From contig JALSJU010000061.1 of NCBI GenBank assembly GCA_026989145.1, positions 1-63,672 on the forward strand: a DNA stretch of 63,672 nt. Reading direction: 5' to 3'. Source of the stretch: Thiotrichaceae bacterium (lineage in GTDB: Bacteria; Pseudomonadota; Gammaproteobacteria; Thiotrichales; Thiotrichaceae). Position numbers and translations under genes: made by a program. Under the pieces are notes generated by a model that made no database searches, was not told the origin of the DNA, and saw only the letters and a list, made by a program, of their open reading frames with translations. How positions within the stretch are numbered: position 1 is the first letter of the stretch; each line of letters starts with the position of its first letter. Below are positions 1-63,672 of the stretch, piece by piece.

Positions 1-758
1 CAGATGCAGGCGTGATAATTTTTGATGCTTTAGGCACACCATCATTGGCACAAAAACTCATCAATAAAATTCGTGAAATTACGGATAAACCCATTATTAA
101 AGTATTTGTTAGTCATTACCATGCTGACCATATTTATGGCTTGCAGGTATTTAAAGAGTTAGGTGCTGAAATTATTGCGCCTGCCGGTGTGTATGAATAT
201 CTCGACTCAGAAGTCGCTGCTAACAGGCTTGAAGAACGACAACTCACACTCGACCCTTGGGTGAATAATAAAACGCATCTGGTTACACCTGATAAAGTGA
301 TTGATAAATTAACAAAAATGAAAGTAGGTAATATTGAACTCACAATTAATGTGATGGGGTCTGCACATTCAGAAGGTGATATGACTCTTTACGTCGAAAA
401 TGACCGAGTGTTATTTACCGGCGATATCATTTTTGAAGGACGTGTGCCTTTTATTGGTAGTGATAATACCAAGCACTGGCTAGAAAGTTTAAAGGAAATA
501 GAAACCCGGAAACTGCATGCGCTTGTTCCAGGGCACGGAGCGCTGGCAAAAGACCCAATGAAGGCAATTAAACTAACCCGAACCTATCTCGCTTTCCTAC
601 GCGATAAAATGGGTGTGGCAGTCGAAGCAATGACAGATTTTGATGAAGCCTATAAGGCAGTAGACTGGTCTGATTACAAAAACCTACCTGCTTTTGAAGC
701 AGCTAACCGCAAAAATGCGTTTCAGGTGTATCTGTCTATGGAAAATGAAAGTCTATGA
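1..758 (+). CDS. MBL-fold metallo-hydrolase, SoxH-like (5' end outside window)
   Basis: Predicted zinc hydrolase of the metallo-beta-lactamase superfamily. The frame is open to the left edge, and the residues before the first possible start (GTG at 12) read DAGVIIFDALGTPS, typical of the interior of SoxH and quinoprotein-relay metallohydrolases, so the gene begins upstream. The metal-binding H-x-H-x-D-H motif (HYHADH) is at 114-131. Further ligands are expected in SAHSEGDM, in FTGD, and in the histidine of LVPGHG. The fold is certain. The substrate is unknown; the closest resemblance is to hydrolases found near sulfur-oxidation or PQQ-dehydrogenase genes, which is an inference. rraA follows after 32 bp on the same strand. 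Confidence 0.8.
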   Translation, partial: DAGVIIFDALGTPSLAQKLINKIREITDKPIIKVFVSHYHADHIYGLQVFKELGAEIIAPAGVYEYLDSEVAANRLEERQLTLDPWVNNKTHLVTPDKVIDKLTKMKVGNIELTINVMGSAHSEGDMTLYVENDRVLFTGDIIFEGRVPFIGSDNTKHWLESLKEIETRKLHALVPGHGALAKDPMKAIKLTRTYLAFLRDKMGVAVEAMTDFDEAYKAVDWSDYKNLPAFEAANRKNAFQVYLSMENESL

Positions 759-790
759 CCGTGTGAGTAACAAATTGAAAAGGAAAAATT

Positions 791-1282
791 ATGCCATTTA
801 AAACAGCCGATTTAACCGATGAGTTTTGTAACAATAATTGTGATGATGTCCAAGCGGCAGGAATGACGTTTAACAGTTATGGTGGCAAGCCACGTTTTTA
901 TGGCGAGATAGTCACGCTTAAAGTCTTTGAAGATAATCAACTATTACGTGATCAAGTTTACTCTGATGGTACAGGCAAAGTGCTGGTTGTCGATGGTGGT
1001 GCATCTATGCGACGTGCTTTAATGGGGGATATGTTGGCAGCTACAGCGGTTGAAAATGGCTGGTCTGGCGTGATTATTAACGGCTGTATTCGTGATTCGC
1101 TAGATATGGCGACGATGCAACTTGGCGTGTTAGCGCTAGGAACACACCCGCTAAAAACAGTAAAAGCAGGGGTGGGGCAAACCAATGTATCTATTCAATT
1201 TTCCGGTTTAACTTTTGAGCCTGCTAATTTTATTTATAGTGATGAAGATGGCATTATTATTTCTGAAAAACCACTGGTTTAG
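791..1282 (+). CDS. rraA: RraA-family protein (ribonuclease E activity regulator A)
   Basis: 163 residues, the usual size of RraA (E. coli 161). In E. coli, RraA binds RNase E and the degradosome helicases and inhibits RNase E, changing mRNA decay. The N-terminus (MPFKTADLTDEFCN), the central VVDGGASMRRALMGDM and the NGCIRDS segment match the family; the related dimethylmenaquinone-methyltransferase-like aldolase fold is shared. A clear AAGGA lies 6 bases before the ATG. Its closeness to the upstream hydrolase (32 bp) suggests co-transcription. Confidence 0.92.
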   Translation: MPFKTADLTDEFCNNNCDDVQAAGMTFNSYGGKPRFYGEIVTLKVFEDNQLLRDQVYSDGTGKVLVVDGGASMRRALMGDMLAATAVENGWSGVIINGCIRDSLDMATMQLGVLALGTHPLKTVKAGVGQTNVSIQFSGLTFEPANFIYSDEDGIIISEKPLV

Positions 1283-1508
1283 TGGTTTAATGAGTAAGTT
1301 GCAGACCTTTCATACCATCCTTTCTGAGTGTGATAACTGCCGAATTTTAGCTATTTCTTAGCAGTAATACACAACACGCTATACGTGACTAAATAATATT
1401 TCTTTATAAAAGTGTTTAATCACATAAGTTAATTCAAAAGTAAAATAATTATCTTTTGTATAAAATCGTGTAGAGTGGCTATGACTAAAATAATGAGTTT
1501 GTTTAATA

Positions 1509-2123
1509 ATGAAAACATTGAAGCATTTATTTGATAACAACCGTGAATGGGCGGATGCGATTAAAAAGGAAGACCCTGAGTTTTTTAGCTCACTGGCGAA
1601 GCAACAAAATCCAGAATATTTATGGATAGGTTGTTCAGATAGCCGTGTTCCTGCCAATGAAATTATTAAGCTTCCACCTGGTGAGGTGTTTGTACACCGT
1701 AATATTGCTAATGTGATTGTTCATACGGACTTAAATTGTTTATCCGTTATTCAATTTGCTGTCGATGTTTTAAAGGTAAAACATATTATTATTTGCGGGC
1801 ACTATGGTTGTAGTGGCATTAAAGCAGCGCTAGATGATAAGAAACATGGCTTAATTGATAATTGGTTACGCCATGTAGAAGATGTTATTCGATTTAACGA
1901 AGAAAGTTTTGTTGGTTTAAACAGTGATGAAAAGTTTAATCAACTTTGTGAGCTTAACGTCAAAGAACAAGTTAAAAATATTTGTAACACAACCATGGTC
2001 AAGAATGCGTGGGAGAATGGTCAAGAGCTATCGATTCATGGTTGGATTTACAATATTGAAGACGGAATTTTAAATGAGTTGGCACCTTGTATTACCTCTC
2101 TAGAAGAGGTAAATATAAAGTGA
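1509..2123 (+). CDS. can: Beta-class carbonic anhydrase
   Basis: Reversibly hydrates CO2 to bicarbonate in the cytoplasm. 204 residues, close to E. coli Can (220). The zinc ligands of the beta class are visible: Cys42 and Asp44 with Arg46 in CSDSR, and His98 and Cys101 in HYGCSG. The N-terminus (LFDNNREWADAI) matches the Can/CynT2 type. The preceding 226 bp hold no other gene, so it probably has its own promoter. Element A copy 1 begins 80 bp after the stop codon. Confidence 0.95.
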   Translation: MKTLKHLFDNNREWADAIKKEDPEFFSSLAKQQNPEYLWIGCSDSRVPANEIIKLPPGEVFVHRNIANVIVHTDLNCLSVIQFAVDVLKVKHIIICGHYGCSGIKAALDDKKHGLIDNWLRHVEDVIRFNEESFVGLNSDEKFNQLCELNVKEQVKNICNTTMVKNAWENGQELSIHGWIYNIEDGILNELAPCITSLEEVNIK

Positions 2124-2203
2124 AATCTTTGCACTAAAAATATGACGAATAAAAACTGCTCGATTTTCTTTCGCCATACATTGTGAAAAGGTCTCAAAGT
2201 AAG

Positions 2204-2367
2204 TTAAGGAAACCCTGATCAAGTCCAATTATTTTTAGCTTGCCAAATCCGTCGATACTTTCCACGAAGATCGGCGCAATAGAATTACTATTACGTCTCA
2301 CTTCATGAAAAATAGCGACAGATTTTTCTGCGCTAAATTCTAATCGACTTAATCAGGTTCTCCTTAA
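2204..2367. mobile_element. Element A copy 1 (IS5-like MITE)
   Basis: Non-coding element whose ends are imperfect inverted repeats: GGAAACCCTGATCAAGTCC at the left, and the complement of CGACTTAATCAGGTTCTCC at the right. The 4-bp TTAA on each side could be a target duplication or part of the repeat. It is nearly identical to 5331-5488, and related in inverted orientation to 32920-33086. The end resembles the IS5 terminus GGAAGGTGCGAACAAGTCC as I recall it, so an IS5-type transposase may move it. It carries no transposase. It fills the gap between the convergent genes can and suhB. Confidence 0.85.
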
Positions 2368-2374
2368 CCAGATT

Positions 2375-3175
2375 TTATAGAACGCTATGTAAACGTTGGA
2401 TCATATCCTTAAATACCTTTGGTCCCGCAGCGACAATATTACCGCTTGCAAGGTGGGTGCTTCCACCTTGTAAATCACCGACTAATCCGCCAGCTTCTTG
2501 CACTAATAATACGCCAGCGGCGATATCCCACTCGTGCAAACCAAATTCCCAAAAGCCATCGTAGCGACCTGCTGCTACATACGCTAAATCCAGCGATGCT
2601 GCTCCAGGGCGACGTACGCCCGCGGTATCAATGATTAGCGCTTTCATGGTTTGAAAGTAAGGGTCGATCAGTTCATCTTGGTCAGGGCGGTAGGGTACGC
2701 CTGTAGTTAGCAGCGCACCACTCAAAGATAAGCGTTTTGATACTCGAATACGGCGTTTGTTTAAAAATGCCCCAGCACCACGACTAGCGTAGAATAAATC
2801 ATCCTTAATCGGGTCGTAAATTACCGCTTGATCAAGCTTGCCATCTTTTTTAAGCGCTATAGAAACGGCAAAATGTGGAATTCCGTACAAGAAATTGGTG
2901 GTGCCATCGAGAGGGTCAATAATCCATTCGTATTGACTGGGCTTATCACCAGAACCTGCATGTTTGCCGCTTTCTTCACCCAAAAATGCATGATCAGGAT
3001 AGGCCTTTTTTAAGATGCCAATAATAGTATCTTCAGCAGCACGGTCGATTTCAGTGACAAAATCATTTTTATCCTTGTTTTCAATCTGTAATTGGTCGAT
3101 TCTATCGGCACTACGGGCGATAATGTCGCCAGCTTCATGGGCGGCTTTGATGGCCGTGTTGAGCATAGGATGCAT
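2375..3175 (-). CDS. suhB: Inositol-1-monophosphatase family protein SuhB
   Basis: Mg-dependent inositol monophosphatase. In E. coli, SuhB also acts in rRNA transcription antitermination. The start at 3175 is chosen because the protein then begins MHPMLNTAIKAAHEAG, matching E. coli SuhB (MHPMLN...), and is 266 residues against 267. An in-frame ATG at 3208 would add 11 residues without family support. Metal and phosphate motifs are present: GEESG, DPLDGTTNF and the EWDIAAG box. It is divergent from trmJ, an arrangement also found in E. coli. Confidence 0.95.
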   Translation of the reverse strand: MHPMLNTAIKAAHEAGDIIARSADRIDQLQIENKDKNDFVTEIDRAAEDTIIGILKKAYPDHAFLGEESGKHAGSGDKPSQYEWIIDPLDGTTNFLYGIPHFAVSIALKKDGKLDQAVIYDPIKDDLFYASRGAGAFLNKRRIRVSKRLSLSGALLTTGVPYRPDQDELIDPYFQTMKALIIDTAGVRRPGAASLDLAYVAAGRYDGFWEFGLHEWDIAAGVLLVQEAGGLVGDLQGGSTHLASGNIVAAGPKVFKDMIQRLHSVL

Positions 3176-3365
3176 AAGAATACCCACGTAAAAGCACAGA
3201 ATATTCATCTTTTCATCCAGCTCGTCGTTGCTTTCGTACTCGAATGGTCACATATTATTATATGCTCACATTCTGCGTGCGAAAGCTCCTCGATCTGAAT
3301 TAAAATATAAACATTCTGAGCTATTACTTCTAATAGTTTATAAGGCGCGAGAGTTTAACAGAAAA

Positions 3366-4154
3366 ATGTCTGCAATAAATAGTTTAGCGAATATTAGAAT
3401 TGTATTAATTCAAACCTCACACCCCGGTAATATCGGGTCGGCTGCGCGTGCGATGAAAACGATGGGGTTATCAACACTTTATCTGGTAAATCCTAAGTCG
3501 TTTCCTGATGCTCAAGCAACTACCCTATCATCTAATGCCAGTGATGTGCTAGATAATGCGGTGGTGGTTGAAAGCTTGCAAGCGGCTTTAGTGGGGTGCG
3601 AATGGGTGGTTGGCAGCAGTGCGCGTGATGCGCGTAGCATAAAATGGGATGTGTTGGATGCTAGAACCTGTGGTGAGCAGGCGGTAAAAAAAGCAAGGTC
3701 AGCTAAAATTGCATTGGTCTTTGGAAGAGAAAATTCAGGGATCACCAATGCTGAACTAGCACTCTGCCATAGTTTGGTGCATATACCGACGAACCCTGAG
3801 TACAGCTCACTAAATTTAGCATCGGCAGTGCAATTACTAGGCTATGAATGTCGTGTGGCAAGCCTGTCATCAGCGTTGGAGCAGGAGACTTCAGCTTTAG
3901 AACAAGAGCCTTCAGCGTCAGGACAAGAGCCTTCTAAAAAAACTGACGCAGAAGTCGTTACAGTTGATGCGATGGAGTCATATTACCAGCACCTTGAGGC
4001 GGTAATGATAGAAGTAGGTTTTCTTGACCCAAAGCAACCAAAACATTTAATGACGCGTTTGCGCCGCTTGTATGGGCGTACCAAAATATCCCCCAGTGAG
4101 TTAAATATTCTACGCGGAATGCTGGTCGCGTTGCAGCGCGTTAAAGATAATTAA
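3366..4154 (+). CDS. trmJ: tRNA (cytidine/uridine-2'-O-)-methyltransferase TrmJ
   Basis: SPOUT methyltransferase that 2'-O-methylates position 32 of the tRNA anticodon loop. The ATG at 3366 gives MSAINSLANIRIVLIQTSHPGN, the conserved N-terminus; upstream in-frame codons are untranslated leader. The SAM-binding knot motifs are seen (ALVFGRENSG, then IPTNPEYSSLNLA). It is 262 residues against 246 in E. coli. The excess is a three-unit 21-bp tandem repeat at 3870-3932, in the linker between the catalytic core and the C-terminal helices (PKHLMTRLRRLYGR). arsJ starts 2 bp after the stop codon, so the two are probably co-transcribed. Confidence 0.94.
   Translation: MSAINSLANIRIVLIQTSHPGNIGSAARAMKTMGLSTLYLVNPKSFPDAQATTLSSNASDVLDNAVVVESLQAALVGCEWVVGSSARDARSIKWDVLDARTCGEQAVKKARSAKIALVFGRENSGITNAELALCHSLVHIPTNPEYSSLNLASAVQLLGYECRVASLSSALEQETSALEQEPSASGQEPSKKTDAEVVTVDAMESYYQHLEAVMIEVGFLDPKQPKHLMTRLRRLYGRTKISPSELNILRGMLVALQRVKDN
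3870..3932 (+). repeat. Three 21-bp tandem repeats inside trmJ
   Basis: Three in-frame 21-bp units, each starting TCAGC and ending GAGACT or GAGCCT, encode SALEQET, SALEQEP and SASGQEP. They lengthen the acidic, flexible linker before the C-terminal domain. E. coli TrmJ, as I recall it, lacks such an insert. The unit length keeps the frame, so copy number could vary without breaking the gene. Confidence 0.85.
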
Positions 4155-4156
4155 CA

Positions 4157-5362
4157 TTGAATACTCAAACAAAACACTACGCCACAATTACCGCAGGTTA
4201 CTGGGCATTTACCCTCACCGACGGTGCGATTCGTATGCTGGTGGTGTTGTATTTTCACCTGCTAGGTTACTCACCGCTTGAAGTTGCCATGTTGTTTTTA
4301 TTCTATGAGTTTTTTGGCATTGTAACGAATTTAGTGGGTGGTTGGCTGGGAGCAAGGCTAGGCTTAAACGTAACCATGCATATCGGCATGGCGTTACAAA
4401 TCATCGCTTTATTAATGTTAACGGTAACGGATTCGATGTTATCAGTGGTTTATGTGATGCTGGCACAGGCATTGTCAGGTATCGCTAAAGACTTGAATAA
4501 AATGTCAGCAAAATCAGGGGTTAAAAGTTTAGTTAAAACAGCAAAAGATGACCCGAAGTTGTTTAAATGGGTCGCAGTATTAACGGGTTCTAAAAATGCT
4601 TTGAAGGGAGTAGGGTTCTTTTTAGGGGCTTTTTTGTTGGACTTGTTTGGCTTTAGAAGCGCCTTGTTAGTGTTAGCGGCTGGGCTATTGGTAGTGTTGT
4701 TAATAACATATGGTTTGTTGCCGCATGAGATGGGCAAAGCTAAAAATAAACCAAAGTTCAGCCAAGTATTTTCCCAAAGTAGAGAAATTAACTGGTTATC
4801 AGCGGCACGCTTTTTTCTATTCGGCGCGAGAGATATTTGGTTTGTGGTTGCGTTACCAGTCTTCTTATACGAAAAGTTGGGCTGGAGCTTCTCACAGGTT
4901 GGCTCATTCATAGCCTTATGGGTTATCGCCTACGGAATCGTACAAGCGCTCACCCCCAAATTATTACGCCAACACCAGCCGACAGGGAGGAGCGCATCAT
5001 TACTAGCATTTGTACTTGCACTAGTGCCAGCAGGCATTGCATTAGCTTTAATGCAAGGCTGGAATCCATCAACAACCATCATCATCGGTTTAATGGTCTT
5101 TGGTGTTGTTTTTGCGATTAATTCAGCCGTGCATTCCTACTTGATTTTGGCCTATGCCGAACATGACAACGTAGCACTAAATGTAGGCTTTTATTATATG
5201 GCGAATGCCGGAGGAAGGCTTACCGGAACAGTGCTATCAGGCTTGATTTACCAGCAAGCAGGAATGGTTGCTTGCCTTTGGGTATCTGGTGTATTTGTAT
5301 TAGTGGCAATGGGGCTTTCATTGCCACTAAAGGAAACCCTGATCAAGTCTAACTATTTTTAG
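4157..5362 (+). CDS. arsJ: ArsJ-type MFS permease (organoarsenical efflux)
   Basis: Major-facilitator permease with about 12 membrane segments, 401 residues. The hallmarks GYWAFTLTDGAIRMLVVL, LFYEFFGIVTNLVGGW, GIAKDLNKMSAKSG and TGSKNALKGVGFFLG match ArsJ. In known systems ArsJ exports 1-arseno-3-phosphoglycerate made by a partner glyceraldehyde-3-phosphate dehydrogenase. No gapdh or arsR lies next to it here, which is unusual. The start is TTG at 4157, 2 bp after trmJ; homologues begin at the same place and no closer ATG exists. The last ten residues (KETLIKSNYF) and the stop codon are encoded by element A copy 2, so the native C-terminus was replaced. The family call is strong; the substrate here is inferred. 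Confidence 0.88.
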   Translation: MNTQTKHYATITAGYWAFTLTDGAIRMLVVLYFHLLGYSPLEVAMLFLFYEFFGIVTNLVGGWLGARLGLNVTMHIGMALQIIALLMLTVTDSMLSVVYVMLAQALSGIAKDLNKMSAKSGVKSLVKTAKDDPKLFKWVAVLTGSKNALKGVGFFLGAFLLDLFGFRSALLVLAAGLLVVLLITYGLLPHEMGKAKNKPKFSQVFSQSREINWLSAARFFLFGARDIWFVVALPVFLYEKLGWSFSQVGSFIALWVIAYGIVQALTPKLLRQHQPTGRSASLLAFVLALVPAGIALALMQGWNPSTTIIIGLMVFGVVFAINSAVHSYLILAYAEHDNVALNVGFYYMANAGGRLTGTVLSGLIYQQAGMVACLWVSGVFVLVAMGLSLPLKETLIKSNYF

Positions 5363-5488
5363 CTTGCCAAATCCGCCGATATTTTCCACGAAGATTGACG
5401 CAATAGAATAACTATTACGTCTCACTTCATGAAAAATAGCGACAGATTTTTCTGCGCTAAATTCTAATCGACTTAATCAGGTTCTCCT
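5331..5488. mobile_element. Element A copy 2, overlapping the 3' end of arsJ
   Basis: 158-bp copy, nearly identical to 2207-2364. It begins AGGAAACCCTGATCAAGTC and ends with the inverted GACTTAATCAGGTTCTCCT. Flanks CTAA or TAAA on both sides suggest a 4-bp target duplication. The first 32 bases are the end of the arsJ reading frame, including its TAG. The remainder separates arsJ from the convergent beta-propeller gene. Confidence 0.88.
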
Positions 5489-5505
5489 AAATAAGACTAA
5501 ATGAT

Positions 5506-7590
5506 TTATCGCCAAGGTGCTTCTTGGAACTTACCTTGGTGAAAATAAAATACCCGCTCACCAATCATGATGCTACGGTCGTTATAGTTCCAGTACCATT
5601 GGTTTTTATTATTAGTTAGCGCGTTTATTTTTCCGAGGTGGGTGATTTTTTTGTGGCGACTATCTATCTCGAATCGGTGTAGCCCTGCAATATTACGCCT
5701 ATTGTCTTTATCATAAATAGTTGCTGGCATTAATAGCCGGGTAATACTGCTATTGCCCACTTTAAGGGTGGTGAGTGCGTGATGATTTCGGCTTACTTGG
5801 GTGTTGCTGGTTTGATTGCCGATGATGATTTTGCTGATTTCTCGCGGGCGTGCAGGGTTTCGAATATCAAATAAAGAGAGTTTTAAGCCTTTGCTTCTTC
5901 CTGTTTGCCCATTTTTCAGTACTTCAATTTCTTTGCCGATGCCGAGTAATAAACCATTGTCTATTGGGTGTAAGTAATCAGAAAAACCTGGGATTACCAG
6001 CTTGCCTGCAAGTTTCATGGAGCGAGGGTTACGCATATCAATCACATACAGCGGGTCGGTACGGCGGAAGGTGACAAAGTAGGCGTAATCATCAAACAGC
6101 CTTGCACCGTATAAACTCTCGCCTTTTTTACCTAAAGGTTGTGGGTAATACCGGTTGGGTAAGCGGGATAGCGTAACTAGCTTGCCATGTTGTTCGCCTA
6201 GTGCGGTTAAAATAACCGGTGAACGTGTCGCGGGGTCGTTTGATTTGTTCTTTTTATTGGCTGCATTCCAGTTGCTGGTAACGACGCGCAAGTTGCCTTG
6301 TTTATCTTCATCAAGTTGAAAGGTGCTCATTTGATTCCAGCCCAAATTACCTAGCACTATTCCAGAACCACGATAATCAAATTGACCACTTTTGAGCGCA
6401 AATTTATGAATTAGTGTTTTAGGGTATTGACGTGGGAATGCATTGGTGTCGAGCGCGTAAGGTTTAATTGTGTTGTTGTAAAAGTGACTGGTGAGATACA
6501 TCGATTTGGGTGTTACATAAACTGTTTCTGGTGAATCAAAGTAGGCAATACCATCGGCTTTAAATTGCGTTGCATTTAAATCAATCGCTACAGCAACACT
6601 TAAAGAAAATGAGCGAATATCATTAATGTTAATGTAAAAGTTGCCATTTTTTATGAGGCTATGCGTGCCGTGCTTACCTCGTTCATTGTATTGTGGTAAT
6701 TGTGTGTCAATGCGCCATGCTTTAATCGTATTAATCAGACGTTGTTTTTCATTTTGATACTGCTGTTGAGTAATAGGCTTATTGCTGGTGATCGTTTTAT
6801 AGGTTGGTGGTAGGCTAAATGAATAGCTGTTTAGCACCACATACAGCTGATTATCAATGCGGTAGTTACTGCGGGGTGAGCCTTCTAGATTTGCTTGGCG
6901 CGTAATGCGTGGTTTGTATTTGTTACGAATATCAATAAAAATGAGTCGTGTATTTCCGCCCCAGCGGTGGTGTCTAAATTTTCTTTTTGTCGATTTTTGG
7001 TTAACGTAATTTTGGTAAGTTTGAGCAATTATGACCAGCTTTTGTTGTGCGCCAAGCAGGTAGATGCCCTTTAAAGTCATATTTTTTTCAAAACCCAGTG
7101 CTGAAATCTGTTTTAATTTTGAGCCTTGATGACGCGTATCATAAATACGCAGACCTTGGTTTTTGCCAAGCGAGCCTAAAGAAAACAAATAACGCCCATC
7201 TGTTTTGACTAAATCAGCCTCATCAACACCTTTTTCACGTACATTGGTGGAGGATGCGCCTCTAGCAATGGGTGCTGATTTTCGTAAGGCGGCATGCGCG
7301 ACTCTTCTTGGTGCAGCTTTAGCTTCGAAGGATAAGGTATCAACAGCTGTACCGCCACCCATACGGCCAGGTTCGACGCTAACTTTATACGGGGCGTTAT
7401 TTTTTATAATATTGGTCACTGTAATCTGTTTGATTAACTCATTTTGAATCAATACTTCCGCGGCTTTTAAGTTGTATCGTTTAAGACCAATACCATTGTT
7501 TGTAGTGGATGTTTTAGCCTGTAACTGACTGCTTAATACGAATGAAAGCAGAATTGAAAAAGAAATAATGCGTGAAAAAATCAGTTGCAT
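5506..7590 (-). CDS. Secreted beta-propeller domain protein
   Basis: 694 residues with a signal peptide (MQLIFSRIISFSILLSFVLSSQLQA, likely cut after LQA). It resembles the secreted beta-propeller family (Pfam Beta_propel), with recurring strands such as YAYFVTFRRTDPLYVIDMRNP and KLVTLSRLPNRYYPQ and a typical GVDEADLVKTDGRYLFSLG segment. Function is unknown; relatives are exported and some are anchored by a lipid or a membrane helix. The ATG at 7590 is preferred over the TTG at 7620 because a GAG ribosome-binding site lies just before it and the signal peptide begins there. It has its own upstream region, which contains element C copy 1. Confidence 0.8.
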   Translation of the reverse strand: MQLIFSRIISFSILLSFVLSSQLQAKTSTTNNGIGLKRYNLKAAEVLIQNELIKQITVTNIIKNNAPYKVSVEPGRMGGGTAVDTLSFEAKAAPRRVAHAALRKSAPIARGASSTNVREKGVDEADLVKTDGRYLFSLGSLGKNQGLRIYDTRHQGSKLKQISALGFEKNMTLKGIYLLGAQQKLVIIAQTYQNYVNQKSTKRKFRHHRWGGNTRLIFIDIRNKYKPRITRQANLEGSPRSNYRIDNQLYVVLNSYSFSLPPTYKTITSNKPITQQQYQNEKQRLINTIKAWRIDTQLPQYNERGKHGTHSLIKNGNFYININDIRSFSLSVAVAIDLNATQFKADGIAYFDSPETVYVTPKSMYLTSHFYNNTIKPYALDTNAFPRQYPKTLIHKFALKSGQFDYRGSGIVLGNLGWNQMSTFQLDEDKQGNLRVVTSNWNAANKKNKSNDPATRSPVILTALGEQHGKLVTLSRLPNRYYPQPLGKKGESLYGARLFDDYAYFVTFRRTDPLYVIDMRNPRSMKLAGKLVIPGFSDYLHPIDNGLLLGIGKEIEVLKNGQTGRSKGLKLSLFDIRNPARPREISKIIIGNQTSNTQVSRNHHALTTLKVGNSSITRLLMPATIYDKDNRRNIAGLHRFEIDSRHKKITHLGKINALTNNKNQWYWNYNDRSIMIGERVFYFHQGKFQEAPWR

Positions 7591-7668
7591 GATAATTATC
7601 TCAGTAGTGATTGTTAGCAATTATTATGAAGTCAGACCTGCAAATGAGCTGAAAATTCAGTCCTTGCT

Positions 7669-7828
7669 CTAATCTCCAAATAGAAACGCGAATGAGAGTG
7701 CAAGTATTTGGTTTCATAGGGCATGCAAAAAAATAGTCGTTTCACCCGTAGATTAATCGAGTATTTTTGGGATATTCTATGGAATCAAAGGCTTGTGCTG
7801 TCATCGTGTTTTCTATCTGGGGATTAGG
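7669..7828. mobile_element. Element C copy 1 (inverted-repeat MITE)
   Basis: 160-bp element with terminal inverted repeats: CTAATCTCCAAATAGAAA at the left, and the complement of TTTCTATCTGGGGATTAGG at the right. A second copy is at 43373-43568. Its core (GGTTTCATAG, TTCACCCGTAG, GTATTTTT, TCAAAGGCTTGT) also resembles the core of element D copy 2. It lies between the divergent beta-propeller gene and the gene at 7961 and has no convincing reading frame. Confidence 0.85.
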
Positions 7829-7960
7829 TCTTGATAATGAGCTTAAAACCTGCCGTTCGGCGTAATATGATTGATAAAGGGTTGCTTGTGTATTATTTTT
7901 ACCTTAAATAAATACTAAAAATTCTAGCAAATAATAAAAATAAAATAATGGGATTAATTC

Positions 7961-8542
7961 ATGAGTAATAAGAAGATAAAGATAGAAGTGTATTCAGCTT
8001 CTCGTTTTTCAGATTTAATGGCATCGCCTGCCTTCTATTCGACTGCTACTATCGCTTTGGTGTTAGGGTTTTCATCAATTTTTGGCTTTTTGCAGTCACC
8101 TGATAAATTAAAAAGTACAGTCGATAGCATTACGCAAAAAGTGATGGTTTATCAAACGGAAGAGGCAGGTAGAAACTTCATATCTGATAAAAAATCTTTA
8201 GAAGTTCAGGTATCTAAAAATCGAAACAGTCAGAGTAATGAGTATGATATTTTGACTGATCTATTGCCAAAGACGCTGCCAAATAAGTTTGTATCGGCTA
8301 TGGATAAACAACTAGCCTCTAAAGGGGTTCAAACACTACAGTTAGCATCGTTTAATTATGATATTACCTCAAAGCACTTTTGGAGTGATTTAGACCTAGA
8401 TGATAAGCATGGCGTAACCTTGGATAGTCGGCATGCGCCTTCAGATGTTTTAATGATTGGTGTGCCGGTTGAGCCTGCTTTAATCCCTAAGAAGGGGGAT
8501 TCAAAATATTCTTTAAAGATTGATCGCAACTATCGAATTTAG
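7961..8542 (+). CDS. Hypothetical protein with one N-terminal membrane segment
   Basis: 193 residues, not recognised. A short charged N-terminus (SNKKIKIEVYSASRFSDLM) precedes a hydrophobic segment at about residues 25-46 (FYSTATIALVLGFSSIFGFL). The rest is a polar domain of about 145 residues without cysteines. This suggests an inner-membrane anchored protein with a periplasmic domain. A GGGA lies about 8 bases before the ATG. A strong hairpin directly follows the stop codon, so it is a single-gene transcription unit. No function is proposed. Confidence 0.65.
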   Translation: MSNKKIKIEVYSASRFSDLMASPAFYSTATIALVLGFSSIFGFLQSPDKLKSTVDSITQKVMVYQTEEAGRNFISDKKSLEVQVSKNRNSQSNEYDILTDLLPKTLPNKFVSAMDKQLASKGVQTLQLASFNYDITSKHFWSDLDLDDKHGVTLDSRHAPSDVLMIGVPVEPALIPKKGDSKYSLKIDRNYRI

Positions 8543-8543
8543 A

Positions 8544-8577
8544 AAATATAACCTCTCTTAGATGAGAGGTTATATTT
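8544..8577 (+). terminator. Hairpin terminator after the 7961 gene
   Basis: Perfect 14-bp stem AAATATAACCTCTC / GAGAGGTTATATTT with a 6-base loop, starting 2 bp after the stop codon. The U-tract is short (the stem ends in ATATTT, then ATT), so efficiency is uncertain. Confidence 0.7.
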
Positions 8578-8590
8578 ATTCGGTGAAATC

Positions 8591-8869
8591 TTAAGAAATT
8601 TCTGAATAACCTAGTTGAATTCTGCGAGCTTACAAGGCGTCAAGTCCTAGGCGTATTTTTTGAGAATGGTCGCTCCCTTCACAAAAATTCACAATAACGG
8701 AATTGATGCCTTGTAGGCTCACCTCTTTTGTTAGCTTGCGCGGCTTAGCCAAGTTTCCAATTTCTTCGTTATTTGTTTTTACCATAGAATAACTATGCAA
8801 AAAAAAATGCCTCGAACTTGAAAACTTGGCGTTGCCAGAACTCAGCTAGGTTATTCAGAGATTCCTTAA
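8591..8869. mobile_element. Element B copy 1 (IS5-like MITE)
   Basis: About 279 bp, bounded by TTAA and terminal inverted repeats: TCTGAATAACCTAGTTG near the left end, and the complement of CAGCTAGGTTATTCAGA near the right end. Copy 2 at 13259-13526 aligns along its whole length, sharing TCCTAGGCGTATTTTTTGAG, ATGGTCGCTCCCTTC, CTTAGCCAAGTTTCCAATTT and CTCGAACTTGAAAACTTGGC. The TTAAGGAAT..CTGAATAAC terminus resembles element A and IS5-group ends. No transposase. It fills most of the 403-bp gap between the genes at 7961 and 8946; the remaining bases show nothing recognisable. Confidence 0.88.
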
Positions 8870-8945
8870 CAGGGGTTCTGGTGAAAGAGCTATTGGTTGA
8901 GATTTCAACCTTTTGTATTCATCATCCACACCTGAAAAATTCTCT

Positions 8946-9287
8946 TTATTTTGGGTTTTCAAAGAAAATATAAGACGTAGAGTAATCACTAAACTCGAAA
9001 TAGATTTTCTTTTTCTCATCGGTATCTATTACATTGTTTAAATTTTTATCAAGGTAACCATAACCATAACGGTATGGTCGGTCTTTGTCATTACCCGTAC
9101 CCGACGCGGTCGTCAGCTTATCAATTTTCATAAAACGTTTTACCAACGTGTTGCCAGCATAAATTTCTAAGATACCATCAGTGCCTGTCCAGTTATTGAT
9201 GGCACGTCCGAATTGGTTTTGGGTTTCTTGGGTGCAGGCACTTAATGTTATTAGAGCGCCAGCTATGAGTAATCCTTTTAGTTTCAC
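8946..9287 (-). CDS. Small predicted lipoprotein with an EF-hand-like loop
   Basis: 113 residues. The N-terminus is a lipoprotein signal with lipobox LSAC, so the mature protein starts at Cys18. The body has the segment INNWTGTDGILEIYAGNTLVKRF and an aromatic YRYGYGYLD stretch. The twelve residues DKNLNNVIDTDE fit the spacing of an EF-hand calcium loop (acidic or Asn at 1, 3, 5 and 9, Glu at 12). Calcium binding is an inference from this one motif. It is divergent from cbiX. Confidence 0.75.
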   Translation of the reverse strand: MKLKGLLIAGALITLSACTQETQNQFGRAINNWTGTDGILEIYAGNTLVKRFMKIDKLTTASGTGNDKDRPYRYGYGYLDKNLNNVIDTDEKKKIYFEFSDYSTSYIFFENPK

Positions 9288-9443
9288 CGAGTTTCTCCTT
9301 TTTTGTTTGTTAAAGTTTGTTGCCTATCTATTTCGTTACTTGTTTTGGTGGTGTTTCGAGACAGGGCAACATGATAATTATGAATATTACCGTTAGAATA
9401 GTATCATGCGTATACTTTTTAAACCCCTGTTGAGATTTATCCC

Positions 9444-9806
9444 ATGAAGCACGTCGTAATTATTGCGCACGGAAGCCGGCGTATGGCATCTAATGATGAG
9501 GTGCGTAAAGTTACTCATCAGTTTTCCCAGCAAGCCCATGATTTTGATCGCGTTAGTTGTGCTTTTTTAGAGCTGGATGAACCGAGTATTCCACAAGGTT
9601 TGCTGAATGCGATAGAGCAGGGCGCGACAGAAATTATCGTCTTGCCGTATTTTTTATCTGCTGGCCGTCATGTATCGGAAGATATTCCTGCACAAATTGC
9701 GCCGGTTCAAGATACACATCCTGAGGTTGAAATAAAGATTGCACCTTATCTTGGGGCTGCTGAGACGATACCTGAAATTTTATTAGCGCAAACCAAAGGG
9801 GTCTGA
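9444..9806 (+). CDS. CbiX/SirB-type sirohydrochlorin chelatase family protein
   Basis: 120 residues, one half-chelatase domain, as in the short CbiX/SirB proteins. The N-terminus (VVIIAHGSRR) carries the catalytic histidine, and VLPYFLSAGRHVSEDIP carries the second metal-site histidine. Family members insert cobalt, nickel or iron into sirohydrochlorin for cobamide, F430 or siroheme synthesis. Which metal is used here cannot be read from sequence. hemJ starts 1 bp after its stop codon, so the pair is probably an operon of tetrapyrrole enzymes. Confidence 0.88.
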   Translation: MKHVVIIAHGSRRMASNDEVRKVTHQFSQQAHDFDRVSCAFLELDEPSIPQGLLNAIEQGATEIIVLPYFLSAGRHVSEDIPAQIAPVQDTHPEVEIKIAPYLGAAETIPEILLAQTKGV

Positions 9807-9807
9807 A

Positions 9808-10227
9808 TTGTTTTATTTATATTTAAAAACCTTTCATATTTTATTTGTAATGTCTTGGATGGCAGGCATCTTTTATTTGCCACGTATTTTTGTGCACTTT
9901 GTTGAAGGCAAAAAAGCAGGTCAACAGGTTGATCGACTTGCCATTATGGGTCGTAAACTATATGGCTTTATGACGCTTATGATGATGATCGCTATTACTT
10001 TAGGTTCATGGCTTTGGTTGGGGTACGGTGTTACAGGCGCTTGGTTGCACGTGAAATTATTATTAGTAGGCTTTTTGCTGGCGTACCATTGGTGGTGTCG
10101 TATTAAAGTAAAGCAGATGGAAGCAGGGCATCTTGAGCATAGTGGTAAGTATTATCGTTGGCTTAATGAGCTGCCTTTATTTATTACTATTGGTATTCTA
10201 ATTATGGTGGTTGTTAAGCCGTTTTAG
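9808..10227 (+). CDS. hemJ: HemJ-type protoporphyrinogen IX oxidase
   Basis: Membrane protein of 139 residues with four hydrophobic segments. HILFVMSWMAGIFYLPRIFVH carries the conserved N-terminal histidine, and AWLHVKLLLVG and the LNELP box near the end match HemJ (formerly UPF0093). HemJ oxidises protoporphyrinogen IX in many proteobacteria lacking HemG or HemY. The start is TTG at 9808, with GGGGT 6 bases upstream and family-consistent residues immediately after. It abuts cbiX, supporting a role in tetrapyrrole synthesis. Confidence 0.88.
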   Translation: MFYLYLKTFHILFVMSWMAGIFYLPRIFVHFVEGKKAGQQVDRLAIMGRKLYGFMTLMMMIAITLGSWLWLGYGVTGAWLHVKLLLVGFLLAYHWWCRIKVKQMEAGHLEHSGKYYRWLNELPLFITIGILIMVVVKPF

Positions 10228-10390
10228 CGAGCTTTATCATTGGTTTTTTGCAATGTTGTACGTTGAAGTATTGTCTGATGTAGTTATTTTCACAGGCTTA
10301 ATTAGTGCGTAGGCATACAAGAATCAAACCTGCTGCAAGTATCGGAACTTTATAATTTCCCAATTATTATAAAAAAAATAAAGGCTGTTC

Positions 10391-10438
10391 TCGTGGGGTT
10401 TGTCAGTATTTTATTGGACTTAATCAGTGTTTCCTTAA
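10391..10438. mobile_element. Element A terminal fragment
   Basis: The bases ATTGGACTTAATCAG-TGTTTCCTTAA match the inverted end of element A (as at 33059-33086), and the preceding GTGGGGTTTGTCAG resembles the same copy. Only about 48 bp are recognisable, so it is a remnant. The rest of the 373-bp hemJ-grpE gap holds the grpE promoter and otherwise nothing recognised. Confidence 0.6.
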
Positions 10439-10534
10439 GGCGTTGTTTCTAGTCCAGTTTAACTTGCCTGTTTTCCCAATATTACTTTCTATTCAAGATG
10501 TGTAATAATTTTCTATAAAAATTCGAATAAAAAT

Positions 10535-10560
10535 CTTGAACTTCTAGATAGAAACCCCAC
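10535..10560 (+). promoter_or_regulatory. Sigma-32 heat-shock promoter of grpE
   Basis: CTTGAA, 14 bases, then CCCCAC followed by TTT closely fits the RpoH consensus (CTTGAA, 13-15 bases, CCCCATNT). It is 40 bp upstream of the grpE start codon. Heat-shock control of grpE is the norm in gammaproteobacteria. Confidence 0.85.
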
Positions 10561-10600
10561 TTTATAACGCATTAATTAGTCATATAGAATAGGGAAAGTC

Positions 10601-11182
10601 ATGAGTCATTCTGATAAACAAGACGATATTGAAGAAATCATTGATAATGCTGATAACCTTGATAAAAGCGAGCTTGATGAGCAAGAGTTTGTTAATGAAG
10701 CGGATAGTGCAGAGGGGTCAACAGAGGAGCTCTCTTTGGAAGATCAGCTGGTGCAAGCGCAAGCCAAGGCAGATGAAAACTGGGATACGGTGCTACGATT
10801 AAAAGCTGATTTAGATAATCAACGTCGTCGTAATGAAAAACAGGTTGAAGATGCGCATAAGTTTGCCGCTAAAAAGTTTATCGAAGAATTATTGCCGGTA
10901 GCTGACAGCATGGAAATGGGCCTGGCGGCAGAAGGTGATGTTGCGCAAATCAAGGAAGGCGTGGCACTCACTAAAAAAGTATTTGATTCCGCAATGGAAA
11001 AGTTTGGCTTAAAAGCAGTCGAACCGCTGGGTGATAAGTTTGATCCAGAATTACACCAAGCAATGGCGATGCAACCGAGTGAAGAATATGAAGAAGGTCA
11101 TGTTAGTGCGGTAATGCAAAAAGGCTATACCTTAAACGGCAGGTTGGTAAGACCAGCGATGGTGATGGTGGTAAAGAATTAA
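10601..11182 (+). CDS. grpE: Nucleotide exchange factor GrpE
   Basis: 193 residues, usual length. GrpE is a dimer that releases ADP from DnaK. A long acidic N-terminal tail is followed by the coiled-coil helix (QLVQAQAKADENWDTVLRLK) and the C-terminal beta domain containing EPLGDKFDPELHQAM and NGRLVRPAMVMV, both family signatures. It has its own sigma-32 promoter and lies 118 bp before dnaK. Confidence 0.97.
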   Translation: MSHSDKQDDIEEIIDNADNLDKSELDEQEFVNEADSAEGSTEELSLEDQLVQAQAKADENWDTVLRLKADLDNQRRRNEKQVEDAHKFAAKKFIEELLPVADSMEMGLAAEGDVAQIKEGVALTKKVFDSAMEKFGLKAVEPLGDKFDPELHQAMAMQPSEEYEEGHVSAVMQKGYTLNGRLVRPAMVMVVKN

Positions 11183-11210
11183 ACCATTTATTACTTTTTT
11201 TACCTCAAAG

Positions 11211-11240
11211 CTTGATAAGTAAAAACATAACCACACATTT
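11211..11240 (+). promoter_or_regulatory. Possible sigma-32 promoter of dnaK
   Basis: CTTGAT, 14 bases, then CCACACATTT is a weaker match to the RpoH consensus, 61 bp before dnaK. It would give dnaK a second heat-inducible start in addition to read-through from grpE. Confidence 0.5.
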
Positions 11241-11300
11241 ACAACAACATAATATTTAAAGCGCTGTTGTCACACATATGCGCCACAAGAGGAAGACATA

Positions 11301-13217
11301 ATGGGAAAGATAATCGGAATTGATTTAGGAACAACAAATTCTTGTATCGCGGTAATGGAAGGTGATAAACCTAAAGTTATCGAAAATGCAGAAGGCGATC
11401 GCACAACGCCGTCGATAGTTGCATTTGCTAATGATGAGGTTTTAGTGGGCTCGCCAGCAAAACGTCAAGCGGTAACAAACCCTGAGAATACACTGTACGC
11501 CATCAAGCGTTTAATTGGTCGTACTTTTGATGAAGATGCGGTTCAAAAAGATATTAAACTTGTGCCATACAAAATTATAAAAGCAGAAAATGGTGATGCA
11601 TGGGTAGAGGCAAATGGCAAAAAAATGTCACCTCCAGAAGTTTCTGCACGTATTTTGCAAAAGCTTAAAAAGGACGCCGAAGACTACTTAGGCGAGGGTG
11701 TCACCGAAGCTGTCGTAACCGTACCTGCTTACTTTAATGACTCTCAACGTCAAGCAACTAAAGATGCGGGTAAAATAGCTGGTTTAGATGTTAAACGAAT
11801 CATTAACGAGCCAACAGCAGCGGCATTAGCTTACGGAATGGACAAGTCTAGCGGCGATAGCACGATTGCGGTTTATGACTTAGGTGGTGGAACGTTTGAT
11901 GTTTCCATCATCGAAATCGCAGAAATAGACGGCGAATACCAGTTTGAAGTATTAGCAACCAACGGTGATACATTCCTCGGTGGTGAAGATTTCGATATGC
12001 GCTTAATTGACTACTTAGCGGATGAGTTTAAGAAAGATAATAGCGTTGATTTACATAATGACCCATTAGCGCTTCAGCGCTTAAAAGAAGCTGCTGAGAA
12101 AGCTAAAATTGAGCTCTCATCAGCAACGCAAACTGATGTGAACTTGCCTTATGTAACGGCAGATGCGTCTGGACCTAAACATTTAAACGTGAAAGTGACG
12201 CGTGCCAAACTTGAGTCTTTAGTTGAAGATTTAGTAAAGCGTACGATTGATCCATGTAAGACAGCGTTGAAAGATGCAGGCTTAAAAGCCTCTGAAATCA
12301 ATGATGTGATTTTAGTCGGCGGTCAGTCACGCATGCCAATGGTTCAAGAAGCGGTAACTAACTTTTTTGGTAAAGAACCACGTAAAGATGTAAACCCTGA
12401 TGAAGCAGTAGCAGTGGGTGCGGCGATTCAAGGTGGTGTTTTAGGTGGAAGCGTTACTGATGTTCTCTTATTAGATGTTACGCCATTGTCTTTAGGTATT
12501 GAGACAATGGGTGCGGTAATGACTAAGTTAATCGAAAAGAACACCACAATTCCAACCAAAGCGCAGCAGGTTTTTTCGACAGCAGATGATAATCAAAATG
12601 CAGTAACGGTTCATGTATTGCAAGGTGAGCGCGAGATGGCATCGGGTAATAAATCACTGGGTCGTTTTGACTTGACGGATATTCCGCCTGCACCGCGTGG
12701 CCAGCCTCAAATCGAAGTAACGTTGGATATTGATGCTAACGGTATTTTGAATGTGTCGGCTAAAGATAAAGCGACAGGCAAAGAACAGTCAATTGTGATT
12801 AAGGCCTCATCAGGATTATCGGATGAAGAAGTGGATGCAATGGTTAAAGATGCCGAGGCACATGCTGATGAGGATAAAAAAGCGCGAGAGCTAGTAGATG
12901 CACGTAATCAGGCGGATGGCTTAGTGCATGCGACTGAAAAATCACTCGCTGAATACGGCGATAAAGTGGATGCTGCGGAAAAGACTAAGGTTGAAGGTTT
13001 AGTTGCTGAGCTTAAAGAAGTAGCACAAGGTGATGATAAAGAGGCGATTGATAAAAAATCTCAAGAGCTAATGGAAGCATCGGGTACCTTGGCACAAGCT
13101 GCTGCGGGTGGTGAAGCAGGTGCTGCACCAGAAGGCGAGCAAACAGCTTCTGCAGAAGACGATGATGTTGTTGATGCAGAGTTTGAAGAAGTAGATGAAG
13201 GTGATAAAAAAGCGTAA
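11301..13217 (+). CDS. dnaK: Molecular chaperone DnaK (Hsp70)
   Basis: 638 residues, same length as E. coli DnaK. The N-terminal ATPase opens with [16 protein letters not shown] and contains [15 protein letters not shown] and [11 protein letters not shown]. The substrate-binding domain carries [13 protein letters not shown]. The C-terminal tail ends in the acidic [12 protein letters not shown] motif. It works with DnaJ and GrpE in folding and in control of sigma-32. A GAGGAAG ribosome-binding site precedes the ATG. No classical terminator was found after the gene; element B copy 2 begins 42 bp downstream. Confidence 0.99.
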
Positions 13218-13258
13218 CGTTTTTTTATTTGCACCTAGTTATTCCAAAGCTAGGTTCC

Positions 13259-13526
13259 TTAAGGAATGTCTGAATAACCTAGTTGGATTCTGCGAGTTTA
13301 CAAGGTACTAAGTCCTAGGCGTATTTTTTGAGAATGGTCGCTCCCTTCGAAAAAAATTACAACAACGGAGTTGGTGTCTTGTAAGATCGCCCTACGGGGG
13401 CTTAGCCAAGTTTCCAATTTCTTTGTTATTTATTTTAACCATAGAGTGACTATGCTTAAAATAAATGCCTCGAACTTGAAAACTTGGCGTTGCCAGAATC
13501 CAGCTAGGCTATTCAGAGCTCCTTAA
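13259..13526. mobile_element. Element B copy 2, between dnaK and dnaJ
   Basis: About 268 bp, bounded by TTAA with terminal repeats GGAATGTCTGAATAACC and the complement of GGCTATTCAGAGCTCC. It aligns end to end with 8591-8869. It occupies most of the 379 bp between dnaK and dnaJ. A small hairpin (ACCTAG/CTAGGT at 13233-13255) sits just before it. No sigma-32 promoter is visible between the element and dnaJ. Confidence 0.88.
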
Positions 13527-13596
13527 TTTACGGTAAGGTGTATCGGGTGAAAATCGATGCGCCTTATTTTGTTTTAGAAATATAGAGTTCTTTAAA

Positions 13597-14751
13597 ATGT
13601 CCAAACAATGTTACTACGAAATCCTCAGTGTTCAAAAGAACTGTAGTGAGGGCGAATTAAAAAAATCTTATCGTCGTATGGCGATGAAGTTTCACCCTGA
13701 TCGTAATCCCGATAACGAAGAGGCCGAACATAAGTTTAAAGAAGTAAAAGAAGCTTACGAAATTTTATCTGATTCTCAAAAGCGTGCAGCCTATGACCAA
13801 TTTGGTCATGCAGGTGTGGACGGTAGCGGGGGTGCTGGGTTTGGTGGTGGTGCAGGTTTCGGTGGCTTCGGTGATATTTTCGAAGATATTTTTGGTGGTA
13901 GAGGCGGACAAGGTGGTGGCGCAAATGCTGCATATCGCGGCAGTGATATGCAGTACAACTTGGAGTTAACCTTGGAAGAAGCCGTGTTTGGTACGACGGT
14001 TGATATACGTATACCCACTAAAAAAACCTGTACTACATGTGATGGATCGGGCGCAAAAGAAGGATCAACACCAGAAACATGTGGCACGTGTCAGGGGCAA
14101 GGTCAGGTGCGAATTCAGCAAGGTTTTTTTGCGGTGCAGCAGACTTGTCCACATTGCCAAGGTGCTGGTACAACAATTTCAGACCCCTGTGATACTTGTG
14201 ATGGTGAGGGGCGAGTTGAAGAAAATAAAACCCTGGAAGTTAAAATCCCTGAAGGGGTAGATACTGGTGACCGAATTCGTTTAAGTGGTGAAGGCGAAGC
14301 AGGGATTAATGGTGGCCCAGCAGGTGACTTGTATGTGCAAATGCATCTTAAAGACCATGCGTTATTTAGTCGCGATGCGAATAATTTACACTGTGTGATG
14401 CCAGTACGTTTCTCGCAAGTTGCTTTGGGTGGAACGATTAAAGTGCCGACTTTATCGGGTGAAGTAAACTTAAAAATACCACCTGAAACACAGACGGGTA
14501 AGGTTTTTCGTCTACGTGGTAAAGGTGTTAAATCGGTTCGTAGTAGTTCGGTAGGTGATTTATTGTGTAAAATTGAGGTAGAAACTCCTATCAATCTCAC
14601 GAGTAAGCAAAAGAAGTTGTTAGAACAGTTTGAAGCAGCGCTTGCAAAAGGCGGTGAAAAACATAGTCCGCAACAACATGGTTGGGGCGATAAGGCACGC
14701 TCATTTTTCGATAATGTAAAAGATTGGTTTGATGCTGAGAAAGAAGGATAA
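13597..14751 (+). CDS. dnaJ: Chaperone DnaJ (Hsp40)
   Basis: 384 residues. The J-domain has the HPD motif at residues 33-35, which triggers DnaK ATPase. A Gly/Phe-rich linker ([18 protein letters not shown]) follows. Four CxxCxGxG-type zinc repeats come next ([32 protein letters not shown]), then the substrate-binding C-terminal domains. The N-terminus is slightly unusual (YYEILSV where DYYEVLGV is common). It is separated from dnaK by element B, so expression relative to dnaK may differ from the standard operon. dapB starts 29 bp downstream. Confidence 0.98.
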
Positions 14752-14771
14752 ACTTCTCAGAAGGCTTTTAG

Positions 14772-15587
<816 letters not shown>

Positions 15588-15597
15588 CTAGGAGCTT

Positions 15598-15834
15598 GTA
15601 TGAGAACTGATTAGCCTACTACGAAAATACTATTTGGGTCATATTTTCCGCTAATTCCCATCGAATATTTAGTGCTTTGCTTACAAATGACTGAAAAGCG
15701 CATGCAGAACAACTATTCGCTGAAAATGACCAAAAGATCTGTCGCAAAATTGCTTTATTGCTTTCTCTTGCTACGGTTACAGTTCTCGGGCAGGCTCCTC
15801 GAGGAGGCGTAACAAAAGGAGTTAACAACAACAA
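15598..15834. repeat. Structured dapB-pgsA intergenic region with a long inverted repeat
   Basis: The segment TTTGGGTCATATTTTCCGCT at 15628-15648 has an imperfect inverted partner, AGCGAATAGTTGTTCT-type context with CGCTGAAAATGACC at 15718-15732, enclosing about 70 bp. A second palindrome, GGCTCCTCGAGGAGGC, is near 15793-15808. No gene or RNA family was recognised. It could be a single-copy MITE or an mRNA structure. Confidence 0.4.
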
Positions 15835-16377
15835 TTGCATCATCTACCTAATATAATTAGTGCTTTTCGGATACTTCTAGTTTTACCGATTGCTTTTTAT
15901 TTGCACCATGAGGAATGGATGGTCGCTCTGGTTTTGATTTTTATCGCTGGTTTATCTGATGCTTTAGATGGATTTTCAGCGCGAAAATTTCACTGGCAGA
16001 GTCGTTTAGGATCTTTTCTTGACCCGATTGCAGATAAGTTATTATTAATTGTCATTTTTGTCTCTTTGGCAGTGAAAGAGCTTATTCCGATTTGGTTAGC
16101 GGTAATTGTCGTGGCACGCGATGCCATCATTGTTGCAGGTGCAGCTTATTATCAATGGAAAACACGTAACTTAGAAATGTCTCCCTTGGTCAGTAGTAAA
16201 ATTAATACGGCAATGCAGGTGGTGTTTGTATTGGGTTTGTTATTTCATCTAGTGGTTGCTCCATTACCAAATTTAGCATTGTTATTTATTAAGGTGGCGG
16301 TGGCTTTAACAACCGTGATCAGTGGCGTACTGTATGTTTTGTGCTGGAGTCGTTTTTGCAAAAAACATCGATTGTAA
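15835..16377 (+). CDS. CDP-alcohol phosphatidyltransferase family protein (PgsA-like)
   Basis: Integral membrane enzyme, 180 residues, about five or six hydrophobic segments. The diagnostic motif D-x2-DG-x2-AR-x8-G-x3-D-x3-D is complete (DALDGFSARK, then GSFLDPIAD). Members join a CDP-linked lipid head to an alcohol; most like this make phosphatidylglycerophosphate, but substrate choice cannot be read directly. The start is TTG at 15835, with AAGGAG 13 bases upstream; the residues LPNIISAFRILLVLPI are the normal N-terminus. It is followed by perM and hda, a common grouping. Confidence 0.85.
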   Translation: MHHLPNIISAFRILLVLPIAFYLHHEEWMVALVLIFIAGLSDALDGFSARKFHWQSRLGSFLDPIADKLLLIVIFVSLAVKELIPIWLAVIVVARDAIIVAGAAYYQWKTRNLEMSPLVSSKINTAMQVVFVLGLLFHLVVAPLPNLALLFIKVAVALTTVISGVLYVLCWSRFCKKHRL

Positions 16378-16446
16378 GCAGCATTTTTTGTTTTTGAATG
16401 TGGGTATAATAGTCACTTTATTCTACTAAAATTGTAAGGGGTTTTT

Positions 16447-17541
16447 ATGACACAGAGTGCGCGCTGGTTTTGGTTGGCTTTGTTTATCATTGCCTCGGCA
16501 CTATTGTATTTATTGGCCCCGATTTTACTACCTTTTGTGGCGGGTGCATTATTGGCTTATTTAGGGGATCCTCTGGTTGATCGTTTAGAAACTTGGAATA
16601 TTTCTCGTACATTATCCGTAGTATGCGTTTTCTTTGTGGCTTTTTTGATTGTTCTGCCATTATTGATGTTTTTGGTTCCTTTAATTGATTCTCAAATACG
16701 TCTTTTAATTACAAAAGCACCTGGTTATCTAGACTGGTTGATGGTTAACCTTGAACCTACATTAAAGGATACTTTTGGTATAAGTATCCCTGCTTTGGAA
16801 GTTGAACAATTAAAAATTACATTCGCCGAGCAGTTTTCAAATGCAGGTAGCTTTGTTAAAAGTTTAATTCGTACCGTTACCCGCTCTGGGTTTGTTGTAG
16901 CAGGTTGGGCGGCAAACCTATTTTTAATACCGGTAATAACCTTTTACTTATTAAGAGACTGGGATCATTTAGTCGCCTATATTCATGACCTATTGCCACG
17001 TAAAGCAGAGCCAATCGTTTCATTATTGGCAAAGCAGTCTGATGAAGTTTTAGGTGCTTTTTTGCGTGGGCAGATGTTGGTAATGCTGGCATTAGGTACA
17101 ATCTACGCTATCGGATTAAAACTAGTTGGTTTAGAGTTTGCATTATTAATTGGTATGTTGGCAGGAGTACTAAGTTTTATTCCTTATATGGGGCTTATCG
17201 TAGGTATATTAGTCGCTGGAATTGCAGTTATGTTACAAACACATGATCCAATGAATTTAGTCTGGGTGTCGCTTGTTTTTATTGTAGCGCAAGCCATAGA
17301 AGGCACTATTCTTACCCCTTTGTTAGTGGGTGATAAAATCGGCTTGCACCCTGTCGCAGTGATATTTTCAGTTTTGGCAGGCGGGCAACTTTTTGGTTTC
17401 TTCGGTATTTTATTGGCGTTACCGGTTTTTGCAGTATTGGCAGTTATCATGCGATATTTTAGTCAATCGTATAAAGCTAGTCATTTATATGGTGATGAAG
17501 ACGTGATTGTTGAGCACGGTGCAGAAGCATCAGAAGCTTAA
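16447..17541 (+). CDS. AI-2E family transporter (PerM-like)
   Basis: 364 residues with about eight membrane segments and the central soluble loop of the AI-2E/UPF0118 family. Recognisable blocks are LLPFVAGALLAYLGDPLVDRLE, FYLLRDWDHLV and the C-terminal EGTILTPLLVGDKIGLHPVAVI. Family members include PerM and AI-2 exporter TqsA, and some Na/H antiporters; function here is unknown. A TATAAT box at 16405-16410 may promote it. Its stop codon overlaps the hda leader. Confidence 0.85.
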   Translation: MTQSARWFWLALFIIASALLYLLAPILLPFVAGALLAYLGDPLVDRLETWNISRTLSVVCVFFVAFLIVLPLLMFLVPLIDSQIRLLITKAPGYLDWLMVNLEPTLKDTFGISIPALEVEQLKITFAEQFSNAGSFVKSLIRTVTRSGFVVAGWAANLFLIPVITFYLLRDWDHLVAYIHDLLPRKAEPIVSLLAKQSDEVLGAFLRGQMLVMLALGTIYAIGLKLVGLEFALLIGMLAGVLSFIPYMGLIVGILVAGIAVMLQTHDPMNLVWVSLVFIVAQAIEGTILTPLLVGDKIGLHPVAVIFSVLAGGQLFGFFGILLALPVFAVLAVIMRYFSQSYKASHLYGDEDVIVEHGAEASEA

Positions 17542-17554
17542 GGTAAAGCTCAAA

Positions 17555-18286
17555 ATGCCAATGCCTGATAATACTCCACAACAAATCACTTTAAATGTAA
17601 AATTGCGTGATGGGTTTCGATTTGATTCATTCTATTGTGGAGAAAATAAGCCAAATGCTGAAGCTGTTGCATTGCTTCAAGATTTTTTGTCGATAAGGAA
17701 TAAAGCACAACAAATGGTTCTATGGGGTGGGCCTCACTCTGGGAAAACACATTTATTACAAGCTAGTTGCGCTAGAGATGCTGAAACCAGTCAAGTTGTT
17801 AGTTATATTCCACTAAAAATTATGAAACCATCAGGTATTGAGGTTTTGAGTGGTCACCATCAGTCACACTTAATTGTTATTGATGATGTTGATTATGTGG
17901 TCGGGGATTTGACTTGGGAAACCGCATTATTTAATCTGATTAACACAAGCCGCGAACAGAAACAGCTGTTATTGATAAGCACAAAACAGAATCCACGCAA
18001 GCTAGATTGTGAATTACCAGATTTAGCCTCACGCTTGATTTGGGGGGGGAGTTTACAGTTACAGGCACTTAATGACGAGGACACCGTTACCGCTTTGCAA
18101 TTAAGAGCTAACAAAAGAGGTTTTTTATTGAATAACCTTGTGGTTAGTTATTTACATCGTCGTTATCCCAGGGATATAGAGTCTTTAATGAAAATTTTAG
18201 ATACATTGGATGACGAAAGCCTAAAACAAAAAGCGGTTATAACGATTCCTTTTGTTAAAAAAGTTTTGGCTCAGGTTAATATTTGA
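17555..18286 (+). CDS. hda: DnaA regulatory inactivator Hda
   Basis: Homologue of the DnaA ATPase domain, 243 residues. With the beta clamp, Hda stimulates DnaA-ATP hydrolysis and prevents over-initiation. Near the N-terminus QITLNVKL could be the clamp-binding motif. The Walker A box is GGPHSGKTHLL and the Walker B box is LIVIDDVDYV. ATG 17555 is chosen because AGGT lies before it and the upstream in-frame start would overlap perM by 35 bp. The cold-shock promoter begins within its stop codon. Confidence 0.88.
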   Translation: MPMPDNTPQQITLNVKLRDGFRFDSFYCGENKPNAEAVALLQDFLSIRNKAQQMVLWGGPHSGKTHLLQASCARDAETSQVVSYIPLKIMKPSGIEVLSGHHQSHLIVIDDVDYVVGDLTWETALFNLINTSREQKQLLLISTKQNPRKLDCELPDLASRLIWGGSLQLQALNDEDTVTALQLRANKRGFLLNNLVVSYLHRRYPRDIESLMKILDTLDDESLKQKAVITIPFVKKVLAQVNI

Positions 18287-18310
18287 CTCACCCTGCCAGT
18301 GGTATATAAT
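18283..18310 (+). promoter_or_regulatory. Sigma-70 promoter of the cold-shock gene
   Basis: TTGACT at 18283-18288, 16 bases, TATAAT at 18305-18310. The -35 box overlaps the hda stop codon. Transcription from here gives a leader of about 160 bases, typical of cspA-type mRNAs. Confidence 0.75.
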
Positions 18311-18418
18311 GCACCCAGCTTGAAAGTAAGTTTTTTATATTTATGCAAGAAATATCGAAGTTCCATTTAGTACCTCGTCCTGATTTCATAAGTCATACAA
18401 CACCACTTCAGCAAAACC

Positions 18419-18445
18419 ATAAAATAACCATGTTGGTTATTTTAT
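18419..18445 (+). promoter_or_regulatory. Perfect leader hairpin before the cold-shock gene
   Basis: 12-bp stem ATAAAATAACCA / TGGTTATTTTAT with a TGT loop, in the 5' leader about 33 bases before the start codon, followed by AAATTTTTAA. A leader structure is known to sense temperature in E. coli cspA; this hairpin could have that role or be an attenuator. The stem is AU-rich and would melt easily. Confidence 0.65.
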
Positions 18446-18477
18446 AAATTTTTAATATTGAAATAATAGGAAATACT

Positions 18478-18684
18478 ATGTCTACAACTACTGGAACAGT
18501 AAAATGGTTCAACGAATCTAAAGGCTTTGGCTTTATCGAGCAAGAAGACGGCCCAGATGTTTTTGCACACTTCAGCGCTATCACAGGTGATGGCTTTAAG
18601 ACTTTAAATGAAGGTCAAAAAGTTGAGTTCACTGTTACTGATGGTCAGAAAGGTCCTCAAGCAGAGAATATCGTAGCGCTTTAA
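18478..18684 (+). CDS. Cold-shock domain protein (CspA family)
   Basis: 68 residues, the full length of a CspA-type RNA chaperone. The RNA-binding motifs are complete: KGFGFIEQ (RNP1) and VFAHFSAI (RNP2), with the N-terminal [13 protein letters not shown]. It binds single-stranded RNA and DNA and prevents secondary structure. AGGAAA lies before the ATG. It has a long leader and its own terminator, so it forms a monocistronic unit. Whether it is cold-induced cannot be told from the protein alone. Confidence 0.97.
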
Positions 18685-18712
18685 TTTTTAATTAATTTGT
18701 TACTTTAAAAAG

Positions 18713-18735
18713 CGAGGCTTCGGCCTCGTTTTTTT
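18713..18735 (+). terminator. Rho-independent terminator of the cold-shock gene
   Basis: CGAGGC, TTCG tetraloop, GCCTCG, then seven T. This is a textbook UUCG-capped terminator 28 bp after the stop codon. Confidence 0.93.
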
Positions 18736-18793
18736 GTGCCTGTAAGAATGAGTTTCTGACCGTTAAATGAAAACTTAGCTTATGCGACAATAC

Positions 18794-18821
18794 TTGAATT
18801 ATGCTAGATTAGCCCTATAAA
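18794..18821 (+). promoter_or_regulatory. Probable sigma-70 promoter of the DUF533 gene
   Basis: TTGAAT at 18794-18799, 16 bases, TATAAA at 18816-18821. It lies about 70 bp before the start codon, directly upstream of the element B remnant, which would fall in the leader. Confidence 0.5.
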
Positions 18822-18836
18822 TAGTAAAGGAATCTA

Positions 18837-18869
18837 GCAGAATCCAACTAGGTATTCGGAGTTTTTAAA
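18837..18869. mobile_element. Element B terminal remnant
   Basis: GCAGAATCCAACTAGGTATTCGGAG matches the right end of element B (at 13494-13520, CAGAATCCAGCTAGGCTATTCAGAG) with one deletion and a few changes. The rest of the element is absent. It sits between the predicted promoter and the DUF533 gene. Confidence 0.65.
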
Positions 18870-18890
18870 TAAGTTAACCAGGAGTGAAAC

Positions 18891-19613
18891 ATGGATGCAC
18901 AATCATTTTTAGATGAACTACTTAAAACAGGTAAGGAATATGCCAATAAAGGGCGAGAAATCGCCGAAGAAAAGCTACAAATGCCAAAAGAAGGAGAAGA
19001 AGGTTATGATGCGACAGTTGACGGGATGAAAAAAGGCGCGATGGCAGTAGGTGTGCTGGCGTTATTGCTGGGGACTGGTGCGGGTAGGCGTATTACAGGT
19101 TCGGCATTAAAAATTGGCAGCCTTGCGGCAATCGGAGGGATAGGCTGGCAGGCATACCAAAATTGGCAAGCTGAGAAAATGCAAGATAATCAAGATGCTA
19201 AAGACATGGCTAACAATGCCAAGCTTATTCCAATAAATGAGCTTGATAAAGATGAGGCTAATAAACGCAGTCAAGTTTTATTAAAAGCGATGGTTGCAGC
19301 AGCCAAAGCGGATGGCCATGTGAATAACAAAGAAATTACTGCTATTGAAGAGCAAATTAAAAAACTTGGCTTAAGCCCTGAGGTTGCTGCTTTGTTGCAA
19401 GCAGAAATTAATAAACCTTTGGATGTTAAGGAGGTAGCAGCGTTAGCAGAAGATCAGGCAATGGCCTCAGAGATTTATTTAGTCTCTGCAGTAGTTACCG
19501 ATAAAGAAAACTCAATGGAAAAAGCGTATTTAGGTGAGTTAGCTCAAGCATTGAAACTACCCGATGCATTAGTGGTAGAGTTACAAAATGTTAAAGAAGA
19601 GAGCTTGGCTTAG
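18891..19613 (+). CDS. DUF533 (YebE-type, TerB-like) membrane protein
   Basis: 240 residues. After a soluble N-terminus, a hydrophobic glycine-rich segment (MAVGVLALLLGTGAGRRITG and GSLAAIGGIGWQAYQNW) precedes a C-terminal helical TerB-like domain (LLKAMVAAAKADGHVNNKEI). This is the YebE/DUF533 architecture; its role is unknown, though YebE of E. coli is in the envelope-stress regulon. GGAG lies 9 bases before the ATG. It is followed 92 bp later by a lipoprotein gene. Confidence 0.85.
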   Translation: MDAQSFLDELLKTGKEYANKGREIAEEKLQMPKEGEEGYDATVDGMKKGAMAVGVLALLLGTGAGRRITGSALKIGSLAAIGGIGWQAYQNWQAEKMQDNQDAKDMANNAKLIPINELDKDEANKRSQVLLKAMVAAAKADGHVNNKEITAIEEQIKKLGLSPEVAALLQAEINKPLDVKEVAALAEDQAMASEIYLVSAVVTDKENSMEKAYLGELAQALKLPDALVVELQNVKEESLA

Positions 19614-19705
19614 TTTGAGTCTTTTTACAGCTTATCGGTTAAAGCAATATATTAATTGTAAGCTGTTATAATTACAGTATTTTTTAAATGGCCAAGGTCA
19701 GTGAA

Positions 19706-20467
19706 ATGAATCGAAATAATAAAGTTATAAGCTCGTTAATACTAACGTCTAGTTTGTTTCTTGCTGCTTGCGGTGGATCTAGTTCAAATAATGGTTCGGC
19801 TACAAGGTTGACAGAAGAGGATTTTAATAATCAATCTTTTGTTGTAAAAGGTAATGAGCAAGTGGCCGACTCATTTACTTTCTTTAATAAAAATAAAACG
19901 GGTACAGAGTTTATTGGTGATTTCAAAGATAAACCTTTCTCTGTAAACCCTATGACTTGGGATATTAAAGATAATAAGTCCTTAAATGTGGCTTTTAATG
20001 GCGGAAGTGGTGGGTATTCTTTTTTTCGGGAAGTTGTTGAAAAGAATATTTACACGGGGAGAAAAAATGGGAAGCCTTCTTACTTGCGTAAGTTGCTACC
20101 GCTAAAGTTACAAGATTTGGATGGGAAAATATTTAAGTTTGACTTGTCGGGACTTGCAAGTGCTGATAACCCTAGAGGCTGTATTTCTCGAACTTTAAAA
20201 GTGGTAAAGAATAAAGCTTATTTGAAAGAAGTATGCAATAAAGATACCCCGAAAAATATTTTAGTACATGAGAATGTTGCGATGCATTCAGAGTTTTCAA
20301 ATACCGTGAAGTTTAGTTTTCTGGCACCTAATAATAAGGACTCTATTTTACTGTCACTTATTTCAGGTGACTTTAATACTTCAGCAGAGGTTGTATTGGT
20401 TTATCAGGGGCGCTTTAAAGCGGTGCAGATAGAAAAAATGAAAATGGTAAAGAAAGAAGCGTTTTAG
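19706..20467 (+). CDS. Predicted lipoprotein of unknown function
   Basis: 253 residues. The signal peptide ends in the lipobox LAAC followed by GGSSSNN, so the lipid anchor is followed by a flexible serine/asparagine linker. Asp is absent at position +2, favouring outer-membrane sorting by Lol. No domain is recognised in the remainder (TRLTEEDFNNQSFVVKG onward). Two cysteines in the C-terminal half (GCISRT and EVCNKD) could form a disulfide. The start at 19706 is preferred to 19688 because AAGGT is 7 bases before it. Confidence 0.7.
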   Translation: MNRNNKVISSLILTSSLFLAACGGSSSNNGSATRLTEEDFNNQSFVVKGNEQVADSFTFFNKNKTGTEFIGDFKDKPFSVNPMTWDIKDNKSLNVAFNGGSGGYSFFREVVEKNIYTGRKNGKPSYLRKLLPLKLQDLDGKIFKFDLSGLASADNPRGCISRTLKVVKNKAYLKEVCNKDTPKNILVHENVAMHSEFSNTVKFSFLAPNNKDSILLSLISGDFNTSAEVVLVYQGRFKAVQIEKMKMVKKEAF

Positions 20468-20474
20468 TTGATTT

Positions 20475-22664
20475 TTAGATTGACTTCAGTTTTGCATAGC
20501 TTAAAACTAGCCATTTGTTGCCTGCTTCATTAAAGTTGACTTGCACGCGTGCATGGCTGCCAGCACCTTCTACGTCGGTGATAATGCCGTCACCAAATTT
20601 TGCATGCGCTACGTTTTGCCCAATCGCCATACCTGTTTCATTGGTTTTTATTGCTGAGGCAGGTCTGGGTGTTCTTTCATAATTTGACTGCCATGTTTTT
20701 ACTTTGGGGCGAATTTCTTCTATTAATACGTCAGGTATTTCCTTTAAAAAACGCGAGGGTACGCCATAAAGTGTATCACCATATAGCCTGCGCTGTTCAG
20801 CGTATGTAATAACTAGTTGTTTTTCGGCGCGGGTAATCCCTACATAGCATAAGCGACGTTCCTCTTCTAGTCGTCCAGGTTCTTCTTCAGACATCTTATG
20901 CGGGAATAGTCCTTCTTCCAGTCCCACTAAAAACACTAACGGAAATTCAAGTCCTTTGGCTGAGTGAAGTGTCATAAGCTGTACGCAATCATCACCTGTC
21001 TGACCTTGTCCTTCGCCTGCCTCAAGAGATGCGTGAGACAAAAAAGCCGTTAGAAAATCCATATCAGCATGTTCATCATCAGGTTTATAGTGAAAACCTT
21101 GGGCAGCAGATATTAATTCGTTAAGATTTTCAATGCGTGCTTGCCCAGCATCGCCCTTGTCTTTCTTTAAATAGTGATCTTTCAGCTTGGAATATTCAAT
21201 CACGTGTTCAACTTGCGCATCAAGTGGCTGACCATCAATATCTGATGATATAGTATTGATCAACGTCATAAACCCAGTAATTGCAGTGGAAGCGCGAGGT
21301 GTAAAGGCGCTATTTTCTAAAAGCACTTTTGTTGATTGCCACATTGAAATACTGCTGTTTCTTGCATTTTCTCTAATCATGCCAACCGTTTTTTCACCAA
21401 TACCGCGTGTTGGTTGGTTGATGATGCGTTCAAAAGAAGGGTCATCGTGACGATTTGAGGTTAGGCGTAAATAGGCGAGGGCATCTTTAATTTCTGCGCG
21501 ATCAAAGAAGCGTTGCCCCCCGTAAACGCGATAAGCAATGGCGTTTTCATTGAGTGTGCTTTCAAATACACGCGACTGCGCATTGGAGCGATAAAGAATA
21601 GCAATATCCTTATGCGAGTTGCCATGACTCACCCATTGCTGAATACGTGAGGCTATATAGGTGGCTTCTTCGATTTCATTGTAGGCGGCATAAAGGTGGA
21701 TAAGATCGCCATCTCCTCCATCTGTCCAGAGGTTTTTGCCCAGACGACCTTGGTTGTTATCAATAACAGCATTGGCTGCATTTAATATATTGCCGGATGA
21801 GCGATAGTTTTGTTCTAGCTTTGTAACTTGAGTTAGGGGAAAGTCTCGTGAGAAATTTTGGATATGCTCAATTTTCGCACCTCGCCAACCATAGATTGAT
21901 TGATCATCATCACCAACCACAAAAGGGATAGTGTTGGTACCAGCGAGTAAGCGAATCCATGCGTATTGTAAGGTGTTAGTGTCTTGGAATTCGTCAACTA
22001 AAATATGCTGGAAGCGTTGTTGGTAATGCTGCAAAATATCTGCATTGTCACGTAACAACTCAAGTGAGCGTAGTAGCATTTCCGCAAAATCGATAACCCC
22101 TGAGCGTTGGCAAGCTTCTTCGTATAATGAATAAACTTCAGTTAACCGCCGGGTGGTTGGATCATTCTTGTCTTCAATATGTTGCGGGCGGATGCCTTCA
22201 TCTTTTTTATTGTTGATAAACCACTGTGATTGTTTCGCAGGCCATAGTTTTTCATCAAGCTGTAAGCCTCGCATAACGCGCTTAATCATACGTAACTGGT
22301 CGTCCGAATCAATGATTTGGAAGTTTTGTATAAGTTTTGCGTCCTGCCAGTGGCGGCGTAAAAGACGGTGTGATAAACCGTGAAAAGTACCGACCCACAT
22401 GCCGCCAACAGGTGAGCCAAGTAAATCTTCAATTCTTGCGCGCATCTCTGCGGCCGCTTTGTTAGTAAAAGTAACTGCTAGCACTGCAAAAGGTGAAATC
22501 TGATCAACTTGAATGAGCCAGGCAATGCGATGAACAAGTACTTTTGTTTTGCCACTGCCGGCACCTGCTAATATGAGTTGAGGAATCGCTTCAGCGGAGA
22601 CAGCCTGACGCTGAGGTTTGTTTAAGTTGTCGAGAATGTGTGAAATATCTTCCATGAGTGGCAT
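20475..22664 (-). CDS. uvrD: DNA helicase II, UvrD
   Basis: Superfamily 1 helicase, 729 residues (E. coli 720). It unwinds DNA in nucleotide excision and mismatch repair. Motif I AGAGSGKT is at residues 33-40; motif II is VDEFQDTN; FVVGDDDQSIYGWRGA, EQNYRSS, LMTLHSAKGLEF and VGITRAEK follow. The C-terminal VQVNFNEAGNKWLVLSYAKL distinguishes UvrD from Rep. The start may be the Met three codons later (MEDISHIL), which aligns better with E. coli. It converges with the lipoprotein gene, 7 bp apart. Confidence 0.95.
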   Translation of the reverse strand: MPLMEDISHILDNLNKPQRQAVSAEAIPQLILAGAGSGKTKVLVHRIAWLIQVDQISPFAVLAVTFTNKAAAEMRARIEDLLGSPVGGMWVGTFHGLSHRLLRRHWQDAKLIQNFQIIDSDDQLRMIKRVMRGLQLDEKLWPAKQSQWFINNKKDEGIRPQHIEDKNDPTTRRLTEVYSLYEEACQRSGVIDFAEMLLRSLELLRDNADILQHYQQRFQHILVDEFQDTNTLQYAWIRLLAGTNTIPFVVGDDDQSIYGWRGAKIEHIQNFSRDFPLTQVTKLEQNYRSSGNILNAANAVIDNNQGRLGKNLWTDGGDGDLIHLYAAYNEIEEATYIASRIQQWVSHGNSHKDIAILYRSNAQSRVFESTLNENAIAYRVYGGQRFFDRAEIKDALAYLRLTSNRHDDPSFERIINQPTRGIGEKTVGMIRENARNSSISMWQSTKVLLENSAFTPRASTAITGFMTLINTISSDIDGQPLDAQVEHVIEYSKLKDHYLKKDKGDAGQARIENLNELISAAQGFHYKPDDEHADMDFLTAFLSHASLEAGEGQGQTGDDCVQLMTLHSAKGLEFPLVFLVGLEEGLFPHKMSEEEPGRLEEERRLCYVGITRAEKQLVITYAEQRRLYGDTLYGVPSRFLKEIPDVLIEEIRPKVKTWQSNYERTPRPASAIKTNETGMAIGQNVAHAKFGDGIITDVEGAGSHARVQVNFNEAGNKWLVLSYAKLKSI

Positions 22665-22846
22665 TGTACGTCCATCAGTTTAGATTTGGAATTGCTAATT
22701 AAAGTGGATACTATGCATAGATATTTTTGTAGTTGAAGGGGTGAAGAATCAAATACGAACTTTTAAAATCAGGTATTGATAAAATACATGAGGTAAGACA
22801 TCTACCTACGTTTAAAATCAGTAGTAAGTTATTAGTCGTTTTTCTT

Positions 22847-23158
22847 ATGATTGTAGGTGCTTGGGTTGCCACTAGGAATCTTGATATACCACTCCGTTTT
22901 GCCTGTTTTGATAAATTTAAGCATCTTATTGTATTTATGGGTTTTTCTTTTTTAATTGATCTGGCTACTGCGCGACAGCCATTTTGGTTATGGAAGGCGT
23001 CCCTGATAATAATGTATGGGTTAGTTATAGATATATTGCAGTATTTTTCGCAAGGTAGAACTTTTTCGATATGGGATTGGATGGCAGATAATCATTGGTA
23101 TCTATTTGTATTTATAGGTAAAAATAACTGTTTACCGGCTCGTTTTTATAAACTATAG
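22847..23158 (+). CDS. VanZ-like membrane protein, possibly degraded
   Basis: 103 residues resembling the VanZ-like family: DKFKHLIVFMGFSFL, a middle membrane segment, and YGLVIDILQYFSQGRTFSIWDWMADN. The usual ending after the Asp-Trp-x-Ala-Asn block is a further membrane helix. Here the frame reads HWYLFVFIGKNN. A one-base shift near 23092 would restore NxIGIYL, which is more family-like but soon stops. So the C-terminus may be frameshifted. No good ribosome-binding site is seen, and the frame stays open upstream of the ATG without another standard start. Confidence 0.55.
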   Translation: MIVGAWVATRNLDIPLRFACFDKFKHLIVFMGFSFLIDLATARQPFWLWKASLIIMYGLVIDILQYFSQGRTFSIWDWMADNHWYLFVFIGKNNCLPARFYKL

Positions 23159-23210
23159 TAATAGCAAGCATTAAAATATTACCATTTACTAATAAAATTA
23201 CATTGTTTTG

Positions 23211-23239
23211 TTGAGTACATCATATTGTGATGCTAGAAT
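23211..23239 (+). promoter_or_regulatory. Promoter of the atp operon
   Basis: TTGAGT at 23211-23216, 17 bases, extended -10 TGC-TAGAAT ending at 23239. It lies 34 bp before atpI, with no other gene between. Confidence 0.65.
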
Positions 23240-23273
23240 TCGTGCGACTTGATTCAGGTAGATAATTAAAATC

Positions 23274-23657
23274 ATGCGAAGTTTGTTAATTATTCAGGCT
23301 ATTTTGGTTTTAGCGGGTGTTGCAGTATCGTATTACTACTTGGGTGAGCATGGTATGTTGCCCGCGGCATTTGGTGGCGCAATCGCAATTGCTAATACCA
23401 TTTTATTGTCAAGACGTTTGGATAGTGCAGGCGCTATGGCTAAAGACAACCCTGAGGCTGGAGTGCTTGCACTTTATCTTGGAGTTGTTCAAAGATTTGT
23501 TTTTGTGCTTGTAATGTTTGCAGTAGGTATGGGTGTTTTAAAGTTGTTGCCCCCGCCATTGTTGGGTACCTTTGCAGTTGCGCAGTTGGCGTTTATGTTG
23601 TTTGGTTCAAAAAAGACTAAGCAAATGGCGGCAGAAGATATGTTGAAAGATAAGTAA
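23274..23657 (+). CDS. atpI: ATP synthase subunit I (AtpI)
   Basis: 127 residues with four hydrophobic segments (for example LLIIQAILVLAGVAVSYYYL and VQRFVFVLVMFAVGMGVLKLL). AtpI is an accessory protein that helps assemble the c-ring in some species and is often dispensable. Identification rests on the family pattern, including the LLSRRLDSAG-type loop, and on its place as first gene of the atp operon. atpB starts 40 bp later. Confidence 0.88.
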   Translation: MRSLLIIQAILVLAGVAVSYYYLGEHGMLPAAFGGAIAIANTILLSRRLDSAGAMAKDNPEAGVLALYLGVVQRFVFVLVMFAVGMGVLKLLPPPLLGTFAVAQLAFMLFGSKKTKQMAAEDMLKDK

Positions 23658-23697
23658 ATTATAGTATTTTGATTAAAGTTAACGGAGAGAGTGATAA

Positions 23698-24546
<849 letters not shown>

Positions 24547-24621
24547 TCATTGGTGGCTAGTGTTTGAAATGAGTTTTTATTTTTTTAACTTTTTTATTTT
24601 TTACTTTTTAGGAGATTAACT

Positions 24622-24906
24622 ATGGATGCTGCTATCGTATCTGAAATCATGTCTGCAACGGCAATTGGCGTTGGAATAATTTTGGCTGCTGCAGGATTGG
24701 GTTCTGCGCTAGGTTGGGGGATGATTTGTTCTAAGTTTATTGAGGGTATTGCTCGTCAGCCTGAGATGCGTGCTCAATTAACTGGTCAAATGTTATTTAC
24801 CGGTGGTTTGATGGAAGCATTTCCAATGATCGTGTTAGGTATCTCAATGTGGTTCATTTTTGCGAACCCGTTCATTGGTGCTGCTAAAGCTGCGATTGGT
24901 GGTTAA
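24622..24906 (+). CDS. atpE: F1Fo-ATP synthase subunit c
   Basis: 94 residues, two helices joined by the conserved polar loop ARQPEM. The ion-binding carboxylate is Glu65 (GGLMEAFPMIVLG); E. coli has Asp61 here. The additional Na+-ligand pattern is not obvious, so proton coupling is more likely. A strong AGGAG precedes the ATG after a T-rich stretch, consistent with the high translation rate needed for c. Confidence 0.97.
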   Translation: MDAAIVSEIMSATAIGVGIILAAAGLGSALGWGMICSKFIEGIARQPEMRAQLTGQMLFTGGLMEAFPMIVLGISMWFIFANPFIGAAKAAIGG

Positions 24907-24951
24907 TTCAATTCGATTGTTCTAATAATAATTGATTGGAGATAATTAATC

Positions 24952-25422
24952 ATGAATGTAACAGCAACATTAATAGGTCAATTGATCGTATTTTCAGTGT
25001 TAATTTGGTTTGTCAAGGCGGTGCTTTGGGAGCCAATTATAAATACGCTAGAAGATCGTAAAAAGCGTATCGCTGATGGTCTTGCAGCCTCAGAAAAAGG
25101 CATGAAAGAGCAAGAGCTAGCCGAGCAACGTGCAAAAGATTTGATTAAACAAGCTAAAGTTGAAGCGGCAGAAATTGTCTCTCAGGCTAAGGCACGTGAT
25201 GCTCAAATGGTGCAGGAAGCTAAAGATAAGGCTGTTGAAGAAGCTGATCGTGTCAAAGCTGGTGCGCAAGCTGAAATTGATCAGGAAGTGAATCGTGCAA
25301 AAGACTCTTTGCGTTCTAAGGTTTCTGAACTTGCAGTTGCCGGTGCTAGTAAGATTTTAGGTAAAGAGGTTGATGCAAGTACGCATAAATCTGCACTTAA
25401 AGATCTTATAGAGCAAATCTAG
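24952..25422 (+). CDS. atpF: F1Fo-ATP synthase subunit b
   Basis: 156 residues, same as E. coli b. One N-terminal membrane helix (ATLIGQLIVFSVLIWFVKAVLW) is followed by a long charged coiled coil (AEQRAKDLIKQAKVEAAEIV) that forms the peripheral stalk. Confidence 0.97.
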   Translation: MNVTATLIGQLIVFSVLIWFVKAVLWEPIINTLEDRKKRIADGLAASEKGMKEQELAEQRAKDLIKQAKVEAAEIVSQAKARDAQMVQEAKDKAVEEADRVKAGAQAEIDQEVNRAKDSLRSKVSELAVAGASKILGKEVDASTHKSALKDLIEQI

Positions 25423-25462
25423 AGCGGATTGTATATGCGGAAATCAACTAGGAGTAATCGTT

Positions 25463-25999
25463 ATGTCTGAATTGACAACTGCTGCTCGTCCCTATGCGCG
25501 AGCTATTTTTGAAATGGCAGATGGTGCAGGAAATTTAACGGAATGGTCTGACTCGCTTGATTTTATGAGTGTTGTTGCAAGTAATGGCGCTGTAAAAGAG
25601 TTACTCTCAACGCCTACCATGGCAAAGCATTCTGGTGCAGATGCTTTTATTAAGCTGTGTGATGGTAAGTTAGGAGATGCTGAAAAGAATCTTGTTAATT
25701 TGTTATCAGAGAATGATCGTCTATCTTTATTGCCAGAAATATGTGTGCTTTTTAAAGCTCTGAAAGATGAGTCTGAAGGTTCGGTGGAGGCTTTGGTCTC
25801 ATCAGCAAAAAAACTCACAAAAGCAGAAGAAGACGAAATATCAAAAGCATTAAAGAAACGTTTAGGACGTGATGTAAAACTTAAAGTAAGCGTGGATGAA
25901 TCACTACTTGGTGGTGCTATTATTCGTGCTGGCGATTTGGTTATAGATGGGTCATTGAAAGGTCGCTTAAGCAAGCTGACCTCTACAATGGTTAACTAA
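25463..25999 (+). CDS. atpH: F1Fo-ATP synthase subunit delta
   Basis: 178 residues, usual length. It links the b stalk to F1. The N-terminal AARPYARAIFEMA and the C-terminal DESLLGGAIIRAGDLVIDGSLKGRL signatures are both present. Confidence 0.97.
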   Translation: MSELTTAARPYARAIFEMADGAGNLTEWSDSLDFMSVVASNGAVKELLSTPTMAKHSGADAFIKLCDGKLGDAEKNLVNLLSENDRLSLLPEICVLFKALKDESEGSVEALVSSAKKLTKAEEDEISKALKKRLGRDVKLKVSVDESLLGGAIIRAGDLVIDGSLKGRLSKLTSTMVN

Positions 26000-26030
26000 A
26001 CTAAATCATTAAATAAAGGAAAGGTAAGGT

Positions 26031-27572
26031 ATGCAACTTAACCCCACAGAAATCAGTGATCTGATTAAAAAACAAATCGAAGGGTTTGATACAGAAGCTG
26101 AAGCACGTACAGAAGGTACTATCGTTTCAGTAATGGACGGTATAGCACGAATTCATGGATTATCAGAAGTTATGTCTGGTGAGATGATTGAATTCTCAAA
26201 CGGAGCCTTTGGTTTGGCTTTGAACCTAGAGCGTGACTCCGTTGGTGCGGTAGTACTAGGAGACTTTAAAGGTATCAAGGAAGGCGATACTGCAAAATGT
26301 ACAGGACGTATTCTTGATGTTCCTGTTGGACCCGAGTTGTTGGGTCGTGTTGTAGATGCTTTGGGAGCGCCTATTGATGGTAAAGGTCCTGTGAGTACGA
26401 CAGAAATGGGACCGATCGAAAGACAAGCGCCTGGTGTGATAGAGCGTAAGTCAGTTGATGAGCCAATGGAGACAGGAATCAAAGCGCTGGATGCAATGGT
26501 TCCTGTTGGTCGTGGCCAACGTGAGTTGATTATCGGTGATCGCCAGACGGGTAAAACTGCGGTAGCAATTGATGCGATTATTAACCAAAAAGGTAAAGAC
26601 GTAAAATGTATTTACGTGGCTGTCGGTCAGAAGGCTTCATCAGTAGCTGGAATTGTACGCAAACTAGAAGAGTTTGGCGCAATGGAATACACCATCGTTG
26701 TTGCAGCTAATGCATCTGACCCTGCTTCAATGCAATACTTAGCACCTTATGCGGGTACTGCAATGGGCGAGTACTTCCGTGATCGCGGTGAAAATGCATT
26801 AATCATTTATGATGATTTAACTAAGCAAGCATGGGCATATCGCCAAGTATCATTATTGTTACGTCGCCCTCCGGGTCGTGAAGCATACCCTGGTGATATT
26901 TTCTTTTTACACTCTCGTTTATTGGAGCGCTCATCGCGTGTAAATGTAGAATTTGTCGAGCGCATGACAAATGGCAAAGTAAAAGGAAAGACTGGTTCAT
27001 TGACGGCTTACCCGATCATTGAAACGCAAGAGGGTGATGTTTCTGCGTTTGTACCGACTAATGTAATATCTATTACGGATGGTCAGATATTCTTGGATAC
27101 AGATTTGTTTAACTCTGGAAACCGCCCTGCGATTGATGCGGGTCTGTCAGTATCGCGAGTAGGTGGCGCTGCACAGACAAAGATTATCAAAAAGTTAGGT
27201 GGTGGTGTTCGTCTTGACTTGGCTCAGTATCGTGAATTAGCAGCATTCTCACAGTTTGCATCTGATTTAGATGAAGGCACTCGAAAGCAACTTGAGCGTG
27301 GTGCACGTGTAACAGCATTAATGACGCAAGCTCAATATTCACCGCTTAAAACGGGTGAACTTGCTTTCAGTCTGTTTGCAGCTAATGAAGGTTTCCTTGA
27401 TGACGTAGATGTTGATAAGGTTAGTGACTTTGAATCTGCAATGTTGTCTTATGTACGTACTGAGAAGACTGACTTCTTAAACAGCATAAATGATAATGGC
27501 GATTACAATGATGATATTGCCGCAGAAATGAAAAGTACTTTGGAAGACTTTAAATCCAAGGGTTCTTGGTAG
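26031..27572 (+). CDS. atpA: F1Fo-ATP synthase subunit alpha
   Basis: 513 residues, identical in length to E. coli. It carries the non-catalytic nucleotide sites. The P-loop GDRQTGKT, the [17 protein letters not shown] signature and the N-terminal [13 protein letters not shown] that contacts delta are present. Confidence 0.99.
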
Positions 27573-27611
27573 AGTCTTGTCTGATATTAATCTTACAATA
27601 GGTAAATAGCT

Positions 27612-28472
27612 ATGGCAGGTCTTAAAGAGATACGTTCGCAAATTGGTAGTATTCAAAATACCAAAAAGATAACTAAAGCTATGGAAATGGTGGCAGCTTC
27701 TAAAATGCGCCGGGCCAGAGAGCGTATGGATGCTTCGCGTCCTTATGCTGAAAAAATGCATCAAGTGGTTAGCCATATGGCAAATGGTCACTTGGAGTAT
27801 CAACATGACTTCATTAAAGATCGTGAGAAAGTAAAACGTGTAGGTTACATCATTATATCGTCAGATCGTGGCTTATGTGGTGGCTTGAATACCAATCTTT
27901 TTAAGAAAGCATTACAAAGTATTGTTGAATGGAAAGAGCAAGATGTTGAAGTTGATATTGCTGTTTTTGGCAGCAAGGCCTTGAGTGCGTTCAAGCGGTA
28001 TGGTGTTGTTGCTGAATCTACGCATATGGGTGATAGCCCATCTGTTCAAGATATGTTCGGCACTATAAAAGTTATGTTAGATGCTTACGAAGAGGGTCGT
28101 ATAGATCGACTTTTTTTGGTTGAAAATCAATTTGTTAATAGCATGACTCAGACGCCACGTGTAACTCAGTTAATTCCTGTTGTGGCCGGCGAACTCGATG
28201 AAATGAAATCCCATTGGGATTATCTCTATGAGCCAGAGTCAAAAGAAGTGATTGATACGTTAATGAAGCGTTATATTGAATCTATAATTTATCAAGGTGT
28301 TGTCGAAAATATCGCGTGTGAAATGTCAGCCCGCATGATCGCTATGAAAAGTGCAACGGATAATGCTGGTGATATGATTGATAAGCTAAAACTTGTTTAC
28401 AATAAGGCGCGTCAGGCTTCTATCACACAAGAAATATCAGAAATTGTTTCAGGCGCAGCAGCAGTTGAATAA
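27612..28472 (+). CDS. atpG: F1Fo-ATP synthase subunit gamma
   Basis: 286 residues (E. coli 287). This is the rotor shaft. The N-terminal helix ([35 protein letters not shown]) and the C-terminal [19 protein letters not shown] are nearly invariant in the family. Confidence 0.99.
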
Positions 28473-28530
28473 ACTGCCGTTTTGTAGAAATAAACGAGTA
28501 AATAAAATTTAAATTTAAGTGAGGTACTAA

Positions 28531-29916
<1,386 letters not shown>

Positions 29917-29958
29917 GTTCTAATCGTTTCTTTGTTAAATGGAAATTGAGGTTTTAAA

Positions 29959-30381
29959 ATGGCTATGACTATGCATTTAGATGTTGTAAGCGCTGAAGAG
30001 TCATTGTTTTCTGGTGCGGTACAGGAATTGTTAGCACCCGGAGTAATGGGTGACTTAGGTATTATGCCTCGTCACTCACAATTGATTAGTACATTAAAAG
30101 CAGGCGAACTTCGTTATAAAACGAATGATGGTGAAGCGTCACTATTTATTGCTGGTGGTATATTAGAGGTTCAACCTTCGGTTGTTACTGTGCTGGCTGA
30201 TACCGCTATTCGTGCAGAAGACTTGGATGAGAGTCTCGCGGAAGCTGCTAAAAAGCGTGCCGAGGATGCTTTGGATGGAAAAGATCCAGATGATATGGAT
30301 TATGAAACTATTCAAGCAGAGTTAGATGCAGCAAAGGCACAGATAGAAATGATTCATAGAATAGGTAAGACATTGCGTTAA
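29959..30381 (+). CDS. atpC: F1Fo-ATP synthase subunit epsilon
   Basis: 140 residues. The N-terminal beta barrel (HLDVVSAEESLFSGAVQELLAPG, GDLGIMPRHSQLI) and the C-terminal inhibitory helices are present. It is the last gene of the operon and is followed by a terminator. Confidence 0.97.
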   Translation: MAMTMHLDVVSAEESLFSGAVQELLAPGVMGDLGIMPRHSQLISTLKAGELRYKTNDGEASLFIAGGILEVQPSVVTVLADTAIRAEDLDESLAEAAKKRAEDALDGKDPDDMDYETIQAELDAAKAQIEMIHRIGKTLR

Positions 30382-30489
30382 AGTTATTTCTTGCTGTTTT
30401 TGTTTCTAGAGAATAATAGATTAAATTTTTGTTATTTGTTATTATTCTCAAGTTCATCCATTTTCTTGATGCATTTTGGGTGTATTCGG

Positions 30490-30529
30490 GTAAAAACAAC
30501 AGTTTTTTTAAATATTGTTGTTTTTTTAC
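30490..30529. terminator. Probable terminator of the atp operon
   Basis: GTAAAAACAACA at 30490-30501 pairs with TGTTGTTTTTTTAC at 30516-30529, and the right arm is the U-tract. Being A/T symmetrical, it could work on both strands. The rest of the 293-bp gap to the next gene is AT-rich and contains a possible weak promoter (TTGATT 30591-30596, CATAAT 30615-30620). Confidence 0.6.
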
Positions 30530-30674
30530 CATTTTTATTTTGAATGTATTTTGTTTTCAGACTATACTTCAAGGGCGGATAACAAGTATCTTGATTATTT
30601 TTTGTACATACGTGCATAATAAATAATCATTTGATTTTATAATTAATTAATAACGTAGTTAAAGGATGTACAAT

Positions 30675-31409
30675 ATGAAGATTAAACATCAACTCTCTAT
30701 TGCAACACTAGTAATGGCTGGTGTATTTGCAACAGGTTGTTCACAACAAGTAGCTGGCGGTTCACAAGCTTCTGGCGGTTCACAAGCTTCTGGCGGTTCA
30801 CAAGTTTCTGGTGGTTCTCAGCAACAAGTTGAAGGTGGTTCTCAGGTTTCTGGTGGTTCTCAGCAGTCTGCTGGTGGTTCACAAGTTGCTGATGATACTG
30901 CTGCAGCGGGTGGTTCACAACAGTCTGGCTCACAACAGCAAGTAGAAGATACTCCAGTTGTTGCTCCTGTAGCTAAAGCTGTCCCTCGTCCAGCGCCTCC
31001 AAAGGTTGCTCCACGTCGCCCAGCAGGTAACTGTCATGGTCACGCTGCAAATGCACGTACTAAGTCAATGAGACATTGTCACCCTAATCCAACAGCATCT
31101 CACCGTTATGGTGGACAAAAGCGCGCTGTTAATAGAGGTGGTAATCGTTGGACTCACACTCATCCAGCAGTTCCACGTTGTACTAAGTCTATTCGTCATA
31201 CGCATAAATACAAGAATGTTCGCCATTCTCACAAGTACTCATGTCAAGGTATGCGCGCAGCTCCACGACGTGCAGCAGCTGCTAAACAGCCAGTTGACGT
31301 TTATGCGTTACAACGTAAGTTGAAAGCTAAAGGTTACTACAAAGGCCCTATCGACGGTATCGTTGGTTCAGGTACACGTAGTGCACTTAAGCGCTTCATG
31401 AATCGTTAA
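30675..31409 (+). CDS. Lipoprotein with GGSQ repeats, His-x-His region and peptidoglycan-binding domain
   Basis: 244 residues in three parts. First, a lipoprotein signal with lipobox ATGC. Then a low-complexity stretch with eight GGSQ units separated by AS, VS, QQVE and similar, probably a flexible spacer. Then a basic region with five H-x-H motifs (HGH, HCH, HTH, HTH, HSH) and scattered Cys, in repeated units such as RTKSMRHCHPN and CTKSIRHTHKY, possibly binding metal. The C-terminus (VYALQRKLKAKGYYKGPIDG then GTRSALKRF) is a PG_binding_1 domain. This predicts an outer-membrane lipoprotein attached to peptidoglycan. The start 30675 is preferred to 30666, which has no gap after the AAAGG. It has its own terminator. 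Confidence 0.8.
   Translation: MKIKHQLSIATLVMAGVFATGCSQQVAGGSQASGGSQASGGSQVSGGSQQQVEGGSQVSGGSQQSAGGSQVADDTAAAGGSQQSGSQQQVEDTPVVAPVAKAVPRPAPPKVAPRRPAGNCHGHAANARTKSMRHCHPNPTASHRYGGQKRAVNRGGNRWTHTHPAVPRCTKSIRHTHKYKNVRHSHKYSCQGMRAAPRRAAAAKQPVDVYALQRKLKAKGYYKGPIDGIVGSGTRSALKRFMNR
30735..30945 (+). repeat. GGSQ-encoding direct repeats
   Basis: Imperfect 18-bp direct repeats based on GGCGGTTCACAAGCTTCT and GGTGGTTCTCAGGTTTCT encode the GGSQ-x-x units. The unit keeps the reading frame and could expand or contract by slippage. Confidence 0.85.
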
Positions 31410-31447
31410 TCGATTTTATGATTTTCTCTGAGTATTCTTAGAGAATA

Positions 31448-31484
31448 ATGGGACTGAGGTTATGACCTTAGTCCCATTTTTTTT
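31448..31484 (+). terminator. Rho-independent terminator
   Basis: 13-bp stem ATGGGACTGAGGT / ACCTTAGTCCCAT (one G-U pair) with a TATG loop, followed by eight T. It ends the lipoprotein transcript. Confidence 0.93.
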
Positions 31485-31643
31485 GAACAAAATTATAATT
31501 TTATGTTCTACAAAATATAATATGAAAATTATTTTGTATAAATAGTTTTCATATTATATTTAAACTGTTAAATGTTAAACTACAGTTTTTGATTAATTAA
31601 TTTACATGAATAACAATAAAGAAAAAAGGGGATGTGGTTGGGA

Positions 31644-32900
31644 ATGTCATCAATTAATAAATATTTATACCTTATTATTAAAATTATAGCTCTTTATGTC
31701 TTTTTAGGCTTTATATCATCATCTTATGCCGCAGTATGGAAAGCAGAAAACAAATGGGATAATGTGTGGGAAAAACGTTATCAACATTGGGTGAAAAATA
31801 ATTGGACTGAAGAGTTCTTTATGGATGAAAAAAAGCCCATATATTATAAATACTCGCATGATTGTGCCGATGCTGTTTATGCTATGCGTCTTATTTTTTC
31901 TTATGAATTTAAGCTTCCATTTGTTATTCATAACCCAAGTAGACCAAGAAAACTTATTAGTAATCGTAAAAAACGTTGGGATAAGTTACCCCAAGAGAAG
32001 CGAGTTAGAAAATTTTTAGATTATGTAGCTGATATGACGAGTACGAAATCTTTAAGTCGAGATACTTATCCTATCGCATTGGATGACATTAAGCCTGGTG
32101 ATATTTATGCTGCGCCCGGTGTTCATTCGTATCAGATAGTAAATATTACAGAAACTGGTGTTGCAGAGGTTATGTCATCGACAACACCTAAGGCTCCGCG
32201 GTTCTTGGATAGAATACCCTCCTTTCCTTTTTATGTACCAGAAGATTATAAAAAGAAAACGGATGGTTACCGACGTTTTGTTCAGCCTAAAAACATAATG
32301 AAATCTTTAAAGAAGAACCCTGGTTATAGTGAAGAACAATTCCAAATTGCTAAGGGTGTAAATTACGATTATGTCCGTTTTACTGATATTATTGCGAGCG
32401 CATTGGGTAAAAGAAAAGAGAAGGCAGATGAAAAAACGCTCCGCCTTATGATTGCTATGTGTATGTATGCAAATGATCGTGCTGTTTATGTATACGATGC
32501 GCTTTGGCATTTGCAGGAAATGCGTAAAAAGGGCCGTCAGTGTATGAATCGTCGTGAGTATGATAATTTTTCGACCCCATCTCGAGATAGGCGTCTTAAA
32601 GCTTTCTTTTCTGCGGTAAAAAACCATTATGAAAAAAATTCTAAGATTAAGCCTTGGACACAGCCTCAGCGATGGGCTAGAACGTTGTTCTCTGTAACGC
32701 CACCTAAACCAGAAGATGTTAAAGAACTAAATCAGTTTTGTATGGTTCAAATGAGTTTGGGTGAAGAATATTACATACCACTACGTGAATTACGTCAAAA
32801 TTTATCATCAGGGAAAATAATTTCTGACCCTCACGCCCCTCTAGAGTATCGCTGGGGTGCACAAACAAAGCGTTACAAAGCTAGTTGTAAAACTTACTAG
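31644..32900 (+). CDS. Secreted putative NlpC/P60-like cysteine hydrolase, uncharacterised
   Basis: 418 residues with an N-terminal signal or anchor (YLYLIIKIIALYVFLGFISSSYAA). HDCADAVYAMRLIF places a cysteine at the start of a helix, as the nucleophile does in NlpC/P60 and related papain-like amidases. GDIYAAPGVHSYQIVNI about 90 residues later would supply the histidine. Beyond this the long C-terminal half (Lys/Arg-rich, several Trp) is unrecognised. The enzyme class is inferred from these two motifs only. The ATG at 31644 is preferred to 31632, where AAGGGG abuts the start codon. It is separated from the peptidoglycan-binding lipoprotein by a terminator. Confidence 0.55.
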   Translation: MSSINKYLYLIIKIIALYVFLGFISSSYAAVWKAENKWDNVWEKRYQHWVKNNWTEEFFMDEKKPIYYKYSHDCADAVYAMRLIFSYEFKLPFVIHNPSRPRKLISNRKKRWDKLPQEKRVRKFLDYVADMTSTKSLSRDTYPIALDDIKPGDIYAAPGVHSYQIVNITETGVAEVMSSTTPKAPRFLDRIPSFPFYVPEDYKKKTDGYRRFVQPKNIMKSLKKNPGYSEEQFQIAKGVNYDYVRFTDIIASALGKRKEKADEKTLRLMIAMCMYANDRAVYVYDALWHLQEMRKKGRQCMNRREYDNFSTPSRDRRLKAFFSAVKNHYEKNSKIKPWTQPQRWARTLFSVTPPKPEDVKELNQFCMVQMSLGEEYYIPLRELRQNLSSGKIISDPHAPLEYRWGAQTKRYKASCKTY

Positions 32901-32919
32901 TAGTGATTAGATGATTTTC

Positions 32920-33086
32920 TTAGAGAGAACCTTGTATATGATTATGTCGATTAGAATTTAGTGCTGACAAATCGGTCGCTATTTTTAAGAAGTGAGTCGG
33001 AATAGTTATTCTATTGCGCTAATCATCTAGGAAATCTCGGTGGGTCTGACGAGCTAAAAATAATTGGACTTGATCAGGGCTTCTTA
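32920..33086. mobile_element. Element A copy 3, inverted and diverged
   Basis: Runs from AGAGAACCTTG, through TCGATTAGAATTTAG and TAGTTATTCTATTGCG, to AGCTAAAAATAATTGGACTT and TGATCAGGGCTTC. It is the reverse complement of copies at 2204 and 5331 with many changes. TTAG occurs on both sides, consistent with a 4-bp duplication. It fills the gap before glmU. Confidence 0.8.
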
Positions 33087-33209
33087 GGTGATAACTTAGA
33101 ATTTCTTTGATCCTAGCTATTATATTTATTTTTACGTTTATCGGCTTTAGCTATTGAAGTTACTCTATTTTGATTATAATAATGATCTCTTAAAAAATAT
33201 TTTTTTGTT

Positions 33210-34580
33210 ATGAAAATCACCCCTATCATTCTTGCCGCCGGTAAAGGCACACGTATGAACTCATCCTTACCTAAGGTTTTGCATCCTATTGGTGGTAAAC
33301 CTATGCTTGAGCATGTAATTGATTGTTGTCGTGCCCTTGATGCGGAGCGCATTTCAATTGTTTACGGCCATGGTGCTGAGGTGGTTCAGGAGACGATCAG
33401 TGCGTCTGACGATTTATGTTGGGCCTTGCAAAAAGAGCAGCTAGGAACAGGGCATGCTGTTCTTCAGGCTAAAGAATTTATTGATGACGACGCAATTATT
33501 GTAATTGCTTACGGCGATGTGCCTCTTATCAAAGCTGACACACTTCGTTTGTTGCAGCAAGATATTACAGCAGGTTCTGATTTAAGTATTTTAACAACTA
33601 AACTAGCAGACCCTATAGGCTATGGGCGTATAATTAGAGATAGCCAAGGTCAAATGACCAGTATTGTTGAAGAAAAAGATGCTACAGATGAGCAACGATT
33701 AATTAATGAAGGTAATACTGGTTTCTTAGCTGCTAAAGGCAAAGACTTGCTTCGTTGGCTAAATTTAATTAAGTCTGATAATGCTCAAGGTGAATATTAC
33801 CTAACTGATTGTATAGCATTCGCCTCCAATGAAGGTGCTAATGTTACTACGGTTTTATGTGAGCATGAGTTGGAAGTGTTAGGTGTTAATGATCGAAGCC
33901 AGCAATCCATATTAGAGCGCGAATACCAGAGGCTGCAAACGGATAAGTTATTACAATCTGGTGTGAGTATAATTGACCCTAAACGTTGTGATGTTCGTGG
34001 CGTATTAACAGCTGGTAAAGATGTTGTTATTGATGTAAATAACGTTTTTATTGGTAATGTAGTACTTGGTAATAATGTAGTGATAGAACCAAATTGTATC
34101 ATCCAAGATTGTCGAATTGCCGATAATGTAACAATTAAAGCAAATTCAGTTTTAGAATCCGCCACTATTGGTAGTCATTGTCATATAGGGCCATTTGCAA
34201 GAGTAAGGCCTGAAACTGTAATAAAAGATCATGCGAAAGTGGGTAACTTTGTAGAAATCAAAAAGACCTTAATCGGTGAGGGCAGTAAAGTTAGTCATTT
34301 AAGTTATATTGGCGATACTACTATGGGTAAATCTGTAAATATTGGCGCAGGTACTATTACCTGTAACTACGATGGCGCTAATAAGTTTCAAACCATTATT
34401 GGTGACAATGTATTTGTAGGTTCTGATACTCAATTAGTTGCACCTGTAACCTTAGGTGATGGTGCCAATATCGGGGCAGGATCTACAATTACTCGAGACG
34501 CGCCAGCAGCAACTTTGACCTTGTCTCGGTCTAAGCAAATAAATATAAAAGGGTGGAAACGTCCTGTTAAATCAAAATAA
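33210..34580 (+). CDS. glmU: Bifunctional UDP-N-acetylglucosamine pyrophosphorylase / glucosamine-1-phosphate acetyltransferase GlmU
   Basis: 456 residues, as in E. coli. The N-terminal uridylyltransferase starts LAAGKGTRMNSSLPKVLHP. The C-terminal half is a left-handed beta helix of hexapeptide repeats (for example IGNVVLGNNVVIEPNCII) that transfers acetyl from acetyl-CoA. It makes UDP-GlcNAc for peptidoglycan and LPS. It is 23 bp upstream of glmS, which makes its precursor pathway. Confidence 0.98.
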   Translation: MKITPIILAAGKGTRMNSSLPKVLHPIGGKPMLEHVIDCCRALDAERISIVYGHGAEVVQETISASDDLCWALQKEQLGTGHAVLQAKEFIDDDAIIVIAYGDVPLIKADTLRLLQQDITAGSDLSILTTKLADPIGYGRIIRDSQGQMTSIVEEKDATDEQRLINEGNTGFLAAKGKDLLRWLNLIKSDNAQGEYYLTDCIAFASNEGANVTTVLCEHELEVLGVNDRSQQSILEREYQRLQTDKLLQSGVSIIDPKRCDVRGVLTAGKDVVIDVNNVFIGNVVLGNNVVIEPNCIIQDCRIADNVTIKANSVLESATIGSHCHIGPFARVRPETVIKDHAKVGNFVEIKKTLIGEGSKVSHLSYIGDTTMGKSVNIGAGTITCNYDGANKFQTIIGDNVFVGSDTQLVAPVTLGDGANIGAGSTITRDAPAATLTLSRSKQINIKGWKRPVKSK

Positions 34581-34603
34581 GAATAAAAATTAGGAATTAA
34601 TAT

Positions 34604-36448
34604 ATGTGTGGAATAGTAGGAGCAATCGCTCAACGACCTGTGACAGAAATTCTACTGGCTGGTTTGCATAAGCTAGAATACCGTGGCTATGACTCAGCGG
34701 GCTTGGCATTATTAGATGATGATGGTCAACTTTATCGTGCACGTGCACTAGGTAAAGTAGCTGAGCTTGAAAAGAAAACAATCGCAAATCCTCATAAGGG
34801 GACCATTGGTATATCTCATACTCGTTGGGCTACTCATGGTGAGCCCGCTGAGAGAAACGCACATCCTCATATGAGTAACAAACGTGTTGCAGTTGTTCAT
34901 AACGGAATTATTGAAAATTATGAAGAACTTCGCACTCAATTAATATCACAAGGTTATAGCTTCGAATCAGAGACTGATACAGAGGTTATTGTACATTTGA
35001 TTGAATCATACCTTGATGCAGATGTCAGCTTGCTAGAAGCAACTAAAAAATCAATTAAGGAATTATCAGGTGCTTTTGCACTGGGAGTAATCTCTGTTCA
35101 AAATCCTGATGAGCTTATAACTGCAAGGCAGGGAAGTCCCTTAGTGATTGGCCTTGGCTTGGGTGAAAACTTTATAGCCTCGGATATTCAGGCACTACTT
35201 CCTGTGACAAGCCGTTTTATTTATTTAGAGAATGGCGATATTGCGACCATTAAACGTAATTCAATCTCCATAGAGGATGAATCAGGGACGGCGGTTGAAC
35301 GTGAAGTTAAACAATCTCAAGCAAACTCGATGGACTCTGATTTAGGTGAATATCGCCATTATATGCTTAAAGAAATCTATGAGCAGCCGGAATCTGTTCA
35401 AAGCACACTTGAAGGTCGTGTTGAAACAGCTTCGTTTAAAGAATGTATTATGAAGGGTGATACAGATAAAGATGTTATGGCTACTTTAAAACAGGTTAAA
35501 GAAGTTCAAATTATTGCCTGTGGGACAAGCTATCATGCTGGTTTAATTGCACGATATTGGATGGAAAGCATGACTAATATTCCTTGTCATGTTGAGGCCG
35601 CCAGTGAATACCGGTATCGCAGGCAACCACCGAGAGATGATGTTTTATTTGTTACTTTATCTCAGTCAGGTGAGACAGCAGATACTCTAGCTGCACTTGA
35701 AAAAATCAAACGCACGGGGTGTTTAGCGACATTAAGTATCTGTAATGTTGATGAAAGTTCTCTAGTGCGTGAGTCAGACTTTTCTTTATTAACTATTGCT
35801 GGCCCAGAGATTGGGGTTGCTTCCACTAAAGCCTTTACAACACAGTTGGTTACGCTACAAATTTTAATTGGTTTGTTACTGCAAGCGAAAGGAGAAAACC
35901 TAGAAACAGTGGCGATGTTGGTAAAGAACCTTAAAAAACTACCAATTTTATTAGAGCAGGCTTTGGAGCATGATGAGGCCATTGAATCCATGGCAGAGCA
36001 ATTTATTGAAAAACATAATGCATTGTTCTTAGGTCGTGGTGATCAATACCCTGTTGCGATGGAAGGTGCTTTAAAGCTAAAAGAAATTTCATATATTCAT
36101 GCTGAGGCATACCCAGCAGGAGAGTTAAAACATGGACCTTTAGCGTTAGTGGATAGTGAGATGCCGATTGTTGCCGTTGCACCAAATACCAACTTATTAG
36201 AAAAATTAAAATCGAACCTAGAAGAAGTTCGCTCACGAGGCGGTGTTTTGTATCTATTTGCGGATAAAAACTCAAAAATAGCGCCTCAAGATAATATTCA
36301 TTTAATAGAAATGGAAGAAGTGCCAGAGTCTATTGCTGCAATTATTTATACGATCCCACTGCAATTATTGTCTTATCATGTGGCGGTTTTTAAAGGGACA
36401 GATGTGGATAAACCACGAAATTTGGCTAAATCAGTTACGGTTGAATAG
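34604..36448 (+). CDS. glmS: Glutamine-fructose-6-phosphate aminotransferase GlmS
   Basis: 614 residues (E. coli 609). The N-terminal glutaminase begins MCGIVGA with the nucleophile Cys2. The two SIS isomerase domains follow (CGTSYHAGLIARYWME, SQSGETADTLAAL, HAEAYPAGELKHGPLALV), ending in the invariant PRNLAKSVTVE. It makes glucosamine-6-phosphate. No glmS ribozyme is expected in this lineage and the 23-bp gap leaves no room for one. Confidence 0.98.
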   Translation: MCGIVGAIAQRPVTEILLAGLHKLEYRGYDSAGLALLDDDGQLYRARALGKVAELEKKTIANPHKGTIGISHTRWATHGEPAERNAHPHMSNKRVAVVHNGIIENYEELRTQLISQGYSFESETDTEVIVHLIESYLDADVSLLEATKKSIKELSGAFALGVISVQNPDELITARQGSPLVIGLGLGENFIASDIQALLPVTSRFIYLENGDIATIKRNSISIEDESGTAVEREVKQSQANSMDSDLGEYRHYMLKEIYEQPESVQSTLEGRVETASFKECIMKGDTDKDVMATLKQVKEVQIIACGTSYHAGLIARYWMESMTNIPCHVEAASEYRYRRQPPRDDVLFVTLSQSGETADTLAALEKIKRTGCLATLSICNVDESSLVRESDFSLLTIAGPEIGVASTKAFTTQLVTLQILIGLLLQAKGENLETVAMLVKNLKKLPILLEQALEHDEAIESMAEQFIEKHNALFLGRGDQYPVAMEGALKLKEISYIHAEAYPAGELKHGPLALVDSEMPIVAVAPNTNLLEKLKSNLEEVRSRGGVLYLFADKNSKIAPQDNIHLIEMEEVPESIAAIIYTIPLQLLSYHVAVFKGTDVDKPRNLAKSVTVE

Positions 36449-36484
36449 TTGGTTTTTTGGCTGCACAATTTGAATGATGAGTAA

Positions 36485-36600
36485 TACATCTGAAGCACAT
36501 TGGCGTTTTGCTAGCGAGCAATACAAAGTCTTTAGTGTAACTGCTTAGACTCGCCTGAATTTCATTAGTTCAAGGCGAAAAAAGTGAGTTTACAGATGTA
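36485..36600. repeat. Candidate inverted-repeat element in the glmS-sulP gap
   Basis: TACATCTG at the left end and its complement CAGATGTA at the right end bound 116 bp that also contain the hairpin CGCCTGAA / TTCAAGGCG (36552-36575). Only one copy is in the window, so mobility is a guess. The rest of the 491-bp gap is AT-rich, with a possible -10 box TATAAT at 36910-36915 for sulP and nothing else recognised. Confidence 0.4.
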
Positions 36601-36939
36601 CATGATCATTTTTTAACGCAGAAATAGTGGATTTCAGGTGCGGGCTGAGTAGTTACGGTTTTTTGAAGGAAAATAAAAGTGTTGTAACCAAATTTACACT
36701 TAGAAACAAGGATGTAACACAAGTCTTTGGTTCACAGTATATTTAAAACATGCCCGTGCTTACTAAACTTATGTGTGAAGCTAAGCTTTTGAGCTAAAAA
36801 TATGAAATCAAATATTTGTATTCTATTTCACATTTTCTAATGTGAGTCTGGGTTGTAGATTATCCTATGATTACTTTTGTTATAAATGCTTTTAACAGTT
36901 TAATGGATGTATAATAATGCTCAAGGAATGTAAGGCTTC

Positions 36940-38706
36940 ATGAGTTCGAAATTAGTAGGACGTTTTTTTCCTTTTCTTGAGTGGTTGGGCGAACTAAAAA
37001 ACACCCAAACTATTAAAGCCGATCTTGTAGCTGGTATCACCGTAGCACTAGTTCTAGTGCCGCAATCGATGGCCTACGCACAACTAGCTGGCTTACCTGC
37101 TTATGTCGGTTTGTATGCCTCTTTTTTACCCGTTATTATTGCCTCATTATTTGGTTCATCACGCCAATTAGCTACAGGCCCAGTGGCGATAGTTTCTTTA
37201 ATGACTGCCGCCGCACTAGAGCCGTTAGCTTTAACGCCACAGGGTTATTTAGCTTATGCTGCTATTATCGCAATGATGGTAGGGGCCATACAGCTATTGC
37301 TCGGCATATTGCGCTTAGGGGTGCTTGTCGATTTTATGTCTCATCCTGTGGTACTTGGGTTTACCAATGCAGCTGCTTTAATCATTGCTAGCTCTCAAGT
37401 TAATAAAATCCTCGGCATTACAAGCCGTAAGGGTGAGCATAATTATGAGACTCTGTGGCACCTTGTACAAGATCTAGGTCAGACCCATTTTGTAACATTA
37501 TCAATGGGGGTGTTATCAATTTTTCTTTTGGTGAGTATTAAAAAGCTTTCACCAAGGTTACCAAATATATTAATAACGGTGGTTACTTGTACGTTAGTAT
37601 CTTACTTCTTTTCCTATGGAGAGCAGGGTGGAGCTATTGTTGGGGCTGTTAATGCAGGTTTACCCGCATTTAAAATTCCAGATGTGGAGTTTGTAAATGT
37701 AAAAAATTTAATGGTTCCGGCGGCTGTAATTGCGTTGTTGGGCTTTGTTGAGGCTATATCTGTTGCAAAAGCACTTTCGCAAGAAACCAGTCAAAGACTT
37801 TCGGCTGATCAAGAGTTAGTCGGTCAAGGGCTTTCAAACCTAGTCTCATCCTTATTTCAAGGTTACGCTGTTTCGGGTTCATTCTCTCGTTCAGCCGTTA
37901 ACTTTACGGCAAAAGCTAAAACAGGGTTTTCTTCGGTAATCACCGGTTTGTTAGTTGCTATTACTTTACTTTATCTAACGCCATTGTTACATCATTTACC
38001 GCAAGCTACCTTGGCCGCAGTAATCATGGTGGCTGTCATTGGTTTGATTAAAATCGAACCGATTGAGCATGTATGGAATGTTCATCCTCATGATGGTTTT
38101 GTCGCAATAGTGGTCTTCTTATCAACCCTATTTTTTGCTCCTCATCTTGAGGATGGTATTATGATAGGGGTACTTTTATCCTTAGGGCTTTATATCTACC
38201 AAACAATGAGACCTAAGCTATTGGAAGTTGCTCGTCATAATGACGGTACGTTACGTGGGGCTGATACGTTTAAATTACAAACTACCGATACGGTTGCTAT
38301 TTACCGTTATGATGGTGATCTTTATTTTGTAAATGCGGGGTATCTTGAAAGGCAATTGCTCAACAAGGTTGCGGATAAGCCTGATTTAAAAGTACTTATT
38401 CTTGATCTTGAATCGGTATCTTTAATTGATGCGACAGGTGAGGAAATTATTGGCCTAATAGCCGAGAATATGAAAGTATCAGGTATTGATTTTTATCTTG
38501 CGCGTCCTAAAAAGCCCTTGATGGATGTCTTTAAAAGGACTGGGTTAGTTGACAAAGTGGGGGAGCAAAACTTCTTTTTAACACGGGAGGATGCGGCACT
38601 TTTTGCAAAGAATAAATTCGGTGATGCGGTTGATATAGAGCCACTTATAAATTATATGCCTCTTGAGGAACTGGATACGCATCTGGGTAAAAATTTTGAT
38701 AAGTAG
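36940..38706 (+). CDS. SulP-family anion permease with STAS domain
   Basis: 588 residues. A membrane domain of about ten or more helices opens with ADLVAGITVALVLVPQSMAYAQLAGLPAYVGLYAS, a SulP hallmark. A cytoplasmic STAS domain follows from about residue 440 (VAIYRYDGDLYFVNAG, LDLESVSLIDATGEE). Family members move sulfate, bicarbonate or dicarboxylates. The substrate is not determined; moaD/moaE next door do not inform it. It ends 10 bp before moaD. Confidence 0.9.
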   Translation: MSSKLVGRFFPFLEWLGELKNTQTIKADLVAGITVALVLVPQSMAYAQLAGLPAYVGLYASFLPVIIASLFGSSRQLATGPVAIVSLMTAAALEPLALTPQGYLAYAAIIAMMVGAIQLLLGILRLGVLVDFMSHPVVLGFTNAAALIIASSQVNKILGITSRKGEHNYETLWHLVQDLGQTHFVTLSMGVLSIFLLVSIKKLSPRLPNILITVVTCTLVSYFFSYGEQGGAIVGAVNAGLPAFKIPDVEFVNVKNLMVPAAVIALLGFVEAISVAKALSQETSQRLSADQELVGQGLSNLVSSLFQGYAVSGSFSRSAVNFTAKAKTGFSSVITGLLVAITLLYLTPLLHHLPQATLAAVIMVAVIGLIKIEPIEHVWNVHPHDGFVAIVVFLSTLFFAPHLEDGIMIGVLLSLGLYIYQTMRPKLLEVARHNDGTLRGADTFKLQTTDTVAIYRYDGDLYFVNAGYLERQLLNKVADKPDLKVLILDLESVSLIDATGEEIIGLIAENMKVSGIDFYLARPKKPLMDVFKRTGLVDKVGEQNFFLTREDAALFAKNKFGDAVDIEPLINYMPLEELDTHLGKNFDK

Positions 38707-38716
38707 GAATATCTAA

Positions 38717-38950
38717 ATGATGATTACCGTTAAATACTTTGCTAGCTTACGGGAAGAGGTAGGGCGAGCTAGTGATATTTTAGAGCTTTCAGGGCCGCTA
38801 TCGGTGCTTGATGTATGGAAGCAAGCAACAGGGCAGAGTGCGTTAATGAATAATGTGCTGATTGCCTTAAATCAAGAATATTGTGAGGAAGATACTGTCA
38901 TTAGTGATGGTGATGAAGTTGCCTTTTTCCCCCCCGTTACAGGCGGATAA
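38717..38950 (+). CDS. moaD: Molybdopterin synthase sulfur carrier subunit MoaD
   Basis: 77 residues, ubiquitin-like. It ends in Gly-Gly (FPPVTGG), which is adenylated and then thiocarboxylated. It transfers sulfur to precursor Z with MoaE. AGGAA lies before the ATG. The moaE start is 4 bp after the stop codon. Confidence 0.95.
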   Translation: MMITVKYFASLREEVGRASDILELSGPLSVLDVWKQATGQSALMNNVLIALNQEYCEEDTVISDGDEVAFFPPVTGG

Positions 38951-38954
38951 ACAA

Positions 38955-39407
38955 ATGGCTAGTTTGCGAAAAATAGAGATAATTGATTCAGTATTTGACC
39001 CTTGGAAGCTTCAACAAGACTATCAAGCAACGAGTATGTGCGGTAGGTCTGATTACGGCGCTACAGCAAGTTTTATTGGTACTATGCGTGATATTAACGA
39101 GGGCGATGATGTTATCAGTATGGTATTAGAGCATTACCCTAAAATGACTGAAAAGCAATTGAATCAGATTTTGGATGTGGCCTGTGAGCGTTGGTTACTG
39201 CTGAATGTTTTGATTGTGCACCGAGTTGGAAAAATTCTTCCAGAAGAGCCTATTGTGCTTATAAGTGTATGGTCAAAACATCGTGCAGATGCTTTCGATG
39301 CATGCCGGTTTTTAATGGAAGAGCTTAAGCATCGTGCACCATTTTGGAAGCAAGAAGCATTAAGCAACGGTACTTCACGATGGGTAGAGAAAAATACCAA
39401 AGGTTAA
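38955..39407 (+). CDS. moaE: Molybdopterin synthase catalytic subunit MoaE
   Basis: 150 residues, as in E. coli. GATASFIGTMRDINEG, LEHYPKMTEKQL, HRVGKILPEEPIVLISVWSKHR and the catalytic-lysine segment RAPFWKQE are present. The start at 38955 is chosen because AGGCGGA precedes it by 7 bases and the upstream extension is moaD in another frame. Confidence 0.96.
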   Translation: MASLRKIEIIDSVFDPWKLQQDYQATSMCGRSDYGATASFIGTMRDINEGDDVISMVLEHYPKMTEKQLNQILDVACERWLLLNVLIVHRVGKILPEEPIVLISVWSKHRADAFDACRFLMEELKHRAPFWKQEALSNGTSRWVEKNTKG

Positions 39408-39432
39408 GAGTTGGCGTTTATTCGTAATTTCC

Positions 39433-40905
39433 TTATTGAAACCAGTATCCAACGGCGGTTAAAACTATCGTATAGGGTAATGCCATCATGACCATTTTTC
39501 CGTAACCCAAACGAATAGCAGGTGCGAGCGCAGAGGTTAATAAAAATAAGAAAGCCGCCTGCCCATTAGGTGTTGCAACGCTAGGTAAATTAGTACCTGT
39601 ATTGATAGCAACAGCAAGTGTTTCATAATGTTCTCGCGAGATATTTCCAGCATCAAACGCCGCTTTCACTTCGTTGATATAAACAGTTGCAACAAAAACA
39701 TTATCACTAATGGCAGATAAAATACCATTTGCGAGGAAGAATGCCTTAGGTTGTTGCTCTATGGGAAGCGCAAGTACCCTTTCAACAACGGGTGTGAAAA
39801 GATGTTGGTCGTGAATCATTCCAACGATTACAAAGAAGATTACCAGTAAGGATACAAATGGCAGTGACTCTTCAAAAGCATGCCCAATACGTGACTCTTC
39901 AGTAATGCCGGTAAAGGCTGTTACGATGACTAATAACATCAAGCCAATTAGCCCGACTTCCATAATATGCATGGCTAAACCGGCAATCAACATAATTGCG
40001 CAAATAGCTTGAATGATTAAGGCATACTTTTCTTTTGCGGTTCGCTTAGCGTCTTCTTTTTCAATATAGCCTTTAAGTATTCCTCTGACATTGGGTTGAA
40101 GTTTAGCGCCGTAACCAAAGGTACGAGTGAGCTCCACAGTAATCACTACTAATAAACCGGCAATTAATGTTGGAATAGTGATATGTGACATTTCTTTGGC
40201 AAATTGCATGAAATCCCAGCCAAGTTTTTCACCGATAAGAAGGTTTTGAGGCTCTCCAATGATTGTCATTACGCCGCCAAGTGCAGTGCCTACCGCACCA
40301 TGCATCACCAAAGAGCGTAGAAATGCACGAAATTCTTCAAGTGAGTCCCCACCCATTTCCTGACGATCAAATGTGTCATTCTCGTTGTAGTCAACACCTA
40401 CTGAGGAGTGTACTTTTTCGTAAACCCCGTACAGCGCAACGAATACCGTTATTAGTACAGCCGTTACTGTTAAAGCATCTAAAAAAGCAGAGAGGAAAGC
40501 GGCTGATAAAGAAAACATTAAAGACAGCGCTATTTTATTTTCAATCTTGATTAATATTTTCCCGAAGATAAAAATCAATAGGGGCTGCATGAAGTAAATA
40601 AAGCTCACCATAAAGACAAGCAACAAAATAACGCCCAAGTTATTTTGAATCTCTGTCCAAACAGTTTCTGGTGAGGTTAGGCCTAGCAATAATGTAGCTA
40701 TAGCTAACAAGCCGCCAGACTGTAATGGGTAGCACTTTAATGCCATTGCTAACGATAGAATGAACATGGCGATAAAGGCCCAGCCAGCGACGGTTTTACC
40801 CAGTATTAGCATTAATGGAAAGCTAATGAGTAAAAAGGTAATAATAACGCCCTTAAACCAAGTAGGGCTAGCGCCTAGGAAGCTATCAAATGAAATTTTT
40901 AACAT
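39433..40905 (-). CDS. nhaB: Na+/H+ antiporter NhaB
   Basis: 490 residues with about 12 helices. It matches E. coli NhaB along its length (FLGASPTWFKGVIITFLL, LAMALKCYPLQSGGLLAI, SAFLDALTVTAVLI, GTALGGVMTIIGEPQNLLI, NTGTNLPSVATPNGQAAFLFLLTSALAP). It exports sodium in exchange for protons. ATG 40905 is preferred to TTG 40917 because TTGAGA forms the ribosome-binding site. It lies between moaE and moaC on the opposite strand to moaE. Confidence 0.96.
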   Translation of the reverse strand: MLKISFDSFLGASPTWFKGVIITFLLISFPLMLILGKTVAGWAFIAMFILSLAMALKCYPLQSGGLLAIATLLLGLTSPETVWTEIQNNLGVILLLVFMVSFIYFMQPLLIFIFGKILIKIENKIALSLMFSLSAAFLSAFLDALTVTAVLITVFVALYGVYEKVHSSVGVDYNENDTFDRQEMGGDSLEEFRAFLRSLVMHGAVGTALGGVMTIIGEPQNLLIGEKLGWDFMQFAKEMSHITIPTLIAGLLVVITVELTRTFGYGAKLQPNVRGILKGYIEKEDAKRTAKEKYALIIQAICAIMLIAGLAMHIMEVGLIGLMLLVIVTAFTGITEESRIGHAFEESLPFVSLLVIFFVIVGMIHDQHLFTPVVERVLALPIEQQPKAFFLANGILSAISDNVFVATVYINEVKAAFDAGNISREHYETLAVAINTGTNLPSVATPNGQAAFLFLLTSALAPAIRLGYGKMVMMALPYTIVLTAVGYWFQ

Positions 40906-40956
40906 GGATAATCTCAATTATTCAAACGATACGGGAATTAGGGTAGTAGAACAAAT

Positions 40957-41454
40957 TTAGCTGTCTTGTGCCAGCCATTCCCCTGATTTCCCGCCTGTTT
41001 TTTTCAGTAAACGAACCCCATCAATTTGCATGCCACGGTCAACCGCTTTACACATGTCATAAACAGTAAGCAGGGCAATTTGGGTAGCATTAAGTGCTTC
41101 AATTTCAATGCCTGTTTTGCCGCTGACTTCAACTCTTGATTGGCAGTAAACTGCAGCAGGATTCTCCTCAATGCTGAGTTGAATATCAACATGGGTAATG
41201 GCTAAAGGGTGGCAAAGTGGAATAAGGTCTGCGGTTTTTTTAGTTGCCATAATGCCGGCAATACGGGCAATACCGAGCACATCGCCTTTTTTATTATTAC
41301 CATCAATAATATGTTGTAAGGTGCTACTTCGCATGAAAATACGGCCTTCCGTCACAGCTACACGTTTGGTAATCGCTTTAGCACCCACATCGACCATATG
41401 TGCGTTACCTTGTGCGTTAAAGTGGCTTAGTTTATTGTTGTTGCTATCAGTCAT
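40957..41454 (-). CDS. moaC: Cyclic pyranopterin monophosphate synthase MoaC
   Basis: 165 residues. MoaC converts the MoaA product to cyclic pyranopterin monophosphate. [51 protein letters not shown] and [13 protein letters not shown] are the family signature. The start at 41454 has GAGAG before it; the longer frame would read through element D. No moaA or moaB was seen. Confidence 0.97.
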
Positions 41455-41483
41455 GCTTGCTCTCTCATAGTGTTTTCCTATAA

Positions 41484-41552
41484 CCTGAATCCGCGACTTC
41501 ATTACCGGCAAATTAAGACACCCTGTTAGCCACATGAAGTCACGTATTCAGG
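41484..41552. mobile_element. Element D copy 1 (short form)
   Basis: 69 bp bounded by CCTGAATCCGCGACTTCA and the complement of TGAAGTCACGTATTCAGG. The left end is identical to that of copy 2 at 52482. The interior is only about 30 bp, so it is an internally deleted form. It lies 30 bp upstream of moaC, in its leader, and before comF. Confidence 0.8.
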
Positions 41553-41605
41553 TGTAAGTTTACGTTGAGTGAGTTGCAACCGCACTTTTTTTTGAAATTT
41601 ATTTT

Positions 41606-42289
41606 ATGAAGTTTTTATTTAACATTAAATTTGCATGTGTACTCTGTGGGGATATGACAGGTCAGAAAGTTTCACTATGTTGTCATTGTCGAAGTGATCT
41701 TCCAATAATTGAGCATGCTTGTGCAACGTGTGGTATCCCATTATCAGTAAATAATCAGTCTTTATGCGGTGAGTGCTTGCAGCTAAAGCCTACCGTTGAC
41801 TATACGCATAGCGTGTTTTATTACGAGTCTCCTATCGATCACTTGATTGGTAAAATGAAATATGAAGGTGATCTTTCATGTGCTGCTGTTTTAGGTGACT
41901 TATTATTAGAATCTGTAAGCAATATAGATCAAATTCCAGATGTACTAATCCCTGTCCCTCTGCATAACAAACGCTTAGTGAAACGTGGTTTTAATCAGTC
42001 CATTGAAATCTCACGAGCAATATCTAAACAGCTAGATGTACCATTAAAAATACAGTGTGTGCAACGAACAAAACCAACGCAAGCTCAGCAATCGCTAAAC
42101 CTTAAGCAACGTAAGCAAAATATAAAAGGGTGCTTTGAGGTGCAAAAGACACTTAATTATAAGCATGTGGTGCTAATTGATGACGTTATTACCACGGGTT
42201 CTACGGTTAATGAGTTAGCCCGTGTTTTAAAAAAATCCGGTGTTGAAAAAGTCAGCGTGTGGTCAATCGCTAGAGCTGTATTAAAATAA
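41606..42289 (+). CDS. comF: ComF-family phosphoribosyltransferase-like protein
   Basis: 227 residues. Four Cys-x2-Cys-type pairs at the N-terminus (CVLC, CCHC, CATC, CGEC) probably bind zinc. The type I phosphoribosyltransferase motif VVLIDDVITTGSTV is at the C-terminus. ComF proteins support natural DNA uptake (ComF, GntX/YhgH); a biochemical activity is not established. No other competence genes are in the window. Confidence 0.88.
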   Translation: MKFLFNIKFACVLCGDMTGQKVSLCCHCRSDLPIIEHACATCGIPLSVNNQSLCGECLQLKPTVDYTHSVFYYESPIDHLIGKMKYEGDLSCAAVLGDLLLESVSNIDQIPDVLIPVPLHNKRLVKRGFNQSIEISRAISKQLDVPLKIQCVQRTKPTQAQQSLNLKQRKQNIKGCFEVQKTLNYKHVVLIDDVITTGSTVNELARVLKKSGVEKVSVWSIARAVLK

Positions 42290-42378
42290 TCTAACGTTTT
42301 GTTTTTGGCTAGGTGTACTCTCGGTTAAGCTTCGGTGTATGATGTAATAACCTGAAAGATATTGGAAGTTTAACGCAT

Positions 42379-43377
42379 TTGAAACACGCTAAAAATATTG
42401 ACTCACCTATAAAAAGCACATTAACGCTTCATCTTGAGCCTGAAGATAACCTACGGCTAACGAATCTTTGTGGTCAGTTCGACCAACACTTGCGACAAAT
42501 AGAAACACATTTCGACGTAATTATAAGCAATCGAGCTTTTCAGTTTGAAATAACGGGTATACCTTTACAGGTGCAAAAAGCGATCAATTTATTACAAGAG
42601 TTGTATGTTGTTACAAAAAATGAACAACTTGCTCCTGAAGTTATTCATTTGTATCTGCAAGAAGAAACGCATGCTAGCCCTGTTGATAAGGCTAAAAAGT
42701 GTAAAGAAGATGATAACGCGTCGGTAAGTATTCGTACACGAAAAGGCTTAATACGTGGGCGTGGCCCAAATCAAAACCATTATATTCGCAGTATTCAAAC
42801 ACATGATCTTACCTTCGGCATTGGTCCCGCAGGTACAGGTAAAACGTATCTTGCGGTTGCCTGTGCGGTAGAAGCGTTGGAGCGCGATGAGGTGCGGCGT
42901 ATTATTTTAGTACGTCCAGCAGTCGAAGCAGGGGAGAAGCTGGGTTTTTTGCCCGGTGATTTATCCCAAAAAGTAGATCCGTATCTACGCCCCATGTATG
43001 ACGCCTTATATGAAATGCTAGGTTTTGAAAAAGTTGATAAACTAATTGAAAAAAATGTTATTGAAGTTGCTCCTCTTGCGTATATGCGGGGGCGCACCTT
43101 GAACGATTCCTTTATCATTATGGATGAAGCGCAGAATACTACTGCAGAGCAAATGAAAATGTTTTTAACTCGTTTGGGCTTTGGTTCTACCGCTGTAGTG
43201 ACCGGTGATATTACGCAGATTGACTTGCCTAATAAAGAGCAATCAGGCCTAAAGCATATTATAAATATTTTGCAGGGTGTTAAAGAAATTCGCTTTAGTT
43301 TTTTTGAATCTAAAGATGTGGTTCGTCATTCTTTGGTGCAGAAAATTGTCGATTTATACGAAAAGCATGAATCCTAA
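42379..43377 (+). CDS. ybeZ: PhoH-family ATPase YbeZ
   Basis: 332 residues. The P-loop is GPAGTGKTYLAVA; FIIMDEAQN is the Walker B box; LVRPAVEAGEKLGFLPGDL is the PhoH signature. YbeZ works with YbeY in rRNA and ribosome quality control. The start is TTG at 42379 with GGAAG 10 bases upstream. The stop codon TAA is formed by the first bases of element C copy 2. Confidence 0.94.
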   Translation: MKHAKNIDSPIKSTLTLHLEPEDNLRLTNLCGQFDQHLRQIETHFDVIISNRAFQFEITGIPLQVQKAINLLQELYVVTKNEQLAPEVIHLYLQEETHASPVDKAKKCKEDDNASVSIRTRKGLIRGRGPNQNHYIRSIQTHDLTFGIGPAGTGKTYLAVACAVEALERDEVRRIILVRPAVEAGEKLGFLPGDLSQKVDPYLRPMYDALYEMLGFEKVDKLIEKNVIEVAPLAYMRGRTLNDSFIIMDEAQNTTAEQMKMFLTRLGFGSTAVVTGDITQIDLPNKEQSGLKHIINILQGVKEIRFSFFESKDVVRHSLVQKIVDLYEKHES

Positions 43378-43568
43378 TCCCCAGATAGAAACGGGAATGA
43401 GAGTGCTAGACTATGGTTTCATAGGATATTCGAAAAATACTCGTTTCACCCGTAGGTTTAGTGAGCGCTACTGCACTCAATTATGCTTTAGTGCAATAGG
43501 GTATTTTTTGGATATTTTATGAAGTCAAAGGCTTGTACTATCGTCGTGCTTTCTATCTGAGGATTACG
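43373..43568. mobile_element. Element C copy 2, between ybeZ and ybeY
   Basis: 196 bp with ends CCTAATCCCCAGATAGAAA and the complement of TTTCTATCTGAGGATTACG. It matches 7669-7828, with an extra 35 bp or so in the middle that holds the hairpin TGCACT / AGTGCA. The left end provides the ybeZ stop codon (43375-43377). The right end provides GAGGA at 43559-43563, 6 bases before the ybeY ATG. Confidence 0.9.
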
Positions 43569-43569
43569 G

Positions 43570-44058
43570 ATGAACGTTGATTTAGAACTACAAAACCCTT
43601 ATGCGTTGACCTCTATCCCTGATAAGTCTGACTGCCAATTTTGGGTTGAAACTGCATTATTTATAATAGGCTATGAAACGTCCTGTCGAATTGTCATTCG
43701 CTTTGTGGATGAAGAGGAAGGAAAGGCATTAAACCATGACTTCCGTGATAAGAATTACGCCACCAACGTGCTATCATTCCCCTATGAGGTGTTAGATGTT
43801 GAGCTTGGTATAGCTGAGTTAGCAAATACTGAAAATCACATCGGGGATTTAGTACTGTGTGAAAAAATCGTTCTTGAAGAAGCAGAGCAACAGAAAAAAA
43901 GCCCGATCCAACATTGGGCGCACCTAATGATACATGGAATATTACATTTAAAAGGTTATGATCATTTAACCGATGATGAAGCTGCCGAAATGGAAATGCT
44001 AGAAATAGAAATATTAAGAAAAATTGGCTACGCAAACCCTTATCTGGTAATAAAGTAA
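43570..44058 (+). CDS. ybeY: Endoribonuclease YbeY
   Basis: 162 residues (E. coli 155). Metal-dependent RNase for 16S rRNA 3' end maturation and ribosome quality control. The zinc motif H-x3-H-x5-H is complete in HGILHLKGYDH. ATNVLSFPYE and IGDLVLC are conserved. Its ribosome-binding site comes from element C copy 2. The order ybeZ-ybeY-corC-lnt is the normal one, so the element was inserted in an existing operon. Confidence 0.96.
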   Translation: MNVDLELQNPYALTSIPDKSDCQFWVETALFIIGYETSCRIVIRFVDEEEGKALNHDFRDKNYATNVLSFPYEVLDVELGIAELANTENHIGDLVLCEKIVLEEAEQQKKSPIQHWAHLMIHGILHLKGYDHLTDDEAAEMEMLEIEILRKIGYANPYLVIK

Positions 44059-44078
44059 AAAGGCTCAAAATAAAACGA

Positions 44079-44924
44079 ATGAAACAACAGAATAAAGTAG
44101 AAAAAACCCGTTCATGGTGGGAGAAGTGGCTAAGAACGACCATAGATACCAGTGTTTTAAACCGTGATGAACTGCTTATAGAGCTACGTCAGACTCAAAA
44201 AAATAATATTATCTCGAATGAGTCATTAGGTATGATCGAGGGAGTCATGCAGGTGGATAACTTGCAAGTACGCGATATTATGATCCCCCGTGCCAATATT
44301 CGTTTTATCCATCTTGAAGATAGCTATCATAAAATTTTAGAGATTGTGCTGGATGCGGGGCACTCTCGTTACCCTGTTTTTGATGAAGATAGGGATGATG
44401 TCGAAGGGATTTTATTGGTTAAAGATTTACTTAAGTTTGTTGGCAAAGAAGACCAGTTTGATCTGGATGATATTATTCGTTTGCCGTCTTTTGTACCTGA
44501 AAGTCAAAACTTAAACACACTATTGACGCAGTTTAGAAATAGTCGCAACCATATGGCAATAGTTGTGGATGAGTTTTCGGGTACATCGGGTCTAGTGACT
44601 ATTGAAGATGTGCTAGAACAGATCGTCGGTGATATTGATGATGAGCATGATAATGTTGATGATAAACAAAACATATTAAAACAAAAAGATGGTCGCTATA
44701 CAGTAAAAGCAGATACAGAAATAGAAGACTTTAATGCATATTTTGATGTTGAATTGCCACAAAATAAAGTTGATACCATTGGCGGTTTAGTTATGCAAAA
44801 AGCGGGCAAAATCCCCCGACAAGGTGATGAAGTTAGTTTGGCTCCATTTACTTTTAAAGTGCTACGCAGTGACGGCCGTAAAATACAACTGCTTGAAGTT
44901 AATAAAAGCACGCAAGAGCTTTAA
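44079..44924 (+). CDS. corC: CorC/HlyC-family CBS-domain protein
   Basis: 281 residues without membrane helices, like E. coli CorC (YbeX). The sequence VRDIMIPRANIRFI starts a CBS pair, followed by GTSGLVTIEDVLEQIVGDIDDE and the C-terminal transporter-associated CorC_HlyC domain. It is linked with magnesium and cobalt efflux and with ribosome function in E. coli. It follows ybeY by 20 bp and precedes lnt by 4 bp. Confidence 0.93.
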   Translation: MKQQNKVEKTRSWWEKWLRTTIDTSVLNRDELLIELRQTQKNNIISNESLGMIEGVMQVDNLQVRDIMIPRANIRFIHLEDSYHKILEIVLDAGHSRYPVFDEDRDDVEGILLVKDLLKFVGKEDQFDLDDIIRLPSFVPESQNLNTLLTQFRNSRNHMAIVVDEFSGTSGLVTIEDVLEQIVGDIDDEHDNVDDKQNILKQKDGRYTVKADTEIEDFNAYFDVELPQNKVDTIGGLVMQKAGKIPRQGDEVSLAPFTFKVLRSDGRKIQLLEVNKSTQEL

Positions 44925-44928
44925 TTTT

Positions 44929-46521
44929 ATGGCATATGTCAGCCCATCAATACATAAGTTTCACTATCTTTTAGTATTCATTGCAGGGGCGCTAAGTGTT
45001 TTTGCTTTTGCTCCTTTTAAACTTTCCCCTTTCGCTTGGTTAATGCCGATTGTTTTGTTTTATGCATTAAGCAAAGCACAGACTAAAAAACAACATTTCC
45101 TGTTAGGTTGGTTGTTTGCGATTGGTTTGTTTGGTGCTGGTGCATCGTGGCCGTTTTATAGTATTTATTATTTTGCCCATGCACCTTTAGCTGTAGCACT
45201 AGGAATTGCTGCCGCATTTTCTATTGGTGTAGCATTTTTGACAGGAGGACTATTTGGTTGGATTGTCTCTTTTTATAAAAATACACCATTAATATTTCGT
45301 TTGTTAATGTTTTACCCAGCAGCGTGGGTTCTGATTGAATGGTACCGGAGCTGGTTTTTAACGGGCTTTCCTTGGTTATATTTAGGGAATACTCAAATAG
45401 ATTCAATACTATCTAGTATCGCGCCTATTTCAGGTGTGTTGGGTGTGAGTTTCATTTGCCTGATTATAGCAGGGGCAATACTTAGTTTTTTCTTAGGGAA
45501 CTCGGTACGGCGTACCGTTAAAGTTAATAGTGATAAAGTAGATTCAAAGTTAGTTAGCCATTTAGCTATTACCGAAGAAAAATTTGGGTCTTCAGCCCGA
45601 ATCATAGCTGCTTTAATCGTGGTTATTATAACTGTAGGAAGCTTTGTATTATCAACAATAGACTGGACTCAAAAAGTAGATAAACCATTAACGGTTAGCG
45701 TACTGCAATCGAATATTTCACAATATGAAAAATTAGACCCTGAAAATTTAAATAAAATGATAGATGTTTACAGGGCAATGACCTACAAAAGTCGTAACAG
45801 CGATTTAATTGTTTGGCCAGAAACAGGACTTTTCGATTTTTTTAATAAACATATCGATAGTTTAATAGCCCCTTTACAAAAAACCTTAAAAAATACTAAT
45901 CGTACGATAATGCTAGGTGGCTTTTATGTGAACGAGAGAGGCGGTGTTGAAAATAGTGTTTTAGCTTTAAGTCATGATAACCGTGAAATTTATTCAAAAA
46001 GGCACTTAGTACCATTTGGGGAATCTATTCCCTTTGTTAAATATTTAGGTTTTTTAGGTGACTGGATTCCTAAATCTAGTTTGGTTGCAGGTAAGAATAA
46101 TGGAATGTTGACGGTTGCGGGCCAAAAGGCGCAGATGAGTATCTGCTACGAAGATGCCTTTGGCGTAGAAATAATAGCGTCATTACCTGAGGCCAGCATG
46201 CTAGTAAATCTCACGCATGATGGTTGGTTTACCGGCTCATTACAGCCTGCTCAACATATGCAAATAGCCCGTATGCGAAGCTTAGAAACAGGGCGTTATA
46301 TGGTACGCGCCACCACCACAGGGCCAGCCGGTATTATTGATGAGAAAGGTCAGTTAATTGCAACAGCAACACCTTATACTAAAGCAATAATTACCCATAA
46401 AGTTCAGCGCTTTAGTGGCGCAACCCCGTATGTTCGTTGGGGTAACGGGTTAATTGTAGGGCTACTCTTATTTATTATGATAGTAGGTTTTTTCTGGGAT
46501 AAACGAATACGAAGTAAGTAG
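44929..46521 (+). CDS. lnt: Apolipoprotein N-acyltransferase Lnt
   Basis: 530 residues. It adds the third acyl chain to lipoproteins in the inner membrane. Several N-terminal helices precede a nitrilase-like periplasmic domain. The Glu-Lys-Cys triad is expected in VWPETGLF, in the KRHLVPFGE segment region, and in SICYEDAFG. RARSLETGRYMVRATTTGPAG-type residues near the end are conserved. The ATG at 44929 is chosen because upstream codons belong to corC in another frame. Confidence 0.95.
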   Translation: MAYVSPSIHKFHYLLVFIAGALSVFAFAPFKLSPFAWLMPIVLFYALSKAQTKKQHFLLGWLFAIGLFGAGASWPFYSIYYFAHAPLAVALGIAAAFSIGVAFLTGGLFGWIVSFYKNTPLIFRLLMFYPAAWVLIEWYRSWFLTGFPWLYLGNTQIDSILSSIAPISGVLGVSFICLIIAGAILSFFLGNSVRRTVKVNSDKVDSKLVSHLAITEEKFGSSARIIAALIVVIITVGSFVLSTIDWTQKVDKPLTVSVLQSNISQYEKLDPENLNKMIDVYRAMTYKSRNSDLIVWPETGLFDFFNKHIDSLIAPLQKTLKNTNRTIMLGGFYVNERGGVENSVLALSHDNREIYSKRHLVPFGESIPFVKYLGFLGDWIPKSSLVAGKNNGMLTVAGQKAQMSICYEDAFGVEIIASLPEASMLVNLTHDGWFTGSLQPAQHMQIARMRSLETGRYMVRATTTGPAGIIDEKGQLIATATPYTKAIITHKVQRFSGATPYVRWGNGLIVGLLLFIMIVGFFWDKRIRSK

Positions 46522-46530
46522 GCAACCAAT

Positions 46531-47280
46531 ATGGCAACATTAAAACATTTTACCAGCAGTATTAATGATCTGTTAGATATAGAGAGCTTTAAAGACTACG
46601 CTCCCAATGGTTTACAAGTGGAAGGTAAAGAAAAGCTTAAAAAAATTGTCACAGGTGTATCTGCAACACAGGCACTGATTGAGGCAGCGATTGAAGCTGA
46701 TGCCGATGCGATTTTAGTTCATCATGGCTGGTTTTGGGATAAAGAAGACCCTCGTATTATTGGTATGAAGTACCGCCGTTTAAAGTTGTTGATGCAACAT
46801 AATATCAGCTTGTTAGGTTATCATTTACCGCTTGATGCTCATCCAGAATTTGGTAATAACGCACAGTTAGCGAAACGCTTAGATATACAGATAGAAGGCG
46901 TCATGGATGAACAAGGCGTGGGAAACTTTGGTCGCTTAGCTGAATACACGAGTTTGGAAGCTTTTGGTGACAAAATTGAAACGTCATTACAGCGTAAGCC
47001 ACTTTTAGTCAGTGGTGGTGATCATGCTATTCGGCGTATTGCATGGTGTTCTGGGAGCGCGCAGAGTTGGATAAATAAGGCAGCTGAAGCTGGTGTTGAT
47101 GCGTTTATTAGTGGCGAGATATCTGAGCACACCGTTCATGTCGCGCGTGAATCAGGAGTGCATTACATTGCTGCAGGGCATCATGCAACAGAGCGTTATG
47201 GAATTAAAGCTTTGGGTGAGCACATTGCTGCTAAGTTTGGTTTATTGTGTGAATTTATTGATATTGATAATCCAGCATGA
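46531..47280 (+). CDS. Nif3-like dinuclear metal centre protein (YbgI family)
   Basis: 249 residues, matching E. coli YbgI (247). Metal-ligand histidines are in LVHHGWFW, YHLPLDAHPEFGNN and GHHATERYG. YbgI forms a hexameric ring with a two-metal site; its role is not established, with proposals around GTP cyclohydrolase-like activity. It follows lnt by 9 bp. Confidence 0.92.
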   Translation: MATLKHFTSSINDLLDIESFKDYAPNGLQVEGKEKLKKIVTGVSATQALIEAAIEADADAILVHHGWFWDKEDPRIIGMKYRRLKLLMQHNISLLGYHLPLDAHPEFGNNAQLAKRLDIQIEGVMDEQGVGNFGRLAEYTSLEAFGDKIETSLQRKPLLVSGGDHAIRRIAWCSGSAQSWINKAAEAGVDAFISGEISEHTVHVARESGVHYIAAGHHATERYGIKALGEHIAAKFGLLCEFIDIDNPA

Positions 47281-47403
47281 ATAGTTTTTACAGCATGTAA
47301 GTACTTTTTATCACAGATAACCCCCTGTTTATCCTTGAAAAGTAAATTATTACTCCAGTCTATGCTACACTAGTCATATAATTTATAAAAATTAGGCTAA
47401 CCC

Positions 47404-48096
47404 ATGTTTGACGCAATCACATTGCAAAACGCATCAGAAACGACCAATATTGCGACACTTGTATTTACTATTTTGTTGTCATTTATTTTGTCATCAAGTA
47501 TTGCGTTTGTGTATCAAAAAACGTTCCGAGGAACCTTGTATTCTCGGAATTATGTACAAACCATTATTCTAATTTCTATCATAGTAACGATTATTCTGCA
47601 GGCTATTGGTGATAGCTTTGCACGTGGGCTTGGTGTTATGGCGGCTATGACGATTATTCGTTTTAGAAATAACCTTAAAGACCCGCGTGACTTATTATTT
47701 ATTTTTGCCTCGCTTGCGGTAGGTGTCTCTTGTGGCACATATTCCTTTGGTATAGCCATTATTGGCACCTTTGGATTTTTATTTGCTGTTATTATTTTAT
47801 ACTTCTCACCCTTAGGCTTACAAAATGATTTTGATGGAATGTTGAAGTTTAGCCTGCCCGCTGATGGCACGGACCCTTCAAAATTAAAGAAATTTTTGGC
47901 TAAATATTGCCAGCATACTTCGCTAATGGATTTAAAAGATGAGGGTGATGATGAGCTTTCCCAGTTGGCCTATAGCTATCATATCCGTTTAAAACAGGGG
48001 GTGTCGTATGAAGGTTTCATGGCTGAATTAAAACGCTTAGCAGGGATTAAAAATATTCAAATAAAAATGATTGGTGCTGCGGTGAAGAATAAATGA
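47404..48096 (+). CDS. DUF4956 membrane protein
   Basis: 230 residues. About four membrane segments (residues about 17-39, 50-70, and two within 95-135) surround the DUF4956 signature MAAMTIIRFRNNLKDPRDLLFIFASLAVGVSCG. A soluble C-terminal domain of about 90 residues follows, ending with an alpha/beta pattern (ELKRLAGIKNIQIKMIG). Family function is unknown; in other genomes it is often next to a VTC polyphosphate polymerase-like gene and CotH, neither of which is here. Its stop overlaps the next start by 4 bases (ATGA), showing translational coupling with the adaptor. It is the first gene of a three-gene operon. Confidence 0.85.
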   Translation: MFDAITLQNASETTNIATLVFTILLSFILSSSIAFVYQKTFRGTLYSRNYVQTIILISIIVTIILQAIGDSFARGLGVMAAMTIIRFRNNLKDPRDLLFIFASLAVGVSCGTYSFGIAIIGTFGFLFAVIILYFSPLGLQNDFDGMLKFSLPADGTDPSKLKKFLAKYCQHTSLMDLKDEGDDELSQLAYSYHIRLKQGVSYEGFMAELKRLAGIKNIQIKMIGAAVKNK

Positions 48097-49178
48097 AAAA
48101 AGTAGTTATTCCAATTGCATTATTACTTGCCCTGTTGGGAATGTTTTTTCTAACCTCAAGCTTGCAACAAAGCACCACTTACTTCTATGGAATCACAGAA
48201 AACAAAGAACAATCTGTGAGCTTTCAAGATCCTGTTGTTGTTACAGAGATAAAAGTAATTGAAGGTCAGATCGTAGAAAAAGGCACAATATTACTTAGTG
48301 CTAAACGTGACGAGTTGAGTGTTGAACAAGATAAATTTAATAGCCAATTGGATGCATTGAATGCTCAGCAGCACGAGGAAAAAGCCAAATTTAATGCACA
48401 AATAAATGTATTAAGGGTTCAACGCAAGGCTGAAATTGACCAAATTGGCGTACAAATCCTACAGTTTCAAACAAAGCGTCAGCTAAACAATAAATTATTT
48501 GAAAGTATTACCGGTCGTGCACCTGAAAAAATATCAGGTGCAAATATGCTACAGCAGCAGGTGAAGGCATTACAAATTAAACGAAATTCGGTTTATCGGT
48601 CTTTTCAAGCTCAAATTGATAGTCTGGTAGCGCAGCGAAACGCGAGTAAACAACCCGTATTTATCCAAAAAGAGCAAATAAAAAAGCGTCTAAACGAGGT
48701 TAATCGTCAAGCAAAAGAGCTTACCATTCGTGCAGATTTTTCGGGAAGGATTGGCAGTATTAATATTAAGCCCAGCGAAAAAATCCCCGCTTTTCAAAGC
48801 ATATTGACGGTTCATGGTTTATATCCTAAGACTGCAAAAGGTTATATTTTAGAAACGGTGGCTAATGATGTTCATATAGGCCAAACTTTATGGATTAGTT
48901 CATCGAATGGGCATAAAAGTGAAGTAATTAAAGGTGAAGTAGAAAGCTTAGGCAACAGAATAGTAGAATACCCTGACAGGTTAAAGAAAAATCAGGCAAT
49001 TAAGTCGTGGGGGCGTGAAGTTAATATTCGATTACCCTCAAATAATACCTTATTGCTTGGTGAAAAAGTCCAAATTAGTTTCTCGGTGCCATCAGATAAA
49101 GGCATAACATTTTTTAGAAAACTAAAAGAGCAGAGTTTCATCGGCACCTTGATCAATCAGAGTGCTAAAGTGGACTAA
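48093..49178 (+). CDS. HlyD-type periplasmic adaptor (membrane fusion protein)
   Basis: 361 residues with an N-terminal membrane anchor (VIPIALLLALLGMFFLTSSL). The two lipoyl half-motifs flank a coiled-coil hairpin: VTEIKVIEGQIVEKGTILL before it, and LTIRADFSGRIGSINIKPSE after it. A C-terminal beta barrel follows. Adaptors of this type bridge an inner-membrane pump and a TolC-like channel. No ABC, RND or MFS pump is encoded alongside; the coupled gene is DUF4956 upstream. It starts inside the DUF4956 stop codon and ends 1 bp before the next gene. Confidence 0.85.
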   Translation: MKKVVIPIALLLALLGMFFLTSSLQQSTTYFYGITENKEQSVSFQDPVVVTEIKVIEGQIVEKGTILLSAKRDELSVEQDKFNSQLDALNAQQHEEKAKFNAQINVLRVQRKAEIDQIGVQILQFQTKRQLNNKLFESITGRAPEKISGANMLQQQVKALQIKRNSVYRSFQAQIDSLVAQRNASKQPVFIQKEQIKKRLNEVNRQAKELTIRADFSGRIGSINIKPSEKIPAFQSILTVHGLYPKTAKGYILETVANDVHIGQTLWISSSNGHKSEVIKGEVESLGNRIVEYPDRLKKNQAIKSWGREVNIRLPSNNTLLLGEKVQISFSVPSDKGITFFRKLKEQSFIGTLINQSAKVD

Positions 49179-49179
49179 T

Positions 49180-50418
49180 ATGAATATGACTTTCTTTAAA
49201 GCTAACCTTATTAGCGCATTCAGTATTGTGGTATTTAGTAGCTCTCTTTTTGCAAATAATTATGAAAATAATGCAAATGCACTATTAAAAACGACAATAG
49301 TTAATGCGCAAAATATCTTTTCTCATTCACAACTAGAACCTATTAATACTGATTTGAGTGGTTTAGATGCTTGGATTGATAAGTCAGAGGTAAAGTGGGG
49401 TAATAGAGACCTATCCAACTTTGAAGATCAAAAAATAAGCTACGAATTGCAGTTTAAAAATCAGCAACAAATAAAGGCTGAGCAAGCACTCCTCAATATA
49501 GGTCAGAACAAAGTAGCGCTTAAACAAACTGGCTATTTAGAAAAACAGCTACTCTATAAGTATAAAATGTTGATAGATGCTATTGAGCAACGCAAGCAGC
49601 AAGGTATATTGCAGCAACAGCATGCTTTAGCTCAGGGTGAACTAAATAGTTGGAAGTTAAAAATTAATAGCGATGACTTTCGTGCTGATAAACTCCAGCA
49701 AGCAGACTTAACGCTAGATAATATATGGGGTGAAATGTTACAAAATGGCGCCCGAAATGAACAGTTAAAGCGGCAAGGTATATATCAGCAGAACTTTTCT
49801 CATGCGAGACAGGCGATACCGACAATCAGACAAACATTAACAACTGTAGACAATATTATCCAAACGGGTCAGTATCAACAGCATAATCTTCGCATTCAAG
49901 CTGCTGAGCTTGGAATATACCTTGCAAATAAGGAAAGGCAACGCTCTGCAGCACAGAAAAACCTATCATTGAAATCTTTTAAAGTTGAATATGATAATAA
50001 AGATCGGGATTTTGGTGTATCAGTGGGAATCAAAATTCCAGTTACAAAAAATAGCTTTGAACGTTTAAAAGAAAAACAAGCGCTACATTTTAAGCAACTA
50101 GGTGTGCAGAATATACGCTTGGAGATTGCTGGTCAGCTGAGCGAAAAGCGTAATCAATTAGTTCAACTGAGTAACCTTTGGGAGACTAATCAAAAACTAC
50201 TTCAGAAAATTGAAATAAGGATGTCGCGTTTAGTGAAGACCCCAAATATTGAATTACAGTCTGCTTTAAGCAAGCAAAAAATAAAGCTTGTAGATCGTAA
50301 TAATAGTATTGAAGTTAATGCCTTACGAGTCTATGTTAGCTTTTTAAAGGAGGCTGGGATGCTAGCCTCTAAACCTTATAGAAACTGGCTCCAAGTTGGA
50401 ACTCCAGTACTGTTTTAA
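49180..50418 (+). CDS. TolC-like outer-membrane efflux protein
   Basis: 412 residues. A signal peptide (FFKANLISAFSIVVFSSSLFA) is followed by long helical segments rich in Gln, Leu, Lys and Asn, repeated twice. The arrangement with short strand-like pieces (KSFKVEYDNKDRDFGVSVGIKIPV) fits the OEP/TolC fold. Identity is low, so the assignment rests on shape and context. The start at 49180 follows GTGGA. It is the last gene of the DUF4956-HlyD-TolC operon; a hairpin after it may end the transcript. Confidence 0.68.
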   Translation: MNMTFFKANLISAFSIVVFSSSLFANNYENNANALLKTTIVNAQNIFSHSQLEPINTDLSGLDAWIDKSEVKWGNRDLSNFEDQKISYELQFKNQQQIKAEQALLNIGQNKVALKQTGYLEKQLLYKYKMLIDAIEQRKQQGILQQQHALAQGELNSWKLKINSDDFRADKLQQADLTLDNIWGEMLQNGARNEQLKRQGIYQQNFSHARQAIPTIRQTLTTVDNIIQTGQYQQHNLRIQAAELGIYLANKERQRSAAQKNLSLKSFKVEYDNKDRDFGVSVGIKIPVTKNSFERLKEKQALHFKQLGVQNIRLEIAGQLSEKRNQLVQLSNLWETNQKLLQKIEIRMSRLVKTPNIELQSALSKQKIKLVDRNNSIEVNALRVYVSFLKEAGMLASKPYRNWLQVGTPVLF

Positions 50419-50436
50419 AACCTCAAAAACTTTTAC

Positions 50437-50461
50437 TGAGCCCTCTGGCGAAAAAGGCTCA
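50437..50461. terminator. Hairpin between convergent genes
   Basis: TGAGCC at 50437-50442 pairs with GGCTCA at 50456-50461 around a 13-base loop. No clear U-tract follows, so terminator function is uncertain. Confidence 0.4.
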
Positions 50462-50464
50462 AGC

Positions 50465-50785
50465 TTATCCTTCGCCTGTAACATCCTTTTTAACGTAATC
50501 AATAATTGCTTTTGTAATGAAGTAGGTGATTGCTGCACTCACTGCTGTTTTTAGTATATAGACACCGATACGAGCACCCGTGGACTGTCCTGAACCTCGG
50601 GAAGGTTGTGCTAGTTTTGGCTGAGGCAGCTCAGTGGTTTTAGCTGTAGTGGTAGTTTCTGAGCTACTGATAGTCTCTGCTTTAGCTGTTTTAGTTGCAG
50701 GTTCTATTTGGTTGCTAGAGCAAGCCGTGATTGATACTAGGAAAAGTGTAAGGGTCAAAAGTGATAATGTTTTTTTGAATAGCAT
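50465..50785 (-). CDS. Small predicted lipoprotein
   Basis: 106 residues. The signal ends in the lipobox ITAC. A Thr/Ser/Glu-rich linker is followed by a glycine/serine patch (PSRGSGQSTGARIG) and a short hydrophobic segment (YILKTAVSAAITYFITKAI). No family was recognised. The start at 50785 is chosen because the lipoprotein signal begins there; the longer frame reads into a leader. It is convergent with the TolC-like gene. Confidence 0.65.
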   Translation of the reverse strand: MLFKKTLSLLTLTLFLVSITACSSNQIEPATKTAKAETISSSETTTTAKTTELPQPKLAQPSRGSGQSTGARIGVYILKTAVSAAITYFITKAIIDYVKKDVTGEG

Positions 50786-50896
50786 GACAGACCTATGAAA
50801 TATCAAAGAATAGTAATATATAAAGCTAGCACTATACTTTATCAAGTTTGAATCTAAGCTTAATAAATAACTATAAAATAGGGGCCATCTTGCTTG

Positions 50897-52348
50897 TTAC
50901 AAAAAACCTTGAACCCAATTTACTAATTGATTTAAAGACTGTTGCTCACGCTCGGTTAAATCTTCTAAAGCCAGCTCCTCTAAGCGTTGTTGAAATTGAT
51001 CAGCCGTTAAAGAACAATCATATTCGCCATCCACGATTCGCGCTTGGCAAAAGGCGTGCCATTGTTGTTGCTCTGTTTCACTGAGGGTTTCTGGCCAGTT
51101 ACGCGCGCGATACCGAGGGTAGAGTGTTTGTAGTCGAGTTGATTTAAAATCGGGTGTCCATTGGCTGAGCTTTTCAGGCGATGATGTTAGTACTTGGTTG
51201 CATAGTTTCCGATCTTCATTGCTGATAAAGCCACCGTATAAATTAGCGTCTGCATCACATTCACCACTTTCTCGCTTACGGCTACACATTTCTTCGAGTT
51301 TGCGGATAATTGTTGGGTCATTAACTAGTTTCTGGCGGTGCGTGTCAATTTCTTGCCAATCTATACTCCAATGTTTAGCGCGTTCATCAGTGAGTGTTGA
51401 GATAGGCGCGATAGCAGGGGATTTATTAATATGTATTCCTTTGAGCGCAATATGCTGATGATTCTCATTTCGTTCAGCCCTCGGTTTGTATAGGTTGTCA
51501 ATGATTTCATCGACACTCATCGCTAACATGGCGCTAGGGTCGTGGCGTAAGTCATAACAGAGTATTTCATTTTTATTAATGGGGTGAACCAGTAAGGGAA
51601 GGATGGGGGATAAACAACCTTGAGACGCAGGAAACATACCAGAAATATGTAGCATGACTTTACGTTCGCTTAGGTCTACATGGGTGTTGAGTAAAGGAGC
51701 TACATTACTTTTAATACGTAAATTGAAAAAATAGTTGTAAAGCTTGGGCTGGTGTTTTTTTATGAGCCGAGCAATGTCGATGGTAGCCTTAACATCAACT
51801 AACGCATCATGCGCACCTGCTTGTTCAATACCGTTGGCTTCGGTTAAATGCTCCAGTCGAAAGCTTGCTACTTCAATATCGTTATCATCTTGTCGTGTCG
51901 GCCAGTTGATGCCTTCGGGACGCAGGGCATAGGTCATACGCACTAAGTCAAGAATATCCCAACGATTATTGCCGTTTTGCCACTCACGTGCGTAAGGGTC
52001 GATAAAGTTACGATAAAAGCCAAAGCGAGTCACTTCATCATCAAAGCGAATACTATTATAACCAGCGCCGCAGGTACCAGGAACGGAGAATACCTCTTGA
52101 ATACGGCCAAAAAACTCAGCTTCAATAATACCTTTTTGCTGAGTTAATTGGGGGGTGATTCCAGTAATTCGAACAGCATCAGGGTGGGGTAGGAAGTCTG
52201 TTGTCGGCTTGCAGTAAAACATTACTGGCTCCCCAACAGCTTCTAAATCAAGATTGGTACGAATACCAGCAAATTGTGCGGCGCGATCACGGCGTGGGTC
52301 GACCCCCCACGTTTCGTAATCGTGCCAAAAAATAGTCATCTCAGACAT
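50897..52348 (-). CDS. sbcB: Exodeoxyribonuclease I (SbcB)
   Basis: 483 residues (E. coli 475). A 3'-5' single-strand DNA exonuclease of the DnaQ superfamily. The acidic motif is FWHDYETWG, then YNSIRFDDEVTRFGFYRN and GAHDALVDVKATIDIARL. The C-terminal SH3-like and helical domains match ExoI. The ATG at 52348 has GGGG 5 bases before it; a GTG at 52354 is possible. Confidence 0.96.
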   Translation of the reverse strand: MSEMTIFWHDYETWGVDPRRDRAAQFAGIRTNLDLEAVGEPVMFYCKPTTDFLPHPDAVRITGITPQLTQQKGIIEAEFFGRIQEVFSVPGTCGAGYNSIRFDDEVTRFGFYRNFIDPYAREWQNGNNRWDILDLVRMTYALRPEGINWPTRQDDNDIEVASFRLEHLTEANGIEQAGAHDALVDVKATIDIARLIKKHQPKLYNYFFNLRIKSNVAPLLNTHVDLSERKVMLHISGMFPASQGCLSPILPLLVHPINKNEILCYDLRHDPSAMLAMSVDEIIDNLYKPRAERNENHQHIALKGIHINKSPAIAPISTLTDERAKHWSIDWQEIDTHRQKLVNDPTIIRKLEEMCSRKRESGECDADANLYGGFISNEDRKLCNQVLTSSPEKLSQWTPDFKSTRLQTLYPRYRARNWPETLSETEQQQWHAFCQARIVDGEYDCSLTADQFQQRLEELALEDLTEREQQSLNQLVNWVQGFL

Positions 52349-52481
52349 GCTCACCCCATAGAATTAGATAGAGACTATTGCACGAATAGTATTCTTTCAA
52401 CACTAACTTGAGCAAGCCTCAAATAATAAAAAACTATCAGGGATATTATCAGATTCTTACAGAGTCTGTTTTAAACATTAA

Positions 52482-52640
52482 CCTGAATCCGCGACTTCAA
52501 TGTGGTTAATAGGGCGTAATATTTTGGTTTAGCAAGAGATTTTAAAAAATCGTAGCTTTACCCATAGGTTAAGCCGGTATTTTTAAACTCTTGATGAATC
52601 AATAGCTTGCGTACAGTGCAGTAGTGAAGTCACTGATTCA
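52482..52640. mobile_element. Element D copy 2 (full form)
   Basis: 159 bp bounded by CCTGAATCCGCGACTTCA and the complement of TGAAGTCACTGATTCATG. Its core (GGTTTAGCAAGAG, TTTACCCATAGGTTAAGCC, GGTATTTTT, TCAATAGCTTG) aligns with the cores of element C copies at 7669 and 43373 though the ends differ. ATTA occurs on both sides. It fills most of the 319-bp gap between sbcB and the DUF4124 gene. Confidence 0.82.
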
Positions 52641-52667
52641 TGATTATAATTGATTTAATCAAAAACC

Positions 52668-53129
52668 TTAAACACCAATACACTCTGTCGAGATACTTTT
52701 TCTAATTTCTTTTACTTTCTCTTTGCGTTGTTTTTGTGAAAGCAATGATTTTTTCCCACTTGCTGAAACCCAAGTAGTATTAAAGTTATCTTTTAGTTTT
52801 TTTAGGTTTGAACGTTGTGACTTACAGTATTTGATGAGTTTTGCGCTTGGGGGGGCAAGTTTATCTGACTCTTTTTTATTTTCACTTTCTGCCACGGGGC
52901 CTTCAATCGTTTGATTGCTGTTACTCGTGCGAGGTCTGCCTGCAGCAAAACGAATTTTGTCTTCAATATCTTTAACGTCAATTTTAGATTTTTTATTTGA
53001 TTTTGGAGGGGTTGCAGAATAATGAACAGCGCCATTAGCATCTGTCCATTTATATATTTTAGCTTGAATACTGGTGACTGAAAAAGTTATAGCTAGGATG
53101 CTTAGCATGATTATTGTAGGTTTTTTCAT
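52668..53129 (-). CDS. DUF4124 domain protein
   Basis: 153 residues with a signal peptide (KKPTIIMLSILAITFSVTSIQA) and the DUF4124 motif IYKWTDANGAVHYSATPP right after it. The remaining Lys/Ser-rich part ends in a conserved Cys pair region (IKYCKSQRSNLKKL, STECIG). DUF4124 is common in periplasmic proteins of beta- and gammaproteobacteria; function unknown. ATG 53129 is preferred to 53150 as the true signal peptide start. Confidence 0.85.
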   Translation of the reverse strand: MKKPTIIMLSILAITFSVTSIQAKIYKWTDANGAVHYSATPPKSNKKSKIDVKDIEDKIRFAAGRPRTSNSNQTIEGPVAESENKKESDKLAPPSAKLIKYCKSQRSNLKKLKDNFNTTWVSASGKKSLLSQKQRKEKVKEIRKSISTECIGV

Positions 53130-53266
53130 TATTCTTATTCCTAAATGCAACGTCTATTAGTATGATGGTTATGATTATATATATTGACCAAAATCAATAT
53201 TAGAAAACTCTAATATTACATGATAGACTATCAATTATTAATTTATTCTTACAAGGGAATTTTAGC

Positions 53267-54640
53267 ATGAATCACTTTAAAAGGCTGTCATCCTTAAGTA
53301 TCTTCATCGTAGCCACGCTACCTTTTGTCTTAAATGCAGAGATTGCTAGCTTAGATACGGGCATAGCAAAGCTTGAAGAGGTCGTTGATTATCAAATTCT
53401 GGATGGCCAAATCGAAGCTGTTAATAAAAGTACTGTGTCAGCACAGACGGCAGGTGTGATTAGTAAGTTAGGTTATGATATTGGTGATACGGTTAAAAAA
53501 GGGGGGTTAATAGCGCGAATCTCTTCTCAAAATCAGAAGTCAGGTGTGTTAGAAGCTAAAGCAGGCGTTGGTCAGGCGAAGGCTTCAGTAAGTGGCGCTA
53601 ACGCTTCCATTAGCGGTGCAGTCGCTAGTATGAATGAGGCAAAGGCAACGATTGCACGTTCAGCAGCAGCTATCGCGCAAGCTAAAGCGTCAGCTAAAGA
53701 GGCACAAGCAAATTATGCCGCTGCACGTTCTGAGTTTGATCGAGTTAAGGGTTTGTATGCAAAACGTATTTTAACAAAATCTCAATTCGAACAAGCTGAA
53801 GCCACCATGCGTTCAGCTTTAGCTCGTGTTGAGTCAGCTAAGGCGAGCCAACAGTCAGCAGAGGCGAGTCGAGTAGCAGCAGTATCACGATTAAACTCTG
53901 CAAAAGCTGCTTTAACCTCATCAAAAGCTAACCTAGCTTCAGCTAGAGCAGCTTTGAGTTCTTCTAAAGCAAATCTTTCAAAAGCAGGTCAACAACTTGG
54001 CTACACCGAAATCATTGCCCCCTATAGTGGTATTGTGGTTGAGCGTCACGTTGAACTAGGGGAGGTTGTATCACCAGGAACTCCTATTATGACGGGTATT
54101 TCGTTGCAAGAAATGCGTGCTGTTGCGAACATCCCGCAGCGGTTATTTAATAAAATCCGCGAGCATAAATCTGCAAAGCTTTTTGTTGATGGTGATAATG
54201 TTGGTTTTCCTACCACTGATTTGACATTCTTCCCGTATGCTGACCCATTAACCAATGCTTTTAAAGTTCGATTAAATTTAAACTCTTCTGTTAAAGGACT
54301 ATTTCCAGGTATGTTTGTTAAAATAGGCTTGGAAGTTGGTAAAGAAAAACATTTGGTGGTACCAACAACAGCAATTGCTTATCGAAGTGAGGTGACAGGG
54401 ATTTATGTAATTGATGCAAAGGGTGTGCCTTCAATGCGTCAAGTGAAGCTAGGGTCTGAGACTGGCGATGGCAAAATACGTATTCTTGCGGGTTTAAATG
54501 AAGGCGAAACCATCGCGCTTGACCCCGTTCATGCTGCTGTATATTTGAAAGAACAGCATGAGAAAAATAATACACAGGAAAGCATCGAAGAGAACTCCGC
54601 AGAAGAGGCCGCTGTTGAAAAGCAAGGAGAAGAAAAATGA
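53267..54640 (+). CDS. RND efflux adaptor (membrane fusion protein)
   Basis: 457 residues with a signal peptide ending near LNA. A lipoyl half (GVISKLGYDIGDTVKKGGLIARI) is followed by an unusually long Ala/Ser/Lys hairpin of about 170 residues, with repeated near-heptads such as SKANLASARAALSS. The second half-motif is QLGYTEIIAPYSGIVVERHVELGEVVSPG. Then come the beta-barrel and proximal domains and an acidic tail. It overlaps the pump gene by 4 bases, indicating translational coupling. No outer-membrane gene is in the operon, so it may share a TolC encoded elsewhere. Confidence 0.9.
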   Translation: MNHFKRLSSLSIFIVATLPFVLNAEIASLDTGIAKLEEVVDYQILDGQIEAVNKSTVSAQTAGVISKLGYDIGDTVKKGGLIARISSQNQKSGVLEAKAGVGQAKASVSGANASISGAVASMNEAKATIARSAAAIAQAKASAKEAQANYAAARSEFDRVKGLYAKRILTKSQFEQAEATMRSALARVESAKASQQSAEASRVAAVSRLNSAKAALTSSKANLASARAALSSSKANLSKAGQQLGYTEIIAPYSGIVVERHVELGEVVSPGTPIMTGISLQEMRAVANIPQRLFNKIREHKSAKLFVDGDNVGFPTTDLTFFPYADPLTNAFKVRLNLNSSVKGLFPGMFVKIGLEVGKEKHLVVPTTAIAYRSEVTGIYVIDAKGVPSMRQVKLGSETGDGKIRILAGLNEGETIALDPVHAAVYLKEQHEKNNTQESIEENSAEEAAVEKQGEEK

Positions 54641-57600
54641 GCAGCCAACACGATGAGCCAAAGTTAGGCATATCAGGAGCGATAGCAAAAAAGTTTTTAT
54701 TAACTGAAATTACTCCGTTAATTGCATTAGTTGCACTATTGTTGGGTTTTTTTGCAGTGATGGTTACACCTCGCGAAGAAGATCCCCAGATCAATGTTAC
54801 TTTTGCTAATATCTTTATCCCTTTTCCTGGTGCTAGTGCAAAAGATGTAGAAAATTTAGTCAGTACACCTGCCGAACAAGTATTGTCTGAAATATCTGGC
54901 ATTAAACATATCTACTCAACCTCAATGCCAGGGATGTCCTTAATCACTGTGCAGTACAAAGTGGGGCTAAATCGTACGGAAGCTCTGGTGCGCTTATATA
55001 ATAAGGTTGCCTCAAACCAAGATTGGTTGCCACAAAAGCTTGGTGTAGGTTATCCCTTAATCAAGCCGAAAGGAATTGATGATGTACCGATTGTAACCTT
55101 GACCCTATGGACAGAAGATGAAGCGCGTGGTGGTTATGAGCTTTCCCAAGTAGCTCATGCTATTGAGTCTGAAATCAAGCGTGTTCCTGGTACACGTGAT
55201 GTATATACCGTGGGTTCTAGTAAGCGTGTAATGCATGTATTAATAGATAGTACAAAGTTGGCAGGTTACAACATTGCTTTAGATGATTTACGAAATTCTT
55301 TAATGGCAAGTAGTGCCGCAACGGATGCAGTATCTCTTGTTGATAATAATGAAGAAATTCAGGTTGTATCTGGTACTTTTCTGAGTAATGAAGATGATGT
55401 CAGTGATCTTGTTGTGGGTGTATTTAACGGTAAGCCCATTTTCTTACGAGATGTGGCAACGGTTCGCCAAGGTGCAGATTCAGCTGAAAGTTACGTGAGC
55501 TTTGGTACCACTAAAGGTGCTGAGCATATTGGTTTAAAGCCTGGAATTAGCTCACCAGCTGTAACTATCGCTATTGCAAAGCAACCTAGCATCAATGCAG
55601 TTGAAGTCTCTGATAACGTGATTAAGCGGATTGAACAACTAAAAGGTACTTTTATTCCTGATGGCGTTAATGTATCGGTAACACGTAACTATGGTGCTAC
55701 TGCGAAAGCAAAGTCAGATAAATTAATCCATAAATTAATCATTGAAACGATTGCAGTATCGATTCTAATTTGGATAGCGCTTGGCTTACGCGAGGCATTT
55801 ATCGTGGGTACAGCCGTTGTTATAACACTAGCTTTAACCTTATTTGCCTCATGGGCTTATGGTTTTACGTTGAACCGAGTTTCCTTATTTGCGTTGATTT
55901 TTTCGATTGGAATATTGGTTGATGATGCGATAGTGGTGGTCGAAAATATTCACCGGCATATGGTGTTAGGAGGGAGAAAGCTGGTAGATGCAATCCCGAT
56001 AGCTGTTGATGAAGTAGGCGGGCCAACAATTCTAGCAACTTTTGCTGTTATCGCTGCCTTGCTACCAATGGCATTTGTCACCGGTTTGATGGGGCCGTAT
56101 ATGAGCCCAATACCTATTAATGCCAGTATGGGAATGCTGCTATCATTAGGGGTGGCCTATGTTATTACTCCTTGGATGACCAACAAGGTACTAGGCAATG
56201 TGGATTTTAGCAAACATCATCATGATGAAACGGAAGAGACTAAAACCAAGCGGTTCTTTAATAAAGTTTTAGGTCCTTTCTTAGGTGATCGGGGTGGCTT
56301 ATGGCGTTCATTGTTGCTTTGGGTGGCGATCCCACTTTTGATAGCAGCGTCAGTTTCAATGGCGTTTCCGTTTAAAGCGGTTATTTTAAAAATGTTGCCA
56401 TTTGATAATAAATCAGAATTTCAAATTGTATTAGATATGCCAGAAGGGACAACCTTAGAGCAAACCTCTCGAGTGTTAAATGAGCTTTCTTATAAAATTA
56501 AAGATGTAGAAGAAATTAGCGATTATCAAATTTACGCAGGCACAGCAGCCCCGATAAATTTTAACGGTCTAGTTCGTCAATACTACCTTCGCAAAGGTTC
56601 TAACGTGGGTGATATTCAAGTTAACCTTATTGATAAGCATGACCGTGATCGTAAAAGCCATGAGATTGCCCAAGCGGTTCGCTTGATGTTAAAAGATATT
56701 GCCATTAAGCATAATGCTAATGTAAAGGTTGTCGAGGTACCTCCAGGCCCTCCTGTGATGTCACCTATAGTGGCCGAGATTTATGGTTTAGATCATGATG
56801 GTCAAATAAAAGTAGCTAAGAAAGTACGTGAACTCTATGAACAAACGCCGAATATAGCGGATGTCGATGATAGCGCAGAGGCACAACAAAAACGCTTACT
56901 CATTAAGGTTGATCGTCAAAAAGCTGCAATACTGGGAGTCTCTCAACAGCTTATTACACAATCGATTAGTACGGTATTAGGTGGGGAAGATGTGGTGTAC
57001 TTACATGGCAAAAACCTTAAGTATGCTGTTCCTATTCGTTTAGAGTTCCCTGTTGCAAACAAAGATAAAATAGAGTCTGTTTTAGCCTTACGGGTGCGTA
57101 GCCGTGCAGGGGCGTTAATACCCATGTCTGAGCTAGTAGAGATCAAAGAAAACAAACGTGAATACTCAATTAATCATAAGGACTTATTACCAGTTGTATA
57201 TGTAATGGGTGACATGATTGGTGATATTGATAGTCCTTTATATGGCATGTTTGATATATCAGCAGCGATAGAAGATTTACCGTTGGAAGAGTATGGCAGA
57301 GAGGTAAAACAACACTACTTTAGCCCACCAGATGACCCTTACTTTTTCGGTATAAAGTGGGATGGCGAATGGCAGATTACCTTTGAAACATTCCGTGATA
57401 TGGGTATCGCTTATAGTGTTGGTATGCTGATTATTTTCTTATTAATTGTTGCTCAATTCCGCTCTTATATGGTGCCGTTAGTAATTATGTCGCCGATTCC
57501 GCTAACCATTATTGGCGTATTACCAGCCCATTGGTTAATGGGGCAGCAGTTTACGGCAACATCAATGATCGGAATGATAGCTTTGGCGGGTATTATTGTT

Positions 57601-57897
57601 CGAAACTCGATTTTGTTGGTGGATTTTATCAATGAGCAATTAAGGTCAGGAGTGGAATTAAAAGAGGCGATTATAAATTCCAGTGCGGTACGTGCTATGC
57701 CCATTATATTGACGGCAATAGCAGCGATGCTGGGTGCATTCTTTATTATTGATGATCCTATCTTTGGTGGTTTAGCTATTGCACTTATTTCTGGTATTTT
57801 GGTGTCTACTATGTTGACCTTGGTAGTGATACCTATTCTTTATTATATGTACCTGCGTAAGCGAGTACATTTGATAATTGGTGAGTCGCAAAGCTAG
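54637..57897 (+). CDS. RND-family efflux pump permease
   Basis: 1086 residues with the twelve-helix RND plan. The proton-relay Asp pair is in FSIGILVDDAIVVVENIHRH. ISSPAVTIAIAKQPSINAVEVSDNVI and the C-terminal FTATSMIGMIALAGIIVRNSILLVDFINE are typical. The N-terminus (TPREEDPQINVTFANIFIPFPGASAKDVENLVSTPAEQ) is like the AcrB-related group with distant relation to MexB. Substrates are unknown. A strong bidirectional terminator follows. Confidence 0.92.
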   Translation: MSSQHDEPKLGISGAIAKKFLLTEITPLIALVALLLGFFAVMVTPREEDPQINVTFANIFIPFPGASAKDVENLVSTPAEQVLSEISGIKHIYSTSMPGMSLITVQYKVGLNRTEALVRLYNKVASNQDWLPQKLGVGYPLIKPKGIDDVPIVTLTLWTEDEARGGYELSQVAHAIESEIKRVPGTRDVYTVGSSKRVMHVLIDSTKLAGYNIALDDLRNSLMASSAATDAVSLVDNNEEIQVVSGTFLSNEDDVSDLVVGVFNGKPIFLRDVATVRQGADSAESYVSFGTTKGAEHIGLKPGISSPAVTIAIAKQPSINAVEVSDNVIKRIEQLKGTFIPDGVNVSVTRNYGATAKAKSDKLIHKLIIETIAVSILIWIALGLREAFIVGTAVVITLALTLFASWAYGFTLNRVSLFALIFSIGILVDDAIVVVENIHRHMVLGGRKLVDAIPIAVDEVGGPTILATFAVIAALLPMAFVTGLMGPYMSPIPINASMGMLLSLGVAYVITPWMTNKVLGNVDFSKHHHDETEETKTKRFFNKVLGPFLGDRGGLWRSLLLWVAIPLLIAASVSMAFPFKAVILKMLPFDNKSEFQIVLDMPEGTTLEQTSRVLNELSYKIKDVEEISDYQIYAGTAAPINFNGLVRQYYLRKGSNVGDIQVNLIDKHDRDRKSHEIAQAVRLMLKDIAIKHNANVKVVEVPPGPPVMSPIVAEIYGLDHDGQIKVAKKVRELYEQTPNIADVDDSAEAQQKRLLIKVDRQKAAILGVSQQLITQSISTVLGGEDVVYLHGKNLKYAVPIRLEFPVANKDKIESVLALRVRSRAGALIPMSELVEIKENKREYSINHKDLLPVVYVMGDMIGDIDSPLYGMFDISAAIEDLPLEEYGREVKQHYFSPPDDPYFFGIKWDGEWQITFETFRDMGIAYSVGMLIIFLLIVAQFRSYMVPLVIMSPIPLTIIGVLPAHWLMGQQFTATSMIGMIALAGIIVRNSILLVDFINEQLRSGVELKEAIINSSAVRAMPIILTAIAAMLGAFFIIDDPIFGGLAIALISGILVSTMLTLVVIPILYYMYLRKRVHLIIGESQS

Positions 57898-57917
57898 TTA
57901 AAGATAGACTATAGTTA

Positions 57918-57959
57918 GAAACAAAAAAACCACGCCTATTGACGTGGTTTTTTTGTTTC
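57918..57959. terminator. Bidirectional terminator
   Basis: 17-bp perfect stem GAAACAAAAAAACCACG / CGTGGTTTTTTTGTTTC with an 8-base loop. Both arms provide a T-tract, so it can stop the RND operon and the convergent gene at 57988. Confidence 0.93.
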
Positions 57960-57987
57960 TAAGGCAAGCCCCTTGCCCGAATAGATT

Positions 57988-58719
57988 TTAGCGCGGGAAG
58001 TTAATAATGTTCGAGGTGTTGGTTGTTTCTAAGGTGTGCTCAGTTGATTGTTTTTTAGCAAATACTCTTTCAGAAATGTTGTGACCAACTTTTAAGTAGC
58101 TTTCATTGTCAATCAAGCCACTGGCAAATAGAAAGTCTAAATGATAGGTGTAAGCTAGATACTCTTGCTCTTCGGTATTCGTAGATTGTGCTTTTTTTAG
58201 TGATGGTTTTGTAGGCTCAACCATTTCCATGCTTTTGCTGTTTGCTATTGAGTCTTTAATGGAGTTATTGAGATTATTTACGAATAATTCAAGCTGATCT
58301 TTATCTGATTGCGTGCTTGTTAAGGTAAACATAGGTGTGTTTGAGCCCGCATAGAAATAAGTATAACTACGTACCTTCTTACGTATGCCGATAGCGATAG
58401 TAGCGATAGTGCTTAATAAAAAAGCCCCTGCAAAAAAGCTTAGCATGGTTATACTGGTTGTAGCTGAAAGTGTAAAAAAGACGACAGTGGCCAACGCACT
58501 AACTAGCGCGGCAGTTATTAGTTGTGGGTCTATTTTGTTCGCAAGCTGCGGGTTTGCTTCAATCATATCTAAAGGAAATCTTTCGGATGTAGCCCGACTC
58601 ATTGAAGCCTCAGATACGCTTAAGTGACTGATAGTATGAGCATCACTTTTCAGCTTATATTCTTTGCTTGTAAACCCTGACTGGGTAAAGAGCATTGTTT
58701 TGGGGCTTGTCGTATTCAT
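57988..58719 (-). CDS. Membrane protein of unknown function
   Basis: 243 residues, not recognised. The N-terminal 65 residues are soluble. Two hydrophobic helices follow at about residues 67-110 (ITAALVSALATVVFFTL, MLSFFAGAFLLSTIATIAIGI). After that come a strand-rich stretch (YTYFYAGSNTPMFTLTSTQSDKDQLELFVNNLNNSI), which recalls the bacterial PH-like domain pattern, and a short SHOCT-like helix pair (LAYTYHLDFLFASGLIDNESYLK). The PH and SHOCT suggestions are inference. It converges with the RND operon at a shared terminator. Confidence 0.6.
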   Translation of the reverse strand: MNTTSPKTMLFTQSGFTSKEYKLKSDAHTISHLSVSEASMSRATSERFPLDMIEANPQLANKIDPQLITAALVSALATVVFFTLSATTSITMLSFFAGAFLLSTIATIAIGIRKKVRSYTYFYAGSNTPMFTLTSTQSDKDQLELFVNNLNNSIKDSIANSKSMEMVEPTKPSLKKAQSTNTEEQEYLAYTYHLDFLFASGLIDNESYLKVGHNISERVFAKKQSTEHTLETTNTSNIINFPR

Positions 58720-58916
58720 TGTTTCTTCATATTGTAATTATTAAGTAATGTCTAAATATTAAGTAATTTAGATGGTTCTTAATAGCTAAATCCTAACAGT
58801 AAGTAGAGTAGTCCTGATATAAAGATTAATCGAGAGGTTTTAGCAGATAATTGGTTTTTTATTGTTTAGCATCAGTTAATCCGCTTAGTATTTTTCTTTT
58901 TTGATATAGTCCGTCT

Positions 58917-60806
58917 ATGCTTGATTTAACCGACTTACTTTCTACCGTAATTAAAAACTCCGAGACTTATGCACTGTTGGAGGATTCAAAATCAACCGCA
59001 GCAAAGGCTAATAATTTACTTTTTTTAAAACCGTATGAAGTGGTTATTGCTCGGAAAGAAGGTGAGATAGCCAATGCTTTGGAAAGGATAGAAGCATTAA
59101 AGCAAGAAGGGTTCTATCTATGTGGTTACTTAAGCTATGAAGCGGGTTATCACTTTATTGATAAAATTATTCCGAATACGTTTCAGGATAAGAATGGTCA
59201 ACCACTATTGTATTTTATTGCGTTTACAGAATTATATTATCCCACTAGGGAAGCATTAGATGCGTTGTTTAATGATAGAAGCCTTTTTCCTGAATCAGCC
59301 TTAAGCATACATGACTTACGTTTAAATACATCGAAACAAAGTTATATTAAGACTATAAACACAATAAAAAAATATATAGAAGAAGGTGATACTTACCAAA
59401 TTAACTATACCCTAAAATACAACTTTAAACTTCAAGGCGATAATGTATTGTTGTATCAGGCCTTGCGCCAAACACAACCGGTAGAGTTTGGGGCTTTATT
59501 AAATTTTCCTGAATCAAAAATTATATCTTTGTCCCCAGAGTTGTTTGTGTATAAAAACAAGCAAACCTTAATCTCAAAACCCATGAAAGGCACTGCTAAA
59601 CGAGGTGCTAATAAAAAAGAAGACGATGCGATTATTAAATTTTTAAAAGAGGATTCTAAAACTCTATCTGAAAATGTGATGATTGTTGATTTGATTCGCA
59701 ATGATTTTAGTCGAATTTGTGAGATTGGCAGTGTTCGCGTTAACAATCTCTTTCAGGTGCAGACTTTCAAAAGCATTCATCAGATGATCTCAACAGTGAA
59801 GGGCACGTTAAAAAGAGGGTTGAATTTCACTGATATTTTAACAGCACTATTTCCTTGTGGTTCTATAACAGGCGCGCCAAAAATTAGAACCATGGAAATT
59901 ATCAATGATTTAGAAACTGAGGCGCGAGGTATTTATACGGGAGCTATTGGTTACTTGATGCCGAATGATGACTTTCATTTCAATGTACCGATTCGTACAA
60001 TTGTGATTCATGATACCGATTCAAAAGGGAATGATGCGAGTGATGAGGCTAGCAATAAAAGCTGTGAAATGGGTATTGGCAGCGGTATTGTCTATCAAAG
60101 TGATGCATATGATGAATATGAAGAATGTTTGTTAAAAGCGAACTTTCTGAGGCAGGTTAATAAACGTTTTTATTTAATTGAAGCGTTTAGGTTTAACGCA
60201 AAAAACCATCAGTTTAACCATCTAAACCAGCACTTAAAGCGAATCATGTTATCCGCTGATTATTTTGGCTTTGAAATAAAGCGTGATGAACTTGAAAGTC
60301 AACTTGAAGACTATAAAAAGGTGTTAAGCACTAATAAGGCTGACCATAAAGATTGTAAAATCAGGTTGACCGTATCACAAGCTGGAGAAATAAACGTAAG
60401 CCATGAGTTTATTGAAAGCAACTCAGAATCGATTGAAAAAATTATTATCAGCGATAAAAGGGTGCAATCTAGCTCAGTATTTCAATACCATAAGACCTCC
60501 AAACGAGAACACTATAACTTGGCTTACGAAAAAGCCGAGCAGGGGGGCTTTTATGATGTTTTGTTTTTTAATGAAAAAGAACAATTAGCAGAAGCAAGCC
60601 GGCATAATGTTTTTATCAAAATAGCGGGTCAGTATTTTACACCACCAATCACGGCAGGTATTTTAAATGGCATTGAGCGTCAGAACTTTATTCAGCAGAT
60701 GAATGTAGAAGAAAAATATGTGAGCTTAGATGACTTATTAAAAGCGGACGAGGTAATACTCACTAACTCAGTGAGGGGAGCTGTGAACGTTGAGGTCGTG
60801 AGCTAA
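58917..60806 (+). CDS. Aminodeoxychorismate synthase component I / 4-amino-4-deoxychorismate lyase fusion (PabB-PabC)
   Basis: 629 residues with two enzymes of p-aminobenzoate (folate) synthesis. Residues 1-about 415 are a chorismate-binding PabB domain: SKPMKGTAKRGANKKEDD, IVDLIRNDFSRICEIGSV, FPCGSITGAPKIRTMEII, GIGSGIVYQSDAYDEYEE. The rest is a class IV aminotransferase fold (PabC): the PLP lysine is expected in YHKTSKREHYN, with LAEASRHNVFIKI and FTPPITAGILNGIERQ. The fusion is known in many bacteria. Its partner glutaminase PabA is not in the window. The TAA overlaps the stop of the convergent DUF1501 gene. Confidence 0.93.
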   Translation: MLDLTDLLSTVIKNSETYALLEDSKSTAAKANNLLFLKPYEVVIARKEGEIANALERIEALKQEGFYLCGYLSYEAGYHFIDKIIPNTFQDKNGQPLLYFIAFTELYYPTREALDALFNDRSLFPESALSIHDLRLNTSKQSYIKTINTIKKYIEEGDTYQINYTLKYNFKLQGDNVLLYQALRQTQPVEFGALLNFPESKIISLSPELFVYKNKQTLISKPMKGTAKRGANKKEDDAIIKFLKEDSKTLSENVMIVDLIRNDFSRICEIGSVRVNNLFQVQTFKSIHQMISTVKGTLKRGLNFTDILTALFPCGSITGAPKIRTMEIINDLETEARGIYTGAIGYLMPNDDFHFNVPIRTIVIHDTDSKGNDASDEASNKSCEMGIGSGIVYQSDAYDEYEECLLKANFLRQVNKRFYLIEAFRFNAKNHQFNHLNQHLKRIMLSADYFGFEIKRDELESQLEDYKKVLSTNKADHKDCKIRLTVSQAGEINVSHEFIESNSESIEKIIISDKRVQSSSVFQYHKTSKREHYNLAYEKAEQGGFYDVLFFNEKEQLAEASRHNVFIKIAGQYFTPPITAGILNGIERQNFIQQMNVEEKYVSLDDLLKADEVILTNSVRGAVNVEVVS

Positions 60807-61972
60807 ACAAAGGGTAGTGTCGAGTGACCAGCCCAGGGGTTTTTTTGTCCCCACCAGCGTTGTGCGAGTGTGCCGTAAATTGCTCTGAAGTCCGTCGTGT
60901 GTTGTACATTGCCATTGGCATCAAGTTTGGAAAAGTCAGGGTGTTTACCGTAAATGCCACCTTTTACCTTTCCGCCTAGAATTAACTGCGATGAGGCAGT
61001 ACCATGATCGGTGCCACCTCCTCGGTTTTCTTTCGCACGGCGACCAAACTCAGAATAGGTCATGACTAAAATATCATCCCATCTGCCTGCATGTTGCATT
61101 GATTTTTGGAATGAAGCGAGGCCGTTAGCCAGTTGGTACAATCCATTGTCTTGCGCGCCTCGTTGCCCTGAGTGCGTATCAAAACCATCCTGAGTAACCT
61201 TGTAAACTGGCGCGTCAATACCGTTAATAATCATTTCAGCAACCGATTCAAGGCTATGACCCAATACGCCTTTTGAAAACCCTACGCCAGCGCGTTTCGG
61301 GCTTTTTCCCATTTTTGTAGCAATTTGTTTTCCGGCACTAAAAAGCTGGTGCTGTATTTGACTGACGTGAGCAATAGCAGGAGTTGCTCGACTGGGTGTG
61401 ACATCATGAATACGCCTAATTTGGCTTAAAAAATTACGCGGATCTTGCATCGTAACCGCATTTAGCTGTGGGCTTTGTAAGGGGCCAAGTTCAGCCTGAC
61501 CTTTATTAAGAGCCACGCCGTGCAAACCTTGTTTAAAGCGTGGTAAGACTTGTGTTAGCCAGCCATCTTCTAGGTATTGATTGGTATTAGATGCTGAATC
61601 CCAAATATCCATTGAGCGAAAATGTGACAGAATAGGGTGCGGGTAGCCAACCCCTTGTACCCAGGCCATTTGCCCTGAATTCCATAATGGCATTAACGCT
61701 TTCATGCGTGGGTGTAGCCCCATCTCATCATTTAAACTCAGCACTTGGCGCTGTTGTATTGCAATGCGTGGACGGTATTTATAATACAGCTCGTCCTTGA
61801 AAGGCACTAAGGTATTAAATCCATCATTGCCTCCTTTGAGTTCAACTAAAACGACAATACGCTGTCTGCTACCCGCACCCCAAAGTAGTTCTGGCGTGAG
61901 TAGTGGTGCTGCGCCAGCTGCTGTGATAAAACCTGCATATTTTAGAAAATCTCTACGATTCATTTTTGACAT
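60803..61972 (-). CDS. DUF1501 protein, Tat-exported
   Basis: 389 residues. The N-terminus MNRRDFLKYAGFITAAGAAPLL has a twin-arginine (RRDFLK) signal, so it is probably exported folded. DUF1501 proteins are distant relatives of sulfatases/alkaline phosphatases: LVELKGGNDGFNTLVPF, YSEFGRRAKENRGGGTDHGTAS are hallmarks. The activity is unknown. It sits 22 bp after the DUF1800 gene; this pair is a common two-gene unit. Its stop overlaps that of pabB-C by three bases. Confidence 0.9.
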   Translation of the reverse strand: MSKMNRRDFLKYAGFITAAGAAPLLTPELLWGAGSRQRIVVLVELKGGNDGFNTLVPFKDELYYKYRPRIAIQQRQVLSLNDEMGLHPRMKALMPLWNSGQMAWVQGVGYPHPILSHFRSMDIWDSASNTNQYLEDGWLTQVLPRFKQGLHGVALNKGQAELGPLQSPQLNAVTMQDPRNFLSQIRRIHDVTPSRATPAIAHVSQIQHQLFSAGKQIATKMGKSPKRAGVGFSKGVLGHSLESVAEMIINGIDAPVYKVTQDGFDTHSGQRGAQDNGLYQLANGLASFQKSMQHAGRWDDILVMTYSEFGRRAKENRGGGTDHGTASSQLILGGKVKGGIYGKHPDFSKLDANGNVQHTTDFRAIYGTLAQRWWGQKNPWAGHSTLPFV

Positions 61973-61994
61973 TGTTATTATCCTAGGTCTCTTT

Positions 61995-63290
61995 TTAGTT
62001 TACTTGGTAAGCAGGGTCTAAAACTAACGCACGCGCCAAGCGTTGCTTGCCTGGTTTTTTTGGTGGTGTTTGTAATGGTGCGATGGCTAATAACCAATCT
62101 CGCATGTGTGTAGGCTTAATATCTGGTAGTTGTTGCGCAACCCGACCTTTATATTTGTGCTCATTTAAGTTGCCCTTAGTGAGATTGTTCATCATTGAGT
62201 TACGTCGTAACAATGACTGTGTGCTTATCCAACTTGTTCCACCATCCCATCCTTTTACGCTAGGGTGGGCAAAAACGGCTTGGCCCATAATATTTAAATT
62301 ATGTGCCAAATCGGTATGAGCGGATGAGTAGGGTAAGGTGCGTAGCGTACCTATTGTAAGGTCGATGGGGGACTTTATCAGTGCACCACGGTTGTGTTTT
62401 GCCCAGAAGTCAGGGCTATTCAAAACTGCCGAGAGCAGGGTTGAGATATTATAATTGGATCCCCTAAATACTTGCGCCCATTGTTTTATCACAGCGGGTT
62501 TGGGCGGGGAGAGGGTAATAAACTCATGCCACATCTTAGTTGCAATCGTCTCAGCAGTTTTTGGGTGTTTGAGTAAGATATTGATAATATCTTCACCTTT
62601 GAAGTTACCACGTTTTCCAAGGAAGGTTTTAGAGTCGTTATCATGATCTTGCGCACGGTTTACAAATTGGCCAGTGCGGTTATCAAGCCCCCAGCCTGTA
62701 AATGCACGTGATGCTTCGCGCATATCGGCTTCGCTATAATTACCTAAGCCGAGCGTGAAAAGCTCCAATAACTCACGCGAAAAATTTTCATTGGGCTCTT
62801 CTTTAGTGCTGACATAGCCATCTAAGTAGACCAGCATGGCGGGGTCTTTAGCAACACGATGAAGCATCTCTCCAAAGTTGCCAAAAGCATGTTTGCGAAA
62901 TAATAAATTCTGCTGGTGCAACATGCTGGCTTGTTGCGTTTTTTGTATCGAAGAAGGGAAGTGATTGTGCCAAAATAAGGTCATACGCTCTAAAAAAGGC
63001 GAACGTGTATCAACGAGATGCTTAACCCACCAGTCTTGCAGTTTTTTCCCTTCAACCCGTGAGATGCGTTTTACCATTTTTTTACGTCGCATATTGCCCA
63101 TTAAGCTAACCGTTCTACTCCAAGGACTCATAGAAGGCGTGCGAGGCAGCTGATTGTCACGATTTTGTAATAGATGGGCAATAGCCTGTTGGCGAGTTAA
63201 CTGTTGAAAGCGTTCGATAGTTTCCCATTCAGCACCTAGCCCAGTACGTGTGACTAAGTGGCGGGCATCGGTAAAACTGAGTTTGCTCAT
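61995..63290 (-). CDS. DUF1800 protein
   Basis: 431 residues. DUF1800 signatures are HLVTRTGLGAEWETIERF, MTLFWHNHFPSS, NENFSRELLELFTLGLGNYSEADMREASRAFTGWGLD and VKGWDGGTSWIST. Function unknown. It is nearly always beside a DUF1501 gene, as here (22 bp), and the pair is thought to act on an exported polymer or in the envelope, which is not established. No signal peptide is obvious. Confidence 0.9.
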   Translation of the reverse strand: MSKLSFTDARHLVTRTGLGAEWETIERFQQLTRQQAIAHLLQNRDNQLPRTPSMSPWSRTVSLMGNMRRKKMVKRISRVEGKKLQDWWVKHLVDTRSPFLERMTLFWHNHFPSSIQKTQQASMLHQQNLLFRKHAFGNFGEMLHRVAKDPAMLVYLDGYVSTKEEPNENFSRELLELFTLGLGNYSEADMREASRAFTGWGLDNRTGQFVNRAQDHDNDSKTFLGKRGNFKGEDIINILLKHPKTAETIATKMWHEFITLSPPKPAVIKQWAQVFRGSNYNISTLLSAVLNSPDFWAKHNRGALIKSPIDLTIGTLRTLPYSSAHTDLAHNLNIMGQAVFAHPSVKGWDGGTSWISTQSLLRRNSMMNNLTKGNLNEHKYKGRVAQQLPDIKPTHMRDWLLAIAPLQTPPKKPGKQRLARALVLDPAYQVN

Positions 63291-63359
63291 TTGCGTCTTT
63301 GTAACCCCTGATTAATAATAATTAGTATAATAGGGTAGAGCGTAGACTAATGGCTTAGT

Positions 63360-63672
63360 TCAATTATTTTGAGAGCTGAGCTTTCTTTTAAAAGAAAGAC
63401 TAAAAAAGAGTACTAAGAGAAGTGACCAGTGTAAGCTGCCTTTAGCACTTTTCTTTGAGTCTTGGTTTTTATTTGAACCCTCAGGAAGCACTGTTAGAGT
63501 GAGTTGGTATTCTTTTACAGGTGTATTATTCTTATAACCATTTATTTTAACGTAATAGAGACCAGCAGGAAGGGAGTCTTGACTGATTTCAGAGTAACTC
63601 TCGTTTTTTGTTAAATCCCTATCATCGTTACTAACAAGTTTTTTTCCATTGCTATCAAACAAGGTGATTTCA
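63360..63672 (-). CDS. C-terminal end of a secreted protein with PPC domain (5' end outside window)
   Basis: The frame is open to the right edge; about 104 residues are visible. ITLFDSNGKKLVSNDDRD and SLPAGLYYVKINGYKNN followed by EYQLTLTV match the bacterial pre-peptidase C-terminal (PPC) domain, commonly at the end of secreted proteases. It ends with a Lys/Ser linker, a hydrophobic stretch (SLHWSLLLVLFFSLSF) and a basic tail (KRKLSSQNN). This is the plan of a C-terminal sorting signal of the GlyGly-CTERM type, though the Gly-Gly is not clear. It is 69 bp upstream of the DUF1800 gene on the same strand. Confidence 0.7.
   Translation of the reverse strand, partial: EITLFDSNGKKLVSNDDRDLTKNESYSEISQDSLPAGLYYVKINGYKNNTPVKEYQLTLTVLPEGSNKNQDSKKSAKGSLHWSLLLVLFFSLSFKRKLSSQNN

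Follow-up and report, generated by a model that had tools for sequence, protein, structure and literature searches.

Three adjacent genes in the 63,672-nucleotide stretch of Thiotrichaceae DNA analyzed here (the window) form a real, dedicated unit encoding a DUF4956 inner-membrane protein, a HlyD-type periplasmic adaptor, and a TolC-fold outer-membrane channel protein. In our preferred reading, to which we assign a probability of about 0.55, this trio serves as the conduit through which a synthase-dependent complex exports polyphosphate; polymerization by a VTC enzyme would replace a pump, and the genus of the window keeps the conduit without VTC. The reading draws on observed gene content, linkage, homology, folds, residue conservation, and VTC loss, from which we infer complex formation, cargo, direction, and energy coupling.

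The open reading frames proved to be packed on one strand exactly as in a preliminary description of this DNA (Table 1). The DUF4956 and adaptor genes overlap by 4 bases (ATGA), and the ATG of the TolC-like gene (49180) lies 1 base past the adaptor TAA, with an alternative GTG start at 49162, inside the adaptor gene. The adaptor carries a predicted N-terminal membrane anchor, and its best PDB match was EmrA (4tko, E = 2e-6). The TolC-like protein carries a predicted signal peptide and, in the window, had no match in the Pfam search, OEP included. We identify it as TolC-like because OEP was matched by 9 of 31 homologues, the AlphaFold model (31 homologues; pLDDT 85.0) has the TolC topology, with two beta hairpins set between long helices, and Foldseek matched this model to E. 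coli TolC (E = 3.6e-9). Sequence searches of the PDB with the DUF4956 and TolC-like profiles returned nothing firm. The trio has no ABC, RND, or MFS gene next to it, either in the window or elsewhere in the genus, and no common pump-type neighbor was seen among related loci. Two earlier statements, that no recognizable pump stands beside the trio and that DUF4956 is its only inner-membrane partner, are thus borne out.

Table 1. Positions of the trio genes and of the DUF4956 features discussed in the text.
Feature	Position	Strand	Details
DUF4956 inner-membrane protein	47404..48096	+	230 aa; PF16316, 45.2 bits (cut-off, 30.6)
HlyD/EmrA-type periplasmic adaptor	48093..49178	+	361 aa; HlyD_3, 32.7 bits (cut-off, 22.2)
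TolC-fold outer-membrane channel protein	49180..50418	+	412 aa; AlphaFold model, Foldseek match to TolC, and OEP matches of homologues
RFRNNLKDPRD, basic loop between helices 3 and 4 of DUF4956	47659..47691	+	codons 86-96
KMIGAAVKNK, last ten codons of DUF4956	48064..48093	+	site of the QEATV(D/E)L tail of relatives; motif absent
Five predicted membrane helices of DUF4956	residues ~16-40, 48-68, 72-88, 94-111, 115-134		AlphaFold model, pLDDT 83.6
ACT-like domain of DUF4956	residues ~143-222		ACT/ferredoxin-like domain matches; predicted to be cytoplasmic

Of 12 genomes in the genus, 4 carry DUF4956 and these 4 also carry the adaptor, always together with the TolC-like gene, and the genomic contexts of these four intact trios differ. 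A profile of the adaptor matched exactly 3 of 369 gammaproteobacterial genomes (E up to 1e-15), with DUF4956 adjacent in all three; 10 more genomes of this sample carry DUF4956 without a trio-type adaptor, about half of them with VTC and the others without. Between the window and the same-genus genome G004, dN/dS was 0.05 to 0.06 for DUF4956, 0.08 to 0.09 for the adaptor, and 0.20 to 0.27 for the TolC-like gene. All three genes are therefore under purifying selection, which rules out pseudogenes or a decaying locus. Because the trio is intact in four genomes, in differing contexts, and at such dN/dS values, its arrangement is not due to chance. An anti-phage defense function was rejected, as no PADLOC model matched, and plasmid carriage was dropped, since the plasmid matches were to distant DUF4956 proteins only.

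We scanned the genomes of 84,980 species with a DUF4956 alignment alone and classed the neighbors of the resulting 62 loci with purpose-built profiles. The adaptor was present at 57 of the 62 loci, the TolC-like gene at 53, VTC at 46, and all four genes at 43. Because the query alignment was drawn from DUF4956 proteins with a linked adaptor, the fractions apply to that branch and not to the DUF4956 family as a whole. Most of the VTC-less loci are cut off by a contig edge. Two gene orders were found, DUF4956-adaptor-TolC-VTC and adaptor-TolC-VTC-DUF4956. In two sister-genus genomes (G031 and G020) the operon runs on into VTC, and that of G031 also includes PHO4 and a phytase-like gene. Loci with adaptor and VTC came from Pseudomonadota, Campylobacterota, Nitrospirota, Thermodesulfobacteriota, Fibrobacterota, Spirochaetota, Sumerlaeota, and Planctomycetota (the last without a TolC-like gene), and Bacteroidota contributed one trio without VTC (L121); many source organisms are metagenome bins, and single taxon assignments may be wrong. 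Two Nitrospirales loci group with Gammaproteobacteria in the DUF4956 tree. At L090 (10681-12620), DUF4956, adaptor, and VTC genes overlap, with no TolC-like gene between them. At three loci of Methylophilaceae type (L127, L130, and L132), a DUF4956 gene from the adaptor-linked clade stands alone; its surroundings are conserved but include no adaptor, TolC-like gene, or VTC.

These linkages revise the initial picture of the trio. VTC had been described as missing, which is true of the window genome and wrong for the family. The trio had been taken for a new tripartite complex, and we do find a unit that is conserved and dedicated and has no classical pump; it does not, however, stand apart from the VTC-DUF4956 system. 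VTC is present at 46 of 62 loci, sometimes with phosphate-transport genes, and the unit is therefore better described as that system with an added envelope conduit. Either a pump gene conserved with the trio elsewhere or a failure of the three genes to be linked elsewhere had been named as evidence that would speak against the proposal. A conserved partner does exist, but it is a polymerase and not a pump, and the linkage of adaptor and TolC-like genes to DUF4956 is clear. Of the two suggested cargoes, an ion or a polymer, a polymer is the likelier.

The operon VTCs matched yeast Vtc4 (PDB 3g3q, E = 1.7e-15), and Vtc4 residues K200, R264, R266, K281, K294, R361, R373, E426, and K458 correspond to invariant residues in 28 of 28 operon VTCs, which are thus predicted to be polyphosphate polymerases. 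PHO4 phosphate transporters are linked at L012, L041, L084, L089, and L061, with a PhoU-like gene also at L089. A fused C-terminal domain of ~300 residues, with weak matches to phytase-like, SdiA-regulated, and DUF3616 beta-propellers, extends 32 of the adaptors (>600 aa; L040, L041, and L075-L131); at L094 and L096, a propeller of the same type is encoded by a separate divergent gene. A sequence search of the PDB with the propeller-domain profile yielded nothing firm. Judged from these genes, phosphate is the common theme of the complete operons.

In the AlphaFold model, DUF4956 has five membrane helices, not the approximately four initially proposed. The positive-inside rule, applied to the model, predicts that the basic loop at positions 86 to 96 and the ACT-like domain face the cytoplasm. 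R86, F87, R88, and K92 were invariant in 41 of 41 aligned DUF4956 proteins, and this conserved loop may be the entry for a polyanion. Foldseek and VIA-align searches of solved folds with the model returned matches mainly to the ACT-like domain. By hhalign, DUF4956 aligned over its full length with MgtC/YhiD (probability 96.6, E = 5.6e-10), in a comparison that included E. coli yhiD (L155:5256-5903); reversed, shuffled, and PHO4 controls reached a probability of at most 0.2. DUF4956 misses the Pfam MgtC cut-off (11.6 versus 31.4 bits). As a whole, it seems to represent a distant offshoot of the MgtC/SapB superfamily, sharing with YhiD the full-length alignment and, in the model, five membrane helices with an ACT-like domain, but differing in partners and likely role as well as falling below the Pfam cut-off. 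MgtC relatives are tied to ion and phosphate physiology, and the molecular function of MgtC is debated.

Searches with PF09359 and with the operon-VTC profile found no VTC in the window genome (G000) or in the same-genus genomes G001 and G006, all 97.7 to 100% complete. A copy hidden elsewhere in the window genome was ruled out, as both searches were empty (E up to 1 for the operon-VTC profile). In G004, VTC is confined to a separate PHO4-DUF4956-VTC-HlyD locus (L061:6136-10500) with a divergent DUF4956, a HlyD-type adaptor, and no TolC-like gene. PPK1 was missing from all six genus genomes searched, but each holds two or three genes for PPK2. Elsewhere in the window genome there are CotH genes (C116 and C40). 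The four genus members without VTC group together in the DUF4956 tree as a single supported clade that lies within the VTC-linked one, a placement indicating that the genus lost VTC secondarily.

The DUF4956 proteins bear traces of this loss. The QEATV(D/E)L tail occurs in 39 of 44 proteins linked to VTC, in 6 of 7 proteins from contigs that end early, and in none of 5 VTC-less proteins, the last set representing two independent lineages only. Of the sites conserved in VTC-linked DUF4956 proteins, those in the membrane core are kept at 96% by VTC-less proteins and at 97% by VTC-linked ones; the corresponding values are 71% and 98% for the cytoplasmic loops and 51% and 95% for the C-terminal domain. 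VTC-linked proteins of similar divergence keep 71 to 95% of the C-terminal sites; one VTC-linked outlier (L111) looks truncated. Because the sites lost along with VTC are cytoplasmic and not in the membrane, this pattern suggests that the tail and cytoplasmic loops of DUF4956 contact VTC, and the QEATVDL tail may dock it. It also suggests that the conduit function outlived VTC.

In the mechanism that we propose, a cytoplasmic VTC polymerase would make polyphosphate from ATP and feed the growing chain through MgtC-like DUF4956 by way of the basic mouth on its cytoplasmic side. From there, the HlyD-type adaptor and the TolC-fold channel would carry the chain across the periplasm and outer membrane. 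Because polymerization would supply the pushing force, an ABC, RND, or MFS pump would be dispensable. In the lineage of the window the motor is gone, and the conduit probably serves polyphosphate from another source (PPK2) or another anion; since both VTC and PPK1 are missing from the window genome, polyphosphate is put forward only conditionally as the cargo there. Also counting against the export-complex reading are the absence of a TolC-like gene from L090 and L061 and the lack of a consistent Pho box signal upstream of the operons, among which only L129 stands out (12 of 14 consensus positions).

Other explanations of the trio deserve consideration. The trio of the window lineage might have been repurposed to move an ion, a small anion, or another polymer, driven by a gradient or an unlinked enzyme. 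The absence of VTC from nearly complete genomes, the absence of PPK1, the altered C-terminus and cytoplasmic loops of a DUF4956 that remains, like its partners, under purifying selection, and the link of MgtC relatives to ion and phosphate physiology all fit such a change. Repurposing nevertheless seems to us rather unlikely, because DUF4956 has kept R86, R88, and K92 and is as well conserved at its membrane sites as its VTC-linked counterparts, which points to a similar cargo. More doubtful still is a periplasmic polyphosphate store or VTC anchor, with the TolC-like protein serving occasional release or uptake and phytase-like domains and PHO4 recovering phosphate. TolC-type channels are known to act as export ducts, and a TolC-like gene sits at 53 of 62 loci, in tight operons; on the other side stand its absence from L090 and L061 and the linkage of PHO4 importers, PhoU, and phytase-like propellers to the operon. 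We judge this explanation improbable.

Ordinary efflux was also considered, given that a pair of RND genes, for an adaptor of 457 aa and a pump of 1,086 aa, lies 2.8 kb downstream, past convergent genes (53267-57897), and includes the nearest pump to the trio. The adaptor and TolC-like protein would then serve this pump (54637-57897) or another, with DUF4956 as a bystander. The data already contradict this explanation, to which we give hardly any credence: the RND pump has an adaptor of its own, the trio's adaptor was found only beside DUF4956 (3 of 369 genomes), and the RND pair, although kept in the close relative G004, lies away from the trio in G001 and G006, which rules it out as the missing pump.

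The preferred reading, a polyphosphate conduit driven by VTC in complete operons, has parallels in known systems. In the yeast VTC complex, the synthesis of polyphosphate is coupled to its translocation, with basic residues lining the path and channel (PMC9911596), and a basic DUF4956 mouth facing the polymerase would recall that complex. The catalytic tunnel domains of complete operons and of the yeast vacuole complex (Vtc1/Vtc3/Vtc4) belong to one family and agree in their active-site residues; in our model, synthesis on the cytosolic side beside a basic membrane protein is a further shared feature. The operons differ in that the membrane part is MgtC-like DUF4956 instead of a Vtc1-type domain, an adaptor and outer-membrane channel are added, and the operon VTCs (~275 aa) are too short for SPX and membrane domains; the window genome, moreover, lacks any VTC. 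DUF4956 has been described next to Gram-positive pel operons, where it is an accessory gene, and in VTC-DUF4956-CotH clusters (PMC7112168). These clusters likewise link DUF4956 to a VTC polyphosphate-polymerase gene, but they have CotH where the trio has an adaptor and TolC-like gene, their DUF4956 proteins belong to distant branches, and no export role is known for them. EmrAB-TolC and HlyBD-TolC resemble the trio in adaptor (closest to EmrA in the PDB) and TolC fold, whereas the trio has DUF4956 as inner-membrane partner in place of an MFS, ABC, or RND pump. Synthase-dependent secretion of cellulose (Bcs), alginate, and Pel passes polymers over both membranes and the periplasm, driven by the polymerase without a separate pump. 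The likeness to our proposal lies in this principle; those systems use TPR and beta-barrel parts instead of HlyD- and TolC-type proteins, and what the operons export would be inorganic polyphosphate.

Individually, VTC polymerases, TolC-type conduits, and VTC-DUF4956-CotH clusters are already known. A search of mainly open-access journal papers found three that name DUF4956, none of them joining it with HlyD or TolC, and no account of the four-gene combination, of polyphosphate export via TolC, or of a dedicated bacterial polyphosphate exporter. Bacterial polyphosphate is commonly credited to PPK enzymes, and the VTC-linked channel genes of the relatives suggest an undescribed bacterial route to make and export it. 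Extended to its full scope, the proposal would be a widespread machine secreting polyphosphate through the whole Gram-negative envelope, with VTC as motor, DUF4956 as channel, and HlyD-TolC as duct, and with duct-only lineages working on phosphate polymers or anions; we hold this broader version tentatively, at somewhat less than an even chance. If true, it would make extracellular or periplasmic polyphosphate accessible at the gene level in Gram-negative bacteria, among them sulfur-oxidizing Thiotrichaceae, methanotrophs, and Campylobacterota, and DUF4956 would gain a role and a relation to MgtC. The VTC-less version is a natural separation test of conduit versus motor.

One recurrent neighborhood was seen around DUF4956 genes. 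In G001, the full trio sits after genes for a TsaB-like protein and a DinG-like helicase. Distant orphan DUF4956 genes of genus g6 lie directly after a TsaB-like gene at L013 (8065-9634, 9615-11597), L016 (2487-5946), and L018 (30-1476), and at L016 a DinG-like helicase gene also precedes the orphan.
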